Shown in pieces: positions 1 through 64,000 of a stretch of 64,000 nt of DNA. The stretch comes from Rhodococcus sp. KRD162 (lineage in GTDB: Bacteria; Actinomycetota; Actinomycetes; Mycobacteriales; Mycobacteriaceae): contig NZ_JABFAU010000016.1 in assembly GCF_017168335.1 (NCBI RefSeq), forward strand, positions 77,084 through 141,083. The letters are read 5' to 3'. Each line of letters opens with the position of its first letter. Position 1 is the stretch's first letter. Below the pieces are notes generated by a model. That model made no database searches and was not told where the DNA came from. It was given only the letters and a program-made list of their open reading frames with translations. Both the position numbers and the translations under genes were made by a program.

Positions 1-3
1 GAG

Positions 4-95
4 CCCACCCGGGCACTTCCCAGCGCCCACCCTGCCCTCGCAAACGCGCGCGCGTTTGCGAGGGCAGGGTGGGCGCTGGGAAGTGCCCGGGTGGG
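4..95. repeat. 92-bp perfect loopless palindrome
   Basis: Every base from 4 to 49 pairs with its partner from 95 to 50 (the coordinates sum to 99), so the element is a perfect inverted repeat with no spacer. The centre is an alternating GC run inside GCAAACGCGCGCGC, a motif seen again at 3605 and 3676. Its role is unknown. It could be a bidirectional terminator, a recombination or protein-binding site, or a fold-back assembly artefact. No gene is visible in 1-208. Confidence 0.85.
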
Positions 96-208
96 AGTTT
101 CTGGCCGCGACTGGTTCCACCAGTCCTCACCACCACCGGAGCGGCGTATCGCGGGGGGTCGTCCAGTCCCTTCGGCCCTGCCGGGGAATTGGCCCTCGTC
201 GACCGTCA

Positions 209-248
209 TGACACCACTGGGGCTTGACGTGACACCACAGTGGTGTCA
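209..248. promoter_or_regulatory. Candidate RHH operator upstream of 259
   Basis: TGACACCACAGTGGTGTCA at 230-248 is a perfect 19-bp palindrome with a single central base. A further half site, TGACACCACTGG, lies at 209-220. The palindrome ends 10 bp before the ATG at 259 of a ribbon-helix-helix protein, which is the usual place for an autoregulatory operator. That the protein binds here is inferred. Confidence 0.6.
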
Positions 249-258
249 TTGTTGAACC

Positions 259-747
259 ATGGAACTTGGGCAGTACGTCAACGATCTCCAACGTCGGTTG
301 GTCGAGGCCGCAGCGACAGGAGACGAGAACACTCGTGCCGCTGCTGAACGACTCGTCGACGGCATGGATGCGGCGACGCGTCTGGTGATGCTCGACGTGC
401 TGTCGGCCGCGGTCGGTGACATCAACCGCGACCTTGCCCCCGGTTCGGTAGACATCAGGCTGCGTGGACGAGAGATCGAATTCGTCGTAGCTGCACCTGT
501 CTCGGATTCGGAAGACGACGAACAAACCTCTCCCAGCATCGAACTCGACGACACAAGCACATCCCGCACCACTCTTCGGCTACCGGACGCGCTGAAATCG
601 CGAGTGGACGAGGCCGCCGCGACTGACGGTATGTCGGTGAATACCTGGTTGGTGCGTGCCGTCGCCACCGCTCTTCAACCCAAACAGCGTCGTGCTGCTC
701 AACGAACGGTTCGTACCGGCGACAACTTCGCAGGCTGGGCGCGCTGA
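259..747 (+). CDS. Ribbon-helix-helix (HicB/Arc-type) DNA-binding regulator
   Basis: Predicted 162-aa cytoplasmic regulator. The C-terminal half carries a ribbon-helix-helix signature at about residues 104-140: a short strand TTLRLPDALK, then two helices ending near WLVRAVATAL. The N-terminal 80 residues are helical with a short strand region, and an acidic linker joins the two parts. The C-terminus is basic. The ATG lies 10 bp after a perfect TGACACCAC palindrome, so autorepression is likely. The gene leads a same-strand cluster with a DUF4097 protein and an ABC exporter, which it probably controls. No toxin partner is visible, so it reads better as a stand-alone regulator than as half of a HicAB pair. 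Confidence 0.75.
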   Translation: MELGQYVNDLQRRLVEAAATGDENTRAAAERLVDGMDAATRLVMLDVLSAAVGDINRDLAPGSVDIRLRGREIEFVVAAPVSDSEDDEQTSPSIELDDTSTSRTTLRLPDALKSRVDEAAATDGMSVNTWLVRAVATALQPKQRRAAQRTVRTGDNFAGWAR

Positions 748-825
748 CCGTCCGAACCGCCACAACCTTTCATTGACTCTGCACCGAGCAGGGTTACACA
801 ACCATGCCCATACGGAGGTACCGCT

Positions 826-1677
826 ATGCCCGAATTCGCTACCCCGACGCCGATCGACCTGGCCATCGATCTACAGGTCGGCAGCATCGAAGTCGTTGCG
901 ACAGAACGCACTGACACCGTCGTGACCGTCACACCCACCAATCCGTCCAAAGCTGTCGACCGCAAAGGGGCCGAGAACACAAAGGTCGAGTTCGACGGAG
1001 AACGGCTCACCGTCATCGGTCCGAAGGCGCGCATCAGCTTCTTCGGCCCGACGGAGTCCGTCGACGTGAAAGTCGAACTACCACAGGGATCTCGACTCAC
1101 TGCGGAGGTTGCAGCAGGGAGCCTCCGCACCGTGGGTGATCTCGGTGCCGTGCGAGTCAAGAGTGCGATGGGAGCGGTGGAGGTGGATTCAGCAGAGGAT
1201 CTGTGGATTCGAGCCGGGCACGGTAACGCGACAGTCGGTACCGCGCTGGGCAACATCGACATCACTGCCGACCACGGCCAGATTCGAGTCGGAACGGTCG
1301 TCGGCGCTGCGACGCTCAAGGCATCGCACGGCTCGATCATGGTGCGGCAATCCGGCACTGACCTCGACGCCAAGCTTTCGTACGGCGATCTCGATATCGA
1401 GAAGTCACCAGGCGCAGTGAGTGCTAAGACCGCATACGGCAGTATCAATCTCCACGAAGTATCTTGTGGTGCAATCCAAGTCGAGAGCGGATACGGGCAG
1501 ATCACCGTCGGTGTGCTGCGGGGTGTGCCGGCATGGCTCGACCTGTCCTCGAAGGACGGGCACGTTCGCAACGAACTCGATCCCGAAGGCCCATCCGACG
1601 AGACGGAAGAGAGTGTCACGATTCGTGCTCGAACGCGATACGGCGACATTGCCGTCCGGCATGCGCAGCACAGCTGA
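826..1677 (+). CDS. DUF4097 family beta-repeat protein
   Basis: 283-aa protein built almost wholly of short repeated strands with recurrent G-D/G-S turns (for example GNIDITADHGQIRVGTVVG), the right-handed beta-repeat pattern of DUF4097/putative adhesin domains. There is no signal peptide or membrane segment, so it is probably cytoplasmic. It lies 78 bp after the RHH regulator and 16 bp before an ABC ATPase, an arrangement consistent with one operon. The molecular role of DUF4097 proteins in actinobacteria is not established. The context suggests a link to envelope stress or efflux, but that is inference. Confidence 0.75.
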   Translation: MPEFATPTPIDLAIDLQVGSIEVVATERTDTVVTVTPTNPSKAVDRKGAENTKVEFDGERLTVIGPKARISFFGPTESVDVKVELPQGSRLTAEVAAGSLRTVGDLGAVRVKSAMGAVEVDSAEDLWIRAGHGNATVGTALGNIDITADHGQIRVGTVVGAATLKASHGSIMVRQSGTDLDAKLSYGDLDIEKSPGAVSAKTAYGSINLHEVSCGAIQVESGYGQITVGVLRGVPAWLDLSSKDGHVRNELDPEGPSDETEESVTIRARTRYGDIAVRHAQHS

Positions 1678-1693
1678 GAGGCAAGGACCGGAC

Positions 1694-2632
1694 ATGAAGA
1701 CGCCCGCAATCGAGGCCCGTGGTCTGCACAAGTCATATGGCGACAAACGGGTACTGGACGGTGTCGACCTCACCGTCGATGCCGGCACCGTCACCGCACT
1801 GCTCGGGTCCAACGGGGCAGGCAAGACCACGACCGTCCATATTCTGTCCACTCTCGTTCGGCCGGAGGGTGGTTCGGCAACAGTCGCAGGCTGCGACGTC
1901 GTCGCCGACCCCGGCGGCGTTCGTGCAGCAATCGGTCTCACCGGTCAGTTCTCGGCGGTCGACAACCTCCTGACCGGCGAGGAGAACCTGATGTTGATGG
2001 CCAGGCTGCGCCATCTCGGCTCGCGATCCAAGCGGCGGGTGGCTGAGTTGCTCGAACAGTTCGATCTCGTCGAGTCCGGTCGAAAGCCATTGTCCACGTA
2101 CTCGGGTGGTATGCGACGCAGGCTCGACCTCGCGATGAGTCTCGTCGCCCCACCCCGCGTGATCTTTCTCGACGAGCCGACGACGGGTCTCGACCCACGA
2201 AGCCGACGCACCATGTGGGACATCGTCCGATCCCTCGTATCTGACGGCACCACAGTGCTGCTCACCACCCAATACCTCGACGAGGCAGACGAACTCGCAG
2301 ATCGTGTCGCAGTACTCGACGGCGGCCGGATCGTCGCCGACGGTACCCCGGACGAGCTGAAGCGTCGTATACCTGGCGGCCACATCCGATTGTGCTTCGC
2401 CGATGTCGCCGCGCTCGACGAGGCAGCCCGCGCATTCGGCGATGCGGTGCTCGACACTGACGGACTTGCACTGTCGATACCCACCGATGGGAGCGTCCGA
2501 ACGCTGCAGGCGGTGCTGGATCGACTGGGCTCCGCGGGCGTCGAGGCCGAGGACCTGAGTATCCATACCCCCGACCTCGATGACGTGTTCATGGCTCTGA
2601 CCGGCCGGACCGACAGCAAGGATGCATCATGA
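1694..2632 (+). CDS. DrrA-type ABC transporter ATP-binding protein
   Basis: 312-aa ATPase subunit of an ABC-2 exporter. Walker A is at about residues 38-46 (GSNGAGKTT), the signature YSGGM at 136-140 and Walker B VIFLDE at 156-161. The C-terminal extension of about 80 residues is typical of the daunorubicin-resistance (DrrA) subfamily. The ATG at 1694 is preferred over an upstream in-frame start because it begins exactly at the domain and leaves the DUF4097 gene intact. The stop overlaps the permease ATG as ATGA, indicating translational coupling. The exported substrate cannot be told from sequence. Confidence 0.88.
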   Translation: MKTPAIEARGLHKSYGDKRVLDGVDLTVDAGTVTALLGSNGAGKTTTVHILSTLVRPEGGSATVAGCDVVADPGGVRAAIGLTGQFSAVDNLLTGEENLMLMARLRHLGSRSKRRVAELLEQFDLVESGRKPLSTYSGGMRRRLDLAMSLVAPPRVIFLDEPTTGLDPRSRRTMWDIVRSLVSDGTTVLLTTQYLDEADELADRVAVLDGGRIVADGTPDELKRRIPGGHIRLCFADVAALDEAARAFGDAVLDTDGLALSIPTDGSVRTLQAVLDRLGSAGVEAEDLSIHTPDLDDVFMALTGRTDSKDAS

Positions 2633-3429
2633 CCACAACGATCACCTATACGGTCGGCGACTCGATCACGATGCTCCGCCGAAATCTCCTGCACATCGTG
2701 CGGTATCCGGGTCTGACGATGTTCGTCATCGGAGCGCCCGTGGTGTTCCTGATGCTGTTCGTCTTCGTGTTCGGGGGAACGCTCGGCGCAGGGCTTCCCA
2801 GTGTGAATCCCGAAGGTGGACGCACAGCGTATCTGCCGTACGTGATGCCCGGCATCCTCGCCATGACGATCGCAGGCACAGCCGGTGGGACGGCGACCAC
2901 CGTGGCAATGGACATGACCGAAGGCATCACCGCGCGGTTCCGAACGATGGCGATCTCGCGGGCTGCGGTTCTGGCCGGCCACGTGCTCGGCAATACGGTG
3001 CAGGCCGTTCTCGGAGTGGTGGTGGTCCTTGCAGTGGGAATCGCTGTGGGCTTTCGACCGAATGCAGGTTTGCTGCAATGGATCTCGGTCGGTCTGATGG
3101 TGGTGCTCATTGCGTTCGCAATCAGTTGGCTCGCGGTGGCGATGGGAATGGCGTCGAAATCGGTGGAAACCGCGAGCAACCTGCCAATGCTGTTGCTGCT
3201 GTTACCTTTTCTGGGAAGCGGGTTCGTGCCGACCGACACGATGCCGTCGGGACTGCGATGGTTCGCCGAGTACCAACCGTTCACTCCATTCGTCGAAACT
3301 CTGCGCGGACTCTTGACGGGGGAGCCGCTGGGTGCGAACCTGCCACTGGCACTTGGCTGGTGCGCGGGGATCACACTGGCGGGATACGTTTGGGCGATGG
3401 CGATCTACGAGAAGAAGTCGGTTCGCTGA
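2629..3429 (+). CDS. ABC-2 type permease (DrrB-like)
   Basis: 266-aa integral membrane protein with about six hydrophobic segments and the ABC-2 permease layout. It has a first membrane helix around residues 25-50, a cluster of helices between 100 and 200, and a final helix near the C-terminus before a basic tail. It starts inside the stop codon of the ATPase gene, so the two proteins should be made together and form the exporter. It is the last gene of the RHH-DUF4097-ABC cluster. No strong terminator hairpin follows; the next 330 bp hold only small repeats. Confidence 0.85.
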   Translation: MTTTITYTVGDSITMLRRNLLHIVRYPGLTMFVIGAPVVFLMLFVFVFGGTLGAGLPSVNPEGGRTAYLPYVMPGILAMTIAGTAGGTATTVAMDMTEGITARFRTMAISRAAVLAGHVLGNTVQAVLGVVVVLAVGIAVGFRPNAGLLQWISVGLMVVLIAFAISWLAVAMGMASKSVETASNLPMLLLLLPFLGSGFVPTDTMPSGLRWFAEYQPFTPFVETLRGLLTGEPLGANLPLALGWCAGITLAGYVWAMAIYEKKSVR

Positions 3430-3604
3430 GAATTACCGATCAGGTGTCGGTGCGATGGGGTGAGCCGGATACTCCCGAAGCACCAGTGAAGTACTCACCG
3501 GACCGAAGCGGCCGGGACGGGTGAACGAAACTCCGCAAGACCGGACATCGTGATTCGCCGTCGAGTTGCAACACTCGACTGATCTCGCGAGCATCGTACG
3601 CATT

Positions 3605-3700
3605 CGCAAACGCGCGCGCATTCGTCAGAGGCGCGCAGAATAGACACCGGTGGGGTGGCGAATCCGAACGCACCTGGCAAACGCGCGCGCATTTGCGAGG
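3605..3700. repeat. Two copies of GCAAACGCGCGCGC motif
   Basis: CGCAAACGCGCGCGCATTCG at 3605-3624 and GCAAACGCGCGCGCATTTGC at 3677-3696 repeat the core of the palindrome at 4-95. The second copy keeps a short inverted repeat (GCAAA/TTTGC) and the following GAGG. The stretch 3430-3760 has no gene that I can support. Confidence 0.6.
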
Positions 3701-3708
3701 GGCCGGGG

Positions 3709-3773
3709 GGATCAGACCACCGGCGGATCAGAACACCGGCGGATCAGACCACCGGGCGGATCAGACCACCGCC
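3709..3773. repeat. 16-bp tandem repeat, four units
   Basis: Units beginning GGATCAGA at 3709, 3725, 3741 and 3758 follow GGATCAGACCACCGGC with one substitution and one extra base. The last unit contains the TGA stop of the minus-strand MocR gene, so the array abuts and partly encodes its C-terminus. Confidence 0.75.
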
Positions 3774-5224
3774 GCGGGCCTGTTCGACGCGATCGACGGC
3801 GTCGGCGTACCCGCCGAACTCAGGCGAGCAAGGATCTCTACGGCTGAGCTGATTTCAGGCAGTGAACGGGTGAAGGGGATGCGCTGATGATCATCGAACG
3901 CATATCCCGTTCCGAACCGCAGCCCGGGTGCCAGCAGCAGGCCACGAGAGTGAGCTTCGGCGACGAGCGCACTGGATCGAATGCCGTCGGGCAGCGAACA
4001 CCATAGGGACAGGCCACCATCTGGAACCCTGAAGTGCCAGTCCGGCAGGTGATCTCGCATCAGCGCCACGGTGTGATCACGTGTGGCTCTCGACAGGTCG
4101 GCGCGCACCCGGCGTACCTCGTCGTACTTGCCCATCAACTCGACCGCAGCCAGCTGATCGAGAATGGAGACCGACAGTTGGCGTCGAGCATAGGTTGCGG
4201 CGACGTGCGCCAGCCGACCTGCTTCGGCGCGGACCCAGCCGACTCGCAGTCCGCCCCACACCGTCTTGCTCGTCGACCCGATGGTCACTGTCGCGATGTC
4301 CGGAGTGGCCGCGCCGAAGGGTTCGAGGTCGGGTGAGCCGTCGAGGGACAGATCGGCTGCCACCTCGTCGACGATGGTCAAGACCGAGTGGCGATGCATC
4401 GTCGCGGACAGCTGCCGGCGAGTGTGCAGAGGCAGCCGCGCACCCGACGGATTGGAGAAATCGGGCATGAAGTAGGCCAGCGTCGGGGCGCTCTGCCGTG
4501 CGGCTCGGTCTGCGGCCGCGACGAAACCTTCGGTGTCGTCGGGGTCGACAGGCACCGGGATGCATCGACCACCGAGTGAGTGGGTGAGCTCGACGACACC
4601 GGGATACGTCGGGTGCTCGACCAGTACGCGAGCCCCCGGTTCGGTGAACGTCGCCAGCACTGCGTGGATGGCGTCGGTGGCACCGGCGGTGACGAGGATG
4701 TTCTCGGCGGTGGTCGGCACACCACGCCCTCGGTAATAGGCGGCGATCGCTTCGCGAAGTTCGAGAAGCCCGAGAGGGGCATAACCGCCCGCGTCGAATC
4801 GGCCCCGAACTCGCTCGGCTGCGATCGCGTAAGCGTCGGCCAGCAGAGGGGACGCCGACGGTGACGCGTTGACCAATTCCAGCGTGGCAGCGTCACGATC
4901 GCCGGCGAGAGATCCCCATGAGGGCAACGAACCCGTTGGGGAAACGTATGTGCCAGAGCCGCGTTGGGCGCTGATCCATCCGCTGTCGCGAAGATGTCGG
5001 TAGGCCGAAGCCACCGTCACCCGGCTGACGTCGAGGCTGATCGACAGTGCCCGTTCGGCGGGCAGTCGCGTCTGAGCTGCTACCTCACCGCTCTCGATCA
5101 ACCTCCGCAACTCGTCGGCGATCCCGAGATAGAGCGGCCCATCGGACCGGTCACGCAGAGTCGACGGGTCGATACGAGCAGCGAGTTCCGAGGCCGAGAT
5201 CGAGGTGGTATCCAACGAGTCCAT
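3761..5224 (-). CDS. MocR family GntR/aminotransferase regulator
   Basis: 487-aa fusion of an N-terminal GntR winged helix (about residues 28-98, with the ISAQRGSGTYV end) and a class I/II aminotransferase-like domain (about 120-470). The PLP lysine is in GSTSKT (K320), and the NPSG motif lies near 258-261. MocR proteins sense PLP or an amino compound and control nearby metabolic genes. The ATG at 5224 is chosen because upstream codons lack family similarity. A 9-bp inverted repeat overlaps the start. The C-terminus (AAVV-stop) is encoded by the last unit of a 16-bp tandem array, so the last residues may be recent. The target is not clear from the neighbours. Confidence 0.88.
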   Translation of the reverse strand: MDSLDTTSISASELAARIDPSTLRDRSDGPLYLGIADELRRLIESGEVAAQTRLPAERALSISLDVSRVTVASAYRHLRDSGWISAQRGSGTYVSPTGSLPSWGSLAGDRDAATLELVNASPSASPLLADAYAIAAERVRGRFDAGGYAPLGLLELREAIAAYYRGRGVPTTAENILVTAGATDAIHAVLATFTEPGARVLVEHPTYPGVVELTHSLGGRCIPVPVDPDDTEGFVAAADRAARQSAPTLAYFMPDFSNPSGARLPLHTRRQLSATMHRHSVLTIVDEVAADLSLDGSPDLEPFGAATPDIATVTIGSTSKTVWGGLRVGWVRAEAGRLAHVAATYARRQLSVSILDQLAAVELMGKYDEVRRVRADLSRATRDHTVALMRDHLPDWHFRVPDGGLSLWCSLPDGIRSSALVAEAHSRGLLLAPGLRFGTGYAFDDHQRIPFTRSLPEISSAVEILARLSSAGTPTPSIASNRPAAVV

Positions 5225-5252
5225 GCAGGCCACTGTTGCACACTGGCCTGCA
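5224..5252. promoter_or_regulatory. Inverted repeat over mocR start
   Basis: TGCAGGCCA (5224-5232) and TGGCCTGCA (5244-5252) form a perfect 9-bp inverted repeat with an 11-bp spacer, covering the start of the MocR gene and facing the divergent side. It is a plausible autoregulatory site. Binding is inferred. Confidence 0.4.
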
Positions 5253-5286
5253 CTATTCACGCTGAATGCAGTCCATTGTTGGGTCC

Positions 5287-5412
5287 ATGATCGCAATTGG
5301 AGCTGTATTGGCCTTGTCTTTGGTGGGGGCGGGTTGGACCGTGGTCGCACTGCGCGAGGGCGGGAGAAGCGCGCCGACGGGTCCGCCGCGAAGCCGAGTG
5401 CACGCCGACTGA
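5287..5412 (+). CDS. Possible small membrane protein, maybe truncated
   Basis: A 41-codon frame starts MIAIGAVLALSLVGAGW, a clear single hydrophobic segment, followed by a basic tail, and stops at TGA. The same frame stays open after the TGA with a plausible continuation (DIAAFEIGIGEFEAQ). A Trp codon changed to TGA is therefore possible. It lies between the MocR and AraC genes on the plus strand. I do not recognise a family, and the coding call is weak. Confidence 0.25.
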   Translation: MIAIGAVLALSLVGAGWTVVALREGGRSAPTGPPRSRVHAD

Positions 5413-5476
5413 GACATCGCCGCGTTCGAGATAGGCATCGGCGAATTCGAGGCGCAATCGGCGGCGACGGAGGACA

Positions 5477-6472
5477 ATGCAGTCCATGCCCATCGCCGCG
5501 TCCGCACGAGCCTCCGCGCGGGCTCCGCTGGCGGCCCCCGTCGAGTTCTCCACCCGAGATCTGCCGCCCGAAGAACGCATCGAGCGCTGGGAGGACCACA
5601 ACGCGGATGTGCTGCTCGGGCTGCGTTGCCGCATGCTGGAGGTGAAGAAGCTCGATGCCACCGGAACGAATGTGCGGATAGGTTCCGTGGACCTGGCGCG
5701 GGTGGTCGGAACAGCGCACGTGGTGGAACGAGACGCGGAGTTGATTCGGCAGCAACCGTCGGACTCGGTCATGATGTATTTCAGCCTCGTCGGCGATGCC
5801 TTTTTCTACTCGCAGGACGGCATCCGAGCCGTCGGCCCGGGGCAGGGGCTGCTGCTCGACGCGGACACTCCGTTCATGCGGGGCTTCTCCCACGGCCTCG
5901 AGGAGTTGGTGATGAAGATGCCCCGCTCGCTGTTCGGGGACGTGTCGAACGCGGCATCTCTCGTGGGTCCCACAGTGTTCGACTTCTCCTCGACCGGCAA
6001 CGTGTACGCAGCAGCGCTCGCTCGGCAAATCGGGGGAGCGATAGGTCGAGACGGAGCCCCGCCGGACGAGAGCGCCATCCTCGAACTGGTATCGGTGCTC
6101 ACCACCGGTGCGCGCACCAACCTGAACGCCGCCCACCGCGCGGCAGCCCGATCGTTCATCGAACCCCGTCTGGCCGACGCGTCGCTGTCAGCAGCGCACA
6201 TCGCACGCGGGGTCGGAATCAGTGCCCGGCACCTGTCGCGGGCGTTCGCCGACGATGGGGTCAGCGTGCCCCAGTACATCCTCGAACGCCGACTCGAGCA
6301 GGCACACGCAATGCTCACTCGACCACTGGGCGCATCGGCAACTGTTGCCGAGGTAGCACTGGCGTGTGGGTTTTCTTCTGCCAGATACTTTTCGAGCGCA
6401 TTCGTGGCACGGTTCGGTCAGCGCGCATCCGATGTTCGACGCGACGCGGTGATCGGCCGATCAGCAGGGTGA
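5477..6472 (+). CDS. AraC family activator of the adjacent aromatic operon
   Basis: 331-aa regulator with an N-terminal AraC-binding-like (cupin-type) domain at about residues 25-200 and a C-terminal double helix-turn-helix (about 225-320). The HTH part includes IARGVGISARHLSRAF and the second-helix signature VAEVALACGFSSARYFSSAF. It precedes, in the same direction, the flavin monooxygenase-maleylacetate reductase-hydroxyquinol dioxygenase genes, so control of that operon in response to an aromatic inducer is the natural inference. GGAGG at 5469-5473 fits poorly with both ATG 5477 and ATG 5486, so the start is uncertain by three residues. Confidence 0.85.
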   Translation: MQSMPIAASARASARAPLAAPVEFSTRDLPPEERIERWEDHNADVLLGLRCRMLEVKKLDATGTNVRIGSVDLARVVGTAHVVERDAELIRQQPSDSVMMYFSLVGDAFFYSQDGIRAVGPGQGLLLDADTPFMRGFSHGLEELVMKMPRSLFGDVSNAASLVGPTVFDFSSTGNVYAAALARQIGGAIGRDGAPPDESAILELVSVLTTGARTNLNAAHRAAARSFIEPRLADASLSAAHIARGVGISARHLSRAFADDGVSVPQYILERRLEQAHAMLTRPLGASATVAEVALACGFSSARYFSSAFVARFGQRASDVRRDAVIGRSAG

Positions 6473-6603
6473 CAGTCATGGAATCGGCCATCGCTCATCA
6501 TTTGCGCCGTACTCGGTGTCATCCATCGATCTCGACGGCTGTGGTGCAGCACACTCGGTAGGTGGGCCCGAGACGAGCGTCGGGCACGACGAAGGGCGAT
6601 CCC

Positions 6604-8391
6604 ATGCCAGCGTTCGACGATGGTCACAAGGCCACAGAGTTGCCCGATTCCTCGGTGGTGGAAACCGATGTTCTCATCGTCGGTTCGGGTCCGGCGGGTG
6701 GATCGGCGGCTCTACTGCTGTCCACTCTGGGAATCCCCAACATCATGATCACCAAGTACCGCTGGACGGCCAACACACCCCGCGCGCACATCACCAACCA
6801 GCGAACCATGGAGATATTCCGTGACCTCGGCATCGCCGAGCAGGTGTTGGCCGAGGCGACCCCACACGAACTCATCGGCGACACCGTTTTCTGCACGTCG
6901 ATCGCAGGCGAGGAGATCGGCCGAATCCGAACGTGGGGAACCGGTGCCGACCGTGAGGCGGACTATCGCCTCGCATCGCCATGCTCGACGGTCGACATCC
7001 CGCAGACCTTCCTCGAACCGCTCCTGGTGAAGAACGCGACGATGCGGGGAACCCACGCGCAGTTCTCCACCGAATACCTCTCGCACGTGCAGGACGCCGA
7101 CGGTGTCGATGTTTCGGTGGTCGATCGGCTCACCGGGCACCACTACACGATTCGCGCCAAGTATCTGGTCGGTGCGGACGGGGCACGGTCTGCAGTTGCC
7201 GCGGACATCGACTTGCCGTACCAAGGCGCGATGGACGTCGCCGGGTCGATGAACATCACGTTCAAGGCGGACATCGCCGAGTACGTCGGACATCGACCGT
7301 CGGTGCTGTACTGGGTGATTCAGCCCGGATCGAATGTCGGCGGCATCGGTGCCGGATTGGTGCGGATGGTGCGGCCGTGGAACGAATGGCTGGTGGTCTG
7401 GGGATTCGACATCGCAGAGCCACCGCCGGTGGTGGACGAGGCGGCCGCCGTCGAGATCGTTCGAAGCCTGCTCGGAATGCCCGAACTGCACGTGGAGATC
7501 ACCGGAACATCGTTGTGGGGCAACAACGAAATGTACGCCACTGAACTGCAGAAAGGACGGGTGTTCTGTGTGGGCGATGCCATCCACCGACATCCGCCGA
7601 GCAACGGTTTGGGTTCCAATACCTCGATCCAGGATTCGTACAATCTGGCGTGGAAGCTCGCCTCGGTGCTGAACGGCCATGCAGGGGAGGCCCTGCTCGA
7701 TACGTACAGCACCGAGAGGGCCCCGGTAGCGCAGCGCATCGTCGAGCGCGCCGGTCGCTCCAGCCGTGAATTCGCCGGCCTCTTCGATGCCCTCGGAGTC
7801 ACCGACGCGAAGACAGAGGAGGAGATGATCGAACGGATAAACGAGCGTAAGGCGAACACCCCTGCAGGAGCCGCCAAACGTTCGGCGCTCGCTGCCGCGA
7901 TGAAGACCAAGCACTACGAATTCAACGCGCATGGAGTCGAATTGGGGCAGTTCTACAGGTCCTCGGCCATCGTGTCGGACGGTGAGCTGCCCGAGCCCGA
8001 GCGAGATCGAGACCTGTACTACCAGGTCTCCACCCTGCCCGGATCTCACCTCCCCCACGCGTGGGTGGGCGACCACAGGCACAAGCGTGCGATGCTCGAC
8101 CTTGCGCCCTACAACCGCTTCACGCTCGTCACCGGCGTGGCCGGATCGGACTGGGCATCGGCCGCGGACAAGGTCGGCCACGAACTGGGTGTGCCGATCG
8201 AGACCGTCGTCATCGGACCTGGACGCGAGGTGACCGATCTCTACTTCGACTGGGCGCGGCTACGCGAGGTAACCGAGAGCGGCGCGTTGCTGGTGCGACC
8301 GGACAAGCACATCTGTTGGCGTGCAGACGAACTGGTCTCCGGTGCCGAAGATGCTCTCCGCCGCGCCCTGACGGCGGTGCTGGCCCGATGA
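6604..8391 (+). CDS. FAD-dependent aromatic hydroxylase (resorcinol/phenol type)
   Basis: 595-aa group A flavoprotein monooxygenase of the PheA/TfdB/MhpA class. The FAD Rossmann motif GSGPAGG is near residues 27-33, a GADGARS motif lies mid-protein, and GDAIHRHPPSNGLGSNTSIQD is the conserved FAD/pyrophosphate-binding GD motif. The C-terminal thioredoxin-like domain is present. It uses NAD(P)H and O2 to hydroxylate a phenolic ring. The next genes cleave hydroxyquinol and reduce maleylacetate, so resorcinol 4-hydroxylation to hydroxyquinol is the best guess. A chlorophenol or nitrophenol substrate cannot be excluded. ATG 6604 is preferred over 6562 as it begins at the family start. Confidence 0.85.
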   Translation: MPAFDDGHKATELPDSSVVETDVLIVGSGPAGGSAALLLSTLGIPNIMITKYRWTANTPRAHITNQRTMEIFRDLGIAEQVLAEATPHELIGDTVFCTSIAGEEIGRIRTWGTGADREADYRLASPCSTVDIPQTFLEPLLVKNATMRGTHAQFSTEYLSHVQDADGVDVSVVDRLTGHHYTIRAKYLVGADGARSAVAADIDLPYQGAMDVAGSMNITFKADIAEYVGHRPSVLYWVIQPGSNVGGIGAGLVRMVRPWNEWLVVWGFDIAEPPPVVDEAAAVEIVRSLLGMPELHVEITGTSLWGNNEMYATELQKGRVFCVGDAIHRHPPSNGLGSNTSIQDSYNLAWKLASVLNGHAGEALLDTYSTERAPVAQRIVERAGRSSREFAGLFDALGVTDAKTEEEMIERINERKANTPAGAAKRSALAAAMKTKHYEFNAHGVELGQFYRSSAIVSDGELPEPERDRDLYYQVSTLPGSHLPHAWVGDHRHKRAMLDLAPYNRFTLVTGVAGSDWASAADKVGHELGVPIETVVIGPGREVTDLYFDWARLREVTESGALLVRPDKHICWRADELVSGAEDALRRALTAVLAR

Positions 8392-9464
8392 CCGGCGAAT
8401 TCGTCTACGAAGCCAATCCGATGCGGGTGCGATTCGGTGCGGGTTCGTTGTCGGCTCTGGCGGACGAGCTCGACCACTTCGGACTACGTCGGGTGTTGGT
8501 TCTGTGTTCCCCGAGCCAGCAGAACACGGCCGAGCGAGTGGCGGCGCTCCTCGGTGACCGGTGCGTCGGAACGCGATCCGATGCCGTGATGCACGTCCCC
8601 GCAGACCTGGCCGCCCGAGCCAGCGCGGAGGCCGTATCGCTCGGGGCCGACGGCTGCGTGACGGTCGGTGGTGGCTCGGCAATCGGCCTCGGCAAAGCCA
8701 TCGCACTCGAGCATCACCTACCCGTGGTGGCCGTGCCCACCACGTACGCAGGCTCGGAGATGACGCCGGTATGGGGCATGACGCGCGATGGGCACAAGGA
8801 AACCGGTCGCGACACAGCAGTATTGCCGCGCAGCGTCATCTACGACCCCGACCTGACGACGGGCCTCCCGGTTGGACTGTCGGTCACCAGCGGCATCAAC
8901 GCCATCGCACATGCGGTGGAAGCGCTGTACGCACCGGACATCAGCCCGATCATCGCACTGATGGCGGAGGACGGGGTGCGAGCACTCGCGTCGGCGCTCC
9001 CGGCGATCGTCCAGGATCCGTCCGATCCGCAGGGGCGCAGTGACGCCCTGCGCGGAGCCTGGCTATGCGGAGCGACGCTCGGTGCCACGACGATGTCCTT
9101 GCACCACAAGCTCTGTCATGCACTGGGCGGAACCCTGAATTTGCCGCACGCCCCGACTCATACGGTGGTGCTACCGCATGTTCTGGCCTTCAATCAGTCG
9201 CACACGCCGGAGGCGGTGGCTGCGCTGTCGCGGGCGCTCCCCGGCACCGCCGATCCGGCCCGGCGGCTGTGGGACCTGTGCCGCGCCCTCGACGCGCCCC
9301 GATCCCTGGCCGAACTGGGCATGCAGGAGAGCGAGATAGATCGGATCGCCGAGGAAGCGACGAACCGCTCCTATGGAAACCCCCGCCCCGTCACCCGCGA
9401 GGCGGTCACCGCAATTCTTCGAGCGGCATGGTCCGGCGATCGGCCGACCGAGAGCGAACAGTGA
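8388..9464 (+). CDS. Maleylacetate reductase
   Basis: 358-aa iron-type alcohol dehydrogenase family member. The nucleotide-binding [11 protein letters not shown] motif is at about residues 97-107. The metal-site region [16 protein letters not shown], typical of maleylacetate reductases, lies around 240-260. The enzyme reduces maleylacetate to 3-oxoadipate with NAD(P)H, the step after ring cleavage of hydroxyquinol. The start codon overlaps the stop of the hydroxylase (ATGA), so it is co-translated. Full family length, no defects seen. Confidence 0.9.
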
Positions 9465-10366
9465 GCGAGAGTATGACCGACGAGATCGTCACCGACACCC
9501 AAACGGCCGTGGAAGAACAACTGGTGGACAACGTAGTTCGCTCGTTCGACGACTGCACCGACCCCAGGCTGAAGCAGTTGCTGACGTCACTGGTGCACCA
9601 TCTGCACGGGTTCATCCGCGATGTGCGACTGACCGAAGCGGAGTGGAACGCCGCGATCGAATTTCTCACCGAGGTAGGTCACATCACCGACGACCGCCGT
9701 CAAGAGTTCATCCTGCTGTCCGACGTCCTCGGCGCGTCGATGCAGACCATCAATGTCGCCAACCCGGCCTGTGAGAATGCGACCGAAGCAACGGTGTTCG
9801 GTCCGTTCTTCGTCGACGACGCACCGCGCATCGACCTCGGCGGAGATGCGTCGGGAGGCGCATCAGGACAACCCTGTTGGGTGGAGGGAACCGTCCGTGA
9901 CACCGGGGGCGATCCGGTTCCCGGGGCACGCATCGAGATATGGGAGGCCGATGAAGACGGGTTCTACGACGTCCAGTACGACGATGCGCGTGTCGGCGGT
10001 CGAGCACATCTCTACAGCGACGACGATGGACACTACCGATTCTGGGCGTTGACTCCGACGCCGTATCCGATTCCGCACGACGGGCCGGTCGGACGGATAC
10101 TCACTGCGACCGGTCGATCACCGATGCGCGCCTCACATCTGCACTTCATGGTGACGGCAGAGGGGATGCGAACGTTGGTGACGCACATCTTCGTCAGCGG
10201 TGACGAACTGCTGGACAGCGACACCGTGTTCGGGGTCAAGGACTCGTTGATCAAGGAGTTCGTCGAACAGCCCGCAGGCACACCGACGCCGGACGGGCGA
10301 GACGTCGGAGACAAGTCCTGGGCCAGAACTGTTTTCGATATCGTGCTCGCACCGGCTGACGTCTGA
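9461..10366 (+). CDS. Hydroxyquinol 1,2-dioxygenase
   Basis: Intradiol ring-cleavage dioxygenase of about 301 aa. The N-terminal helical dimerisation domain precedes a beta-sandwich with [20 protein letters not shown]. Candidate Fe(III) ligands are the Tyr in GFYDVQY, the Tyr in [10 protein letters not shown] and the His pair in RASHLHF. It cleaves 1,2,4-trihydroxybenzene to maleylacetate, the substrate of the preceding gene product. GTG 9461 overlaps the upstream stop (GTGA). ATG 9473 is an alternative four codons in. This gene order matches resorcinol/hydroxyquinol operons known in Corynebacterium and Rhodococcus. A 76-bp repeat begins 8 nt after the stop. Confidence 0.9.
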
Positions 10367-10374
10367 GGCGTTCG

Positions 10375-10450
10375 CGGGCCTGACTGTTCACTATCGACGA
10401 TGCTGCGCGGTTGTTCGCTGATCGAGTGCGATGGTGAACACTCAGGTCCG
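10375..10450 (+). repeat. 76-bp TIR element, copy A
   Basis: Left arm 10375-10396 and right arm 10429-10450 are inverted repeats matching at 19 of 22 positions (inner part TGTTCACTATCG / CGATGGTGAACA). A 32-nt interior shares CGCGG and GATCG with the other copies. It lies between two convergent genes, and its right arm encodes the last codons and the TGA of the minus-strand tetR gene. Confidence 0.75.
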
Positions 10451-11065
10451 GCCGGCCGTGATGGAATCGATGAACGGCGTCAGCAGCAGCGACAGATCGT
10501 CGGCTGCTGCGGCGATGTCTTCCGGCGGCTCGGGGATATAGCTCAGGGCCAGTCGAACGATCGCCTTGCTGACAACGTCGGCCTGACGCGGGCTTGCGCC
10601 CACCCACCCGCGCTGAAATGTCTCGGCCAGACGCTCCCCGGCCCGCTCGATGAGCACCGCACTGTCGGTGGTGATCAGCCGCAGCAGATCCTCAGGAGCA
10701 TCACCGCTGTGCAGCGACCGCACGAGTGGGTCCAGGCCACTCAACTCGAAGAACGACGAAAAGCCCTGTCGCAGAGCAGCCGGCGGATCGTTCTGGTGTT
10801 GGTACAGCGCTGTTTCGCACATCGCGACGAACAGGTCGGTCAGTCGGATGGCGTAGCCCTGAGCGACGCCGCGCCGCGATCCGAACTCGTTGTACAGGCT
10901 CTGTCTACTCAGGCCGGCAGCCTTCGCGATGTGGCTCATGGTGACGTTGCGCCAGTTGCGCTCGTGCAACAACTCGCGCAGAGCATCGAGCGCGGTATCG
11001 CGCGCAAGGGTGGACGCGGCTTCACGGTATCGACCGGGGGTCGACGTCTGTTCGGCTGCGGGCAT
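10442..11065 (-). CDS. TetR family regulator of alkane operon (AlkX/AlkU-like)
   Basis: 207-aa TetR repressor. The N-terminal HTH spans about residues 20-65 and includes MSHIAKAAGLSRQSLYNEFGSR. It is the last gene of the alkB-rubA-rubA-rubB operon, the position of the AlkU/AlkX regulators known in Rhodococcus and Dietzia, where fatty-acid products relieve repression. The palindrome upstream of alkB is the likely operator. ATG 11065 gives a normal TetR N-terminus. ATG 11092 would overlap rubB. The C-terminal residues RT-stop are encoded by the terminal inverted repeat of copy A of the 76-bp element, so the end of the protein may be recently remodelled. Confidence 0.85.
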   Translation of the reverse strand: MPAAEQTSTPGRYREAASTLARDTALDALRELLHERNWRNVTMSHIAKAAGLSRQSLYNEFGSRRGVAQGYAIRLTDLFVAMCETALYQHQNDPPAALRQGFSSFFELSGLDPLVRSLHSGDAPEDLLRLITTDSAVLIERAGERLAETFQRGWVGASPRQADVVSKAIVRLALSYIPEPPEDIAAAADDLSLLLTPFIDSITAGRT

Positions 11066-11075
11066 GAACACGACT

Positions 11076-12290
11076 CTATCGAACGACCGCATGAGGCTGA
11101 TCCAGCCAATCCTGTCCGAGTAGATCTCGATCGATATGGTCTCGGTTCGCGATGCGCGATCTGACCTGGCGGATGTCCTTGGGATAACCCACTCCGATTG
11201 CTCCGACGAGCGTGTTCTCGCGCACTGCGCAGGCGGTGAATCGGCGCTCCTCGATGGAACCGCGCACCACGACGAACTCGTCGCTTGCGCTCGTCCACCC
11301 CGCGAACTGCAGGTTGATCCCGTGCTGAGTGGACCACCCCCACGGCACATCGAGCGGGCCGACGTCGAGACCGAGAATGGAGCGCGCGGCCCGGGTGGCC
11401 TGATCGATGGCTCCGTTCCAGTGCTCGCTCCGGTAGGTCCCGCCGAGGACCGTGTTCGGAACCTCGGCCACGTCACCCGCGGCATAGATGCCTGCCGCCG
11501 AGGTCTGCATCGAGGCATCGACCAGGATCCCGGAGCGGGTGTCGAGCCCGAGGTCTGCGGCGAGTTCGGTATTGGGTACCGAACCGGCCGACACCAGCAC
11601 CGTGCCCGCGCACCAGGCGCGCCCGTCCCGCGCGGTGGCCCGCAGAGTGCCGTCCGTCTGCTTCTCGATCTCGGTCACGGCGACATCGGTGTGTATCTCG
11701 ATGCCGTTGTCTGCGTGTAGTTCTCGATACATCCGTGACACCGATTGCGGTGCGATCCGGTTCAGTGGAGCCGAGGCTGCCTCCACGACCGTCACCTCGG
11801 CTCCGAGTGCTCGGGCCGCTGCTGCTGCCTCGCATCCGATCAGACCTCCACCGATCACCAGGAGTGATCCGGTCCGGAGGATGTCGGCGTGCAGCGGTGC
11901 GACATCGGTGGCGCTGCGGAGGGTGAACGCGTGGCCCGAACCCGGCAGGTCCAGCTGCCGAGCCCGAGAACCCGTTGCCAGCAGCAGGGTGTCGAAGGGG
12001 ACCGAGTCGCCGTCGTCGAGCTGCACGGCCGAGTCGGTGATGGCGGTCGCTGTGACCCCTGCGCGGACCAGAACATCGTCGATTTCCGGGCCGAGCACCA
12101 CTTGATCGATCGACTTGGTGCCCAGCAACAGCTCCTTGGATACCGCCGGACGACGGTAGGTGGCCCCGCGCTCGTTGCCGATCAGCGTGATGTCGCCAGT
12201 GAAGCCCTCGGCTCGCAGTACTTTGGCGGCGGTGTACCCGGTGGCACCGGTGCCGAGGATGACGACGTTGCCGGGTTGGCGAGCATTCAC
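11076..12290 (-). CDS. rubB: Rubredoxin reductase (NADH, FAD)
   Basis: 404-aa FAD/NAD(P)H pyridine nucleotide-disulfide oxidoreductase family protein without a redox-active disulfide. The FAD site [13 protein letters not shown] is at residues 12-24, the NAD site [14 protein letters not shown] is mid-protein, and the second FAD motif [10 protein letters not shown] follows. It passes electrons from NADH to the rubredoxins that feed AlkB. The GTG start at 12290 overlaps the rubredoxin stop as GTGA, which supports this start and co-translation. Confidence 0.92.
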
Positions 12291-12460
12291 CCGCGTGCTA
12301 CCTCGACCATCTCGAAGTCTGCTTTCGCGGCACCGCAGTCGGGGCACGACCAGTCGTCGGGAATATCGTCCCACTTCGTGCCGGGCTCGATGCCGTCCTC
12401 GGGCCAACCCAGTTCCTCGTCGTACTCGAATCCGCATTGCACGCAACGGTATAGCTTCAT
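12287..12460 (-). CDS. rubA2: Rubredoxin, AlkG2 type (electron donor to AlkB)
   Basis: 57-aa rubredoxin with two iron-binding Cys pairs, CVQCG near the N-terminus and CPDCG near residue 39. It lacks the Arg insertion after the second pair, which is the AlkG2 type known to support alkane hydroxylation. The ATG overlaps the stop of the preceding rubredoxin (ATGA) and its own stop overlaps rubB, so the operon is tightly packed. Confidence 0.92.
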
Positions 12461-12621
12461 TTCTTGCTCCTGAAGTCGATTTTTTCGCGGACACCACAGT
12501 CCGGACACGGCCAGTCGTCGGGAACCTCGGACCACGGCGTCCCGGCCGGAAAACCCTCACGGGGAGCGCCATGGGCTTCGTCGTAGACGAACTCGCACAC
12601 CGGGCACTCGAAGGCGGCCAT
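12457..12621 (-). CDS. rubA1: Rubredoxin, AlkG1 type
   Basis: 54-aa rubredoxin with Cys pairs CPVC and CPDCG. After the second pair it reads VREK, the Arg-containing insertion that marks AlkG1-type rubredoxins. These are regularly found next to alkB but generally do not replace the AlkG2 type in electron transfer. It begins one base inside the alkB stop (TGATG junction), so it is translationally coupled to alkB. Confidence 0.9.
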
Positions 12622-13844
12622 CACTTCGCTCCGTATGCGGCGAGGATCTTCTCCCGCTTCGACGGCGCGATGTTGACGCGGGTGATGTCTCCGTCGTAGT
12701 GATCGAGGACGCGGTGGTCCATCACCCTGCGCCACACCGGCGGGAAGTAGGCGAGCGAGATCATGCTCGCGTAGCCGCTCGGCAGGTTGGGGGCGCCGTC
12801 CATGCTGCGAAGCGTCTGATAGCGGCGGGTGGGGTTGGCGTGGTGATCACTGTGTCGCTGAAGGTGATACAGGAAGATGTTGGTCACGATGTGATCGGAG
12901 TTCCAGCTGTGCTCGGGAGTGCACCGCTCGTAGCGGCCGTTGTCCTTCTTCTGACGCTGCAGCCCGTAGTGCTCGAGGTAGTTGACCGTCTCCAGCAATG
13001 AGAAACCGTAGATAGCCTGAATGACCAAGAACGGCAGCACGATCGGACCGAACACTGCGACGAGTACGGCGTAGAGGACGACGGACATCAGCCATGCGTT
13101 GAGCACATCGTTGTGAATGCTCCACGTGCTCTTGCCGAGCCGCTGCATGCGAGTCTTTTCGAGTTCCCAGGACGATCGCAGGCTGCCCCATACGCTGCGG
13201 GGGAGGAAGGCCCAGAAGCTCTCACCGAACTTCGAGCTCGCCGGGTCCTCGGGGGTGGCGACGCGAACGTGGTGGCCGCGATTGTGCTCGATGTAGAAGT
13301 GTCCGTAGAACGTTTGTGCCAGAGTGATTTTGGACAGCCAGCGTTCGAGCTCGTCTTTCTTGTGGCCGAGTTCGTGGGCGGTGTTGATGCCCACGCCGCC
13401 CATGACGCCGATGCTGATGGCCAGGCCGATCTTCGAGATCAGTCCGAGCCCACCATCGATGCCGAGCCACGAGAGGTTGTCGGCCGACCAGAGGTAGCAG
13501 GCGAACACCAGGCTCGCCAGCTGGAACGGAATGTAGGCGTACGTGCAGTAGCGGTAGTACTTGTCTTCTTCGAGTGCCTTCATCACCTCGTCGGGCGGGT
13601 TGTCGCCGTCGGGACCGAAGAACCTGTCGAGTATCGGGAGCAATCCGTAGACGAGCAGTGCGCCGATCCACCACCAGACCGGGGCAACTGCGTTCCAGCC
13701 GATCTGGTTGAAGGCCCACACCAGGCCGGTTGCCATGAACACCGCGGTGGGCGGAATCAAGCCCATCAGCCACAGATATCGCTTTCGGTCGCGCCACTGC
13801 TCTACCGGTGCCTGTGCCTGGCCGTCGAGATTCGATGTGGTCAT
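12621..13844 (-). CDS. alkB: Alkane 1-monooxygenase
   Basis: 407-aa integral-membrane di-iron hydroxylase that oxidises the terminal methyl of medium-chain n-alkanes. All His motifs are visible: HELGHKKDELERW, EHNRGHHVRVATPEDPAS, the family block NYLEHYGL and LQRHSDHHA. About six membrane helices surround them. ATG 13844 has GAGGAG 7 nt upstream. It is first in the operon alkB-rubA1-rubA2-rubB-tetR. The upstream 13881-13932 region holds a 26-bp palindrome that probably binds the operon's TetR protein. Full length, no missing ligand. Confidence 0.95.
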   Translation of the reverse strand: MTTSNLDGQAQAPVEQWRDRKRYLWLMGLIPPTAVFMATGLVWAFNQIGWNAVAPVWWWIGALLVYGLLPILDRFFGPDGDNPPDEVMKALEEDKYYRYCTYAYIPFQLASLVFACYLWSADNLSWLGIDGGLGLISKIGLAISIGVMGGVGINTAHELGHKKDELERWLSKITLAQTFYGHFYIEHNRGHHVRVATPEDPASSKFGESFWAFLPRSVWGSLRSSWELEKTRMQRLGKSTWSIHNDVLNAWLMSVVLYAVLVAVFGPIVLPFLVIQAIYGFSLLETVNYLEHYGLQRQKKDNGRYERCTPEHSWNSDHIVTNIFLYHLQRHSDHHANPTRRYQTLRSMDGAPNLPSGYASMISLAYFPPVWRRVMDHRVLDHYDGDITRVNIAPSKREKILAAYGAK

Positions 13845-13880
13845 CGTCGCTCCTCGTGTAAGTCCGATCACTATGAAATA

Positions 13881-13932
13881 GACAATACACGGAATTTGTC
13901 ATCATGTTGGACAAATTTGCAAATTTGTCCAA
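13881..13932. promoter_or_regulatory. alkB operator region with TetR-type palindrome
   Basis: TTGGACAAATTTG (13907-13919) and its exact reverse complement (13920-13932) make a perfect 26-bp palindrome. GACAA...TTGTC at 13881-13900 is a weaker second site nearer alkB. The segment is AT-rich compared with the window. It is the expected place for repression by the TetR protein at the end of the operon. The 150 bp between this palindrome and the small gene at 14081 show nothing clear. Confidence 0.65.
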
Positions 13933-14080
13933 ACGAGACCGTCATGATCGTTCCCTCAGCGTCACCGCTCGGACAGATGCAGCTACTAGCCTTCCGAGGC
14001 GTTGTTTCCGATCACGAACGGCAACGACGGTCGCGGTTCCATCCGTATCCCGTGGGGGGTACTTCAGAACAGGAGTAGTC

Positions 14081-14188
14081 ATGGACGCATTCATCGCCAA
14101 GATCATTGCCGAGGTCATCATCCAGTTGATCAGCAGCGGAAGCGCCGACAGCGGTGCCACTGCAGTGAGCGCCATCCTCGGGTCCTGA
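14081..14188 (+). CDS. Small hypothetical protein, 35 aa
   Basis: Short frame MDAFIAKIIAEVIIQLIS followed by a Gly/Ser-rich tail. A good Shine-Dalgarno (AGGAG at 14071-14075, 5 nt before ATG) supports it. The N-terminal half would form an amphipathic or hydrophobic helix. It is divergent from alkB. I recognise no family. It resembles the short helical peptides found near actinobacterial genes but could be non-coding. Confidence 0.45.
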   Translation: MDAFIAKIIAEVIIQLISSGSADSGATAVSAILGS

Positions 14189-14381
14189 TCCACCGCGGTC
14201 TGCGTCGACACCATCGGCGCAGACCGCGTCGGATTGCAACAACGGGCCGGACCACACGGTGCACTCGCCTGAGGGCAAACCCACCGTCGACAACAGAGTC
14301 CGGCCGCCACAGATCCCCGATTCGGTTCGTTTCCCGGCAGCTCTCGATCCGCGCCGAGGGGCCATAGGGCAGAATCTCGGC

Positions 14382-15050
14382 GTGCGCAGAACTCGACTGT
14401 GGATCGCCGGGGCGCTGGGACTGGCGCTGACCGCTGCGCTCGTGGCAGGGCCGCTGAAGAAGCCGGCCCTCACCGTCCACAATGCGCGGTGTTTCGGATG
14501 GTGTGTCAACAACACTGGCCCGCGATTGGTGGCGCTGGGGGACTCGATGGCCCAGGGCAATTCGCGCGTGGACTGGGGGATTCACGGAAACACCGCGTGG
14601 TACTCCTACCTCGTGTGCGGTGACGGTGCACCCGCGTCCGACGGTGCCAACCTCGGAATCAACGGCGCGACGACGACCGAGATCCTTGCCCGCGTCGACG
14701 AAGCGTTGGCGGCGAGGCCGGACGTCCTCGTCATCAACGGCGGAACCAACGATCTGGCGCGGTCGGTGCCGCTCGACCGGATCGTCGCCAACCTGCGCAC
14801 CATCGTCGAACGGGCACACGGCGTCGACACCGTCGTCATTGCCACGGTGCCGTCGTCACGCAGGGTCGGTGCCGACGACCTGAACGACGAAATCCGAGCA
14901 CTCGCTGCAGAGCGCGGACTGCCGGTAGCAGAATTCGCACCGCTGCTCGGCAGGCCCGGAGCCACCTTCGACGGCGTGCACCCCACAGCAACGACTGCTG
15001 CCGAAATGGCTGCCGAGGTGGCGGCAGCGATGGGCGTACCGACTCCGTAG
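14382..15050 (+). CDS. SGNH/GDSL hydrolase, membrane-anchored or secreted
   Basis: 222-aa GDSL-type esterase/lipase. It has an N-terminal hydrophobic segment (about residues 6-22), block I ALGDSMAQG carrying the Ser nucleophile, block III NGGTNDLA and the C-terminal DGVHPT with the catalytic Asp-His. It probably acts outside the membrane on an ester of the cell wall or a lipid. GTG 14382 is preferred because upstream in-frame sequence looks non-coding. Substrate unknown. Confidence 0.8.
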   Translation: MRRTRLWIAGALGLALTAALVAGPLKKPALTVHNARCFGWCVNNTGPRLVALGDSMAQGNSRVDWGIHGNTAWYSYLVCGDGAPASDGANLGINGATTTEILARVDEALAARPDVLVINGGTNDLARSVPLDRIVANLRTIVERAHGVDTVVIATVPSSRRVGADDLNDEIRALAAERGLPVAEFAPLLGRPGATFDGVHPTATTAAEMAAEVAAAMGVPTP

Positions 15051-15148
15051 TCCATCGCCGCGCCGATTCCGGGACGACCTGTTAGATTCGCCCGATATGC
15101 ACCGAATGTCGGGGAGGTATTCGGTGGAATTCAGGGAGACAGAAGCAC

Positions 15149-15556
15149 ATGACCACATGTCGTCAAGACGCGTGCCTCGATGTGTCGTCGACGATGACTG
15201 TTCAGGAACTCGCCCGAACGGTTGTCGATACCGCCGACGGCAATTTCGGTCGATGGGGCATCGAGTATCTGGGGCCCGATGGCACCCGCCTCTGGTTCGG
15301 GGTGCACCGTCGCAGGTTGGGGAGAAAGCGCGAGACGGTGATGCGATTCATTGTCACGGTCGACGCTGATTCTGCTGTCGCGCAAGCACGTTCGCAGATC
15401 GAACAGTTCGTCCGCGATCCCGCCTCGGGGTCGATCGTGCCTATCGGTCCGCGACAGCTGCGCGGGTGTGCGGCCTACCGTCTTTATCTGAGCGCACTGC
15501 GGGCGGCTGTACTGGAAGCAGATCCGGCCGCGCAGGTGACGATGAAGATCGACTGA
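15149..15556 (+). CDS. Hypothetical protein
   Basis: 135-aa protein of mixed alpha/beta prediction with no motif I recognise. It contains two early Cys and an aromatic patch around WGIEYLGPDGTRLWFGVHRRR. There is no signal peptide or membrane helix. Its stop codon is directly followed by copy B of the 76-bp repeat. A start at a later ATG cannot be excluded. Confidence 0.6.
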   Translation: MTTCRQDACLDVSSTMTVQELARTVVDTADGNFGRWGIEYLGPDGTRLWFGVHRRRLGRKRETVMRFIVTVDADSAVAQARSQIEQFVRDPASGSIVPIGPRQLRGCAAYRLYLSALRAAVLEADPAAQVTMKID

Positions 15557-15632
15557 AGAACCTCGGTGTTCACGATCGCAACCGGTTCGCGGTATTGCGC
15601 CGATCGGATTCGATAGTGAACAACCAGGTCCG
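15557..15632 (+). repeat. 76-bp TIR element, copy B
   Basis: Arms 15557-15578 and 15611-15632 (inner TGTTCACGATCG / CGATAGTGAACA) match at 17 of 22 positions. The 32-nt interior is nearly the same as in copy C from GCGGTATTGCGCCG onward. It starts at the base after the stop of the 135-aa gene and lies in the same orientation as copy C, on the other side of the AbiEi/DUF559 gene. Confidence 0.75.
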
Positions 15633-15637
15633 CCGAG

Positions 15638-15666
15638 CCTGTGGATAACGGCGAACTATCCACAGG
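15638..15666. promoter_or_regulatory. Hairpin with DnaA-box-like ends
   Basis: CCTGTGGATA (15638-15647) and TATCCACAGG (15657-15666) form a perfect 10-bp inverted repeat with a 9-nt loop just upstream of the ATG at 15675. TGTGGATAA (15640-15648) equals the consensus DnaA box in reverse. It may instead be a simple translational or transcriptional control hairpin. Confidence 0.45.
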
Positions 15667-15674
15667 TTTCGAGA

Positions 15675-16580
15675 ATGGCACTGGCGCAGCAGTTGTCGGT
15701 CGTTCACCGTATGTGCGTGGGGGTAACTACAGCGGTCGACCTGATGGCTCGGGGGATGAGCCGCAGCACCATCACTCGTCGAACTGCATCCGGGCACCTG
15801 ATTCGAGTACTGCCCGGGATCTATGCGACCGAGAAGCCGGACTATCTGGACTTGTGCACAGCGGTGACGCTGTGGAAGCCGAACGCAGTTCTCAGCCATC
15901 TGACCGCGGCATGGATATGGGGATTGCTCGCGGTCGAACCGGCTCGCGTCGCTGCGACGGTGACGCCGTCGACCCAGCGCAGTGCCCCGGACTGGGTGAA
16001 GATCCATCGACGACGCCTCCCCGCGTCGGATATGTGCCAGGGGCTTGCGGTGGTGACGTTGGCCCAGGTGTTCGTCGACGTCGCGGCGACGCTGACGGGT
16101 GAGGAACTGGAGCAGTTCTTCGATACGGCCATCGCCCGGCCCGAGTTGCGGCGTCGCATCGCGTCGAGCTGTGAGAAGTCCCGCGGGATGGCCGGCATGA
16201 AAGCAGTGCGCAGGCAACTGCGTCTGTGCTGCCTCGGGACTCGATCCGAACCCGAGCGAGTGGTGGCGAGGGCGATGTCTGCCAGGAACTTCTTCATGGA
16301 GATCAACGCGCGAGTGGGGCCCTACTTCGGAGATTTCGTGGACTATCGAGCGCGGGTGATCGTGGAGATAGACGGACGAGAGTTCCACATCTCCGGTCAG
16401 GCTTTCGACAACGATCGCCGACGCCAGAACAGGCTGGTCTTGGCGGGGTGGTTGGTGCTGCGCTACTCCGCAGTCCAGGCGATGGGTGATACGCGACGCG
16501 TGGTCGAGGAGATCATCGAGGTCGTCAGGCGTCGTCGACGTTCGATCGATGCAATCGGCCGGGCGCTGCCGCGGACGTGA
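15675..16580 (+). CDS. AbiEi-like HTH / DUF559 nuclease-fold protein
   Basis: 301-aa protein with two parts. Residues 15-60 resemble the AbiEi antitoxin-type winged helix (SRSTITRRTASGHLIRVLPGIY). The C-terminal part (about 215-285) has the DUF559/Vsr-like endonuclease pattern: an acidic VDYRARVIVEIDGREFH block followed by NDRRRQNRLVLAGWLVLRY. Such proteins are very common in actinobacteria, often as orphans, and their role is unproven. No toxin partner is present. The gene is bracketed by copies B and C of the 76-bp element in the same orientation, and its last residues (RT-stop) lie inside copy C. Confidence 0.75.
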   Translation: MALAQQLSVVHRMCVGVTTAVDLMARGMSRSTITRRTASGHLIRVLPGIYATEKPDYLDLCTAVTLWKPNAVLSHLTAAWIWGLLAVEPARVAATVTPSTQRSAPDWVKIHRRRLPASDMCQGLAVVTLAQVFVDVAATLTGEELEQFFDTAIARPELRRRIASSCEKSRGMAGMKAVRRQLRLCCLGTRSEPERVVARAMSARNFFMEINARVGPYFGDFVDYRARVIVEIDGREFHISGQAFDNDRRRQNRLVLAGWLVLRYSAVQAMGDTRRVVEEIIEVVRRRRRSIDAIGRALPRT

Positions 16581-16647
16581 GTGTTCACGATCGCGTCCGG
16601 GCCGCGGTATTGCGCCGATCGGATTCGATAATGAACAACCAGATGCG
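16572..16647 (+). repeat. 76-bp TIR element, copy C
   Basis: Arms 16572-16593 and 16626-16647 (inner TGTTCACGATCG / CGATAATGAACA) match at 15 of 22 positions around a 32-nt interior almost identical to copy B. The left arm supplies the last two codons (CGG ACG) and the TGA of the preceding AbiEi/DUF559 gene. Confidence 0.75.
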
Positions 16648-16651
16648 GCAC

Positions 16652-16667
16652 TCGCACATATGTTCGA
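16652..16667. promoter_or_regulatory. Candidate LexA (SOS) box
   Basis: TCGCACATATGTTCGA matches the actinobacterial LexA consensus TCGAAC-N4-GTTCGA at 11 of 12 fixed positions. It lies 93 bp upstream of the small coiled-coil gene at 16761 and immediately after copy C of the 76-bp repeat. Function is inferred from the motif alone. Confidence 0.5.
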
Positions 16668-16686
16668 CTCGAGGTAAGGTTGCGGT

Positions 16687-16719
16687 CGGCGGAGCCGGGA
16701 GGGAAGCCTGGCTCCGCCG
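16687..16719 (+). other. GC-rich hairpin in leader of 16761
   Basis: CGGCGGAGCC (16687-16696) pairs perfectly with GGCTCCGCCG (16710-16719) across a 13-nt loop. There is no T tract. It may be a terminator for the upstream gene or a leader structure of the coiled-coil gene. Confidence 0.4.
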
Positions 16720-16760
16720 TTCGATCCCTGTACGGCCCAGGAAGTGGAACCGGTGATCCG

Positions 16761-16979
16761 ATGGACGACGTGCTGCGCAGAGTCGAAGAACTCGAGACCT
16801 TGATCGTAGAACTCGAAGAGCTCGATCGCCGACGCGTCGAATTGGGGGATCGGCTCGTCGATCTCGAACATTTCTTCCGGCGATCCGGATGCCCCGAACT
16901 GTCCCAGCAAGCTCTCGACGCGTTCGTGGTGACGTACGCCGGCCGAGTGCTGGAGCTCGCGGACGGCATGCGTTCGTAG
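16761..16979 (+). CDS. Small coiled-coil protein
   Basis: 72-aa acidic protein, almost fully helical, with heptad-like Leu spacing (VEELETLIVELEELDRRRVE) that predicts a coiled coil over about residues 5-45. The C-terminal third is also helical. No family recognised. ATG 16761 is taken because it begins at the heptads. Earlier in-frame sequence falls in a hairpin. The upstream LexA-like box suggests DNA-damage induction, which is inference. Confidence 0.6.
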   Translation: MDDVLRRVEELETLIVELEELDRRRVELGDRLVDLEHFFRRSGCPELSQQALDAFVVTYAGRVLELADGMRS

Positions 16980-17024
16980 CTGCCTCCAGCAGTTTGCCAC
17001 TTTTCGGACCAGGCGGTTTTGCGT

Positions 17025-18185
17025 GTGGTTCACTGGTTCTTCCGAGTCGAGACACTAGGAAAGCTGCTCGAAACAGTGAACGGTCTTCGCCAGTGGTGGG
17101 CACTTCCAGTCGACTACGGATGGAACGTTGCGTACGCGCGATACCAGCGAGCCCTCGACATCACCAGAGTTCTCATCGGAGTCTGCTGCTGGCTGTACGG
17201 AATCGCCGCGGCGATCGCTCTGACGATTCCGGGTATCGGAGACAGCAACCTCGGACGCTGGACACTGTGGTTCACACTGGGTACGACAGTGCCGGTGGGT
17301 GTGGCCTGGTTCATCGGCGGTTGGCCGAGCTGGCGCATGTCGCTTGCCTTCGTGGTGTACGCCGACGTAGCGCTCGCCGCGGTAGTGCTCACTGTCGACA
17401 GCCCGTCCGCAGTTCTGCCCATGGCTGCCCTGTTCACCGTCGTAGGCAGCTACGTCGTGGGATTTCATGGCCCCAAACTCGTCACCGCACACCATGTGTT
17501 CGCGCTGGTCACCACGATTGCGCTGTACGTCTCGGCTATGGTGAGCGATCCCGCGCAGGGTCCACGGACCAACCTCTACCTCGTGATGCTGATCCTGGTG
17601 ATGCTCGCGGCTCCGCTGATCTGTCATTTCTTTCTCATGCTGCTTCGTCGTGACGCCACCGGTGCCTTCTACGATCCCCTCACCGGAATGCGAAATCGCC
17701 GGGGATTCGACGCGGCCATCGGTGCCCTCGAGTCCCGGCCGGGCTCCGAGCTGGCGGTGGTCGCTGTGGTGATCGACATCGACAACTTCAAATCGGTGAA
17801 CGACAGGTACGGCCATGAGCACGGAGACGCGGCCATTCGTCTGACGGCGAGCCGCATTCTCGAAGTCTTTCCGGCACCGGCGATCTCCGTTCGTCTCGGT
17901 GGCGAGGAGTTCGCGGTGATCTGCGCTGATGGCCTCGAAACGGTGATGCGACGATCCGAACTGCTGCGCACTCGCCTGTGCGCCAGATCCGACACGGCAC
18001 CACTGACCGCGTCCTTGGGTGTGGCCGAGGCGGTTGTGGTGACACGCGAGATCCATACCGGCGTCGACGAGGTGCTGGCCTACGCCGACCAGGCGATGTA
18101 TCAGGCGAAAGGGCTCGGCGGCGATCGCGTCGCACACTACGTGGACGATTCGCGGTCCGGCCGGGACGGCGACACACAACAGTAA
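17025..18185 (+). CDS. Membrane-bound GGDEF diguanylate cyclase
   Basis: 386-aa protein with about six membrane helices in the first 210 residues (an MHYT/MASE-like sensor of unknown type) and a C-terminal GGDEF domain. The active-site motif is intact as RLGGEEF, and the substrate-binding stretch DIDNFKSVNDRYGHEHGD is complete. It should make c-di-GMP at the inner membrane. I see no clear RxxD inhibitory site. GTG 17025 has AGGCGG 8 nt upstream. TTG 17019 is an alternative. A degenerate EAL-DICT protein is encoded 1.8 kb downstream. Confidence 0.85.
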   Translation: MVHWFFRVETLGKLLETVNGLRQWWALPVDYGWNVAYARYQRALDITRVLIGVCCWLYGIAAAIALTIPGIGDSNLGRWTLWFTLGTTVPVGVAWFIGGWPSWRMSLAFVVYADVALAAVVLTVDSPSAVLPMAALFTVVGSYVVGFHGPKLVTAHHVFALVTTIALYVSAMVSDPAQGPRTNLYLVMLILVMLAAPLICHFFLMLLRRDATGAFYDPLTGMRNRRGFDAAIGALESRPGSELAVVAVVIDIDNFKSVNDRYGHEHGDAAIRLTASRILEVFPAPAISVRLGGEEFAVICADGLETVMRRSELLRTRLCARSDTAPLTASLGVAEAVVVTREIHTGVDEVLAYADQAMYQAKGLGGDRVAHYVDDSRSGRDGDTQQ

Positions 18186-18225
18186 CGGCGTCGATCGGTT
18201 CCGAATCGGAACCGATCGACGCCGT
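18185..18225. terminator. Bidirectional terminator
   Basis: A 19-bp perfect stem (18185-18203 with 18207-18225) closes on a 3-nt loop between the convergent GGDEF gene and the secreted-protein gene at 18246. It overlaps the last base of the GGDEF stop codon. Confidence 0.8.
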
Positions 18226-18245
18226 CGTGGGATCGGAACGTACTT

Positions 18246-18965
18246 CTAGCTCGCCATCTTGGAGGCGATGGCTGCCTGGGTTCCGACGTCGAAGAACGGG
18301 TTGGTCAGATGCACGTCGAGGGTGTTGCCCGAGCCTGCGATGATCGCGTTGAGCACCGAGGTGAACGCGCCACAATTCTGGAACGGCGGAATCGTGTAGC
18401 TGCCCTTGACGTGTGAATCGGTCTGGTTGTTCTGGATCAGATCGATTGCGTCGAGCGAACCGGTGAGGTTGGCCGTGGTCTCGGCGGTGACGCAATTGGC
18501 ACCCGAGGGAATCAGATCGAGCGACGCGGAACCAGCCGATCCGGTATCGATGCCCAGCGGCTTCACCGAGTCGATTCGGATCTTGAAGCTCTGCTGTACG
18601 TCGAGATCCAGCGTGGGAGCCTCGGCGGGTCCCCCTTGGACGAGGGTGCCGCTCACGGGCGATGCGTCGATGATCGAGATGGTGAACTTCGCCAGCGTTG
18701 CGGGTCCGAGCTTGAGATTTGCCGATGCCTGCGGCAAATCGAGTGATCCGGTTACCGTTCCGCCGACCAGGTTGACATCGGTGACCAAGTCTGTGGTGGG
18801 GAACACCACGGGCTGGCCGGTCTTGGCGATGACCGTCGTCGTATCTGCCTGGAACGTGATGGGGAGCGTGTCGGCAGCGTTGGCGGGGGCGGCCACCACT
18901 GTTGCCAGTGCAACAGACGATGCCAGTGCCGCCATGGTGACGACACTCTTGTTGCGGATTTTCAC
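18246..18965 (-). CDS. Secreted protein of unknown function, 239 aa
   Basis: An N-terminal signal peptide is clear: MKIRNKSV, a hydrophobic stretch to about residue 25, and cleavage near APANA-A. The mature part is beta-rich with many Thr/Ser and two Cys (CVTA and NCGAF) that could form a disulfide. It starts at GTG 18965 with AAGGAG upstream. It follows a second secreted protein gene (19006-19515) by 40 bp and is probably co-transcribed with it. No catalytic motif seen. It may be a cell-wall or outer-membrane (mycomembrane) associated protein. Confidence 0.75.
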   Translation of the reverse strand: MKIRNKSVVTMAALASSVALATVVAAPANAADTLPITFQADTTTVIAKTGQPVVFPTTDLVTDVNLVGGTVTGSLDLPQASANLKLGPATLAKFTISIIDASPVSGTLVQGGPAEAPTLDLDVQQSFKIRIDSVKPLGIDTGSAGSASLDLIPSGANCVTAETTANLTGSLDAIDLIQNNQTDSHVKGSYTIPPFQNCGAFTSVLNAIIAGSGNTLDVHLTNPFFDVGTQAAIASKMAS

Positions 18966-19005
18966 AGGTTCTCCTTCGATGAAATGTGACTGCGAGCGGA
19001 GGGTG

Positions 19006-19515
19006 TCAGGACAGGGTGAATGCGGGATCGGGCTGAACCGACAGGCTGTTGATCGTGCAATTGCCGGACATCGGCTGGTTGGTGGCCGTCAGCGTGTTGG
19101 TCATGTTGTCGAACGATCCGGCGAGGGTGGCAGGCCCGCATTTGTATCCGACGAGGGAGAAGCCCACATTGGAGACCTCGCCGGTGGTGGCGCTGGTCGG
19201 GGTGAGGGTCCACGGCAGATTCTGGAGCACCGGCAGGTTGCACAGGCGGTTCGATCCGCTGATCTGGGCGTCGGTGATCGTCGCCGAGGAGCCGTCGGGA
19301 CTGGTGGATCCGACCAGATTGATCGAGCAGGAGACGGGCACTCCGAACGATGCCGGTGTGCTCACGACAATCGTGCCGGGTGCCGTGAATGCGGTGTCGG
19401 CCGGTGAGATCGTGGCGGCACCGGCGTTGGCGGCACCGATCGTCGCTCCCGCGATGGCAAGGGCGGCTACTGCGCTGGCGATGGTGCGAGAGCGGGTCGA
19501 GGGGTTGGGCTTCAT
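19006..19515 (-). CDS. Secreted protein of unknown function, 169 aa
   Basis: The signal peptide spans about residues 1-33 (SAVAALAIAGATIGAANAGA, cleavage near AGA-AT). The mature chain is beta-rich with four Cys (SCSINL, LCNLP, KCGPA, NCTIN), which may form two disulfides. GGAGG lies 8 nt before ATG 19515. It is similar in style to the product of the next gene (18246-18965), with which it likely forms an operon. Family not recognised. Longer upstream frames have no signal and are rejected. Confidence 0.75.
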   Translation of the reverse strand: MKPNPSTRSRTIASAVAALAIAGATIGAANAGAATISPADTAFTAPGTIVVSTPASFGVPVSCSINLVGSTSPDGSSATITDAQISGSNRLCNLPVLQNLPWTLTPTSATTGEVSNVGFSLVGYKCGPATLAGSFDNMTNTLTATNQPMSGNCTINSLSVQPDPAFTLS

Positions 19516-19953
19516 CGATCGATCCTCCAAGTCCAGGACGACTCCGGATCCCTTCGGCGGCATCCGGCGGCACCGGTGTCCGGCAACCGAGGAGGACGTT
19601 AGGTCCACGAAACAGGTGTCGGAAATGGTTCATTTGATCTCTGTGAGAAGTCACAAGCCGGTCGGTATGTTTGTTGTATGCAGTGGTAACGGAATTGGGC
19701 GGCGACTCCGAAAGCCCTGAGTATCACCGGCATTCGCCCCGTTTTTCCCGGTCGTTGGATATGCCGCACCGAGCTCGCCGTGCAGCGCTGCGTTATCGAA
19801 GCGATATCGAACGTTACCCAAACGAGATAGTTGGGATCGTCTGGGCGACACCTCCGTCGTCGAGCATCGTGTGAAAGCAGGAGCTGAAAACAGGTTTGAA
19901 TACCGAACTGCACCCGTATGACGGAGTGGGCTCTTACATGACAGACTCGAAGG
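19516..19953. other. 438-bp divergent intergenic region
   Basis: It separates the secreted-protein operon (minus) from the EAL-DICT gene (plus). It is somewhat richer in AT than the flanks. I find no gene, long inverted repeat or recognisable operator here. It should contain both promoters. Confidence 0.4.
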
Positions 19954-21168
19954 GTGACGTTTGCACTGTCAGAAGCAGGATCCACAGTCGACACGGACAC
20001 GGGAGAATTGACGGTGCATCCGCATTTCGCCCCGGTCTGCCGACTGGACAACGGTGCGCTCGCCGCGATCGAGGTTCAATTACGCGGGCCCGCTGACGGT
20101 CCGCTTGCCAGCGCCGAGGCGCTCAAGCGTGCCGCCAGAGCAATGGACGCCAAACGGGAACTCGACGTTCTCGCCTGGGGAGTGGCTCGGATCAACACCT
20201 CGTTCTCGTTGCCGATGCTCGTTTCCATGGATGTGGAATCACTCGCCGCCATAGACGAGGTGACCGAAGAACAGTTGCGCCGCGACATCGTCGTGGTCAC
20301 CGAAGCGGCACTGGTGGACAGTCCGGCTCGCACGCTCGCCGCAATCGAGAAAGCGCGGCTCGAAGGCAAAGTGATCGCGGTCGACGAGGTGGGCCGCCGG
20401 CCGCAATCGTTGACCCTGTTACCGCTCATCGAACCGGACGTGATCATTTTCGCCGCATCGATGGTGGCCGCTCGTCCGGACCTGACGACTGCGCGGACCT
20501 CCCATGCCGTTTCGGCTCAGGTGGAACGAACGGGCGCTGTGGTCGTGGCAAGCGGAGTCGACACTCCGTTGCATCGCATCCGGGCCTTGAGTCTCGGGGC
20601 AACGTACGGGGTGGGCGAGCTGTACCCCGCCTCGCCCTCGGCCGACGAGCTGCCGACCGACGCTGCCGAGGCGATGCCTCCGTTCCCCACCTGGAGCACC
20701 CCGTCCGTTTCTGCCGAATCGCCCTGTGCGATCGCGTTCGGCGGTAGGACGCCCATACGCAGCACCAAGCGACTGCTGGTTGCGATGAGCACGTCACTCG
20801 AGATGCAGGCGGCCGCATCGGGTCCGGAAACGTTGATACTCGGTACTTTTCAGAGGTCGGAACATTTCACCGAGACCACTCGCGCCCGCTGGGTGTCGAC
20901 GGCCGACCAGATATCGTATGCAGGCGTCTACGGCGTGGGGATGGGATACGTACAGGACGGGGGCGTAGTGCATGCGCCCCTCGATCCGACGGATCCACTC
21001 GTCGAGGAGTGGAACGTGGTGGTTCTCGGACCGCATTTCTGCGGAGTGCTCGCCGCCATCGATCTGCACCGTGGTGAAGTGGACGCAGAGCGCGAGTTCG
21101 ACTACGTGATGTCCTACGACCGAGCGACCGTAGTACGTTGTGCGCGTGCGATCCTGGCTCGGTTCTGA
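19954..21168 (+). CDS. Degenerate EAL domain + DICT sensory domain protein
   Basis: 404-aa protein. The N-terminal part (about residues 20-240) follows the EAL fold but with key residues altered. EAL reads EVQ, the Asn-containing strand reads LVSMDV, DDFG reads DEVG, and the ExVE block reads SGVD. It is therefore unlikely to hydrolyse c-di-GMP and may bind it instead. The C-terminal part (about 270-400, from TKRLLVAMSTSLE) looks like a DICT sensory domain known from diguanylate cyclases and two-component proteins. Start GTG 19954. It ends before a strong convergent terminator. Confidence 0.7.
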   Translation: MTFALSEAGSTVDTDTGELTVHPHFAPVCRLDNGALAAIEVQLRGPADGPLASAEALKRAARAMDAKRELDVLAWGVARINTSFSLPMLVSMDVESLAAIDEVTEEQLRRDIVVVTEAALVDSPARTLAAIEKARLEGKVIAVDEVGRRPQSLTLLPLIEPDVIIFAASMVAARPDLTTARTSHAVSAQVERTGAVVVASGVDTPLHRIRALSLGATYGVGELYPASPSADELPTDAAEAMPPFPTWSTPSVSAESPCAIAFGGRTPIRSTKRLLVAMSTSLEMQAAASGPETLILGTFQRSEHFTETTRARWVSTADQISYAGVYGVGMGYVQDGGVVHAPLDPTDPLVEEWNVVVLGPHFCGVLAAIDLHRGEVDAEREFDYVMSYDRATVVRCARAILARF

Positions 21169-21266
21169 CGAGCGCGAGGCAGCGGAATGATCGTGATGTT
21201 TCGGGCAGACAACGAAGGGCATACCGCACCAAGGTGATGCCGCAGTCCGGACTGCCCCATTGCTCA

Positions 21267-21300
21267 GGCCCCGCACGTTGAAACCACAGCGTGCGGGGCC
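21267..21300. terminator. Bidirectional terminator
   Basis: GGCCCCGCACG (21267-21277) pairs perfectly with CGTGCGGGGCC (21290-21300), loop 12 nt. It lies between the EAL-DICT gene and the convergent ANTAR pseudogene. Confidence 0.75.
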
Positions 21301-21307
21301 GTTGTCT

Positions 21308-21533
21308 CTAACGGATGTTGCCCACCGAGGCCTGATCCACGAAGTCCTGAGCGACATCCCTCAGCTTGCGGTTGCTGTGCTGTGACACCTCGACGAGTCG
21401 AGCGAACGCAGCGTCGGCGTCGGCGTCGAATCGCCATCAGCATCCCTTTTGCCTGTTCTATCGGCGCTCGCTGGCTCAGCACCGATACAACATCGTCCGA
21501 AGTCTCGGAGTTCTGCGCACCGCCTGTACTCAT
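21308..21533 (-). pseudogene. ANTAR domain protein, frameshifted
   Basis: Starting at ATG 21533 the frame reads MSTGGAQNSETSDD and then IEQAKGMLMA, the start of an ANTAR RNA-binding domain. After the Ala codon at 21432-21434 a single base (21431) is followed, in another frame, by FDADADAAFARLVEVSQ and SNRKLRDVAQDFVD, ending at TAG 21308-21310. This is the rest of the ANTAR domain. A 2-nt deletion (or 1-nt insertion) has broken the gene. Intact, it would be a protein of about 75 aa acting as an antiterminator. A sequencing error is possible because the site is in a GC-rich GAC/GCC repeat. Confidence 0.75.
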
Positions 21534-21653
21534 GCGCTCTATTGTTCCGTGCGCCTTCGCGGCCTGGGCGGACACGGCGACGACCCGCCGATTCGGCGTC
21601 GAACAGAGCCGTTGTCGTGATCGGCTATGTAGCGATCTGTTGCCTGACGGTTA

Positions 21654-21962
21654 TCAAGCAGCGGGATTCGACAGCGGGCGACCGATGAGGAACTCGAGTG
21701 TTCGGTACGCATCCGTGCGTCGGCCATTGCTCGCGTTGTCGTGGTACGCAGCACCGGCGACGACGACACCCACCGGAATTCGCCCGGACTCGATATCGCG
21801 GGCAGTCTGCTCGGCACAGTTGCGCAACACCGGGCAGTCGGCGCACAAGCGCCATGCCCGTTCGGCTCGCTTGCGTCCGTGCCGAGGAAGCTGTTGCGAG
21901 TCGTAGGCATCCATGTCGTCGATGCACGCACCCTTGAGGCGCCAGACCTGGTCATCTGTCAT
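21654..21962 (-). CDS. WhiB family Fe-S transcription regulator
   Basis: 102-aa WhiB-like protein with the four-Cys cluster pattern: Cys in GACIDD, then RLCADCPVLRNCAEQ (C-x2-C-x5-C). These bind a [4Fe-4S] cluster. The usual G-V/I-W-G-G turn is diverged here (GVVVAGA). WhiB proteins act as redox or NO-sensitive partners of sigma factors. ATG 21962 is used because the family begins with a similar N-terminus. It lies upstream of the broken ANTAR gene on the same strand. The target genes are unknown. Confidence 0.85.
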   Translation of the reverse strand: MTDDQVWRLKGACIDDMDAYDSQQLPRHGRKRAERAWRLCADCPVLRNCAEQTARDIESGRIPVGVVVAGAAYHDNASNGRRTDAYRTLEFLIGRPLSNPAA

Positions 21963-22079
21963 CGTCGTGATCCGTTTCGCGTCGTGCCGATCGTTGCACG
22001 ACCTCTGTTCCCCGTTGCGCAGAACTCGAAACACCCAAATGTGCTGCGCCGCGCCAGGGGTGCCGCAGCCGTACCTGAG

Positions 22080-22853
22080 TCAGTTCAAGAGCAGGGCGTC
22101 GATGATGACGTACCCGGCCACTGCGAACACCAGGTATGCGAACAGGCGTTGCAGTCGGGCTGTGTCGAGTCGCGTCCCGAAGTGTGCGGCCAAGAGGGAG
22201 CCGAGGATTGCGGTACCGGCAAACGCGAGGGTGATCGACCAGTCGATGCTCGTACCACTCAGATGCGAGAAGAGGCCTGCGACGGAGTTGGCGACGATGA
22301 TGACCAATGAGGTACCTACCGCGACCGACATTTCTATGCCGAGCATCAGGACCAGCACCGGAATGATGAGGAAGCCGCCGCCCACGCCGAACAGTCCGGT
22401 CATGAACCCGACGGCCAGCCCCGCCGGAATCGAGCGAGGTGCGCAGTGTCTCCAGTTGATTCCCGAAGTCGATGTCTTGCAGGCTGTTCCGAGGTCGCCC
22501 TTCTCGGCGAGCATCCGAGCTCCCGCGGCGATCATCACTGCTGCGAATCCGAGCAGCAGTATGCGCTCCGGCAACAACCGGCCGATGGCGCTGCCGGCGA
22601 ACGTTGCAGGAATACCGGTCGCAGCGAATACGGCCGCCAGTCGCCATTCGACGCGGTGGGCTCGCAGTTTCGGTATCACTCCCACGGCCGAGGCTGCGCC
22701 GACGACGATCAGTGAGACGGGGATAGCTTCCTCCATACCCAATCCCAGTCCGAACACCAACACCGGAACCGCGAGGATGGATCCGCCTCCGCCGAGTAGG
22801 CCGAGCAGAACTCCGATCACTGCACCGAATCCCAGTGCCAGCATCAAGGTCAT
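22080..22853 (-). CDS. TauE/SafE family sulfite/anion exporter
   Basis: 257-aa membrane protein with about eight helices arranged as two repeats, each starting with a Gly-rich loop (LLGLLGGGGS and LFGVGGGFLI) as in TauE/SafE transporters. It is divergent from a persulfide dioxygenase-rhodanese gene, and the shared region has CsoR/CstR-type palindromes. The natural role is export of sulfite or a related sulfur anion made during sulfide oxidation. ATG 22853 is used; 22865 adds four residues. Confidence 0.85.
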   Translation of the reverse strand: MTLMLALGFGAVIGVLLGLLGGGGSILAVPVLVFGLGLGMEEAIPVSLIVVGAASAVGVIPKLRAHRVEWRLAAVFAATGIPATFAGSAIGRLLPERILLLGFAAVMIAAGARMLAEKGDLGTACKTSTSGINWRHCAPRSIPAGLAVGFMTGLFGVGGGFLIIPVLVLMLGIEMSVAVGTSLVIIVANSVAGLFSHLSGTSIDWSITLAFAGTAILGSLLAAHFGTRLDTARLQRLFAYLVFAVAGYVIIDALLLN

Positions 22854-22883
22854 CGTCCGCTCCAATCCGTTGCCTCGATCATA

Positions 22884-22919
22884 TACCCCAGGGGGTACTT
22901 GACATACCCTATGGGGTAT
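22884..22919. promoter_or_regulatory. CsoR/CstR-type operators
   Basis: TACCCCAGGGGGTA (22884-22897) and ATACCCTATGGGGTAT (22904-22919) are the G-tract palindromes bound by CsoR/CstR family repressors. A TTGACA at 22899-22904 between them could be the -35 of the rightward gene. They sit between the TauE and persulfide dioxygenase genes, so repression relieved by persulfide is likely. No csoR/cstR gene is in the window. Confidence 0.65.
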
Positions 22920-22978
22920 TGCACACTGTGTTTACCACCGCGCGACACTCGCCCGGCGACTCTCGAACGGAGGAACCC

Positions 22979-24358
22979 GTGATCCTCGAGCAGTACTACC
23001 TCGAATGCCTGTCTCATGCCTCGTATCTGATCGGAGATCAGAGCACCGGACGCGCGATAGTCGTCGACCCGCGTCGCGACATCGCCGAATATCTCGACGA
23101 CGCGGTGAAGCACGGTCTCACGATCGAAGGCGTCATCAACACTCACTTTCATGCCGACTTCGTTTCGGGACACCTCGAATTGGTCGACGCAACCGGTGCC
23201 TGGATCGGCTTCGGTGAGGCTGCCGAGACCGACTATCCCATCAGGCGGCTGCGCGACGGTGAGCGTCTGTCTCTCGGCGAGGTCGAACTCGAGATCTTGT
23301 CCACGCCAGGTCACACGTGGGAGTCGATCTCGGTGCTGGTTCGTGAGCACCCCGGGGCCACACCCGCTGCCGTCCTCACTGGCGACTCCCTCTTCATCGG
23401 CGATGTCGGGCGACCCGATCTCGTCAACCTCGGAGAGGGATCCACCACCGACCTCGCCAGGGCAATGTATCGCACAGTGCACAACACATTGTTGGAACTG
23501 CCGGATCAGGTGATCGTCATGCCTGCTCACGGGGCCGGCTCGTCATGCGGAAAGAACCTGTCCACCGAGCTGACGTCCACCATCGGCGAGCAGCGAGCGA
23601 CCAACCCCTCGGTACAGCCGATGAGTGAGGACGCCTTCGTTGCACTGGTCACCGAGGGCCAACCGGCGGCACCGTCGTACTTTTCCGCCGACGCGGCGAT
23701 GAACAAGCAGGTTCATCCACTGCTCTCGCCGACCCGCACGATCCCGGCTTTGACGCCGGACGATGTCGGTGGGGAGCTGGCCGCCGGAACCAGGGTCCTC
23801 GACGCGCGCAGTGTGGACGACTTCGCGGCCGGCCACCTTCGTGGGTCGGTCAATGTGGGATTCGACGGTCGCTTCGCCGAGACCGGCGGCATGGTCGCGG
23901 AGATCGGCGGACGCATCGTCCTCATTGCATACCCGGGCGAGGAACAGGAGGCCGCACTTCGTTTGGCCAGGGTTGGATCGGACAATGTGATCGGCTATCT
24001 CACAGTGGACCGGGACGGACAGTTCCCCGAGGGGCTGACCGCGCTGGTCGATGCAGCAACCCGCACCACCGTCGAGCAACTCGATGCACTGCTCGCCGCA
24101 GACGAGGTGACGCTGGTCGACATTCGCAACCCCGGTGAACGCGAATTCGGCACCATACCTGGTGCGATCGCGATCCCGCTGGCGCAGTTGCGGACTCGGC
24201 TCGACGACGTTCCGACCGGGAGACCGGTGGTGGTGCATTGCGCCGGCGGGTGGCGTTCGAGCGTGGCTGCCTCGCTGCTGCGTGCACAGGGGTTCGAGAA
24301 CGTGTCGGACTTGGTGGGCGGATACAACGCCTGGGCCGACGCACACGTCTCGGCCTGA
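22979..24358 (+). CDS. Persulfide dioxygenase-rhodanese fusion (CstB/Blh-like)
   Basis: 459-aa protein. Residues 1-240 form a metallo-beta-lactamase domain with THFHADFVSGH, the metal motif of ETHE1-type persulfide dioxygenases. Two rhodanese domains follow. The first (about 255-350) lacks the active Cys (IAYPGEEQE). The second (about 360-455) has the active-site loop HCAGGWRS. The enzyme should oxidise glutathione/mycothiol or CoA persulfide to sulfite and transfer sulfane sulfur. GTG 22979 has GGAGG 5 nt upstream. Divergent TauE probably exports the sulfite. The palindromes upstream suggest CstR-type control. Confidence 0.88.
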   Translation: MILEQYYLECLSHASYLIGDQSTGRAIVVDPRRDIAEYLDDAVKHGLTIEGVINTHFHADFVSGHLELVDATGAWIGFGEAAETDYPIRRLRDGERLSLGEVELEILSTPGHTWESISVLVREHPGATPAAVLTGDSLFIGDVGRPDLVNLGEGSTTDLARAMYRTVHNTLLELPDQVIVMPAHGAGSSCGKNLSTELTSTIGEQRATNPSVQPMSEDAFVALVTEGQPAAPSYFSADAAMNKQVHPLLSPTRTIPALTPDDVGGELAAGTRVLDARSVDDFAAGHLRGSVNVGFDGRFAETGGMVAEIGGRIVLIAYPGEEQEAALRLARVGSDNVIGYLTVDRDGQFPEGLTALVDAATRTTVEQLDALLAADEVTLVDIRNPGEREFGTIPGAIAIPLAQLRTRLDDVPTGRPVVVHCAGGWRSSVAASLLRAQGFENVSDLVGGYNAWADAHVSA

Positions 24359-24388
24359 TAGTTCATTCGACCCGTAGAGGAGAAAATC

Positions 24389-24562
24389 ATGTGTTACCCC
24401 GTTACCTGCCAGAAGTGCCACAAGACCGGGTGGGGCGGCTGCGGTGAACATATCGACGCGGTCATGTCGTCGGTGGCCGTATCCGACCGTTGTTCGTGCC
24501 GCGCAGAAGCGGCACCGCTTCGCCAGGAGCACCGAGCTGTGCAGTCGTTCTTGCGCCGCTGA
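24389..24562 (+). CDS. Cys-rich small metal-binding-like protein, 57 aa
   Basis: Too short for usual ORF cut-offs but well supported: AGAGGAG upstream of ATG 24389 and a conserved-looking pattern CYPVTCQKCHKTGWGGCG followed by a late CSC. The six or seven Cys and the His suggest a zinc-ribbon-like fold. Similar CYPVTC proteins occur widely in bacteria without known function. It lies 30 bp after the persulfide dioxygenase gene and is probably co-transcribed, so a role in thiol/persulfide or metal handling is possible. Confidence 0.7.
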   Translation: MCYPVTCQKCHKTGWGGCGEHIDAVMSSVAVSDRCSCRAEAAPLRQEHRAVQSFLRR

Positions 24563-24627
24563 ATCACCCTGCACAGCGGGGACCTTGTGCTCTAGTTCGC
24601 TCGTGGCACCTCGGCCAAGCTGGACCG

Positions 24628-25059
24628 ATGATCCCTACAACGCAAGTGCTCACCGTGCCGAATCGGCGATGGCCATGGCTCGGCGCGGTGTGCGCTGGCG
24701 TGTCGATCAACGCATTCGGCGGCGCGATCGGTTTGGCTTCGGGTGCGATCGATCTCGGTGCCGATGCGCAGGCACGACTACCGATGTCGAGTGGTGGACT
24801 CGCTGGACTCGCATTGGTTCTGGTGGTCGGTGTGCCGATGGGGATGGCGGCGGCGTCAGCTTTCGCAGGGGGAGGGAAGTCCGGCCCCCTCGCCCACATG
24901 GCTGGGGTGCTGCTCGTCGCGTGGGTGGCAATTCAGCCCGCCGTGATAGGCGAAACAAGTTGGTTGCAAGCATTTTTCGGTGTAATCGGTGTCTTCGTCG
25001 CTCTCCGCGGGTGGCGCATGACCGTGCTCGCGAATCGCCTCGAGCCTTGCAACGCATGA
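24628..25059 (+). CDS. Membrane protein, four helices
   Basis: 143-aa protein with four predicted membrane helices (about residues 17-45, 58-80, 86-108 and 113-133) and short loops rich in Gly. No family recognised. A weak DosR-like half motif (GGGGACCTTGTGC at 24578-24590) lies upstream. A flavodoxin gene follows 25 bp after the stop, so the two may be an operon. Confidence 0.65.
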   Translation: MIPTTQVLTVPNRRWPWLGAVCAGVSINAFGGAIGLASGAIDLGADAQARLPMSSGGLAGLALVLVVGVPMGMAAASAFAGGGKSGPLAHMAGVLLVAWVAIQPAVIGETSWLQAFFGVIGVFVALRGWRMTVLANRLEPCNA

Positions 25060-25084
25060 TGTGCGACGTGGATTGGGCGAACCC

Positions 25085-25585
25085 ATGAACATTCTGGTGT
25101 CCACGGCCGGACGCCACGGCGCGACGGAGTCGCTCGCGCAGGAGATGACGAGGGTATTTCAGCACGGGGGTGCCGAGGTCGACATGCGTTCTCCGGACTC
25201 CGTCATCGATGTCAGCCGATACGACGCACTGGTCATCGGCAGCGCCGTCTACTCCGATCGCTGGCTTCCAGCCGTCAACGATTTGGTCGCCAGGGTCTCC
25301 ACGTGGGCTCACCCACCCGTGTGGTTGTTCTCTTGTGGCCCCCTGCACTCGAGCGACAGACCCGTCAACGACACCTCCGACGCCGCGCACGCGGTGTCGG
25401 CATTGAATGCCACCTCACACCGAACGTTTCCAGGAAAGCTGGATGCAGAACGGCTTTCGGTAGGGGAACGTCAGATATTCGCCGCCTCCGGCGCAATCGC
25501 CGGAGACTTCAGAGACTGGGTCCTCGTGTGCAACTGGGCGCGAGAGATACTCGCTCGTCTCACAGCCGAGAGACCTGGCTGGTAA
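25085..25585 (+). CDS. Flavodoxin-domain protein (HemG-like)
   Basis: 166-aa flavodoxin fold protein. The N-terminal FMN phosphate loop is STAGRHGATESLA. The second loop, GSAVYSDRW, and the third, FSCGPLHS, match the protoporphyrinogen dehydrogenase (menaquinone-dependent HemG)/flavodoxin_5 pattern. The exact substrate is uncertain. ATG 25085 fits the fold. Its neighbours to the right form a dormancy-type locus, where such flavodoxins also occur. Confidence 0.75.
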   Translation: MNILVSTAGRHGATESLAQEMTRVFQHGGAEVDMRSPDSVIDVSRYDALVIGSAVYSDRWLPAVNDLVARVSTWAHPPVWLFSCGPLHSSDRPVNDTSDAAHAVSALNATSHRTFPGKLDAERLSVGERQIFAASGAIAGDFRDWVLVCNWAREILARLTAERPGW

Positions 25586-25978
25586 CCGATTTCGGTACCG
25601 ACAACGCCGATCCGGCGCCGGGACGATGCGCCGATGGGCAGACGTGCGTGTGTATTTCCGCCGCCAACTGCTCCACCGATTCGATCAAGACAGTATTCGC
25701 CTCGATCATGTCCTGCAGCAGCGCAGTATTCGAAAGTGTATGTACAGCAACCTCGCTACTCACCGAATCTGCGCGCTTCGCCGATATCAGCAGTATCGCT
25801 CCCTGAAGCCCGGCGATCAGTGACAGGAACAGATTGAGCAGGATGAACGGGTACGGGTCGAACCCATCCCGTTCCGAACGTAATCGGCCGTTCGCTCACC
25901 GGTGGTCAGCGCGTCACCGGTTCGGACACCCGGATGTCTTCTCCACAGGTTCATCGCGGGCCGGACGTCGACAGGCAT
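25560..25978 (-). pseudogene. DUF1003 membrane protein remnant with internal deletion
   Basis: From ATG 25978 one frame reads MPVDVRPAMN and then HPGVRTGDALTTGERTADY and VRNGMGS, a DUF1003 N-terminus. At about 25850 the continuation is in another frame: GFDPYPFILLNLFLSLIAGL and QGAILLISAKRAD, then a helical tail that stops at 25560-25562. The first membrane helix and loop (roughly 25-35 residues) that normally sit between MGSW and FDPYPF are missing. This is a deletion plus frame change. It overlaps the flavodoxin 3' end by 26 bp. From here to 26211 there is no intact gene. Confidence 0.7.
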
Positions 25979-26031
25979 TGTGCAGCAGAGTCCATGGAAA
26001 CGAGTGTGTTTCACGTCGCTGTGGTGCGCCA

Positions 26032-26120
26032 GGGACGAAAGACCTCGATCTGCAGAGCCGGTGCCTCCCGGCTCTGCATCGTCTGAGATCCGTCCCGGCC
26101 GGGTGGTGACTTCCGGCCCT
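26032..26120. promoter_or_regulatory. DosR-box-like sites before adh operon, with a hairpin
   Basis: GGGACGAAAGACCT at 26032-26045 and GGTGACTTCCGGCCCT at 26105-26120 resemble the DosR consensus GGGACTTTAGTCCC (GGGAC-N4-GNCC). Between them, TGCAGAGCCGG (26051-26061) and CCGGCTCTGCA (26068-26078) form an 11-bp stem. The second site is 92 bp before the alcohol dehydrogenase ATG. Confidence 0.5.
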
Positions 26121-26211
26121 ACATGTCGATCGAGGAAGCGTCCACCATCGACAGTGTGCATTGCTCGACGGTCGAGAACGGCATTGGTTCGAAAGTTGGA
26201 GGAAACCCGCG

Positions 26212-27222
26212 ATGAAAGCTGCTGTTGTCACCGAGTTCGGAAAGCCACTGGTCGTCAAGGACATCCCGGTTCCGACACCTGCGCCCCATCAGGTGCTCGT
26301 GAAGATGGAGACGTGCGGGGTCTGCCATACCGATATCCATGCGGCACAGGGTGACTGGCCGGCAAAGCCGACAGTGCCCTTCGTGCCGGGCCATGAAGGT
26401 ATCGGCACCATCGAGGCTGTCGGGTCGCAGGTATCGAAGGAACGAATCGGAGAGCGAGTGGCCATCGCATGGCTCGGTTCGGCCTGTGGTGAATGCGATT
26501 ACTGCATTTCCGGTTGGGAAACGCTGTGCTTGAAGCAGCAGAACAGCGGCTATTCGATCGACGGAGCGTACGCCGAATACGCTGTGGCAGATGCAGGTTA
26601 CGTAGTTCGCGTGCCCGAGGGTGTCACCTCCTTCGATGCGGCGCCACTGACCTGCGCAGGATTGACGACCTACAAGGCCGTCAAAATCGGCGGGGTTACG
26701 CCGACGCAACGCGTTGCCATCTTCGGTATCGGCGGACTCGGCCACATGGCCGTGCAGTACGCCAAGATCGCGGGCGGATTCGTCACCGCAGTCGATATCG
26801 AGGACGAAAAACTCGAGCTTGCACGTGAACTCGGTGCCGACCACATCGTCAATTCGTCGACCACCGACCCGGTGGAAGCCATCCACGCGCTCGGTGGTGC
26901 CGATGTGGCGATCGTCTTGGCCGTCAACCCCACGGTTTTCGATCAGGCATTCAAATCATTGCGCCGCGGAGGCCGGCTGGTCTGCGTCTCGATGCCCGCA
27001 CACGGCGTGTTTCCGGTACCGATCTTCGATACCGTCGTCGGCGGTATTTCGGTCCTGGGCTCCATTGTCGGCACCCGAGAAGATCTTCGTGAAGTCTTTG
27101 CGCTGCATGCGGCCGGGCGAACAACCGTCTCGGCCGTCTCCCGCAAGCTCGATGAGGTCAACGAGTGTTTCGCAGACCTGATGGCCGGACGGGTCACGGC
27201 CCGACAGGTCTTCGAGTTCTGA
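26212..27222 (+). CDS. Zinc-dependent alcohol dehydrogenase (AdhP type)
   Basis: 336-aa medium-chain dehydrogenase. Catalytic zinc ligands are in CGVCHTDIH and GHEGIG. The structural-zinc Cys cluster appears as GSACGECDYCISGWETLC, and the NAD motif is GIGGLGHMA. It interconverts primary alcohols and aldehydes with NAD. GGAGG is 8 nt before ATG 26212. It starts the adh-pntAA-pntAB-pntB unit with TGATG and GTGA overlaps. DosR-like boxes upstream suggest induction under low oxygen, where ethanol/aldehyde interconversion balances NADH. Confidence 0.9.
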   Translation: MKAAVVTEFGKPLVVKDIPVPTPAPHQVLVKMETCGVCHTDIHAAQGDWPAKPTVPFVPGHEGIGTIEAVGSQVSKERIGERVAIAWLGSACGECDYCISGWETLCLKQQNSGYSIDGAYAEYAVADAGYVVRVPEGVTSFDAAPLTCAGLTTYKAVKIGGVTPTQRVAIFGIGGLGHMAVQYAKIAGGFVTAVDIEDEKLELARELGADHIVNSSTTDPVEAIHALGGADVAIVLAVNPTVFDQAFKSLRRGGRLVCVSMPAHGVFPVPIFDTVVGGISVLGSIVGTREDLREVFALHAAGRTTVSAVSRKLDEVNECFADLMAGRVTARQVFEF

Positions 27223-28397
27223 TGGCCGAATTATCCTTCACAGTAGGTGCATTGACGGAGTGCTTCCCCGGTGAACAACGAGTCAGCGTTACCCCGAAGT
27301 CGATCACCAGGCTGGCCACTCACGGTGTGAAGGTTCTGGTCGAAGCCGGTGCCGGTGCCGGTGCGTTCATCTCCGACGACGAGTTCGCGGCATCGGGAGC
27401 CGAGGTGTGCTCGCGCCAGCGAATCATCGCCGACGCGGCAGTGATCACCTGCATCCGGCCACCATCACCGGAGGTACTTGCTGCCATGCATTCCGGGCAG
27501 TTTCTGGTCGGCATGCTGCACACCACATCCGACAAGTCCCTGGCGAAGACCTTGAACACACGGTCGATCGTCGGAATCGATCTCGCCCTGCTGCCCAGGA
27601 CGATGAGCAACGCGCAATCGATGGACGCGATGACTTCGCAGGACAGCGTCGCGGGCTACAAGGCAGTCATCGTGGCAGCCGGACTGTTCGGGCGGTATCT
27701 GCCGATGATGATCACCGCGGCCGGAACGTCCCGGCCGACCACTCTCGTCGTCCTCGGAGCCGGTGTGGCGGGCCTGCAGGCGATTGCCACTGCCCGTCGG
27801 CTGGGCGCAGACGTCACCGGATACGACATCCGGCCCGAATGTCGCTCGGAAATCGAGTCCCTCGGTGCCAGGTTCCTCGAACTCGCAGGCGACATCTCGA
27901 GCACCACCTCCGACGGCTACGCGCGCTCGCTGACCACAGAAGAACAGGACGCACAACAGAAGGCCATGGACACCGCGCTGGACGCATTCGACATCGTGAT
28001 CACCACGGCCAGAGTCCCGGGGCATCGTCCTCCGACTCTCGTCACGACCGCTGCGATCGACGGTATGCGGCCGGGATCGGTCGTGCTGGACATGGCGGCC
28101 AGCAGCCTCGGCGGAAACGTCGAGGGCTCGGTGCCGGACACCACCACTCACACCGCCCACGGCGTCAGCATCATCGGGGCCGGCAATCTTGCGGCCACGG
28201 TGTCCTCCGCCGCCTCGGATGCATACGCACGCAATATCGCCGACGTGATTGCACACTTCGTTCGCGATGACCAGCTGGACATCGATCCCGATGATCCGAT
28301 CGACGCGGCGATCGTCGTCGGCCGGGGACACGCCGACCGGCCCCAGAAGAATTCAGCGCAGCAGACGCCTGCGATGGCGAACGGAATTGCATCGTGA
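27222..28397 (+). CDS. pntAA: NAD(P) transhydrogenase subunit alpha, NAD domain
   Basis: 391-aa cytosolic domain I of proton-translocating transhydrogenase. It has the AlaDH/PNT N-terminal block (ECFPGEQRVSVTPKSI) and the NAD Rossmann motif VVLGAGVAGLQAIATARRLG. The QDSVAGYKAV and RVPGHRPPTLV segments are also characteristic. It binds NAD(H). The actinobacterial split PntAA-PntAB form is seen here. It begins inside the adh stop (TGATG) and overlaps pntAB by GTGA. Confidence 0.92.
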   Translation: MAELSFTVGALTECFPGEQRVSVTPKSITRLATHGVKVLVEAGAGAGAFISDDEFAASGAEVCSRQRIIADAAVITCIRPPSPEVLAAMHSGQFLVGMLHTTSDKSLAKTLNTRSIVGIDLALLPRTMSNAQSMDAMTSQDSVAGYKAVIVAAGLFGRYLPMMITAAGTSRPTTLVVLGAGVAGLQAIATARRLGADVTGYDIRPECRSEIESLGARFLELAGDISSTTSDGYARSLTTEEQDAQQKAMDTALDAFDIVITTARVPGHRPPTLVTTAAIDGMRPGSVVLDMAASSLGGNVEGSVPDTTTHTAHGVSIIGAGNLAATVSSAASDAYARNIADVIAHFVRDDQLDIDPDDPIDAAIVVGRGHADRPQKNSAQQTPAMANGIAS

Positions 28398-28705
28398 ACA
28401 GCGATCTCGTCACCGCCATCACCGTATTCGTGCTGGCAGTCCTGGTCGGTGCCGAAGTGATCAGCAAGGTGCCCGCCACCCTGCACACACCACTCATGTC
28501 CGGTGCCAACGCAATCCACGGCGTAGTGCTCATCGGCGTCATCCTCATCGCGGGCCGGGTGGACAGTCCGATCGGACTCGTGCTCATGGCATTCGCCGCA
28601 ATGCTCGCGTCGATCAACGTAGTGGGCGGATACATCGTGACCGACCGGATGCTCGCCATGTTCCACCACGACGCCGCGGTTCATCATGAACGGAGCTCGA
28701 AATGA
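28394..28705 (+). CDS. pntAB: NAD(P) transhydrogenase subunit alpha 2, membrane part
   Basis: 103-aa membrane protein with three helices, matching the short PntAB subunit (ITVFVLAVLVGAEVISKVP near the N-terminus, then the conserved HTPLMSGANAIHG loop). It forms part of the proton channel with PntB. GTG start overlaps the pntAA stop (GTGA), and its stop overlaps the pntB ATG. Confidence 0.92.
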   Translation: MNSDLVTAITVFVLAVLVGAEVISKVPATLHTPLMSGANAIHGVVLIGVILIAGRVDSPIGLVLMAFAAMLASINVVGGYIVTDRMLAMFHHDAAVHHERSSK

Positions 28706-30114
28706 CGACAACCGACACGGGTGTGCGGTCGCTGCTGTATCTGGCCTGCGCCGTGGCCTTCGTGGTGGGGCTGCACCTGATGAACTCACCTCGCACGGCC
28801 AGACGCGGCAACGCGATCTCCGCATTCGGCATGGGTGCGGCCGTGGTGATCGCCGGAGTACACGCAGCCGAAGCCGGGTTCGAGTGGACCGCGGCCCTGG
28901 TGGTACTGATCATCGCGGTCGCAACCGGCGCGCTCATCGGGGCGCTCACCGGTAGGCGGGTGAAGATGACCGCGATGCCGCAGCTGGTCAGCGCGTTCAA
29001 CATGGTCGGGGGCGGGGCAGCGGCCCTGATCGCCGTCGACGAGACGCTCCGGGCGAGCGCGAACGCCGCAATCAGCGCGGCTTTACCCACGGCGCTGGGA
29101 ATCCTGATCGGATCGGTGACGGTGACCGGCTCGCTCATCGCCGCCGGAAAGCTACAAGGCTTCGTGTCCGGCAACCCGATTCGACTCCCGGCGCACCGGA
29201 TGCTGGAGGCAACTGCGGTGGCGGTCGCACTCCTCGCGGTGATCTGGTCGGTACGCACTCCTGACGGCATGGCACCGCTTGCAGTCCTCGTCGTGTCGGC
29301 GCTGTCGGTCGGATTGCTCGTAGTTCTGCCCATCGGCGGCGCGGACATGCCCGTGGTGATCTCGCTACTCAACGCCTGCACCGGAATTGCGGTAGCAATG
29401 GCAGGATTCGCACTGGGAAGCACCATCATGATCGTCGCTGGAGCCCTGGTCGGTTCTGCCGGAACGATACTGAGCGTGCTGATGGGTAAGGCGATGAACC
29501 GCTCGATCGCCTCCATCGTCATCGGTGGATTCGGGGTCGGCGGGGAGGCGAGTGCCGAAAAGGGTGACGCCGCTGGGACGCCGGCGCGCGAAACCACCGC
29601 CGACGACGTCGCGATTCAACTCGCGTACGCCCACAAGGTGATGATCGTTCCCGGGTACGGACTTGCAGCGGCTCGCGCTCAGCGAGAGTGCGCCGATCTC
29701 GGCAACCTGTTGGCCGAGCGAGGTATCGACGTCGGCTACGCCATTCACCCGGTCGCCGGCCGGATGCCCGGGCAGATGAACGTTCTTCTCGCCGAGGCGA
29801 ACGTGCCCTACGAACAACTACACGACCTCGATGGCAGCAATCCCGAGTTCCCGCTTGCGGATGTCGCATTGGTGGTCGGAGCGAACGACGTCACCAACCC
29901 CGCTGCCCGCAGACCCGGCAATGCAGTGTCCGGGATGCCGATTCTCGACGTGGACAAGGCCAAAAGCGTCGTGGTACTGAAGCGGTCGATGGGCCACGGG
30001 TACGCAGGAATCGACAACGAGCTGTTCACCGAACCCAATACCACCATGCTGTTCGGAGATGCCAAAACCTCTCTGCAGCAGCTTCTCTCGGCAATCAAAA
30101 CCCTCGTCGCCTGA
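28702..30114 (+). CDS. pntB: NAD(P) transhydrogenase subunit beta
   Basis: 470-aa subunit with about nine membrane helices in the first 270 residues and a C-terminal NADP-binding domain III. The domain III markers are visible: VMIVPGYGLAAARAQ, HPVAGRMPGQMNVLLAEA, VGANDVTNPAA and KRSMGHGYAGIDN. Together with PntAA/AB it couples proton movement to hydride transfer between NADH and NADP. An aldehyde dehydrogenase follows 26 bp later and is probably in the same operon. Confidence 0.93.
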   Translation: MTTTDTGVRSLLYLACAVAFVVGLHLMNSPRTARRGNAISAFGMGAAVVIAGVHAAEAGFEWTAALVVLIIAVATGALIGALTGRRVKMTAMPQLVSAFNMVGGGAAALIAVDETLRASANAAISAALPTALGILIGSVTVTGSLIAAGKLQGFVSGNPIRLPAHRMLEATAVAVALLAVIWSVRTPDGMAPLAVLVVSALSVGLLVVLPIGGADMPVVISLLNACTGIAVAMAGFALGSTIMIVAGALVGSAGTILSVLMGKAMNRSIASIVIGGFGVGGEASAEKGDAAGTPARETTADDVAIQLAYAHKVMIVPGYGLAAARAQRECADLGNLLAERGIDVGYAIHPVAGRMPGQMNVLLAEANVPYEQLHDLDGSNPEFPLADVALVVGANDVTNPAARRPGNAVSGMPILDVDKAKSVVVLKRSMGHGYAGIDNELFTEPNTTMLFGDAKTSLQQLLSAIKTLVA

Positions 30115-30140
30115 CGCGGGAACTATGACAGGAGCATTCC

Positions 30141-31532
30141 ATGTCCTATGCATCGACCAATCCGTTCACCAATCAGACGGTGGCCACCTTCAGCGACATC
30201 ACCGACCACGAGTTGGACAACGTGGTGGTGACCGCACAATCGACGTTTCTCTCGTGGAAGGACACGTCCTTCGACGAACGAGCACGGATCATGCACCGTG
30301 CCGCGGTTCTGCTCCGCGACAACGCAGCCGAGTACGCCCGCCTCCTCACCCTCGAGATGGGCAAGCTGTACGCCGAAAGCCTGGGCGAGGTAGAGCTGTC
30401 CGCCTCCATCCTCGAGTACTACGCAGACAACGCCGAGGCCTTCCTCGCCCCGCAGGTCCTGCCGTCGAAGCCGGGGGAGACCGGCCGCGCCGTAGTGCAC
30501 AGTGAGCCGCTGGGGATACTTCTCGGCATTCAGCCGTGGAACTTTCCGTACTACCAGCTGGCCCGCGTTGCCGGCCCGAACCTGATGGCCGGCAATGTCG
30601 TCATCGTCAAACACGCCTCCATCGTTCCTCAGTCGGCAGCCGCGTTCGAGAAGCTCTTCCTCGACGCCGGTGCACCGAAGGGGTTGTACTCCAACATCTA
30701 TGCAACCAAGGAACAGCTCTCCTCGATGATCGACGATCCGCGCATCCGTGGGGTGGCGCTCACCGGAAGCGAACAGGCTGGCGCCATCGTCGCGGCGCGG
30801 GCGGGCAAGAACCTGAAGAAGTCGACCATGGAACTCGGCGGCACCGATGCATTGATCGTCCTGGCCGATGCCGACATGGACAAGACAGTCGCGTGGGCTC
30901 TGTGGGGCCGGATGAACAACGGCGGCCAATGCTGCGTGGCGTCGAAGCGAATCATCGTCGAAGAGAGCATTGCCGACGAATTCACCGGCAAATTCCTCGA
31001 CGCTATGGCCGGCCTTGCCGCTGGCGATCCGCTACTCGTCACCACGACGTTACCGCCGATGTCCTCGCAGGCAGCTGCCGACGGGCTGCGGTCACAGGTC
31101 AAAACAGCACGTGAACACGGTGCGATCGTCACCGAGGTGGGCCCCGCGGTCCCGTCCTCGGGAGCGTTCGTACAACCCACCGTGATCACACAGATCTCGG
31201 CCGACAACCCGGTCTACGACATGGAGTTCTTCGGGCCGGTGGCGTTGATCTTCCGCGCGACCGATGCCGATGATGCCGTTCGGATAGCCAACGACTCCAG
31301 CTACGGGCTCGGCGGATCGATCTTCACCTCCGATATCCCACGTGGTGAAGCGCTCGCTCAGAAGATCGACACCGGAATGGTGTTCGTCAACCATCCCACC
31401 TGGACGCGAGCCGATCTGCCGTTCGGTGGCGTCAAGAAGTCCGGATACGGCCACGAGTTGTCCTCGGCCGGAATCCAGGAATTCGTCAACAAGAAGCTGA
31501 TCAACACCGTTCCCATCGACGCTCCGGCCTGA
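30141..31532 (+). CDS. Aldehyde dehydrogenase (succinate-semialdehyde type)
   Basis: 463-aa ALDH superfamily enzyme. The catalytic Cys is in NNGGQCCVASKR, the general-base Glu in MELGGTDALIVL, and GSEQAGAIVAARAG contributes to the NAD(P) site. It is closest in style to GabD/succinate-semialdehyde dehydrogenases. It oxidises an aldehyde with NAD(P). Next to adh and pnt it could complete alcohol-to-acid oxidation or support a GABA/TCA bypass. RBS ACAGGAG precedes ATG 30141. Substrate not certain. Confidence 0.88.
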   Translation: MSYASTNPFTNQTVATFSDITDHELDNVVVTAQSTFLSWKDTSFDERARIMHRAAVLLRDNAAEYARLLTLEMGKLYAESLGEVELSASILEYYADNAEAFLAPQVLPSKPGETGRAVVHSEPLGILLGIQPWNFPYYQLARVAGPNLMAGNVVIVKHASIVPQSAAAFEKLFLDAGAPKGLYSNIYATKEQLSSMIDDPRIRGVALTGSEQAGAIVAARAGKNLKKSTMELGGTDALIVLADADMDKTVAWALWGRMNNGGQCCVASKRIIVEESIADEFTGKFLDAMAGLAAGDPLLVTTTLPPMSSQAAADGLRSQVKTAREHGAIVTEVGPAVPSSGAFVQPTVITQISADNPVYDMEFFGPVALIFRATDADDAVRIANDSSYGLGGSIFTSDIPRGEALAQKIDTGMVFVNHPTWTRADLPFGGVKKSGYGHELSSAGIQEFVNKKLINTVPIDAPA

Positions 31533-31649
31533 GAGCCGGGCCGGTCCGGGTCACCGTAGGTACTTCCTCGCGCTTCGATACGCCGTAGGGTTCGGGGTGG
31601 GCAGGTATGCGCTCGACCAGTGCGTGCGCCCACAGTGAATCGAGTGGCG

Positions 31650-32447
31650 ATGAATGCAGAGCACACCGGTGATCCGGACGTGTCGACCCCGGTCCTCCCT
31701 GGTTCGGGGCAACCCGGCACCGACGAGTTCGACGACGACTTCCGAGCCAGCCTGGCCGGCCTCGGCCGACTGGCCATGAGCACAATGTCCCTGCCGGAAA
31801 CCCTTTCTCACATCGCAGAATTCGCAGTTCGGGCAATTCCGGGTGCAGACGGTGCCGGGTTGACGCTGCTGCATCCGGACCTGGACGCGACCATTGTGGC
31901 CAGCGCAGATTTCGTCGGTGTGGTCGACGACATTCAGTACGGCCTGGGGCAGGGTCCGTGCATCACCGCGGCAGCGGAGGGAATCACAGTACGGTCCGGT
32001 TCGCTGGGCACCGATTCTCAGTGGCCCGAGTTCGGTCCTCGAGTGAGCCGACTGGGTGTGCACAGCGTGTTGTCGCTGCCGTTGATGACGAAGTCGAGCG
32101 TGTTGGGTGCCATGAACGTCTACGCGCATCGACCGGATGCCTTCGACGACAGGGCGGCCGAACTGGGCGAACTCTTTGCGGTACCCGCGGCGATCTCGGT
32201 ACAGAACGCACGTGCACTCGACAGCGCGGTGCAACTGACAGCGCAGCTCGAGAAGGCATTGGGCAGCCGTGCAGTGATCGACCAGGCCATCGGGATACTG
32301 ATCAGTAGAACTGGCTGCAGCGAGGTCGAGGGATACGGGAAGCTTCGATCCATCAGTCAGAGCGAGCACAAGAAGATGGCTGCGGTTGCTCAGTCCATGG
32401 TCGCCGAGGCGATGAAGGCAGCGCGCTCGCGACGCCGGCGCACATAG
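31650..32447 (+). CDS. GAF-ANTAR regulator
   Basis: 265-aa protein. The N-terminal two-thirds (about residues 35-190) is a GAF domain (IPGADGAGLTLLHPD; GLGQGPCITAAAEG). The C-terminal part carries an ANTAR RNA-binding domain (RAVIDQAIGILISRTGCSEVE and later SQSEHKKMAAVAQSM). Such proteins sense a small molecule or redox cue and act by transcription antitermination. Starts at GTG 31620 or 31635 are also possible. It lies between the redox operon and the DosR region. Confidence 0.8.
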   Translation: MNAEHTGDPDVSTPVLPGSGQPGTDEFDDDFRASLAGLGRLAMSTMSLPETLSHIAEFAVRAIPGADGAGLTLLHPDLDATIVASADFVGVVDDIQYGLGQGPCITAAAEGITVRSGSLGTDSQWPEFGPRVSRLGVHSVLSLPLMTKSSVLGAMNVYAHRPDAFDDRAAELGELFAVPAAISVQNARALDSAVQLTAQLEKALGSRAVIDQAIGILISRTGCSEVEGYGKLRSISQSEHKKMAAVAQSMVAEAMKAARSRRRRT

Positions 32448-32597
32448 ACCGAACAAAAGCGCGTAGCGTATTCGGTGCGGGTGCATCTGGGCCGCGGAGT
32501 CCGACGCAGGCCTCGCACCTGCACCGGACGGTGGAATCCCACCGTGGCAGGATTTACGCAAGTACCGAACAGGCGGTCGGGCCGCTCGGGATTCTCG

Positions 32598-33197
32598 ATG
32601 AAACTGCAGCCTCGTCTGCTCGCCGATCTGGCACGTTTGACCACAGCACTGGACAGCTCCACGGTCGACCTCGCACAACTGGTCGACAGGCTGTCCTCCG
32701 ATATCGACGCGGCCGTATCGGCCGTGGTCTCGATTTCTCTCACCGTGATCGTCGATGGTGAGTACTTCGAGGTTTCTGCGTCTACGGGATGCAGCGCCGA
32801 GCACTCGCCGGCGTCATCGCTCAGGCTCACCCTGGCCGATCCTCATCGCACCGGTATCGGGAAGTATCTGCTCATCCTGTCCGGCACAGCAGGCGCTCTC
32901 GTCGACTTCGCGGCCGATGTCAGCTACTCGCTCGGGCTCGACGGCGATGCAGCCGTTCTCGACGAACACCTGCCCATTGCAGGCGAGTCGGGACAGATCG
33001 AGCACGGCAGCCACGCTCTCGCCGGTGTGAGCGAGGTCAATCAGGCGATCGGAGTGCTCATCGCGGGCGGGCGCAGTGCGGCCGAAGGCCGCGCCGAACT
33101 CCACCGGTTGGCGGCGCAAACAGGAAGGCCGACAGCCGAAGTCGCCCGGCGTACTTTGCGCGACGCTCGAGGTTGGTTTCCCCCGCGGGCACCGTGA
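32598..33197 (+). CDS. ANTAR-like protein, diverged
   Basis: 199-aa protein with an N-terminal region (about 1-130) of GAF-like strand/helix pattern. The C-terminal segment SEVNQAIGVLIAGGRSAAEG followed by ELHRLAAQTGRPTAEVARRT is a short ANTAR-type three-helix domain. ATG 32598 is chosen over the longer frame because the upstream 41 codons look like Arg/Gly-rich non-coding sequence. It follows another GAF-ANTAR gene. The signal and RNA target are unknown. Confidence 0.65.
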   Translation: MKLQPRLLADLARLTTALDSSTVDLAQLVDRLSSDIDAAVSAVVSISLTVIVDGEYFEVSASTGCSAEHSPASSLRLTLADPHRTGIGKYLLILSGTAGALVDFAADVSYSLGLDGDAAVLDEHLPIAGESGQIEHGSHALAGVSEVNQAIGVLIAGGRSAAEGRAELHRLAAQTGRPTAEVARRTLRDARGWFPPRAP

Positions 33198-33215
33198 TGG
33201 ACATCCGGCACGGGG

Positions 33216-33483
33216 TCAGCGGAATCGATGCGTAATGACGCTGCGCGGCAACTGCAGCGGGCTGGGATACGCCACCAGAACCCTGTTCCCGTCCGGATCG
33301 CACCCGTCCACATAGCTGATCTCTTCGGCAGTATGGATGTAGGTGGCCGGATAGTGCTGACGTAGCCGCGCCCCGTTGTCGCGGGTGATGATCCCCTGAG
33401 ATTGAATGGGTCTGGTGATGATTTGAAGTGAGACACGGTGTAGCACGTCGACCATCGGGATGAGTAGCTCATGGCCACAGCGT
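33216..33483 (-). pseudogene. SPFH/band 7 (slipin) protein fragment
   Basis: Reading from about 33480 the frame gives ELLIPMVDVLHRVSLQIITR and PIQSQGIITRDNGARLRQ, which matches the start of an SPFH/stomatin domain (IP-x-VD...VSL...Q-x-VIT-x-DN). It then passes into sequence without family similarity and stops at 33216. The N-terminal membrane anchor and most of the SPFH domain are absent. The gap 33198-33559 holds no intact gene. Confidence 0.5.
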
Positions 33484-33559
33484 GCAGCGACCAGTGCCGT
33501 CGATGTAGAGCATTAGTACTCTGGCATGTCGGCGAACGGCAGCTCGTACTCGAGTCGGA

Positions 33560-34492
33560 TCACGTGACGTCCGGGTTCGATGTTCCGGTAGTCCGCACGA
33601 GACGGCGGCCGAGCGACGGGACGACCGTGACCGGACACGATGCGCGCGCGAGTACCGATCGGCTGGTCGAACCGAGCATCATTCCGGCGAATCCGCCGCG
33701 TCCGTGACTACCGATGACCGCCAGTTGAGCGCCCTGCGCGTGATCGAGAAGCGCATGTAAGGGTCGGTCCTTGACCACCACGTGTCGCACCGACACCGTG
33801 GGATACCGTCGAGTATTCGGCTCGAGCAGTCGCGCCAGCTGATCTGCGGCAGCAGGACGGTTCGTCGGCCATTCCAGTCCTCGAATCGGGAACCCGACCG
33901 AAAGATCCGCGTCGGACCACGAGTGCACCGCAGTCAATGGTGCCGACCGAACGTAGGCCTCTTCGAAAGCCAGTGCAACCGCGGCAGCGCTCGCTTTGGT
34001 TCCGTCCACTCCCACGACCACCGGACGAGACTCGTGATCGAGACCTTTGCCTGTCCAGCCGCGCACTACCGTGACCGGGCATCGGGCATGGCTGGTGACG
34101 GCGAAGCCGATGGACCCGAGTGATCGTTGCTCGGTGCCGCCCAGGCCCCGGGTCGCGATGACGATCATGCGGGAGGCGGCCGACAACTCCAGCAGCGTGG
34201 ACACTGCCGAATTGTCGGACGACACGGTGTCGATGGTGATCGCACCCGATCTCGCGCTGTCTCGGGCCGCGAGCGTTCCTGCTTCTTCCAGGATTCTGCT
34301 TATCTCCGATCTCGATTGCTGTACAACGGGTTCGGGCAGAATGCCTACCCCCGTCAGGGCTTTCGGAAGTGAAATTGCCGAGACGACAACTAGATCGGAC
34401 CGGTGTAGTCGTGCGTCGAGCGCTGCCCAGCGCACGGCGTCCAGAGCTGAAGCTGATCCGTCGACTCCGACGACGGTCGGCAGTGATCCCAT
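33560..34492 (-). CDS. Universal stress protein, tandem UspA domains
   Basis: 310-aa protein with two UspA domains (about 1-148 and 155-295). Each starts with VVGVDG and ends with the ATP-binding G-x2-G-x9-G-S/T pattern (TRGLGGTEQRSLGSIGFAV; SHGRGGFAGMMLGSTS). GGAGG lies 7 nt before ATG 34492. It is divergent from dosR, and the DosR-like boxes at 34579-34613 serve both. Mycobacterial DosR regulons contain several such two-domain Usp proteins, which help persistence under hypoxia. Confidence 0.9.
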   Translation of the reverse strand: MGSLPTVVGVDGSASALDAVRWAALDARLHRSDLVVVSAISLPKALTGVGILPEPVVQQSRSEISRILEEAGTLAARDSARSGAITIDTVSSDNSAVSTLLELSAASRMIVIATRGLGGTEQRSLGSIGFAVTSHARCPVTVVRGWTGKGLDHESRPVVVGVDGTKASAAAVALAFEEAYVRSAPLTAVHSWSDADLSVGFPIRGLEWPTNRPAAADQLARLLEPNTRRYPTVSVRHVVVKDRPLHALLDHAQGAQLAVIGSHGRGGFAGMMLGSTSRSVLARASCPVTVVPSLGRRLVRTTGTSNPDVT

Positions 34493-34578
34493 CGAGTGAC
34501 CTCCTCCGGTCGGGTGTTCGAGTTACATCAGAGCCCACCGACGTACTCGGGCGCGGCAGGCGAACAACACCGGAACAG

Positions 34579-34613
34579 AGGACTTTCGTCGCCGGTTTCG
34601 GTGACAAAAGGTC
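34579..34613. promoter_or_regulatory. DosR-box-like sites between usp and dosR
   Basis: AGGACTTTCGTCGCC (34579-34593) resembles GGGACTTTAGTCCC. Beside it, TTTCGGTGACAAAAGGTC begins at 34596 and contains a GTGAC/GTCA inverted pair. The position between divergent usp and dosR fits autoregulation by DosR. Binding is inferred. Confidence 0.5.
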
Positions 34614-34686
34614 AGGTTGCCTGCGCCCGCGACCCGTAGGCTCGTAGTAGAGGCGCCCAGCGTGGACGCAGGTGAGGGGTGTCGCA

Positions 34687-37054
<2,368 letters not shown>

Positions 37055-37069
37055 CGGGTGCAGCCGTTC

Positions 37070-37095
37070 GTCACCTGTTTCGGTGACCTCCGACC
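37070..37095. promoter_or_regulatory. DosR-box-like sites before usp 37203
   Basis: GTCACCTGTTTCGGTGAC (37070-37087) is an interrupted palindrome, and it overlaps GGTGACCTCCGACC (37082-37095), which has the GGTGAC-N4-G-N-CC form also seen at 26105. The shared TTTCGGTGAC core also occurs at 34596. It lies about 108 bp before the usp start codon. Confidence 0.45.
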
Positions 37096-37202
37096 GCTGC
37101 GCCGACCGAGGTTGTGCTCGTAGCGTTCTCGATGACGGTGCAGGGCCGACGGCGAATCTCGCCGACGGCCGGCACCCCCGTCGCACCATCGAGAGGAATC
37201 CG

Positions 37203-38045
37203 ATGACCATCTCACACACCACCGGCCCCGTAGTGGTCGGAATCGACGGATCGACTGCGGCACTCGATGCAGTCCGCTTCGCCGTGCGCGAGGCGCGAGG
37301 GCGCGGAACGTCACTGCGACTGGTACACGTGATCGAACCTCACCTGCAGCGCGAAACCGTCTACGGCGCGCCCGATGTGGACGGTGACTACGCCCGCACT
37401 GTATTGGACCAGGCGACGACTGTGGCCGAGGCGGCCAATCCCGCCGTCATTGTGGAAGCCGTTGTTCTGCATGGTCACCCGGCGAACGTGATGCTGTCCG
37501 AGGCGGCCTCGGCCTGCCTTACCGTGTTGGGCACCACCACCGAGAACTCTCTGGCTGCATGGGTTCTCGGATCCATTGTTCACACGGTCGTCGAATCCTC
37601 GGCTCACCCCGTCGCGATCGTCCGTACTTTCGACTCCGATCGGGGAGGCACGGTGGTTGCCGCACTGGGAGATGCCGAGGTATCGGCGACAGACGTCGTC
37701 GTGGAACAGGCATTCCGCGAGGCAGAGATGCGAGGGGCGAGCGTTCTTGCCGTACACACCCAGGCCGTATCGTCGATTCTCGCGTCAGCGCTGAGCGTCC
37801 CGCCGGATGGACTACACCCCGAATCGGCCATGGACGTTCGGCTCGAACCGTTCGGAGCGAACTACCCGGACATCCGCGTGGCATCGGTCTATGCAGAGGC
37901 AGATGCGGGATCGGAACTGGTCGCGGTGTCCCATACAGCGCAACTCATGGTGGTCGGTCACGAGCGTGATCGAGTGCCCGGACCGACATTGACTGCACTA
38001 CTGCGTCACTCCGAGTGCCCCGTTCTCGTGGTGTCGCACGCATGA
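37203..38045 (+). CDS. Universal stress protein, tandem domain, degenerate ATP motifs
   Basis: 280-aa two-domain Usp (PVVVGIDGSTAALDAV at the start). The usual ATP-binding G-x2-G-x9-G-S/T stretch is altered in both halves (GTTTENSLAAWVLGSI; GHERDRVPGPTLTALL), so ATP binding may be weak or lost. GAGAGGA precedes ATG 37203. It is followed by another usp gene with an ATGA overlap. It probably belongs to the DosR regulon. Confidence 0.85.
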   Translation: MTISHTTGPVVVGIDGSTAALDAVRFAVREARGRGTSLRLVHVIEPHLQRETVYGAPDVDGDYARTVLDQATTVAEAANPAVIVEAVVLHGHPANVMLSEAASACLTVLGTTTENSLAAWVLGSIVHTVVESSAHPVAIVRTFDSDRGGTVVAALGDAEVSATDVVVEQAFREAEMRGASVLAVHTQAVSSILASALSVPPDGLHPESAMDVRLEPFGANYPDIRVASVYAEADAGSELVAVSHTAQLMVVGHERDRVPGPTLTALLRHSECPVLVVSHA

Positions 38046-38875
38046 GTAGCAACGGTGCGGCCGCAATCGTCGTCGGCGTCGACGGCTCCAGTTCGTCTCT
38101 CGACGCGGCCGGTTGGGCCGCACGGGCAGCCGAGCTCCGTGGCGCAGCGTTGAAGCTGGTGTCGGCGTACCAGGTCAAAGCTCTCTACACCAGCTTTGTG
38201 ACGCTTCCAGCCCACATCGGTTCGCAGGAGCGCGCTGCAGCCGACAAGATTCTCGCGGGGGCCTCGCTTGTCGCCAGACGGTCGGTGCTGGCACCCGACG
38301 GGTTGTCGATCAGTGTCGATGCCCTCGTGGGGCCGACGATCCAAGCCATGATCGATCAGTCCTCGGACGCATCGATGATCGTGGTGGGCACCCGCGGCAA
38401 CGGGGAATACTTTGCCGAGGTACTCGGCTCGGTGAGCACAGCGATTTCCGCGCAAGCACACTGTCCGGTGGCTATCGTGCCGCGAAGTGTCGCGATCGAA
38501 TCCGGACGGAGCACGGTGGTGGTGGGAGTCGACGCATCGACCGGCAACCAGAGGTCGATCCAGTTGGCGTTCGAGGAGGCCTCGCTGCAGGGCACCGGTC
38601 TCGTTGCCGTGCATGTTTCGTCGGAGACCTCGACCGGCCGGAGCGTTCTGGCCGAGTGTCTCGCGGGATGGGGCGAGAAGTATCCACAGGTGGCTGTGAC
38701 GCGAACAGTACTGCACGGCAACGTGGTCGAGAATATTGTCGAACTTTCCCAACGAGCACGGGCGGTCGTGATCGGTAGCGGCGGTCGACGCAGTGGGATC
38801 AGCGACCGACTGCTGGGCTCCACCGTCAGGTCGCTGGCCCACCGCGTCGACTGTCCGTTGATCATCGCGCGCTGA
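38042..38875 (+). CDS. Universal stress protein, tandem domain
   Basis: 277-aa Usp with two domains. The first keeps GTRGNGEYFAEVLGSVSTAI. The second has GSGGRRSGISDRLLGSTVRS. Both fit the nucleotide-binding loop pattern. It is translationally coupled to the preceding usp gene. Together with the Usp proteins at 33560 and 41277 it makes four tandem-domain Usp genes in 9 kb, a density typical of dormancy regions. Confidence 0.88.
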   Translation: MSSNGAAAIVVGVDGSSSSLDAAGWAARAAELRGAALKLVSAYQVKALYTSFVTLPAHIGSQERAAADKILAGASLVARRSVLAPDGLSISVDALVGPTIQAMIDQSSDASMIVVGTRGNGEYFAEVLGSVSTAISAQAHCPVAIVPRSVAIESGRSTVVVGVDASTGNQRSIQLAFEEASLQGTGLVAVHVSSETSTGRSVLAECLAGWGEKYPQVAVTRTVLHGNVVENIVELSQRARAVVIGSGGRRSGISDRLLGSTVRSLAHRVDCPLIIAR

Positions 38876-38889
38876 TAGCTTCCGATCGG

Positions 38890-41280
38890 CTACGACCACC
38901 TCCATCCGCGAATCTCGGGGAGATCCTCGAAATGTTCGCGGATGTAGGCGTCGTGCCGGATCAGTTGGTCGTGGCAGAACTGTCGAAGTTGCTGCTCACC
39001 CTCTGGTGCGAGGTTCGCTCGGTCCAGAGCCTCGACGGCCAGGTGGTAGCGACTGATCTTATTGAGGACGACCATGTCGAACGGTGTTGTCGTGGTGCCC
39101 TGTTCGATGAATCCGCGAACGTGGAATCGCTGGGCGTTCGGACGGCCGTGCAACAACTGATGCACGGCTCGCGGGTAGCCGTGGAACGCGAACACCACAT
39201 CGATTGCATCGGTGAACAGCTCGACGAACTGCTCTTCGGAGAACCCGTGCGGGTGATCGACAACGGGAAGCAGCGCCATCAGGTCGATGACATTGACGAC
39301 GCGAACCCGTAGCCCGGGTGTCCAAGTGCGGAGCAGGTCTGCGGCCGCGAGGGTCTCCTCGGTCGGCACGTCGCCTGCGCAGGCCAGCACGATCTCGGGA
39401 CCGTCTGTGGCATCGGTGTTCTCGGTACCGGCCCACTCCCACCGGGAGGCGCCGGCAGCGGCATGCGCGCGCGCCTGCGGCAACGTCAGATACTGAGGAT
39501 GGCTCTGCTTGTCGACCACCAGTACGTTGACGTGTCCGCGGCTGCGGAAGCAGTGGTCGGCAATGGCAAGGAGGGTGTTCGAGTCCGGCGGGAGCCAGAC
39601 GCGCACCACGTCGGGGGCCAACGGGATCACCGCGTCGATGAGTCCTGGACCCTGATGACTGAACCCGTTGTGGTCGTTGCGCCAGCACGTGCTGGTGAGC
39701 AGCACGTTCAGCGAGGCCACCGGTGCCCGCCAGGCAAGTGTGTTCGCGTGCTGCAGCCACTTGGTGTGCTGGATCAACATCGACACACTCACCATGGCAA
39801 AGGCCTCGTAGCTTGCGAACAGGCCGTGGCGGCCCGACAGCAGATACGCCTCGAGCCAGCCCTCGCAGAGATGCTCGCTCAGCACTTCCATGACTCGGCC
39901 GTCGGCGGCGAGGTTGTCGTCGAACTCGGTTGTCGGCAGCTGCCAGCATCGATCGGTGGCCTCGAACACGGCCTGCAGTCGGTTGCTGGCCGTCTCGTCC
40001 GGGCAGAACAGGCGGAAGCTCCCGCCGCCGTGCGGCCTCGAATTGTCGAGGTAGATATCGCGCATCATCTCCCCGAGCACGGTGGTCGTCTCGTGGGAGG
40101 TGCGGCCGGGTGAGTCGATTGTGAGCGCGTAGTTCTCCAGATCGCGAATGATCAAGGGCTGCAACAGGACGCCACCATTGGCATGCGGAGTGGCGCCGAG
40201 CCGTTCGTCTCCCGATGGAGTGAGTTCGCGAATGGCCTGCTCCGGGGCGCCGTTCTCGTCGAACAGTGACCGTGGATCGTAGGAGAGCAGCCATCGCTCG
40301 AGCTGGGCCAGGTGGGCCGGGTTCTCCCGGACGCCGGAGAGCGGAACCTGGTGTGCCCAATGCGTTCCCTCGATCAGCCTACCGTCGACCTCGTGCGGTC
40401 CGGTCCAGCCCTTTGGAGTACGCAGAACGATCGCGGGCCATTCGATGCCGTGATGTGATTCGTTGCTTCGGGCCGCATGTTGAATTCTCCGGATCGCGTC
40501 GTGGGCGCGGGTGAGAGCGGATTCCAACGCCGGGAACACCTCTCGTGGATCGTCGCCTTCGACGAAGATCGGGGCCCAGCCCTGACCACCGAGATAGTCG
40601 GCAATTGCCTGGTCGGTGCTACGGCCGAGCACCGTCGGGCCGGAGATCTTGGCGTCGTTGAGATGCAGGATGGGCAACACTGCACCGTCACGGATCGGAT
40701 TGAGAAAGGCCGGGATCTTCCACGAACCCGAGAGGGGACCGGTTTCGGCCTCACCGTCACCGACGACACAGGCGACCACCAGATCGGGGTTGTCGAATGC
40801 CGCACCCGCAGCGTGGATCAGTGCGTATCCGAGCTCGCCGCCCTCATGGATACTGCCAGGAGTCTGAACGCTGACATGGCTCGGAATTCCTCCAGGAGTG
40901 GAAAATTGACGACACAGACGCAGGACACCGTCGCTGTCGAGGGGGATGCCCGGATAGATCTCGCTGTACGTGCCTTCGAGGTAGGTGTTCGCGACGAGCG
41001 CCGGACCACCGTGGCCCGGACCGGTGACATACAGCCACTCCGAATGAGTTCGGCGGATCAGCCGATTGAGCACCGTGTAGATCATCGACAACCCGGGACT
41101 GGTACCCCAATGCCCGAGCAGTCGTGGCTTGATGTGCTTCGCTTCGAGGGGGCGACGTAGCAATACGTTGTCCTGCAGGTAGATCTGCGCCACCGTCAGA
41201 TAGTTCGCGGCAGACCAATACCGCAGATCGGCGTCCAGTTCTTCCGAGCTGTACTCGGTGTCTGTCGACGGAGTGCTCAT
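38890..41280 (-). CDS. xfp: Xylulose-5-phosphate/fructose-6-phosphate phosphoketolase
   Basis: 796-aa thiamine-diphosphate enzyme that splits xylulose 5-phosphate or fructose 6-phosphate with phosphate to acetyl-phosphate. Family features include LGHWGTSPGLSMIYT near the N-terminus, GPGHGGPALVANTYLEGTYS and GDGEAETGPLSGSWK (the ThDP/Mg motif). SHQGPGLIDAV and GYPRAVHQLLHGRP appear later. The length is normal. ATG 41280 overlaps the stop of the upstream usp (ATGA), so both are expressed together. In a dormancy setting it can give ATP via acetate kinase without extra NADH. Confidence 0.93.
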   Translation of the reverse strand: MSTPSTDTEYSSEELDADLRYWSAANYLTVAQIYLQDNVLLRRPLEAKHIKPRLLGHWGTSPGLSMIYTVLNRLIRRTHSEWLYVTGPGHGGPALVANTYLEGTYSEIYPGIPLDSDGVLRLCRQFSTPGGIPSHVSVQTPGSIHEGGELGYALIHAAGAAFDNPDLVVACVVGDGEAETGPLSGSWKIPAFLNPIRDGAVLPILHLNDAKISGPTVLGRSTDQAIADYLGGQGWAPIFVEGDDPREVFPALESALTRAHDAIRRIQHAARSNESHHGIEWPAIVLRTPKGWTGPHEVDGRLIEGTHWAHQVPLSGVRENPAHLAQLERWLLSYDPRSLFDENGAPEQAIRELTPSGDERLGATPHANGGVLLQPLIIRDLENYALTIDSPGRTSHETTTVLGEMMRDIYLDNSRPHGGGSFRLFCPDETASNRLQAVFEATDRCWQLPTTEFDDNLAADGRVMEVLSEHLCEGWLEAYLLSGRHGLFASYEAFAMVSVSMLIQHTKWLQHANTLAWRAPVASLNVLLTSTCWRNDHNGFSHQGPGLIDAVIPLAPDVVRVWLPPDSNTLLAIADHCFRSRGHVNVLVVDKQSHPQYLTLPQARAHAAAGASRWEWAGTENTDATDGPEIVLACAGDVPTEETLAAADLLRTWTPGLRVRVVNVIDLMALLPVVDHPHGFSEEQFVELFTDAIDVVFAFHGYPRAVHQLLHGRPNAQRFHVRGFIEQGTTTTPFDMVVLNKISRYHLAVEALDRANLAPEGEQQLRQFCHDQLIRHDAYIREHFEDLPEIRGWRWS

Positions 41281-42155
41281 CGTTCGGTGGGAACGACAAC
41301 GACGGGTACGTCGACCGAATGAACAACCGCACGAGCGGTCGACCCCAGAAGCAACGACGCGAAACCGCCCCGGCCCCGACTGCCCACCACGACCATCTGA
41401 GCCATCTCGGATGCGTGCAGCAGTTCTCGCACCGGTCTGTCCTGAACCACTACTCGTCGGATCACCACATCGGGGTAGTCGACCGACCAGCCGGCCAGAC
41501 TCTCGGCCAACGAAGTGCGCTCGGCGAAGTCGGAATTCGCCCAGGGGCCGTCGTCGTCGCGCGTCAAAACACTGCCCAACTCCAGGTCGCTCCACGCGTG
41601 CACGGCGACGAGGTCGGCTCCTCGCAACGATGCCTCTCGCATCGCGAACCCGATGGCCGGTTGGCTACCGGCCGTGCAGTCCACGCCGACGACGATCGGT
41701 CCGTCGGCGACGCCACCGTTCTTGATCACTGCAACAGGGCATTTCGCGTGCGCCAGAACGGCGCTACCAACAGATCCCATCAGGCCGCCGGTGAATTCGC
41801 CGAGTCCCCTCGAACCCAGGACGATCATGGCGGGAAGCGGAGAGAGATGGCTGAGAACGTCGGCAGCCGAACCGTGGTGCAGAGACGTGTCGAGGGAGAT
41901 TCGATGCACCCCCGCGGTCTCGTGGACCAGGTCGACAGCCTCGGTCAGCACCCTCTTGGCGTCGACGTCCGGGTCGGTGAACGCGCCGATTCGCAGTCCG
42001 ATGGCGTCGCTGTAGTTTCCCGGCTCGAACAGGGTGGACGTCGCGAGTTCCAGTGGAGCGCCGCGTCGGATCGCCTCTCGCGTCGCCCAACGAACTGCGT
42101 CGCGGGCAGGGGCAGATCCGTCGACGCCGACGACGATGCGGGATGAGGCGACCAT
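41277..42155 (-). CDS. Universal stress protein, tandem domain
   Basis: 292-aa two-domain Usp (IVVGVDGSAPARDAVRWATR at the start). Intact nucleotide loops are GSRGLGEFTGGLMGSVGSAV and GSRGRGGFASLLLGSTARAV. It is the first gene of a usp-xfp operon. Two DosR-like boxes at 42232-42264 and a CsoR-type palindrome at 42269-42282 lie upstream. ATG 42155 fits the fold; the longer frame adds residues with no similarity. Confidence 0.9.
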   Translation of the reverse strand: MVASSRIVVGVDGSAPARDAVRWATREAIRRGAPLELATSTLFEPGNYSDAIGLRIGAFTDPDVDAKRVLTEAVDLVHETAGVHRISLDTSLHHGSAADVLSHLSPLPAMIVLGSRGLGEFTGGLMGSVGSAVLAHAKCPVAVIKNGGVADGPIVVGVDCTAGSQPAIGFAMREASLRGADLVAVHAWSDLELGSVLTRDDDGPWANSDFAERTSLAESLAGWSVDYPDVVIRRVVVQDRPVRELLHASEMAQMVVVGSRGRGGFASLLLGSTARAVVHSVDVPVVVVPTER

Positions 42156-42231
42156 GAAGGAATTCCTGTCCTTTGACTGTCGTGTGCAGATGCACCGCCA
42201 GGTTCGCCCGGATCCGACCATCCACGGTAGA

Positions 42232-42264
42232 GGCGGAAGTCCCTCGACTCGGGGCGGAAGTCCT
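42232..42264 (-). promoter_or_regulatory. Two DosR-box-like sites before usp-xfp
   Basis: On the minus strand GGGACTTCCGCC (42243-42232) and AGGACTTCCGCCC (42264-42252) repeat the same GGACTTCCG core, spaced 21 bp centre to centre. They are 77-110 bp upstream of the usp ATG, a typical activator arrangement of paired DosR boxes. Confidence 0.55.
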
Positions 42265-42268
42265 GCAT

Positions 42269-42282
42269 TACCCCTTGGGGTA
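42269..42282. promoter_or_regulatory. CsoR-type palindrome
   Basis: TACCCCTTGGGGTA is a perfect 14-bp palindrome of the same type as those at 22884 and 22904. It lies between the divergent usp-xfp and ndh units and may link one of them to a metal or persulfide sensor. Confidence 0.45.
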
Positions 42283-42503
42283 TCAATTCTAGCGTCGGTC
42301 GCACGGTTCCAACTCTGATGCGCTGGAGATGGCGCGCAACATCGTCACCAGTCAGCAACAGAGATCGAGACAATGCAGCAACTGCTCGGCTGACGCGTTC
42401 TCGGGATCGTGACGTGGACCGGATCTCCCCGTGGGCGAACTCGAGTAGGGTGGCACTCGCGGGGAAATCAACCGCGCGAGTCGTTCCGAGGGAGAGCGTT
42501 CTG

Positions 42504-43811
42504 ATGACACGTACACGGGTTGTTGTGCTTGGAGGTGGATTCGGCGGGCTGCACGCTGCGCGTCGCCTGCGCTCGGTGGATGTCGATGTCACAGTGCTCG
42601 AGCGCGGCACCTCTCATGTCTTCCAGCCACTGCTGTACCAATGCGCCACCGGTCTGGTATCCGAGGGCTCGATCGCCAGCCCGTTGCGACATCTGCTGCG
42701 GAAACAGAAGAACGTACATGTGGCACTGGGCGAAGCGACGTCGGTGAAAGTCACCGACAACGGTGGAGTGGTGACGGCAAGTCGGTTCGACGGTTCGACG
42801 TTCGAGCTGCCCTACGACTACCTCGTCGTCGCTGTCGGTATGCAGCAGGCCTATCACGGCCACGACGAATACGTGCAGTGGGCCCCGGGAATGAAGACTC
42901 TCGACGATGCGCTGGCGATCAGGCGAAAGTTGATCGCTGCCTTCGAGATCGCCGAATCTCTCCCCACGCCGGAGGAGCGTCGCCCGTGGCTCACCTTCGC
43001 CGTGGCGGGTGGTGGTCCGACCGGCGTCGAATTGGCAGGACAGATAAGGGAACTCGCCACGCGAGCGCTGGCGAGAGAGTTCGATTCGATACACCCGTCG
43101 GAAGCTCGCGTGCTGCTGTTCCACGGCGGCGACCGCGTGCTCGAATCGTTCCCGGATTCGCTGACCGACAAGGCGCAGCGCACCCTCGATTCAGTGGGTG
43201 TCGAAACGCACCTCGGCGTCCACGTCACCGATGTCACCGGCACCGACGTCGAGGTGACGGCGAAGGCCGAACCGAAAACCGTCACGCGCTACGACACTCG
43301 CACCGTGCTGTGGACCGCAGGCGTCGAGGCCGTCCCATTCGTGAAACAACTCGCCGATGCCATGGGCGTCGAACAGGATCACTCGGGACGCATTGCGGTG
43401 CAACCGGATCTGTCGATCCCGGGGCACCGACACGTATTCGTCGTCGGAGACATCATGTCGCTGAACAAGCTCCCCGGGGTCGCGGAGGTGGCGATGCAGG
43501 GCGGTAAAGCAGCGGGCGCGGCGATCGCAGCCGATCTGTCCGGTTCTGCACGTTCGGATTTCAAATACCGCGATCTCGGTTCCGCGGCCTACATCGCTCG
43601 CGGACACGCGCTGGTGCAAGCCGGGCCGCTGAAGATGTCGGGTTTTCCCGGGTGGGTGTCGTGGGGCGTCATTCACATCGCGTTCCTGTCCGGCAACCGC
43701 AACCGCATCGGAACGCTGATCAACTGGGCGGCCACCCTGGCCACCGGAACCCGACGCGAACGTGCGATCACCTACGGCGATCCGGAATCTGCTCGTAGGC
43801 CGTACAACTGA
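42504..43811 (+). CDS. ndh: Type II NADH dehydrogenase (NDH-2)
   Basis: 435-aa single-subunit, non-proton-pumping NADH:quinone oxidoreductase. The FAD motif VVVLGGGFGGLHAARRL is at residues 6-22. The NADH motif is VAGGGPTGVELAGQI, and the C-terminal FAD motif HVFVVGDIM is followed by the conserved AMQGG. The C-terminal region has the amphipathic membrane-binding helices of the family. ATG 42504 has GAGGGAGAG upstream. It re-oxidises NADH when proton pumping is unfavourable and is a known persistence factor in mycobacteria. The stop is 1 bp before copy D of the 76-bp element. Confidence 0.92.
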   Translation: MTRTRVVVLGGGFGGLHAARRLRSVDVDVTVLERGTSHVFQPLLYQCATGLVSEGSIASPLRHLLRKQKNVHVALGEATSVKVTDNGGVVTASRFDGSTFELPYDYLVVAVGMQQAYHGHDEYVQWAPGMKTLDDALAIRRKLIAAFEIAESLPTPEERRPWLTFAVAGGGPTGVELAGQIRELATRALAREFDSIHPSEARVLLFHGGDRVLESFPDSLTDKAQRTLDSVGVETHLGVHVTDVTGTDVEVTAKAEPKTVTRYDTRTVLWTAGVEAVPFVKQLADAMGVEQDHSGRIAVQPDLSIPGHRHVFVVGDIMSLNKLPGVAEVAMQGGKAAGAAIAADLSGSARSDFKYRDLGSAAYIARGHALVQAGPLKMSGFPGWVSWGVIHIAFLSGNRNRIGTLINWAATLATGTRRERAITYGDPESARRPYN

Positions 43812-43812
43812 G

Positions 43813-43888
43813 CGCACCCCACGGTTCACTACCGTCGCTGATCTGGGGGAATCCGCGACCGGGCGTCGATAATGAACAACCAGGTCCG
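43813..43888 (-). repeat. 76-bp TIR element, copy D (inverted)
   Basis: Arms 43813-43834 and 43867-43888 (inner GGTTCACTACCG / CGATAATGAACA) match at 14 of 22 positions. The interior is again 32 nt and aligns with copies B and C only when reversed (shared CGCGG and GATC at the same offsets), so it is in the opposite orientation. It follows ndh directly. Confidence 0.65.
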
Positions 43889-43926
43889 GATCAGCCGATG
43901 CCCGGGACCGTCTCTAGGGTGATCAC

Positions 43927-45211
43927 GTGATTGGTGTCGATCGGTACGGGCCGGTGGTCGCCGCGGTGAGCGGTGGATTCGTCGCCGGATACTCGATTCG
44001 GGAATCGCTCGGATCCGATTCGTTCGTCGCGGAATCCAGTGGGGTCTGGTTCAGGGCATTCGTCACCGCCCAATGGGCAGGGACGATCGCCGTCATCTCA
44101 GCTGTGATCGTGCTGGCCCTCGTGCATTCTCGACGCACGCCGGTGCCGGCTGCAGTGGCCGCCGTGCTCGGATCGGTGATCGTCGCGTTGCCGTCGTTCG
44201 TACCGATCTCGTCGACCCAAGCGGTCACCACCAATGCCATCGGTGCCGGTGTGCTGGTGGGCGTCTGCGGGCACATCGCGGCCGGTCGCCGAATCCCATC
44301 GGCCGCGCTCGCGGTGGGACTGCTGGGTTCGATGCTGTTCTACGGCGCGATCTCTGCGCTGCGACCACCGCGGATCGGGCGGTGGATGGTGAACCTGAAT
44401 CCGATGTACGTCGAATCCCCGGTTCCCCTCGTGCTCCTCGTCGTGACCGCCGTGATCGTGGTGGTGACGGCGCTCCGGGCACCCGCAGCTCGGTTCGAGT
44501 CCTCGGATGCAGTGGTTGCCTTCCTGCTCGCGTTCGTCTATCTGGTCGTCTACACCTACCTCGGCAACACGACGTCGACGGCATGGATGTGGACCTTCGC
44601 CGTGGTGATCGCGGTCGTACTCACGTACGGCGGCGCGCTCGTTCTCGATGGTCGTGACGGCCGGTACCTCGTGCTGGGGTTGGTGATCGCCGCATCGGGG
44701 GTGAACTACCTCTGGTGGTCCGATGCGTCGTGGTGGGTGCTGATCGGTGCCGCGTCACTGTTCGTGACTGCAGTAGGGGTGGGGTTGCGAAAAGACCTGT
44801 CCACCGCAGCGCTGGTGGTGCTGGCGCTGGTGACGGCCACCGGTCTGATCCGGGTGGGGGGGGAACTCGGTCAACATGGTTGGGACCGTTGCCTATTGCA
44901 CCGTGTTTCCCATCGCCCTCGGCGTGGCCGTCGGGTCGATGCAGCCCACGCGCGCGGTGGCCTCGACCCTCGCCCCGCTCGTTCCGTTCGCGCTGACGCT
45001 GTTCTCGGTCTCCGCTCCGGTACCTTCACGGGAATTCGGCTGGACGGACGGGCTGCCCGAGGACTATCGCCCACCGATAGTCTCGCTCGCGTCGCCGCTG
45101 CCCGTCGGAGTCGTGGTTGCAGTGATAGCGGTGGTGGCGGCCTGCATCTTCGCCACGCGGAGCGCACATCGGGAGCGTCACGATCGGATGTCGGATTCTT
45201 CCGGTCCATGA
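43927..45211 (+). pseudogene. Polytopic membrane protein with poly-G frameshift
   Basis: From GTG 43927 an open frame encodes about nine membrane helices up to GLIRVGGEL. It then meets a run of eight G (44856-44863) and loses hydrophobic character. If one G is skipped the frame continues as GNSVNMVGTVAYCTVFPIAL with two or three more helices and ends at 45211 with a basic tail. The two parts clearly belong to one protein of about 427 aa of unknown family. This is either a true frameshift, a phase-variable tract or a sequencing error. Confidence 0.75.
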
Positions 45212-45301
45212 CTCCCCGGTCGGTTGCTCGAGGTAACGTCACCTCATCTTCGGTCGATGTAGGAACTCGACCGGTGTAACTCGACGAAAAGGTGAAACAG
45301 C

Positions 45302-46354
45302 GTGCCACGATCTCGACGACACGGCTTCCGGCGAATCGGTTCGGCTACGGCCGTCGCCCTCGCAGTGGCGATTCTTCCGACCACGCTGATGACGCCCGTC
45401 GCGTCTGCAGACGAGCTGCCGGCCACGACGGCACAGTCGAGCAACGGATCTCGGATCGAGTCGGTGAACACCATCGACGACAAGCAGGTTCAGCTCCAGG
45501 TGTACTCCGCGTCGATGGATCGCACCATCCCCGTCACGGTGCAGCGGCCGGCCGATGAGAGCGTCGCACGTCCGGTGTTGTACTTGCTCAACGGTGCAGG
45601 TGGCGGTGAGGACTCGGCATCGTGGCAGTCGCAGACCGACGCCGAGGCATTCTTCGCCGACAAGAACGCGTACATCGTGACCCCGCAAAAGGGAAAGTGG
45701 TCTTACTACACCGACTGGCTGAAGGTCGATCCGAAGCTCGGTAACAACAAGTGGAGCACCTTCCTCGGTGAAGAGCTGCCCCCGCTCATCGATGCCCAGT
45801 TCGACACCAACGGTCGCCAGTCGCTCGCGGCACTGTCCATGACGGGTACCTCGGTTCTCAACATCGCGATCAAGTACCCGGGCAAGTTCACCGGCGTTGC
45901 GGCCTACAGCGGTTGTGCTCAGACCTCGGACCCGATCGGGCAGCAGTTCGTCAAGCTCGTCGTCGAGACGTACGGCGGCGGCAACGTCGAGAACATGTGG
46001 GGACCGCTCGACGGTCCGGTGTGGCGTGAGAACGACCCACTGCTCAACGCCGAGAAGCTCCGTGGAACCCAGATCTACATGAGTACCGGTAGCGGTCTGC
46101 CCGGCGCACCGAACGACACTTTCGCCAATCCGCGCCTGAACGACAACCCGGCGACGCTCGCGAACCAGGTCATCGTCGGTGGTGGCATCGAGGTGGCGAC
46201 GAACTTCTGCACCTCGAACCTCGCCAAGCGGCTCGACCAGCTGGGTATCCCGGCGACGGTGGACTTCCGGCCGATCGGCAACCACTCGTGGGGCTACTGG
46301 CAGGACGACCTGCACAAGTCCTGGCCGTTCCTGGCGAACTCGCTCGGTCTCTGA
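45302..46354 (+). CDS. Mycolyltransferase/antigen 85-like esterase
   Basis: 350-aa secreted alpha/beta hydrolase. The signal peptide is at about 1-36 (cleavage near ASA-DE). PVLYLLNGAGGGEDSASWQ is the oxyanion-loop block, LSMTGTS holds the Ser nucleophile, and the terminal NHSWGYWQDDL holds the catalytic His. This is the corynomycolyl/mycolyl transferase (Ag85/Cmt) pattern. It should move mycolic acids onto trehalose or arabinogalactan outside the membrane. GTG 45302 follows AAGGTG. A strong terminator closes the unit. The organism is thus mycolate-bearing. Confidence 0.88.
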   Translation: MPRSRRHGFRRIGSATAVALAVAILPTTLMTPVASADELPATTAQSSNGSRIESVNTIDDKQVQLQVYSASMDRTIPVTVQRPADESVARPVLYLLNGAGGGEDSASWQSQTDAEAFFADKNAYIVTPQKGKWSYYTDWLKVDPKLGNNKWSTFLGEELPPLIDAQFDTNGRQSLAALSMTGTSVLNIAIKYPGKFTGVAAYSGCAQTSDPIGQQFVKLVVETYGGGNVENMWGPLDGPVWRENDPLLNAEKLRGTQIYMSTGSGLPGAPNDTFANPRLNDNPATLANQVIVGGGIEVATNFCTSNLAKRLDQLGIPATVDFRPIGNHSWGYWQDDLHKSWPFLANSLGL

Positions 46355-46367
46355 CACTGGCACCGCA

Positions 46368-46412
46368 CGACACCGGCCCCTCGTACAGCAACTGTACGAG
46401 GGGCCGGTGTCG
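46368..46412 (+). terminator. Strong intrinsic hairpin terminator
   Basis: A perfect 21-bp stem (46368-46388 with 46392-46412) with a CAA loop, 13 bp after the mycolyltransferase stop. A short T-rich stretch follows. Confidence 0.85.
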
Positions 46413-46441
46413 TTGTGTCGGGGTGTGGATCGACCCCACAA

Positions 46442-46457
46442 TCGAACGTATGATCGA
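46442..46457. promoter_or_regulatory. Candidate LexA (SOS) box before 46461
   Basis: TCGAACGTATGATCGA matches TCGAAC-N4-GTTCGA at 11 of 12 fixed positions and ends 3 bp before an ATG. If real, the mRNA would be leaderless or the box covers the ribosome-binding region. Confidence 0.4.
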
Positions 46458-46460
46458 ACG

Positions 46461-46757
46461 ATGGCACGGCGCGCGCACCCTCGACCGGCCTCTGCCGTGC
46501 GCCCGTTCAAATTGCTTCGACCGCCGCTGAAGGTGTGGATCGACCTCACCATCCTCTACCCGCTACCGCCGCATCATGCGTCGAAATTCAATCCCGAGGG
46601 ATTCGATGTGCGACGGGTGGTGCCGGGCGATCTGGTCGAATGGTCGATCACCGTCGACGGCGACTGGCTGGGCCGCGTCACCTACGAGTTGATGTCACAC
46701 GACCGCAGCGAAACCGTCACCCATTGGGTTCCCAGCCGGGCACTCAAGCCGCTGTAG
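46461..46757 (+). CDS. Hypothetical protein, 98 aa
   Basis: Small basic protein with an Arg/Pro-rich N-terminus (MARRAHPRPASAVRPF) and a C-terminal half that looks like a compact beta domain (VVPGDLVEWSITVDGDWLGR). No family recognised. It lies alone between two terminators, with a LexA-like box directly upstream, so SOS control is possible. The next downstream hairpin probably ends its transcript. Confidence 0.55.
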   Translation: MARRAHPRPASAVRPFKLLRPPLKVWIDLTILYPLPPHHASKFNPEGFDVRRVVPGDLVEWSITVDGDWLGRVTYELMSHDRSETVTHWVPSRALKPL

Positions 46758-46765
46758 AGACCACA

Positions 46766-46793
46766 AAGCCCCGCCTCGAACGAGGCGGGGCTT
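46766..46793. terminator. Bidirectional terminator
   Basis: AAGCCCCGCCTCG (46766-46778) pairs with CGAGGCGGGGCTT (46781-46793) around a 2-nt loop, between convergent genes. Confidence 0.85.
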
Positions 46794-46804
46794 CGTGATC
46801 ACCT

Positions 46805-47395
46805 TCAGAAGCTGTGCTTGCGTGCCTTCTTGGCGAGCTTGCGGGTGGTGCGCTTCGACGGCACGAACAGGTGGGCGGCGCTGCGACGACGGTTGCGTCG
46901 ACGAATCAGCACGAACGCGACTGCACCGGCAACGGCTGCGACAGCTGCGATGACGGGGGTGCCGACCTTCGCGGCGTCGGCCACGTCCTGGGTGTCGATG
47001 TTGCGAACCTTGGCCTTGACGTCGTCGGCGACGGCGGAGGCCTTGTCTGCTGCCTTGTCGGCCACCTGGGAGGCCTTCTCCTTCACCTCGTCGGCATCGA
47101 CGTTCTGAAGCTTGTCCTGGACGGTGGCCTTGACGTCGTCTGCCACGTCGGCGGCCTTGTCTGCTGCATCGGAGGCTGCGTGCTTGGCGTCCTCGGCGGC
47201 GCCGGCCGCGGAATCGGCAACGTTCTCGGCGACGTCGGATACCTTGTCGGCGGCTTGGTGGGTGTTGGCCTTGGCCTGGTCGCCTGCACCTTCGGCGCGG
47301 AGGCTGTCGTTGCCGGTGGCCTCGCCTGCCTTCTCCTTCGCGGTCCCGGCCACTTCTTCTGCCTTGTGCTGAGCCTTGTCGATGAAGTCGGCCAT
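46805..47395 (-). CDS. CsbD/LEA-like stress protein with C-terminal membrane helix
   Basis: 196-aa protein. Residues 1-45 resemble CsbD (KAEEVAGTAKEKAGEATGND). The middle is a long amphipathic Ala/Lys/Asp repeat (many DVADDVKA- and KASQVADKAADKA-like units), like LEA or apolipoprotein helices. A hydrophobic helix (about 150-167) precedes a very basic tail. It may coat or stabilise the membrane under stress. GAGG lies 7 nt before ATG 47395. Confidence 0.75.
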   Translation of the reverse strand: MADFIDKAQHKAEEVAGTAKEKAGEATGNDSLRAEGAGDQAKANTHQAADKVSDVAENVADSAAGAAEDAKHAASDAADKAADVADDVKATVQDKLQNVDADEVKEKASQVADKAADKASAVADDVKAKVRNIDTQDVADAAKVGTPVIAAVAAVAGAVAFVLIRRRNRRRSAAHLFVPSKRTTRKLAKKARKHSF

Positions 47396-47548
47396 GGTGG
47401 TTACCTCTTTCGTGTGGGACGTCGTGTAGACGTCTGGATCTGGAGGCGTCAGGGACAACGCCGATAAGTATGAGTCGAAATCACCGCTCCGAAACATACG
47501 TCCGAAAGGCGTGTTCCGGGTCACTATTTTCGGGCGCGGGCTCGACGA

Positions 47549-48178
47549 TCAATCCGTGACCACTGCGAGCGCGGCCTTGGTCAGCTCGACCAGGGTGTCC
47601 ACATACGGGGTGAATGTGGCAACGGGCGAGTCCGAGAGCGCCCACTCCTGCGCAAAGATGTTGGCGGCACCGATGATCGCGAGCACTGTCAGCCGATAAT
47701 CTCGGCCCGGCAGCTCTCCGCGGGCGGCTGCGGCTTCTGCGAGCGCACTGAACATGTCGACGATCACCTCCCGCTGGTGGATCCGCCACAGCTCGATATC
47801 GGTACTGACGCCGACGACCTCGACGTAGCAGACCCGGGCAGTTGCCCGGGTGCGGCAGGTGACGCCGAGATACGCACGTATGGCAGCCTCGATCGACGTC
47901 GACGCCGATCCCTGGCCGTCGTCGGTCAGGGCCACCCGCGCGGCGCGCTCGCCCTCCTCGTTCATGGTGGTGACGATCTTCTTCAACAGCTCTGGGCGGC
48001 TTCCTATCTCGCGATAGAAGTGTCGAGTGGAGACATTCGATTCCGAGCACAGCATGCCGATCGTCGTCGCGGCGTATCCGTGCGTGCCGAAGAGAGCCAT
48101 CGCAGTGTCCATCAGGCGGACGAGGCGTTCGGAGGCTCGTTCCTGTGGGGATCTGCCTGCGTACTTCCGGTCGGGCAT
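47549..48178 (-). CDS. TetR family regulator
   Basis: 209-aa repressor with an N-terminal HTH (about 18-65: YAATTIGMLCSESNVSTRHF). The C-terminal ligand domain is unspecific. It is divergent from the secreted lipase gene (48325) with 146 bp between, so control of that lipase is the simplest inference. I see no clear palindrome in the gap. Confidence 0.8.
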   Translation of the reverse strand: MPDRKYAGRSPQERASERLVRLMDTAMALFGTHGYAATTIGMLCSESNVSTRHFYREIGSRPELLKKIVTTMNEEGERAARVALTDDGQGSASTSIEAAIRAYLGVTCRTRATARVCYVEVVGVSTDIELWRIHQREVIVDMFSALAEAAAARGELPGRDYRLTVLAIIGAANIFAQEWALSDSPVATFTPYVDTLVELTKAALAVVTD

Positions 48179-48324
48179 GTTGTCGAGCGTACTGACTGCA
48201 CTCGCCGGCGTTGGGGGATGTCACCAAAGTGAAATTTTCTCTTGTCAGTTCGGTGTGGCGCAGCTTACAGTCGACTCGTTGCGAGCCCCACGGGTAGAGA
48301 CCGAGACGAACGACAAGGACGCAG

Positions 48325-49653
48325 ATGCGCCGAACCATGCACACGGCAACCACTCTCGCGGCTGTGGCTGCTGTCTTCATCGGCAGCGCCGGCATCGCAG
48401 CGGCGAATCCCGGCTTTCCGCCGTCGTTTCCGCTCGATCAAAACCAACTGCCGCAACTGCCGACCGAACCGCAGATCTACGACCTGCTGCCGATTCCGGT
48501 ACCCGACCAGGACCCGTGGTACGACGACCCGGCCAATATCGAGACCTACGCGCCCGGCCAGATCGTGCGATCGCGCGAGGTTCAGACCCGGCTACTGGGG
48601 ATTCCGTTTCCGGTCTACACGCGGCAGCTGCTGTATCGCAGCACCGACGTACACGGCGGTCCGATCGTGACGGCCACATCGGTCCTCGTCCCCGGGATTC
48701 CGTGGGTCGGCGGACCACGCCCGGTGGTGTCGTACCAGGAGGCGATCGATGCCACGGACTCTTCGTGCAATCCCTCGCACACTCTGCAGGTCGGCACGAT
48801 GAAAGAATCGGCACTACTGGCAGGCTGGCTGGCCCAGGGATTCGCGATCAACATGCCTGACTTCGACGGAAAGTTCAACACCTTCAACACGTTCGACGAA
48901 GGGAACATGGTTCTCGACAGCCTGCGGGCAGTCAAGAACGACGCCTCGCTCGGGCTGACCGAGTCGCGATTCGCCTTGTACGGGTACTCAGGTGGCGGCT
49001 CGGCATCGATCCGCGCAGCCGAGCTGCGTCGGTCCTACGCGCCCGATCTGGAATTGGTCGGCACTGCCTTCGGTGGCACGCCGGCCGATCTCACCGAAAT
49101 AGCCGACTACGCACTGTATCCGCGCCCTGGCGTCACCGGGGTCTCGTCGTTCCTGATGTGGCTCGGGCTCGCTGCGCTCTCGCGTGAGTACCCCGAGGAG
49201 TTCGACACCACCGAACTCCTCACCACGGAAGGGCAGCAGATCGTGCAGGACTTGCAGAGCAGATGCGTCTACACCGCCGCCGTGACCGGGATGTACCGGC
49301 CGATGAGCGAGTATTTCCAGCCTGGAAAATCGCTCGAGACCCAACCCGGAATCATGAAGGTGCTTGCCGACAACAGCTTGGGTCGGGCGATTCCGGACAG
49401 CCCGCTGCTGTGGTGGCACGGTATGTGGGACGAGTTGGTTCCCCCGTCGGGAGTGCTTCCCACCGTCCAGAAATACTGGGACGCTGGTGCCGATCTTCGC
49501 TTCTACACCACCGCGCCCGAGCACATCACAGCGTTGAGCGTGAGCTATGCGCCTGCCCTGGCATGGATCTCGGCGGTGCTGCGTGGACTTCCGCCCGGCC
49601 CAAGGTTCAAGGCCGACTTCGCACCCCTGCCCGCGGAGTTCCCAGGAGGTTGA
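48325..49653 (+). CDS. Secreted lipase (LIP family)
   Basis: 442-aa secretory lipase of the fungal/actinobacterial LIP (PF03583) type. The signal peptide ends near AAA-NP (about residue 28). The nucleophile elbow is GYSGGGSASIRAAEL, the acid and His lie in WDELVPPSG and PEHITALS, and two Cys are placed as in the family. It should hydrolyse extracellular lipids. ATG 48325 has AAGGAC upstream. TetR is divergent. Confidence 0.88.
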   Translation: MRRTMHTATTLAAVAAVFIGSAGIAAANPGFPPSFPLDQNQLPQLPTEPQIYDLLPIPVPDQDPWYDDPANIETYAPGQIVRSREVQTRLLGIPFPVYTRQLLYRSTDVHGGPIVTATSVLVPGIPWVGGPRPVVSYQEAIDATDSSCNPSHTLQVGTMKESALLAGWLAQGFAINMPDFDGKFNTFNTFDEGNMVLDSLRAVKNDASLGLTESRFALYGYSGGGSASIRAAELRRSYAPDLELVGTAFGGTPADLTEIADYALYPRPGVTGVSSFLMWLGLAALSREYPEEFDTTELLTTEGQQIVQDLQSRCVYTAAVTGMYRPMSEYFQPGKSLETQPGIMKVLADNSLGRAIPDSPLLWWHGMWDELVPPSGVLPTVQKYWDAGADLRFYTTAPEHITALSVSYAPALAWISAVLRGLPPGPRFKADFAPLPAEFPGG

Positions 49654-49671
49654 TGCCGAGTTCGTGCGCGA

Positions 49672-49857
49672 CTAGCGCATGGTCGTCCCTCTGGAGCCAG
49701 GGTTCGTGGGTCTCGAGGTGTAGGCCTTCGACAGTGAACGTCGGTGGAAGTCCAGCCCCGAGCCTCTCGACGTCAGGAGAACGAGGGCGATGACTCCGGC
49801 GAGCCCGACCACCGCGGGAGTCATCGGCGACCTGTTCTCGGTGCGGTGTCGATGCAT
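49672..49857 (-). CDS. Possible small membrane protein
   Basis: A 61-aa frame with one hydrophobic segment (MTPAVVGLAGVIALVLLTS) and a basic tail. It is in the 369-bp gap between the lipase and the next hydrolase and has no convincing ribosome-binding site. Treat as tentative. The rest of the gap contains an operator-like repeat. Confidence 0.25.
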   Translation of the reverse strand: MHRHRTENRSPMTPAVVGLAGVIALVLLTSRGSGLDFHRRSLSKAYTSRPTNPGSRGTTMR

Positions 49858-49915
49858 TCGACGTCGGGTGTGCAGTTCATGATGTGGTCCTGTCCTCGGT
49901 GTGAAATGAACAGTT

Positions 49916-49942
49916 CCATTGACATAGCCATTCGTCAATGGC
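49916..49942. promoter_or_regulatory. Operator-like site CCATT-N4-AATGG
   Basis: CCATTCGTCAATGG (49928-49941) with an overlapping CCATTGAC (49916-49923)/GTCAATGG (49934-49941) inverted pair, about 80 bp before the hydrolase start. The same CCATT-N4-AATGG occurs at 51031 before the esterase operon, suggesting one shared regulator. Confidence 0.5.
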
Positions 49943-50022
49943 ACATTGTGTGATGTAGGTCGCGATCTGCTTCCCGGCGCGGCGGATGTGCGCACCGCGT
50001 TGACGAGAAAGAATGGAACACA

Positions 50023-50844
50023 ATGACTTTCGAGATCGACGGTTCCACACTCGCGTACACCGTCCGCGGTGAAGGTCCGACCTTGGTGCTGATCCACGGG
50101 ATTGTGCATCGACAACACGCCTGGGACAGCGTCGTCGAGGCGCTGGCGCGTCACCGGCGAGTAGTGACGGTGGACCTACCCGGACACGGCGACTCACCCG
50201 AACTGCCCACCGAAGAGTTCGACCTGGGCCCGTGGATCGTGGCCGAGTTGGAGCGATTTCTCGAGCACGTCTGCGTGGACGGAGAGAAGCCGCATGTCGC
50301 TGGAAATTCGCTGGGTGGATACTTCGCGCTCGAGCTCGCCGCCCGCGGATCGGTGGCCTCGGCCACCGCACTCTCGCCGGCCGGCTTCTTTCGCGGACAC
50401 TGGGATCAGGTGCGGGCGCTGCTGGTATTCCGTGTGCTACGGGCACTGTCTCGAGTGATCCGTCCGATCGCACCGGCGATGATGCGTTCGGTCGTGGGTC
50501 GTACGATCGCCAATGGAGTCTTCTACGCCAAGCCATGGCGAGTTCCCGCAGCGACGGCCACCGTCGACGCGCTCAGTATCGCCACCAACCGTGCGATCGA
50601 CGCGGCCGGTAACGCAGTGCCGCGCTTCAGCATTCCGGTCGACGAGGACGTACCTGTCACCGTCGCGTGGGGCCGTCGAGACCTCGTTCTGCCGGTGTAT
50701 CAGGCCCCGCTCGTGCGGAGGGTCTTTCCGCAGGCCCAGGTGACGACATACCCCGGGCTCGGGCACGTCCCGATGTCGGATGATCCGGAGTTGGTGGCCT
50801 CGATCCTGTTGAGGGGATCGCGAACCGTCACACCGTCGGTGTGA
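50023..50844 (+). CDS. Alpha/beta hydrolase
   Basis: 273-aa hydrolase. The oxyanion block is LVLIHGIVHRQHAWD, the nucleophile Ser is in GNSLGGYFALE, and the catalytic Asp/His are near WGRRDLVLP and PGLGHVPM. No signal peptide is present, so it is cytoplasmic. The substrate is unknown. The shared operator motif links it to the esterase/monooxygenase operon that starts 225 bp downstream, so it may act on the ester formed by the Baeyer-Villiger enzyme. Confidence 0.85.
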   Translation: MTFEIDGSTLAYTVRGEGPTLVLIHGIVHRQHAWDSVVEALARHRRVVTVDLPGHGDSPELPTEEFDLGPWIVAELERFLEHVCVDGEKPHVAGNSLGGYFALELAARGSVASATALSPAGFFRGHWDQVRALLVFRVLRALSRVIRPIAPAMMRSVVGRTIANGVFYAKPWRVPAATATVDALSIATNRAIDAAGNAVPRFSIPVDEDVPVTVAWGRRDLVLPVYQAPLVRRVFPQAQVTTYPGLGHVPMSDDPELVASILLRGSRTVTPSV

Positions 50845-51030
50845 GTGCAGCGAACGTCGGCGGTCTCGCACGCACTCACGCTCGACCAGTTGAGGGCTCG
50901 GAAACACGCGCCGTCGGTCGGTGATCGCGGCGCGGCATCGCCGCATTCGGGCGTGCGGGCAGACTCTTCTGTACGTGGTCCGTCCCGAGGTCGACCCGAT
51001 CAGCAACCGAATTAGCCATTGCTGAATAGG

Positions 51031-51044
51031 CCATTGACAAATGG
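51031..51044. promoter_or_regulatory. Operator-like site CCATT-N4-AATGG
   Basis: CCATTGACAAATGG, 25 bp before the esterase start, repeats the site at 49928. A further AGCCATT lies just upstream (51014). The stretch is AT-rich, as expected for a promoter. Confidence 0.5.
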
Positions 51045-51068
51045 TGAATATGGGGTGAAGGTGATCAG

Positions 51069-52076
51069 GTGACCTCGACCACCCGCACCGACCACCTGCC
51101 GTACGGTGCACGCGGCGAAGGCTCCCCGCGAACCCGGCTGGCCGCCTTGATGACTCGGCTGACTCTGCGGCCGATCACCAACCTGCTGCCGATGTCCCGG
51201 TGCGGCATCGAGCTCTCCAGACGCCTCGTCGCCACCTCGATGAACCTGCTCGGTCCGGTTCCGAAGGGGACCAACGTCGACCTCGTGGCCGACGGGTCGG
51301 TTCGCGGCGAGTGGGTGCGTGCGCCCGGCTCGACCGAAGGGCCGCGCGTGATTCTCTACATCCACGGCAGTGCATACGTCATCTGTTCTGCACGGACCCA
51401 TCGTGGCCTGACCGCACGACTGTCGTCCTCGACCGGCCTGCCGGTATTCACGGTGGACTATCGGCTGGCCCCGGAACACCCCTTTCCTGCTGCAGCCGAC
51501 GACCTGGAGGCCGCGTACCGCTGGCTACTGGGTCAGGGGTACGACGCAGCGAACATCGTCATCGCAGGAGACTCGGCAGGCGGCCACCTGGCTGCCGACC
51601 TGATCATCGAGAACGACCGAACCGGGACGCCGCAGCCGGGAGCGATGCTGCTGTTCTCGCCGCTGATCGATCTCGGCTTCGAACTCTCGGCGAGGATCGA
51701 GCGCACGCGCAAAGACCCGATGATCTCGGCGAAGGCAGCGCGAGCACTCGTGGCGCTGTACACCGACGGCCAGGACGCGAGCCTCCCGCGCCTGCGACTC
51801 GATCTCGCGGGGGTGCGCGATCTGCCATCCACGCTGATCCAGGTGGGAGGCGCCGAGATGCTGCGGGGCGACGCGCGGCACCTGCACGACATGATCGGCG
51901 CGGCAGGCGGGCACAGCGAACTCGAAATCTGGCCCGATCAGATGCACGTGTTCCAAGCTCTCCCGAGGTTGATCCCCGAGGCTGCCCGCGCACTCGAGCA
52001 CGCGGCCGAGTTCATCCCCCGTGCCCTCGACAACCAAGTAGTGCAACATGATTCGAAGGAACAGGTACGTCGATGA
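51069..52076 (+). CDS. HSL-family esterase (LipR-like)
   Basis: 335-aa esterase of the hormone-sensitive-lipase group. HGSAYVICS stands in place of the usual HGGG oxyanion motif. The nucleophile is GDSAGGHLAA, and Asp and His lie near the C-terminus (GGAEMLRGD; DQMHVFQ). It heads a four-gene operon (esterase, SDR, di-iron protein, flavin monooxygenase). The set resembles part of the mycobacterial mymA operon, where LipR neighbours MymA. GTG 51069. Confidence 0.88.
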   Translation: MTSTTRTDHLPYGARGEGSPRTRLAALMTRLTLRPITNLLPMSRCGIELSRRLVATSMNLLGPVPKGTNVDLVADGSVRGEWVRAPGSTEGPRVILYIHGSAYVICSARTHRGLTARLSSSTGLPVFTVDYRLAPEHPFPAAADDLEAAYRWLLGQGYDAANIVIAGDSAGGHLAADLIIENDRTGTPQPGAMLLFSPLIDLGFELSARIERTRKDPMISAKAARALVALYTDGQDASLPRLRLDLAGVRDLPSTLIQVGGAEMLRGDARHLHDMIGAAGGHSELEIWPDQMHVFQALPRLIPEAARALEHAAEFIPRALDNQVVQHDSKEQVRR

Positions 52077-52951
52077 GAAGCAGGACAAGAAGACCCTCCT
52101 ACGATTCGAGAGCAGTGGTGACCGGCGCAGGCAGCGGCATCGGCCGGGCCTTCGCTCTCGAGCTTGCTCGACGAGGAGGAGACGTCATGTGCGCCGACAT
52201 CTCGTTGCCGCGAGCGCAGGAGACGGTAGCGATGGTGAACGCCCTCGGCGGCGCCGGATACGCCGTCGAGTGCGACGTGTCGCTACGCGAGAGCGTCGAG
52301 GAGTTGGCGCTGCGTGCCGGCATCGAATTCGACGGCCCAGTCACCGTGCTCATCAACAATGCGGGAGTCGGAATCGGCGGAAAGCCCGTCGGAGACATCG
52401 GTTTCGAGGATTGGAACTGGGCGCTGGGAATCAACCTGTGGGGCGTGATCCACGGGTGCGAGGTGTTCACGCCTGCGCTTCGGGCGGCCGGTAAGGGCGG
52501 AATCATCAACGTCGCCTCCGCGGCAGGTTTCGCCGCCGCGCCGCTGATGGGCCCGTACAACGTCGGCAAGGCCGCGGTGATGTCGCTCTCGGAGACGATG
52601 GCGGCGGAATTGTCGGGTACCGGTGTGCGGGTATCGGTTCTGTGCCCCACATTCGTCAAGACCAACGTTGCCGTCGACGGCCGGATCACGTCGAGTGCGT
52701 CACGGCTGGCCGAGTTCGCGATGCGCTGGACCGGACGCTCGCCGGACAAGATCGCGGCCCGAACACTCGATGCCTTCGACAAGGGTCGGCTCTACGTCGT
52801 TCCCCAGTTCGACGCCAAGGCCGTCTGGAGATTCAAGAGACTGCTGCCGGCGGAGTACGTGCGTTCTCTCGGATTGCTCAATCGTGTGATGCCCGCCGAA
52901 CCCGAGCAGGCGAAGAACGAATCACTCACCTCGACAACCGCAGGAGCCTGA
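52073..52951 (+). CDS. Short-chain dehydrogenase/reductase
   Basis: 292-aa SDR. The cofactor motif is VTGAGSGIGRAFALE, NNAG occurs in INNAGVGIGG, and the catalytic Ser-Tyr-Lys is in NVASAAGF and YNVGK. The N-terminus starts SRTRRPSYDSRAVVTG. It oxidises or reduces an alcohol/ketone with NAD(P). The ATG overlaps the esterase stop (ATGA). In the operon it may make the ketone used by the Baeyer-Villiger monooxygenase. Confidence 0.88.
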   Translation: MRSRTRRPSYDSRAVVTGAGSGIGRAFALELARRGGDVMCADISLPRAQETVAMVNALGGAGYAVECDVSLRESVEELALRAGIEFDGPVTVLINNAGVGIGGKPVGDIGFEDWNWALGINLWGVIHGCEVFTPALRAAGKGGIINVASAAGFAAAPLMGPYNVGKAAVMSLSETMAAELSGTGVRVSVLCPTFVKTNVAVDGRITSSASRLAEFAMRWTGRSPDKIAARTLDAFDKGRLYVVPQFDAKAVWRFKRLLPAEYVRSLGLLNRVMPAEPEQAKNESLTSTTAGA

Positions 52952-52952
52952 C

Positions 52953-53873
52953 ATGGCAATGGATTTCGAAGACATGTTGACCAAGATCAAGGACCGTCAG
53001 TGGGCGTTGGCGGACATCGATTGGGACGGCCCCGGTGCGGAGACCATCAGCCCGGAACTGCACGCCAAGCTCAAGCCATTCATGTCCGACCTGATGTGGA
53101 TCGAGAACGTGGGGGCCCGGGGCTTCGCGGCCATGGCGCTCAAGGCCCCGAACGAGACGCTGGCAGAGATCTACCGTTACTTCCATGCCGAAGAGCAGAA
53201 GCACGCCAATGCCGAGCTCGCGCTCATGCGGCGTTGGGGCATGCTCGACGGTGACGAGATGCCCGAGCCGAACATCAACGTCAAGCTCGTCATCGACTGG
53301 CTCGACAAACATTCCGACGGACTGTCGTTGTCCGTACTGGGAACCGTCATCCCGATGCTCGAGGTCGCATTGGACGGCGCGCTCGTGAAGTTCATCATGG
53401 ACGAAATCGAAGACCCGGTATGTCAGGCCGTGTTCAAGAAGATCAACTCCGACGAATCCCGGCACCTCGCCGTGGATTTCGCCGTGATCGAACTGCTCGG
53501 ACATTCCCGGATGCGCAAGATACTGGTCGATACGGTCGGTGCATGGATGAACCCGGCTCTCATCGTCGGCACACTGCGATACATTCCGCTGCTCAACAAG
53601 ATGCGCGACAACATCGTCGAGATGGGTGTCGACGAAGAGCGGCTCTACACAGCGATGAAGAGATTCCGACGCGTGGGAGAGCGCAGCCCCGAGGCGCTAC
53701 GGGTGCCGATGTATCGAATCGTGCAGTGGCACGGCAGCATCGTGATCAACCGGAAGCACCCCTACCATCTTCTCGCAGACGGCCTGGTGAAGCTCACACG
53801 CCGATACCCGAGCAGGACCCTCAATTCCGAACCCACGTGGGCCAAGGAACTGACCTACGAGCCCGTCGCATGA
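52953..53873 (+). CDS. Ferritin-like di-iron protein
   Basis: 306-aa helical protein with two metal-binding-like motifs, FHAEEQKHANAE (E-x2-H type) and NSDESRHLAVDF, as in ferritin-like/di-iron oxygenase families. The carboxylate ligands Glu and the His are in place. It could be an oxygenase or an iron-peroxide scavenger. Neither is proven. It starts 1 bp after the SDR stop, and the next gene overlaps by 4 bp. Confidence 0.75.
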   Translation: MAMDFEDMLTKIKDRQWALADIDWDGPGAETISPELHAKLKPFMSDLMWIENVGARGFAAMALKAPNETLAEIYRYFHAEEQKHANAELALMRRWGMLDGDEMPEPNINVKLVIDWLDKHSDGLSLSVLGTVIPMLEVALDGALVKFIMDEIEDPVCQAVFKKINSDESRHLAVDFAVIELLGHSRMRKILVDTVGAWMNPALIVGTLRYIPLLNKMRDNIVEMGVDEERLYTAMKRFRRVGERSPEALRVPMYRIVQWHGSIVINRKHPYHLLADGLVKLTRRYPSRTLNSEPTWAKELTYEPVA

Positions 53874-55381
53874 GCGAGTTCGATGTGCTTGAAAAGGTAC
53901 TCGACGTTGCGATCGTCGGTGCAGGATTCGCCGGAATCGGTACCGCTATCCGACTGCGCAACAGTGGAATCGAGAACTTCGTCCTCCTCGAACGCGGAAG
54001 CGCAGTCGGCGGAACCTGGCGCGACAACACGTACCCGGGTGCAGCCTGCGACATCCCGTCCAGGTTGTACTCGTACAGTTTCGCTCCCAATCCGAACTGG
54101 TCGCACACCTACTCCGGAAGCGCCGAGATTCTCGACTACATCCACACGATGGTGGACGAGTTCGACATCGAATCGCGTATTCGTTTCGGACACAACGTAG
54201 TCGATATCATCTGGAACGAGGCATCCGGGCATTGGCACCTGAGCATCGACGGGCACGCCGACGTTCGAGCACGCACGGTGGTGATGGCGTCGGGCCCGCT
54301 GGCCAATGCCAGCCTGCCGAACATTCGCGGCATCGACACCTACGAGGGCCACAAGATCCACAGTGCGAGATGGGATCACGGCTTCGACTTCGAGGGCAAG
54401 AAGATCGCGGTGGTCGGTACCGGGGCGAGCGCAGTGCAGATCGTTCCCGAACTGGTGAAGATCGCCGACACGGTGAAGGTGTTCCAACGCACTCCAGGGT
54501 GGACCCTTCCCAGGGTGAATCGAAAGACGCAGGCCGGCACCAAGCGTCGATACGCGCAGTATCCGCAGACACAAGCTTTGGCACGCTCGCTGTGGTTCTG
54601 GGGCCATGAGTCCGTTGCCCTCGGAGTCGTCTGGAAGACCCCGTTGACCCGGATCGTAGAACTGGTCGGTCGCGCGCATCTGCGCCGTCAGGTCCGTGAT
54701 CCGTGGCTGCGGCGTCAACTGACCCCACGATTCCGAGCCGGCTGCAAGCGCCTACTGATGACCAGCGACTATTACCCAGCCCTGCAGAAGCCGAACTGCA
54801 CGCTGGTGACATGGCCGATCGCGACGCTCTCACCCAAGGGGATTCGGACCGTGGAAGGCGTCGAGCATCAGTTCGACGCCATCGTCTTCGCCACCGGATT
54901 CGACGTCTCCAATACCGGGACACCCATTCCGATCACCGGGCGCGACGGCCGAGTGCTGGCCGATGAGTGGAACACAGGAGCCAAGGCGTACAAGAGCATT
55001 GCGGTCTCCGGCTACCCGAACATGTACTTCACCTTCGGGCCGAACTCCGGGCCGGGACACAGCTCTGCACTGGTGTACATGGAGGCTCAGATCGACTACA
55101 TCGTCGAGGCGATCTCCATGGTGCTCGACGAGAATCTGCACAGCGCCGACGTTCGTCAGGACGTTCAGGATGCCTACAACGAGGACCTGCAGCGCAGACT
55201 GGCCAAAACGACCTGGAATTCGGGTTGCAGCAGTTGGTATCTCACCGAGGACGGCTTCAACGCCACCATGTTTCCCGGTTTCGCCACCCAGTACGTCGGT
55301 CAACTCAGGGCCGTCGAGCGAGATGATTACGTCACCGTGCCCGGACGCGTCGGGTCGGCGCGGGTGGCCGCCCACAGCTGA
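53870..55381 (+). CDS. Baeyer-Villiger-type flavin monooxygenase (MymA/EthA-like)
   Basis: 503-aa FAD/NADPH monooxygenase. FAD motif VGAGFAGIGTAI, the BVMO fingerprint YEGHKIHSARWDH, NADP motif VVGTGASAVQ and FATGFDV are all present. It inserts oxygen next to a ketone or oxidises a thioamide/long-chain aldehyde. ATG 53870 (overlapping the previous stop, ATGA) is chosen. The long upstream frame runs through the di-iron gene. With the esterase and SDR it forms a plausible alcohol-ketone-ester-acid route. The operon resembles mymA and is probably stress or substrate induced. Confidence 0.92.
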   Translation: MSEFDVLEKVLDVAIVGAGFAGIGTAIRLRNSGIENFVLLERGSAVGGTWRDNTYPGAACDIPSRLYSYSFAPNPNWSHTYSGSAEILDYIHTMVDEFDIESRIRFGHNVVDIIWNEASGHWHLSIDGHADVRARTVVMASGPLANASLPNIRGIDTYEGHKIHSARWDHGFDFEGKKIAVVGTGASAVQIVPELVKIADTVKVFQRTPGWTLPRVNRKTQAGTKRRYAQYPQTQALARSLWFWGHESVALGVVWKTPLTRIVELVGRAHLRRQVRDPWLRRQLTPRFRAGCKRLLMTSDYYPALQKPNCTLVTWPIATLSPKGIRTVEGVEHQFDAIVFATGFDVSNTGTPIPITGRDGRVLADEWNTGAKAYKSIAVSGYPNMYFTFGPNSGPGHSSALVYMEAQIDYIVEAISMVLDENLHSADVRQDVQDAYNEDLQRRLAKTTWNSGCSSWYLTEDGFNATMFPGFATQYVGQLRAVERDDYVTVPGRVGSARVAAHS

Positions 55382-55473
55382 CATCCGCGAAAGACGCGCA
55401 GATCCCGACCCCCGCTCCCGGCGTGTGCTCGACGTATCCTATGGGTCGACGCACGGCGGAGGTAGGGAGCTCG

Positions 55474-56208
55474 GTGGAGTATCGAATCGACGACTTGGCT
55501 CGAGAGGCCAACACGACCACTCGCAATGTGCGTGCGTACCAGGAACGCGGACTGCTTCCGCCGCCCACTCTTCGCGGACGAGTAGGCATCTACGACGACG
55601 ATCACCTGACTCGGCTCAAAGTGATCGACTCGCTACTCCAACGAGGATTCACCTCCGCGCACATCGCAGATTTCCTCTCGGGCTGGGAGCAAGGCAAGGA
55701 CCTCGGCGAGATCCTGGGCCTCCAGGAAATCGTGACCCGCAAATGGTCGTCGGAAGAGACCACGATCATCCCCCTCGAACTGGTCGCGCAATTTCTCGGC
55801 GAGGACAACGACGACGTCGTTGCGCGGCTGACCGAAGCGAAGCTGATCAGGATCGAGGGCGAACAATGCGAGATCCTCGACCCCACTCTGCTCGAGGTGT
55901 TCGTCGATCTGAGCCAGTACGGCTTCACTTTGGAGCAGTTGCTCGATCAGCACGAGCAGACGGCGTCGACGATGAATGCCATCGCCGAGTCGATGGTGCG
56001 GAGCGTGACCGACCATCTGGTGGCGCAACACGGACCGGGCTGGCTCCCGAAATCGGGGGAGGTTGCTCAGACAACCGAGATGTTCGAGAAGATGCGCAGC
56101 CTGGCGATGAAGTCGGCCCAGGCGGAACTGGCCCGTGCCCTCGACCGGGTCCAGGAACAAGCGCTGGGTGACTATCTGTCGCAGACGCTGGCCAGGCAGA
56201 ACGAGTGA
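55474..56208 (+). CDS. MerR family regulator
   Basis: 244-aa regulator. The N-terminal HTH (IDDLAREANTTTRNVRAYQE) and the MerR wing (GLLPPPTLRGRVGIYDDDHL) are clear. The C-terminal 150 residues are helical and unspecific. GTG 55474 has AGGGAG 4 nt upstream and matches the family start. ATG 55441 is an alternative. It lies 92 bp after the monooxygenase operon in the same direction and may control it. The CCATT-N4-AATGG sites would be its candidate target, but this is a guess. Confidence 0.8.
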   Translation: MEYRIDDLAREANTTTRNVRAYQERGLLPPPTLRGRVGIYDDDHLTRLKVIDSLLQRGFTSAHIADFLSGWEQGKDLGEILGLQEIVTRKWSSEETTIIPLELVAQFLGEDNDDVVARLTEAKLIRIEGEQCEILDPTLLEVFVDLSQYGFTLEQLLDQHEQTASTMNAIAESMVRSVTDHLVAQHGPGWLPKSGEVAQTTEMFEKMRSLAMKSAQAELARALDRVQEQALGDYLSQTLARQNE

Positions 56209-56287
56209 TTCCGGTTTGAAGAGTGCGGCAATCGGACACACTCGGTTATCGACAGCCGACCGGCGGCTGATTGCTGAAGGGGGCAAC

Positions 56288-56494
56288 ATGAGGTTCGTAA
56301 CGTTGATCGTTCTCGTCTGGCTGATCATCGGCGCTTTCGCGTCGTATCAGCGCGGAGACTTCGAGAGCGGCCCCGAGAACTGCGCAGGCGCGGGCACCAT
56401 CGCCCTGACCGTCGTCGCAGGACCGCTCAACTACTTCGGCGTCAACCCGGAGGTCAAGGACTGCAACGTCACCATTCCGCAGCCCAGCCAGTGA
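56288..56494 (+). CDS. Small membrane protein, 68 aa
   Basis: One N-terminal helix (FVTLIVLVWLIIGAFA), then a short YQRGDFESG loop and a second weakly hydrophobic segment with Cys (ENCAGAGTIALTVVAGPLNYFG). AAGGGGG precedes ATG 56288. Such short YQRGDF proteins are common in actinobacteria, with no known role. Confidence 0.65.
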   Translation: MRFVTLIVLVWLIIGAFASYQRGDFESGPENCAGAGTIALTVVAGPLNYFGVNPEVKDCNVTIPQPSQ

Positions 56495-56548
56495 GTGATC
56501 CGAGTCTCTGACCGCGCAGCCGCGGCGCACCTTCCCTAACCTGGTGAG

Positions 56549-57124
56549 GTGTTCCGCGGACGCCTGTTGCTGATTCTCGCTTTCGCGATCCCGGTTGTCA
56601 TGGTGTCGGTGGTCGGAATCGGTGGATACATTGCGTTCACCAAAGCGCGTATCGATCCGTTGACCACCGCGGACGCGATCGTGGTGCTCGGCGGTGAACA
56701 CGACGGGCGCGAGGCGTACGGCATCTCGCTCGCACGACAGGGAGTGGCGAAGACGGTAGTGCTCTCCGATCCGTACAGATCCGGGGACCCGACCATGAAG
56801 AAGTACTGCGCCGCGTCCACCTCGCAGTACGAGGTGCTGTGCATCCCACCGGTCCCGTCGACGACGCGAGGTGAAGCGATCTTCACCCAGGATCTCGCCC
56901 GAGAACGCGGCTGGAACCACGTGATCGTCGTGACGTGGCGTTACCACCTACCGCGCGCCAGGTTCATCTTCGATCAGTGCTTCGACGGCACAGTCACCAT
57001 GCGTCCGACGCCGCGCGCCTACGATTTCTCGCTGGTCGAGTGGGAATTCACCTACCTCTACCAGATCGCCGGATTCGTCAAAGCCGGCATTCAGGGACCA
57101 TGCGACGACTCGGTGAACGACTGA
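56549..57124 (+). CDS. YdcF/SanA-like DUF218 protein
   Basis: 191-aa protein with an N-terminal membrane anchor (about 5-28) followed by a DUF218 domain: IVVLGGEHDGREAYG near the start, STTRGEAIFTQDL and VVTWRYHLPRARFIF later. DUF218 proteins are envelope-associated and often linked to peptidoglycan integrity or vancomycin tolerance in enteric species. GTG 56549. Substrate unknown. Confidence 0.8.
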   Translation: MFRGRLLLILAFAIPVVMVSVVGIGGYIAFTKARIDPLTTADAIVVLGGEHDGREAYGISLARQGVAKTVVLSDPYRSGDPTMKKYCAASTSQYEVLCIPPVPSTTRGEAIFTQDLARERGWNHVIVVTWRYHLPRARFIFDQCFDGTVTMRPTPRAYDFSLVEWEFTYLYQIAGFVKAGIQGPCDDSVND

Positions 57125-57130
57125 ACGGCG

Positions 57131-57496
57131 CTAGAAGATCTTGTGATACAACGTCACGCCTGACTTCCAGGCCAGGAAGCCGAACATCACCGCAGCGATA
57201 CCGCCCACCACATTTGCCGTGAAAAACAGTGCAGCGCTGCGGTACCGGCGATCTCGCCCGAGTCGAAGCGTGACCAATGCCACCGCCCCCATCGGAGCAA
57301 CCGACGCCAGAAAGCCGACCCCGACCACCGAACGAACAGCCTCGGGTGGATCGATCGCGAACACCAGCCCCAAAGCCGCACATGCCATCAGATTGAGCGC
57401 AGACAACCGGCGCCGAGATCTGATGGCGAACGAGAACACGAACTGCGCGAGCGCAGCCAGACCACCGCCCGCTGCCACCAGTGCGATGGTCGTCAT
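57131..57496 (-). CDS. crcB: CrcB family fluoride channel subunit
   Basis: 121-aa membrane protein with four helices. It is the more divergent partner of a CrcB pair. The Gly/Asn-containing helix appears as FFTANVVGGIAAVMFGFLAW. In many Gram-positive bacteria two crcB genes form a heterodimeric fluoride exporter. ATG 57496 overlaps the stop of the other crcB (ATGA), so they are co-expressed. Confidence 0.75.
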   Translation of the reverse strand: MTTIALVAAGGGLAALAQFVFSFAIRSRRRLSALNLMACAALGLVFAIDPPEAVRSVVGVGFLASVAPMGAVALVTLRLGRDRRYRSAALFFTANVVGGIAAVMFGFLAWKSGVTLYHKIF

Positions 57497-57888
57497 CGAC
57501 TACGTGGCCGGGTGATAGCAGCGCCGAGTGCCATCGCGATCAATGCCGTGACCGGAGTTCCGAGCAGATACATCACCGAATTCCACGCACCTCGATGCGT
57601 CACCGCTTGAAACGCGTACAAGCTGAAGGTGGTGAATCCGCACGCCAGCCCGAACAACCCCGCACGGGCCGCAGGCGCAGGACGTCCCGACAAATACCCG
57701 AGCGCAGCGCCGATGACGAGACAGCCGAACACGTTGACACCGAAGGTGCTCATCAGCAACCACCTCGGCGTCGACCGCCACGTCCAGATCTCGTACCGCA
57801 ATGCAGCACCGACTGCGCCGCCGACGGTCACCGCCACACAATCGACGACCGAACGACGACGGTCCGCGCGCTGCAGTCCCTCGATCAC
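57493..57888 (-). CDS. crcB: CrcB family fluoride channel
   Basis: 131-aa fluoride exporter with four helices. Family signatures: GGAVGAALRYEI, STFGVNVFGCLVIGAALG and GFTTFSLYAFQAV (the Phe-box and the TFS polar track). GTG 57888 gives normal length. A longer frame from 58005 would encode a tail from the 31-bp direct repeats and is rejected. I looked for a fluoride riboswitch upstream and could not identify one with confidence. Confidence 0.85.
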   Translation of the reverse strand: MIEGLQRADRRRSVVDCVAVTVGGAVGAALRYEIWTWRSTPRWLLMSTFGVNVFGCLVIGAALGYLSGRPAPAARAGLFGLACGFTTFSLYAFQAVTHRGAWNSVMYLLGTPVTALIAMALGAAITRPRSR

Positions 57889-57963
57889 CGCAGCGAGCCT
57901 AGTACGAGTGAGGCGAGTCGGCCGGGTGACGCCGGGGTGCCAGTGGTGCCGGGCCCGGGGGGA

Positions 57964-58048
57964 GTCGATGTCACGTCGAGTGGACTTTTCGGGGGTCGAT
58001 GTCACATCCAGTGGACTTTTCGGGGGTCGATGTCACATCGAGTGGACT
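57964..58048. repeat. 31-bp direct repeat, 2.7 copies
   Basis: Units beginning GTCGATGTCAC at 57964, 57995 and 58026 have a period of exactly 31 bp (consensus GTCGATGTCACATCGAGTGG then ACTTTTCGGGG) with two or three substitutions. They lie between divergent crcB and the anti-sigma antagonist gene. They may be binding sites for a regulator. A 31-bp period places them on nearly the same face of the helix (about three turns). Confidence 0.75.
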
Positions 58049-58092
58049 TCGGTGGCGCTGGTCGCCGAGTGGGGTCGAGGTAAAGTCACCGT

Positions 58093-58473
58093 GTGACTGC
58101 GGACGACATGGGCCTCGGGCCCCAGCACTTCGATGTAATGGTGGAATGGCGCGACCGGGATGTGGTTCTGGCCGTATCCGGTGAACTGGATCTGGCAACG
58201 GCTCCCGATCTGACGGAGTCGGTGGCTCTGGTGCTGGAGAAGTCGCCGACGGCCGTGGTGATCGATCTCAGCGATGTGGGATTTCTCGCCTCCGCCGGCA
58301 TGTCCTTGTTGGCGTCGACGCATCAGAATGTGGGCAGCGACGTCGGGTTTGCGGTGGTCGCGGACGGTCCGGCGACTGGTCGCCCGCTCTCTCTCGTCGG
58401 ACTGGACGAGGTGTTCGGAATCTATGCAACGGTCGAGGAAGCATTTGCTGCACTTCATGTGGGTAGATCTTGA
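58093..58473 (+). CDS. Anti-sigma factor antagonist (STAS)
   Basis: 126-aa STAS-domain protein with the phosphorylatable Ser in FLASAGMSLLAS. Strands ELDLATAPDL and VVIDLSDVGFL are typical. It is partner to the kinase-type anti-sigma factor encoded next and so part of a partner-switch controlling an alternative (SigF/SigB-like) sigma factor. No sigma gene is in the window. GTG 58093. Confidence 0.85.
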   Translation: MTADDMGLGPQHFDVMVEWRDRDVVLAVSGELDLATAPDLTESVALVLEKSPTAVVIDLSDVGFLASAGMSLLASTHQNVGSDVGFAVVADGPATGRPLSLVGLDEVFGIYATVEEAFAALHVGRS

Positions 58474-58494
58474 ACTTTTGGGTAGACGGGACTC

Positions 58495-58959
58495 ATGATG
58501 GCGACTCTGTACGGAGGTGACGATTCACATCCCGACAGTTCGATCTCGACGGCAGGCACACGAATGGAAGAACTTCTGTTCCTCGATGAGCCAGCCGACG
58601 CGGATCGAGCGTCGGAGCTTCGTCGTGAGCTCGGCGAGTGGTTGGATCGGATGGGGGTGGACCCGAACCGTGCTTACGACGTGGTGTTGGCGACGTACGA
58701 GGCCATAGCCAACAGCGTCGAGCACGCGTACAGAGACCACTCCGATCGTGGCACTCTCGACATTCGCGTCCTGTGTGAGGCCGAGGGGCGGATCGAGGTG
58801 AGGGTGACCGATCGCGGAGACTGGGCAGTGCACAACTCCGATCCCAACCGCGGACGCGGCGTACCGCTGATGCGCGCACTGGCCGACAGTGCTGCAGTCA
58901 CCTCGGATCAGAACGGCACGAACGTCCACATGATCTGGGACGGGGCCGCGAGCACCTGA
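58495..58959 (+). CDS. Anti-sigma regulatory kinase (RsbW/HATPase)
   Basis: 154-aa GHKL ATPase with ATP-binding motifs EAIANSVEHAYRDH (N box), VTDRGDWA (G1) and GRGVPLMRALAD (G2). It should bind a sigma factor and phosphorylate the STAS partner. Start at ATG 58495 or 58498. GGGTAGA occurs twice (58461 and 58480) just upstream, possibly part of a stress promoter. Confidence 0.85.
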   Translation: MMATLYGGDDSHPDSSISTAGTRMEELLFLDEPADADRASELRRELGEWLDRMGVDPNRAYDVVLATYEAIANSVEHAYRDHSDRGTLDIRVLCEAEGRIEVRVTDRGDWAVHNSDPNRGRGVPLMRALADSAAVTSDQNGTNVHMIWDGAAST

Positions 58960-58995
58960 TCCGTCCGGCACGCTCGCTCGTGCACACTGGATCAT

Positions 58996-60792
58996 ATGGT
59001 CGACGTGCAGATCGCTACGGCGGAGAAGAAGAAGATCACTCTCCCCAACCTTCGTGTGCTGTGGCAGTTCGTTCGACCGCATCGCAGAACCCTCGTACTC
59101 GGGATGGCGCTCGGACTCGTCGGAACCGGCGCAGCTCTGGCTACGCCGATGGTCGCCAAGGGGGTGCTCGACGGTCTCGGCAGCGATGCATCGTTGGTTC
59201 AGCCGATCTTGTTGCTGGTGAGTTTGTTGGTCATCGGCTCGCTGGTGCTGTATCTGCAGTGGATCTTGCTGGGGGTGTTGGCCGAGCGGATCGTCCTGGA
59301 TGCCCGCAAGTCCATCGTGCGCAAGTATTTCGGGGCGACGGTGGGCAGTCTCGGCACCAGACCTACCGGTGAGCTCGTCACCAGGGTCACCTCCGACACC
59401 GTATTGCTTCGCGAGGCGGCATCGAATGCCTTGGTGTCGATCGTGAACAGCGTCGTCGGCCTCGTCGGTGCGCTGATTCTGATGGCTGTTCTCGATGTGG
59501 TTCTGCTCGGTGCGATCGCGTCGGCGATCATCGTGATCGCTGTGATGTTCTCGCGCCTCATGCCGCCGATTGCCGTGGCGCAGCGGCAATCTCAAGAAGC
59601 AGTGGGTCGGCTGGGCGGAATTCTGGACGGGACTCTGCGTGCCATCCGCACCGTCAAATCCAGCAGGGCCGAGGCGCGCGAGTCCGAACGCGTCATCTCC
59701 GAAGCGCGTACGTCCGCACAGCACAGTGTGCGAGCTGTGAAGATCTCGGCGCTGGCCTGGACCTTCGCGGGCGGCGGAGTGCAATTGGCGATCATCGGCA
59801 TACTCGGGCTCGGCGGCTATCGAGTCAGCACCGGCGCGCTCGCGGTGTCGAGCTTGATCGCGTTCTTGCTCTACGCGTTTCAAGTGATGGGCCCGGTTCA
59901 GGAACTGGCGACGAACATCACCGCGCTCCAAGCGGGCATGGCCGCCGCAGCCCGTATTCGCCAGATCGACGACTTGGTGACCGAGGTGGGCCAGGAGGGG
60001 ACCGTGCGGTCGGCGAGAGCCACAGCGCCCGCACCTGCGCTCGAATTTCGCAGCGTCACAGCGAGATACGCACCAGGTAAGGAGCCTGCCGTGCGCGGTA
60101 TCGATCTCGAGGTGCCGGCGCGGGGTCACACTGCGATCGTCGGACCGTCCGGTGCAGGCAAGACGAGTGTGTTCTCGTTGATCCTGCGCTTTCTGACGCC
60201 GGAGAGCGGTGAGATCCGGCTCGGGGGAACTCCGTACGATGAGCTGACCATCGACGAGGTCCGAGCCCGCCTGTCCTACGTGGAGCAGGAGACACCGGTG
60301 ATTCCCGGCTCGATTCGGGAGAATCTGCTCTTCACACACCCCGAGGCCAGTGAATCCGATATCTGGGCGGCACTGGAGTCGGTGCACCTGGACTCGACCA
60401 TCCGCGCACTGGACGAAGGCTTGGACACCGATCTGATCGGGTCCACCGTCTCCGGTGGCCAGCGGCAACGAATTGCGTTGGCCCGCGCCATTGTTCGGCG
60501 TCCTGAGATTCTTCTGCTGGACGAGGCGACAGCTCAGGTCGACGGGCGGACCGAGGCGGCCATTCACGAGGTGATTCGAGCAATCGCGTCCGAGTCGGCT
60601 GTCGTCACCATCGCGCATCGATTGTCGACCGTGCTCGACGCCGACACGATCCTCGTGATGGAGGACGGAGTCGTTCGAGCCCGTGGCACCCACGACGAGC
60701 TGATGATCACCGACTCGTTGTATCGAGAACTGGTGGCCGCGTTGCGAATCGGCGACAACACCGCGCTGCCGACACCGACCGTGGGTAACTAG
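58996..60792 (+). CDS. ABC exporter, fused membrane and ATPase domains
   Basis: 598-aa half transporter. The six-helix membrane domain (about 20-320) is followed by an ATPase: Walker A GPSGAGKTS, Q-loop YVEQETPV, signature VSGGQRQRIALA, Walker B LLLDEATA and switch His in IAHRLST. It forms a homodimer exporting a drug or lipid of unknown nature. Its stop codon overlaps the stop of the convergent gene by 3 nt. Confidence 0.9.
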   Translation: MVDVQIATAEKKKITLPNLRVLWQFVRPHRRTLVLGMALGLVGTGAALATPMVAKGVLDGLGSDASLVQPILLLVSLLVIGSLVLYLQWILLGVLAERIVLDARKSIVRKYFGATVGSLGTRPTGELVTRVTSDTVLLREAASNALVSIVNSVVGLVGALILMAVLDVVLLGAIASAIIVIAVMFSRLMPPIAVAQRQSQEAVGRLGGILDGTLRAIRTVKSSRAEARESERVISEARTSAQHSVRAVKISALAWTFAGGGVQLAIIGILGLGGYRVSTGALAVSSLIAFLLYAFQVMGPVQELATNITALQAGMAAAARIRQIDDLVTEVGQEGTVRSARATAPAPALEFRSVTARYAPGKEPAVRGIDLEVPARGHTAIVGPSGAGKTSVFSLILRFLTPESGEIRLGGTPYDELTIDEVRARLSYVEQETPVIPGSIRENLLFTHPEASESDIWAALESVHLDSTIRALDEGLDTDLIGSTVSGGQRQRIALARAIVRRPEILLLDEATAQVDGRTEAAIHEVIRAIASESAVVTIAHRLSTVLDADTILVMEDGVVRARGTHDELMITDSLYRELVAALRIGDNTALPTPTVGN

Positions 60793-61166
60793 TTCTCGGA
60801 ATCGGACTCCGTGGTGGTGGTGTCCTCGTCCGAGGTCTCCTTCGATGTGGTGGTCGTCCGGTCGGGCTTGGTCGTGCGGCGGGGGCTACGCGTCGTCGTT
60901 GTCGTGTCGGACGGGTCCGCCGTGGTCGTCGTCGGGCGAGGGGTGGTCGGTTCTGCCACCTGCCAGGTAGGCGATGGGGGCACGATGACGATCGTCGAGC
61001 TGGGGGTCGCCTGTACCGAACTCAGATTGTCCGATCTCAGAGCGGGCGGGCGAACCACCTGGCTCGAGTCGTCGAACGCCCCTCCCAGGGCGCCGATGGT
61101 CAACCCGACGGCAACGGCCACTCCAGCACTTGCCACAGCTGCCAACGCGATCACCTTGTCGCGCAT
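60789..61166 (-). CDS. Membrane-anchored Thr-rich protein
   Basis: 125-aa protein with one N-terminal membrane helix (about 7-30) and a long outer tail made of Thr/Pro/Asp/Glu repeats (TTTTADPSDTTTTTRSPRR). The low-complexity tail probably spans the cell wall and may be O-mannosylated. Function unknown. Starts at ATG 61166. Confidence 0.65.
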   Translation of the reverse strand: MRDKVIALAAVASAGVAVAVGLTIGALGGAFDDSSQVVRPPALRSDNLSSVQATPSSTIVIVPPSPTWQVAEPTTPRPTTTTADPSDTTTTTRSPRRTTKPDRTTTTSKETSDEDTTTTESDSEN

Positions 61167-61256
61167 GCCCAGACCCTAACGCCGTGGCCGAACCCGGATG
61201 GTCGGCAATGATGCGAGAACGTTACCTCAGCGGACGAGGTGACGAGAGGTGGGCGC

Positions 61257-61766
61257 TCACTCGGGCGACAACCGCAGGACGGCAGGGAGCGCGTCGGCGA
61301 TCATCTCCCCGGCCAGCTCGTACTCCGACGCCTCGCGGCGGTAGGGATCGCCGATGTCGAGAGTGTCGACATGATGGACCGCTCGGGCGTCGGCGAGAGA
61401 GGTCACCGATTGCGCGCCTGATGCCGTGATCAGACCGGCTGCCTCGAGCAACGTGAACGTGCGACGCATCTGTCGCGGTGCGAGCGCCAGAACGGCGTCG
61501 CGATGTGCCGCGGTCATCGTCAACACCAGGTCGGCGTCGGCGGCGATGGTCGGCGTGAGGCGTCGGGCAGCGAAGCCGTCCGGATCGCCGCCGAGCTGTG
61601 TCAGCACCAGGGCGGCCGTCGGGTCCATCGCGTGCCCGGACAAGCCCTGGGTCCCCGCACTGCTCGAGGTCAGCTCGAACCCGCCCTCTTCAGCAAAAGC
61701 AACAGCCAACCGCTCGGCCGTCGGGGAGCGGCAGATGTTCCCGGTGCAGACGAACAGAACGCGCAT
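61257..61766 (-). CDS. Low-molecular-weight protein tyrosine phosphatase
   Basis: 169-aa LMW-PTP with the P-loop VCTGNICRS (Cys7, Arg13) near the N-terminus and DPYRRE, holding the general-acid Asp, near the C-terminus. It removes phosphate from tyrosine, here possibly on regulators or envelope enzymes. ATG 61766 matches the family start. ATG 61796 would add ten residues. Confidence 0.85.
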   Translation of the reverse strand: MRVLFVCTGNICRSPTAERLAVAFAEEGGFELTSSSAGTQGLSGHAMDPTAALVLTQLGGDPDGFAARRLTPTIAADADLVLTMTAAHRDAVLALAPRQMRRTFTLLEAAGLITASGAQSVTSLADARAVHHVDTLDIGDPYRREASEYELAGEMIADALPAVLRLSPE

Positions 61767-61941
61767 GCGGTCACTGTAGTGCTCCGGACGGGACATCAGC
61801 AGGCCACGCGAGCGCCACCGTTGCCACTACTGCAGCTCGGCAGGAGGACGCGCTACAGTGAGCCATTGCGAGGGAATCGAGACTGGTTCGTGACATCGAG
61901 TCTCGGCGTGTAGTCACGGGGAAATCGACCGAAGGCAGGTA

Positions 61942-63297
61942 ATGACCGAAGTTCTCGGTGTGTCGGTGGGGGCCAGTGCGGTACGCATGGCTCGCCCCGA
62001 CGTGCGCCCTCAGAATTCGGGTCGCATGGGTTTCCATCACGACACCGTCGACGCCTACTGGGATCGAGCAGAGGAGCTGGCCGCCGAATCGATCGGGGTG
62101 GTGCTCTCGCAGCCGGGCGAAGGAGGCCCCGTCCAGGCGACCGGTGTGGCCTATCGCGATCAGCAGCAGTTCGGCGAGATCCAGCAGGCGATGGCCAGTC
62201 AACGGCTCTACAACTACCGACTGGTTCCCGAGGCTCGCGCAGCGTTGCAATACCTCGAGTCCTCGGGCGAGCTCGGGCATTTCGGCACCATCGGAATCTA
62301 TGATCTCGGCAGCTCCGGGTTGACGATCAGCGTCATCGACCGCGGCACCGGGCAGGTTCTGCTCGCCGAGCGCACCATCGACATCAGCGGTGACGACTTC
62401 GACCGACTCATCTCGGACAATCAGCTCGCCAAGCAGGGTGTGGACATCGCAGGCGATCAGGAGCTGAGCGAGTTCACCGCGCGGTGCCGCGTGGCCAAGG
62501 AACAGCTCTCGACCAGTGGCGCTGTGTGCCTGCCGGGTGACGGCGGAGTCATCCTGATCTCACGTGAGGCGTTCGAGTCGCTGGTGACCGTTCCGATCGA
62601 GTATTCGGCGCGGTTGGTCCGCGACGTCATCAGCCGCTCACCCAAGCACGTGGACGCCCTTGTTCTCATCGGCGGCGGGGCGCGCATCCCATTGGTGGAG
62701 TCGATCCTGGATGCGTGGATCGACCTCCCGGTCATCACCCCGGCCGAGCCGGAATCGGTGGCTGCCCGCGGTGCGGCACTGCTGGCGACTCCGGTGGTCG
62801 ACGCACCGCGTCGAGCTGCCCCGGTGCCGAGTGCCCGGGAGTCCGAGGCAGCACCCGCTTCGTTGGCCGGGGCTCCGGATTGGTTGAGTCCCGAACCCGG
62901 GGGCGACCGGCCCGCCGACTCCAAGCGCAAGGTCCGAGGTGCGGTCCTCGTCGCCGGTGGTCTGGTGGCCATCGCTGCGCTCGGCCTGTCACTGGGCTAC
63001 GGCGGCAGTGCGACGGAACCGACCAGCGCGCCCGCGGAGACATCCGTTCCGATCACCGCGGTACCCACCACGCCGAGGACGACCGTGCCGCCCACCAGCG
63101 CGCCGCCGTCGACAACAACGGTGCCCCCGACGACCGAGGCTGCGCAGGCCCCGGCCCGTACCTACTCCGAGCCCGAGTACGTGCCGCCACCGGCTCCTCC
63201 GCCTGCTCCGGCACCGCTGATTCCCGGCCTTCCGCAGATTCAGCTGCCACAGATCGAGTTGCCGCCGCCGCCGGTTTTCGAGTTGCCGCGCTTCTGA
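61942..63297 (+). CDS. Hsp70-like protein with membrane helix and Pro/Thr-rich outer tail
   Basis: 451-aa protein. Residues 1-270 follow the actin/Hsp70 ATPase fold (GVSVGASAVRMARP at the start, IYDLGSSGLTISVID and LIGGGARIPLVESIL later). A basic linker precedes a single membrane helix (about 335-355), then an extracellular Pro/Thr-rich tail rich in VPPT- and PPPAPP-type repeats. It lacks an Hsp70 substrate domain. Similar proteins are found in actinobacteria near cell-wall genes; the role is unknown. ATG 61942. Confidence 0.75.
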   Translation: MTEVLGVSVGASAVRMARPDVRPQNSGRMGFHHDTVDAYWDRAEELAAESIGVVLSQPGEGGPVQATGVAYRDQQQFGEIQQAMASQRLYNYRLVPEARAALQYLESSGELGHFGTIGIYDLGSSGLTISVIDRGTGQVLLAERTIDISGDDFDRLISDNQLAKQGVDIAGDQELSEFTARCRVAKEQLSTSGAVCLPGDGGVILISREAFESLVTVPIEYSARLVRDVISRSPKHVDALVLIGGGARIPLVESILDAWIDLPVITPAEPESVAARGAALLATPVVDAPRRAAPVPSARESEAAPASLAGAPDWLSPEPGGDRPADSKRKVRGAVLVAGGLVAIAALGLSLGYGGSATEPTSAPAETSVPITAVPTTPRTTVPPTSAPPSTTTVPPTTEAAQAPARTYSEPEYVPPPAPPPAPAPLIPGLPQIQLPQIELPPPPVFELPRF

Positions 63298-63313
63298 ATC
63301 GCGCGCACGGCCC

Positions 63314-63352
63314 TGCGGTTCAGGGCTGTGCGGTTCAGGGCTGTGCGGTTCA
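63314..63352. repeat. 15-bp tandem repeat
   Basis: TGCGGTTCAGGGCTG repeats at 63314 and 63329, with a third partial unit at 63344. The end of the third unit contains the TGA of the minus-strand nuclease/phosphatase gene. Confidence 0.7.
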
Positions 63353-64000
63353 CGGCAGCTGGATCTCGGCGAGAACGGCCAGATGGTCACTGTCCGGAAT
63401 CGCCAGCGGCCGAACCGACCGGGCACGAACGTCGTCGCTCGTCACGAGGTGATCGAGGCGCGCGAGCGGCCGCTCCGACGGGAACGTGCGGAACAGGCCC
63501 GCGCCGGCCGCTTCTGCCGCGTCGGAGAACGGGGAGGACGCCAACTCGCGGAACTGACGGTGGTCCTCGGTGGCGTTGAAATCGCCGGCGACGAGCACGG
63601 TGCCCTGATAGGTCTCCATGATCGACCGCATCCTGGCCAGATCGGCATCCCATTCGGCGGTGTGGCGCGGCGTGGCGGGCGACATCGCGTGGAACGAGAC
63701 GAGAGTCAGATCATGTCCTTCGAATGTGGTCTGCGCCTGGACCGGCACGAACCCGAAGTTGTCGAGGCGGGTGCCCTCGGTCAGGGGGGTACGGCTCCAC
63801 AGCCCGGTGCCGTCGGCCACCGGAAGCGCCGCGGTGAAGGAGTACGGGAGCAGGTCGCCGATGCCCGCAGCCTGCAGGTCGGTCACTTCCTCCGGGGTCA
63901 ACTCCTGTACTGCGAGGACGTCCACGTCGTTGTCCCGTACCGCGGCAACGATGGAGGTGGCATCTGCCTCACCGTGAGCGGCGTTGATGGTGAGTACCGA
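63350..64000 (-). CDS. Endonuclease/exonuclease/phosphatase family protein, partial
   Basis: The 5' end runs off the window at 64000. The visible 216 residues carry EEP-fold motifs: DVLAVQELTPEE, the metal-binding VAGDFNATEDHRQFR and PDSDHLAV with the catalytic His. Such proteins hydrolyse phosphodiesters of DNA, lipids or sugars. No signal peptide can be judged because the start is missing. The stop overlaps a 15-bp tandem repeat. Confidence 0.8.
   Translation of the reverse strand, partial: SVLTINAAHGEADATSIVAAVRDNDVDVLAVQELTPEEVTDLQAAGIGDLLPYSFTAALPVADGTGLWSRTPLTEGTRLDNFGFVPVQAQTTFEGHDLTLVSFHAMSPATPRHTAEWDADLARMRSIMETYQGTVLVAGDFNATEDHRQFRELASSPFSDAAEAAGAGLFRTFPSERPLARLDHLVTSDDVRARSVRPLAIPDSDHLAVLAEIQLP

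Follow-up and report, generated by a model that had tools for sequence, protein, structure and literature searches.

RAYT genes are single-copy and vertically inherited. In the RAYT/REP systems, as described in PMC2817692, a palindromic element stands on each side of the gene and coevolves with the enzyme, further copies are scattered over the genome, in some cases clustering near the gene, and a genome usually holds more than 100 REPs. These REPs are characterized in PMC3733652 as sequences of 20-40 bp tagged by GTAG or CGTC. An arrangement of a gene between two palindrome-holding ends is also reported for IS200/IS605 elements (PMC6006769). EDxHD homing endonucleases, according to PMC3943268, dimerise on targets of nearly 60 bp, and the antitoxin AbiEi is described as binding two 23-bp inverted repeats placed 3 bp apart (PMC7319586).

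The window analysed here is a stretch of 64,000 nucleotides (G000:C19:77084-141083) from a genome of 5.9 Mb. It holds a gene for a nuclease-like protein placed between two palindromic elements, B and C (Table 1), and most of the relatives examined lie beside palindromes of their own, which have changed along with the protein. This suggests a system of enzyme and repeat that has so far gone unrecognised and that resembles REP/RAYT without being related to it. A preliminary description had regarded B and C as same-orientation repeats with nearly identical interiors around the gene, and this proved correct, as B (15566-15632) has the same orientation as C (16581-16647), is 90% identical to it over 67 nt and lies 1015 bp from it, with 28 consecutive bases shared by both (CGCGGTATTGCGCCGATCGGATTCGATA). 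The flanking palindrome is roughly 75 bases long; the extent of about 78 nt listed for B and C was inferred from the stretch common to unrelated copies, that is, the core and about 12 nt per side. The core of B stops 53 nt before the ATG used, although the true start may lie further inside, and element C starts directly after the stop codon, the left edge of its inferred extent overlapping the end of the gene. A 62-nt query taken from B and searched with up to 3 mismatches matched only B itself in the window (chance expectation 0). The inverted-arm pattern GTTCACNATCG..CGATNRTGAAC matched three places in the window, namely A, B and C (mean of 0 in 100 shuffles), and four places genome-wide, where the backward control gave 0.

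Table 1. Features of the locus and related element copies, in window coordinates
Feature	Position	Strand	Remarks
Element B, upstream copy	15556..15633	+	Core 15568-15621; dyad centre about 15594/15595
Nuclease-like gene, 301 aa	15675..16580	+	AbiEi fold fused to a C-terminal Vsr-like/DUF559 domain (predicted)
Element C, downstream copy	16571..16648	+	Core 16583-16636; orientation as B
Element A, dispersed solo copy	10386..10439		Between two likely genes that converge on it
Degenerate solo copy	43824..43877 (G000:C19:120907-120960)		Gap between two likely genes

Pfam searches with the encoded protein identified DUF559 (PF04480, 1.6e-10), AbiEi_4 (2.3e-7) and MTES_1575, and no other families; proteins built in this way match the AbiEi models of a defence database and a domain of unknown function. 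Named relatives of the gene come mainly from Rhodococcus and Rhodococcoides strains. In an AlphaFold2 model (mean pLDDT 84, from an alignment of 19 sequences), residues 12-186 resemble the AbiEi antitoxin 6y8q, which comprises a winged helix and a nucleotidyltransferase-like domain (Z 14.5). Residues from about 188 to 289 resemble the putative endonuclease 3hrl (Z 12.3), the catalytic domain of the EDxHD homing endonuclease I-Bth0305I (3r3p, Z 12.0) and Vsr (1cw0, Z 9.3). E194, D220, H238, D247 and R250 are kept in all 82 homologues found to be flanked by a palindrome pair (see below), and E231 and D233 in 81 of them; judged from the model, these acidic, His and Arg residues are those expected of a Vsr-like active site. 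The same residues are kept in nearly all unpaired homologues too, and no tendency for catalytic residues to be lost along with the pair was found, since the unpaired clusters retain them.

The association between gene and palindrome was examined at 129 homologous places (E up to 1e-10), obtained by searching 37 genomes of the genus together with 12 from elsewhere in the order. Nine partial places were dropped, leaving 120, and two more, which owed their high scores only to flank slices running off contig ends, were omitted, so that 118 were compared. A homologue was regarded as paired at a flank score above 33, the level below which 99% of 1070 mismatched pairs of flanks fall (their maximum being 50). 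Matching upstream and downstream elements were found at 82 of the 118 homologues, 8 of these scoring 40 or less, as against none of 50 other genes of the window, and one or more members are paired in 26 of the 34 protein clusters defined at 65% identity. The palindromes accompany the protein family as a whole, not just this gene. Arranged by identity to the window protein, the paired fraction is 6/6 at 80% or more, 15/18 at 57-64%, 17/32 at 49-54%, 11/24 at 39-45% and 33/38 at 28-34%. The 36 homologues without a matching pair belong mainly to two clusters (0/14 and 1/11 paired), in which 21 of 25 members carry a palindrome no more than about 160 nt downstream of the gene; most of these palindromes are specific to the cluster. 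A palindrome score of at least 13 was reached downstream of 10 and upstream of 5 of 124 control genes, which include genes of the same syntenic loci from which the gene itself was not removed; with 62 of the 118 homologues scoring at this level downstream, the palindrome score alone was rejected as a weak marker.

Among 32 named loci tested, out of 80 fetched, 13 are paired, including 3/3 of the Williamsia type and 3 of 15 from Nocardia. The orientation of the copies is not fixed, and inverted matches score higher in Williamsia and in some clusters; because of this variation, recombination between direct repeats is not a general rule. Williamsia-type loci carry inverted upstream and downstream copies, one or two per side, whose number varies among close relatives, with 1+2, 2+2 and 2+1 palindromes around the gene among L275, L276 and L278; one such upstream/downstream pair is identical at 54 of 55 positions. 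The record of L276 is titled Kitasatospora arboriphila, while its protein is 97% and its surrounding DNA more than 90% identical to Williamsia muralis, and it is probably a mislabelled or mixed assembly. At another locus, L105 (G035:C7), several palindromes stand in tandem to either side of the gene, of a type found in none of the other 36 genomes.

Protein and palindrome diverge together, with a Mantel r of 0.706 over 82 loci and none of 2000 permutations as high. Median element similarity is 91 for proteins at least 80% identical, 41 at 65-80%, 21 at 50-65%, 17 at 35-50% and 16 below that, to be read against a shuffled baseline with a median of 15 and a 95% level of 20. The internal structure of the element was analysed in 13 paired clusters at 39% identity or more, of which 10 gave a representative with an even centre; the representatives were chosen by palindrome score and not by centre, and the clusters share ancestry, hence no p-value is attached. 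Seven of these 10 match a conserved centre, CGGGA|TCCCG, within 2 mismatches, and a second box, CAC, is located 22-24 nt outwards, reaching 1.89 bits at position 24; its neighbouring bases vary between clusters. The arms differ across subfamilies. In distant homologues (28-34%) the element is shorter, and 9 of 13 representatives are odd-centred, for example CCGCGCT-G-AGCGCGG.

A hairpin or RNA function was considered for such a dyad and rejected. No compensatory pairing was found in the spacer within subfamilies, and the folding z of single-stranded DNA is -4.2 for A, -2.2 for B, -0.4 for C and -0.2 for the copy at 43824, C thus folding no better than shuffles; for these two reasons a hairpin is unsupported. 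Searches against Rfam gave no family near the gathering score, the two weak matches both lying outside the elements. The dyad symmetry is more in keeping with double-stranded DNA bound by a dimer than with a hairpin.

The flanking copies at this locus evolve in concert. Over the inner 40 columns in six orthologues, the two copies within a genome differ by 0.142, as against 0.282 among upstream and 0.337 among downstream orthologues, and the true pairing of upstream with downstream copies is the best of 720 possible pairings (3/720 when all columns are used). Concerted evolution could also be obtained by ordinary recombination, without a nuclease. The inverted copies of the Williamsia type imply that exchange needs no direct orientation, which argues for conversion rather than simple deletion. 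A left/right polarity of homogenisation, noticed by eye at six loci, was discarded (Wilcoxon p 0.59 over 36 loci and 0.75 over 31).

The gene lies in a block consisting of alkB, a GDSL lipase gene, in some cases a 135-aa ORF, the gene itself, a short ORF and a GGDEF gene, which was recognized whole or in part in 12 species including that of the window (G000). It had been proposed that the gene could be a cassette and that empty sites with a single element might be found in relatives; both are supported by this block. The bracketed gene occupies the syntenic locus in six species (G000, G008, G009, G011, G024 and G027), one element is present and the gene absent in three (well kept in G016, decayed in G015 and G022), and in three others (G023, G014 and G033) the gene is absent with no clear element at the locus. 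On a tree of five neighbouring genes from 13 species, G016 adjoins the gene-bearing G024 (support 83/98), and G015, G022 and G014 together adjoin the gene-bearing G008 (100/100). Presence of the gene needs at least 4 changes on this tree, 3 of which are forced by well-supported branches, and it is not clustered among the 13 species, 277 of 500 label shuffles being as low. Because the single-element species adjoin gene-bearing ones, loss of the gene leaving one element is the simplest and, from these sequence comparisons, the likely explanation for such sites, although they may instead be solo sites that preceded a copying-in of the gene.

Two other features of this neighbourhood were observed. 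The 135-aa ORF upstream of B (window 15149-15556) has no Pfam match; full-length matches to it occur in G015, G022 and G023 and in none of the other five gene-bearing species, and remnants of its end are seen in G011 and G024. Right after the GGDEF gene, at window 18185-18225, there is a perfect 20-bp inverted repeat with a 1-nt gap, possibly the terminator of that gene.

Copies of the element were also searched for elsewhere in the 37 genomes of the genus, at fixed spacing and with up to 3 mismatches. This gave 60 sites in 14 genomes (8 flanking and 52 others), 1 to 8 per genome, and 0 in the other 23, with no site for the backward control in any of the 37. Thirteen of the 14 copy-bearing genomes are species of the neighbouring-gene tree, the exception being G035, and 8 of the 14 are without a gene of the window protein's subfamily. 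Besides the flanking pair, there are 3 to 6 copies in genomes with the gene and 1 to 6 in seven clade genomes without it; this weak difference (p 0.07) did not sustain the idea that the gene raises copy number. Three of the six dispersed copies in G000 (G000:C19 87469, 120907 and 206668) are no more than about 115 kb away from the gene; the contig they share makes up less than 6% of the genome, and copies may spread locally. Element A is missing from the same gap in G025, G009 and G024; the gap in G025 keeps a short stretch like the right end of element A, which may be its remnant. No target-site duplication could be defined for element A in this gap, which is too diverged, and nine further loci are uninformative on its insertion, their left-hand gene being a different one. 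For a distant subfamily with shorter odd-centred palindromes (28-32% identity; L100, L104, L117, L187, L190 and L197), 33 sites including the flanking ones were found in 15 of the 37 genomes, with 0 control matches. Copies belonging to a third subfamily were found in 1 of the 37 genomes, the gene-bearing one, two of them beside the gene and one elsewhere.

On further analysis of the dispersed copies, a second site, at an orthologous dispersed element, was recognized at which sequence lies between elements. In G014 (L329 3090-3143) it has the simple order flank, element, flank. With the same outer flanks, G008:C68 (L324 2471-11476) carries two same-orientation elements 8.9 kb apart. In G016:C44 (L323 3381-5887) two same-orientation elements, located within a 287-bp direct repeat, are 2.45 kb apart and enclose genes named by eye as a TetR-like regulator and a serine-hydrolase-like gene. 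G000:C56 (L328 3501-3554) has one element beside about 0.5 kb of other sequence. The breakpoints fall at or near the elements. Other genes flanked by two copies, which the preliminary description had proposed to look for, are thus seen between two same-orientation copies in two species, and these may be gains or losses.

Of the described systems, RAYT/REP is the closest parallel. Here too the gene is flanked by two palindromes, at the window locus as well as in the paired homologues, and the elements co-diverge with the enzyme. The enzyme, however, is an AbiEi-fold/Vsr-like nuclease without Pfam PF01797, the elements are two-box dyads of about 50-80 bp whereas REPs are described as tagged sequences of 20-40 bp, and a genome holds 1 to 8 sites compared with the more than 100 usually reported for REPs. 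The flanking elements are inverted in RAYT/REP, while they are direct at this locus and in many subfamilies, and inverted in some. By its enzyme, copy number and orientation, this locus is not a member of that class. I-Bth0305I is similar in the predicted fold of the C-terminal domain and in the occurrence of gene-less sites at the same locus, and its dimer-bound target of nearly 60 bp may be likened to the palindrome, on which binding would be analogous. It differs in that the DNA-binding part here has the AbiEi fold, the gene is outside any intron, and the element stands on both sides of the gene and is not destroyed by it; cleavage and homing are putative here. The AbiEi antitoxins of AbiE and Rv2827c share the N-terminal fold and the inverted repeats adjoining the gene, but not the nuclease fusion or the additional downstream element, and, unlike AbiE type IV systems, the locus has no adjacent AbiEii nucleotidyltransferase toxin among the four neighbouring ORFs. 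IS200/IS605 elements and MITEs are comparable in having a gene between two palindromic ends; however, no Y1 enzyme is present here and no recent jumps were seen.

In our assessment, with a confidence only somewhat better than even, the product of the gene is a nuclease that recognises specific sites, and the palindromes serve it as recognition elements of its own. Counting against this are the homologues without a matching pair, the weaker association in Nocardia and in two Rhodococcus clusters, the variable orientation of the copies, the eight copy-bearing genomes that lack the gene, and the unclustered presence of the gene on the tree. A rather unlikely alternative is that the palindromes are the operator and the transcription end of an autoregulated gene, whose AbiEi part would bind the upstream copy and so repress the gene's promoter, the downstream copy insulating or terminating while the nuclease acts elsewhere. 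AbiEi and Rv2827c are described as binding inverted repeats upstream of their own gene and repressing it (PMC7319586), the upstream copy is commonly located about 50-180 nt before the gene start, and the two boxes look like a site for a dimer on double-stranded DNA, not like a hairpin. An operator-and-terminator role would explain part of the pattern; nevertheless, palindromes occur downstream no less often than upstream (62/118 vs 38/118), the dispersed copies sit at other genes, and neither the concerted change of the interior nor the common centre is expected of an operator. It is improbable, in turn, that element, gene and element hop as one self-moving transposable unit, with solo elements as MITE-like or excision remnants. 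The gene does lie between two like ends, solo and empty sites exist, 134 of the 230 homologue pairs at 65-80% identity share neither flank, and G035 holds two members of one 65% cluster. Set against this, among the 160 pairs that are at least 80% identical, 159 have one or both flanks in common (both flanks in 144, one in 15, none in 1); close homologues thus stay at one locus, so the gene is mainly inherited vertically. Apart from the pair in G035, no genome has two members of any 65% cluster in the 120 rows, the orientation of the ends varies between subfamilies, and no target-site duplication was defined, the insertion edges in the element A gap not being clean.

The link to phage defence and toxin control that had been drawn from the AbiEi-type domain is unsupported, and a phage-defence or type IV toxin-antitoxin module is very unlikely, despite the AbiEi fold and the match to PADLOC AbiEi models (best 2.6e-18). 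The four neighbouring ORFs comprise two without a Pfam match, one GGDEF and one GDSL lipase protein, with no partner toxin recognised and no PADLOC match among them; the GGDEF gene lies downstream in 12/12 block species and the GDSL lipase gene upstream in 7/12. At E 1e-5, homologues were present in 0 of 50,697 phage records and in 2 of 72,556 plasmid records, both distant. The protein may still be a lone nuclease attacking invading DNA. There is hardly any likelihood, finally, that ordinary dispersed palindromes came to lie on both sides of the gene by chance, losses and conversion being the work of homologous recombination. Such recombination between direct repeats can make solo sites and the second cargo site, yet passive repeats leave unexplained why different palindromes flank one protein family (82/118 vs 0/50) and why protein and palindrome co-diverge; this family-wide association speaks strongly against them.

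For the site-recognising nuclease, a mechanism may be outlined by analogy. The predicted dimer would bind the palindrome, its AbiEi-type winged helices lying on the subfamily-specific outer arms, and the Vsr-like domain would act at the conserved centre by a nick or a break. We infer this placement, dimer on the arms and cut at the centre, because AbiEi binds inverted repeats and EDxHD enzymes dimerise on targets of nearly 60 bp. Repair of the break from another copy would homogenise the flanking copies and might now and then delete or insert the sequence between two copies. More tentatively, and with rather less than even confidence, we suggest that these proteins form an actinobacterial class of palindrome-directed nucleases, in which an AbiEi reader is joined to a Vsr cutter, a private dyad of about 50-80 bp is cut at its centre, and the breaks copy palindromes and at times the gene or cargo. 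A literature search covering titles and abstract openings, with bioRxiv preprints and most subscription journals outside its scope, returned no description of this nuclease-palindrome pairing.

With a cognate palindrome at most of the homologues examined, a concrete substrate for tests is at hand, and with a paired member in 26 of 34 clusters, many natural protein-target pairs are available for learning how a long dyad is read by a two-domain nuclease. If the proposed class is real, a lifestyle like that of RAYT/REP would have arisen a second time, independently and around another nuclease, and the scattered palindromes would serve as programmed sites of recombination. Rhodococcus genomes contain dispersed palindromes that are otherwise unexplained, as well as insert sites bracketed by elements, and both could be traced to such a system.
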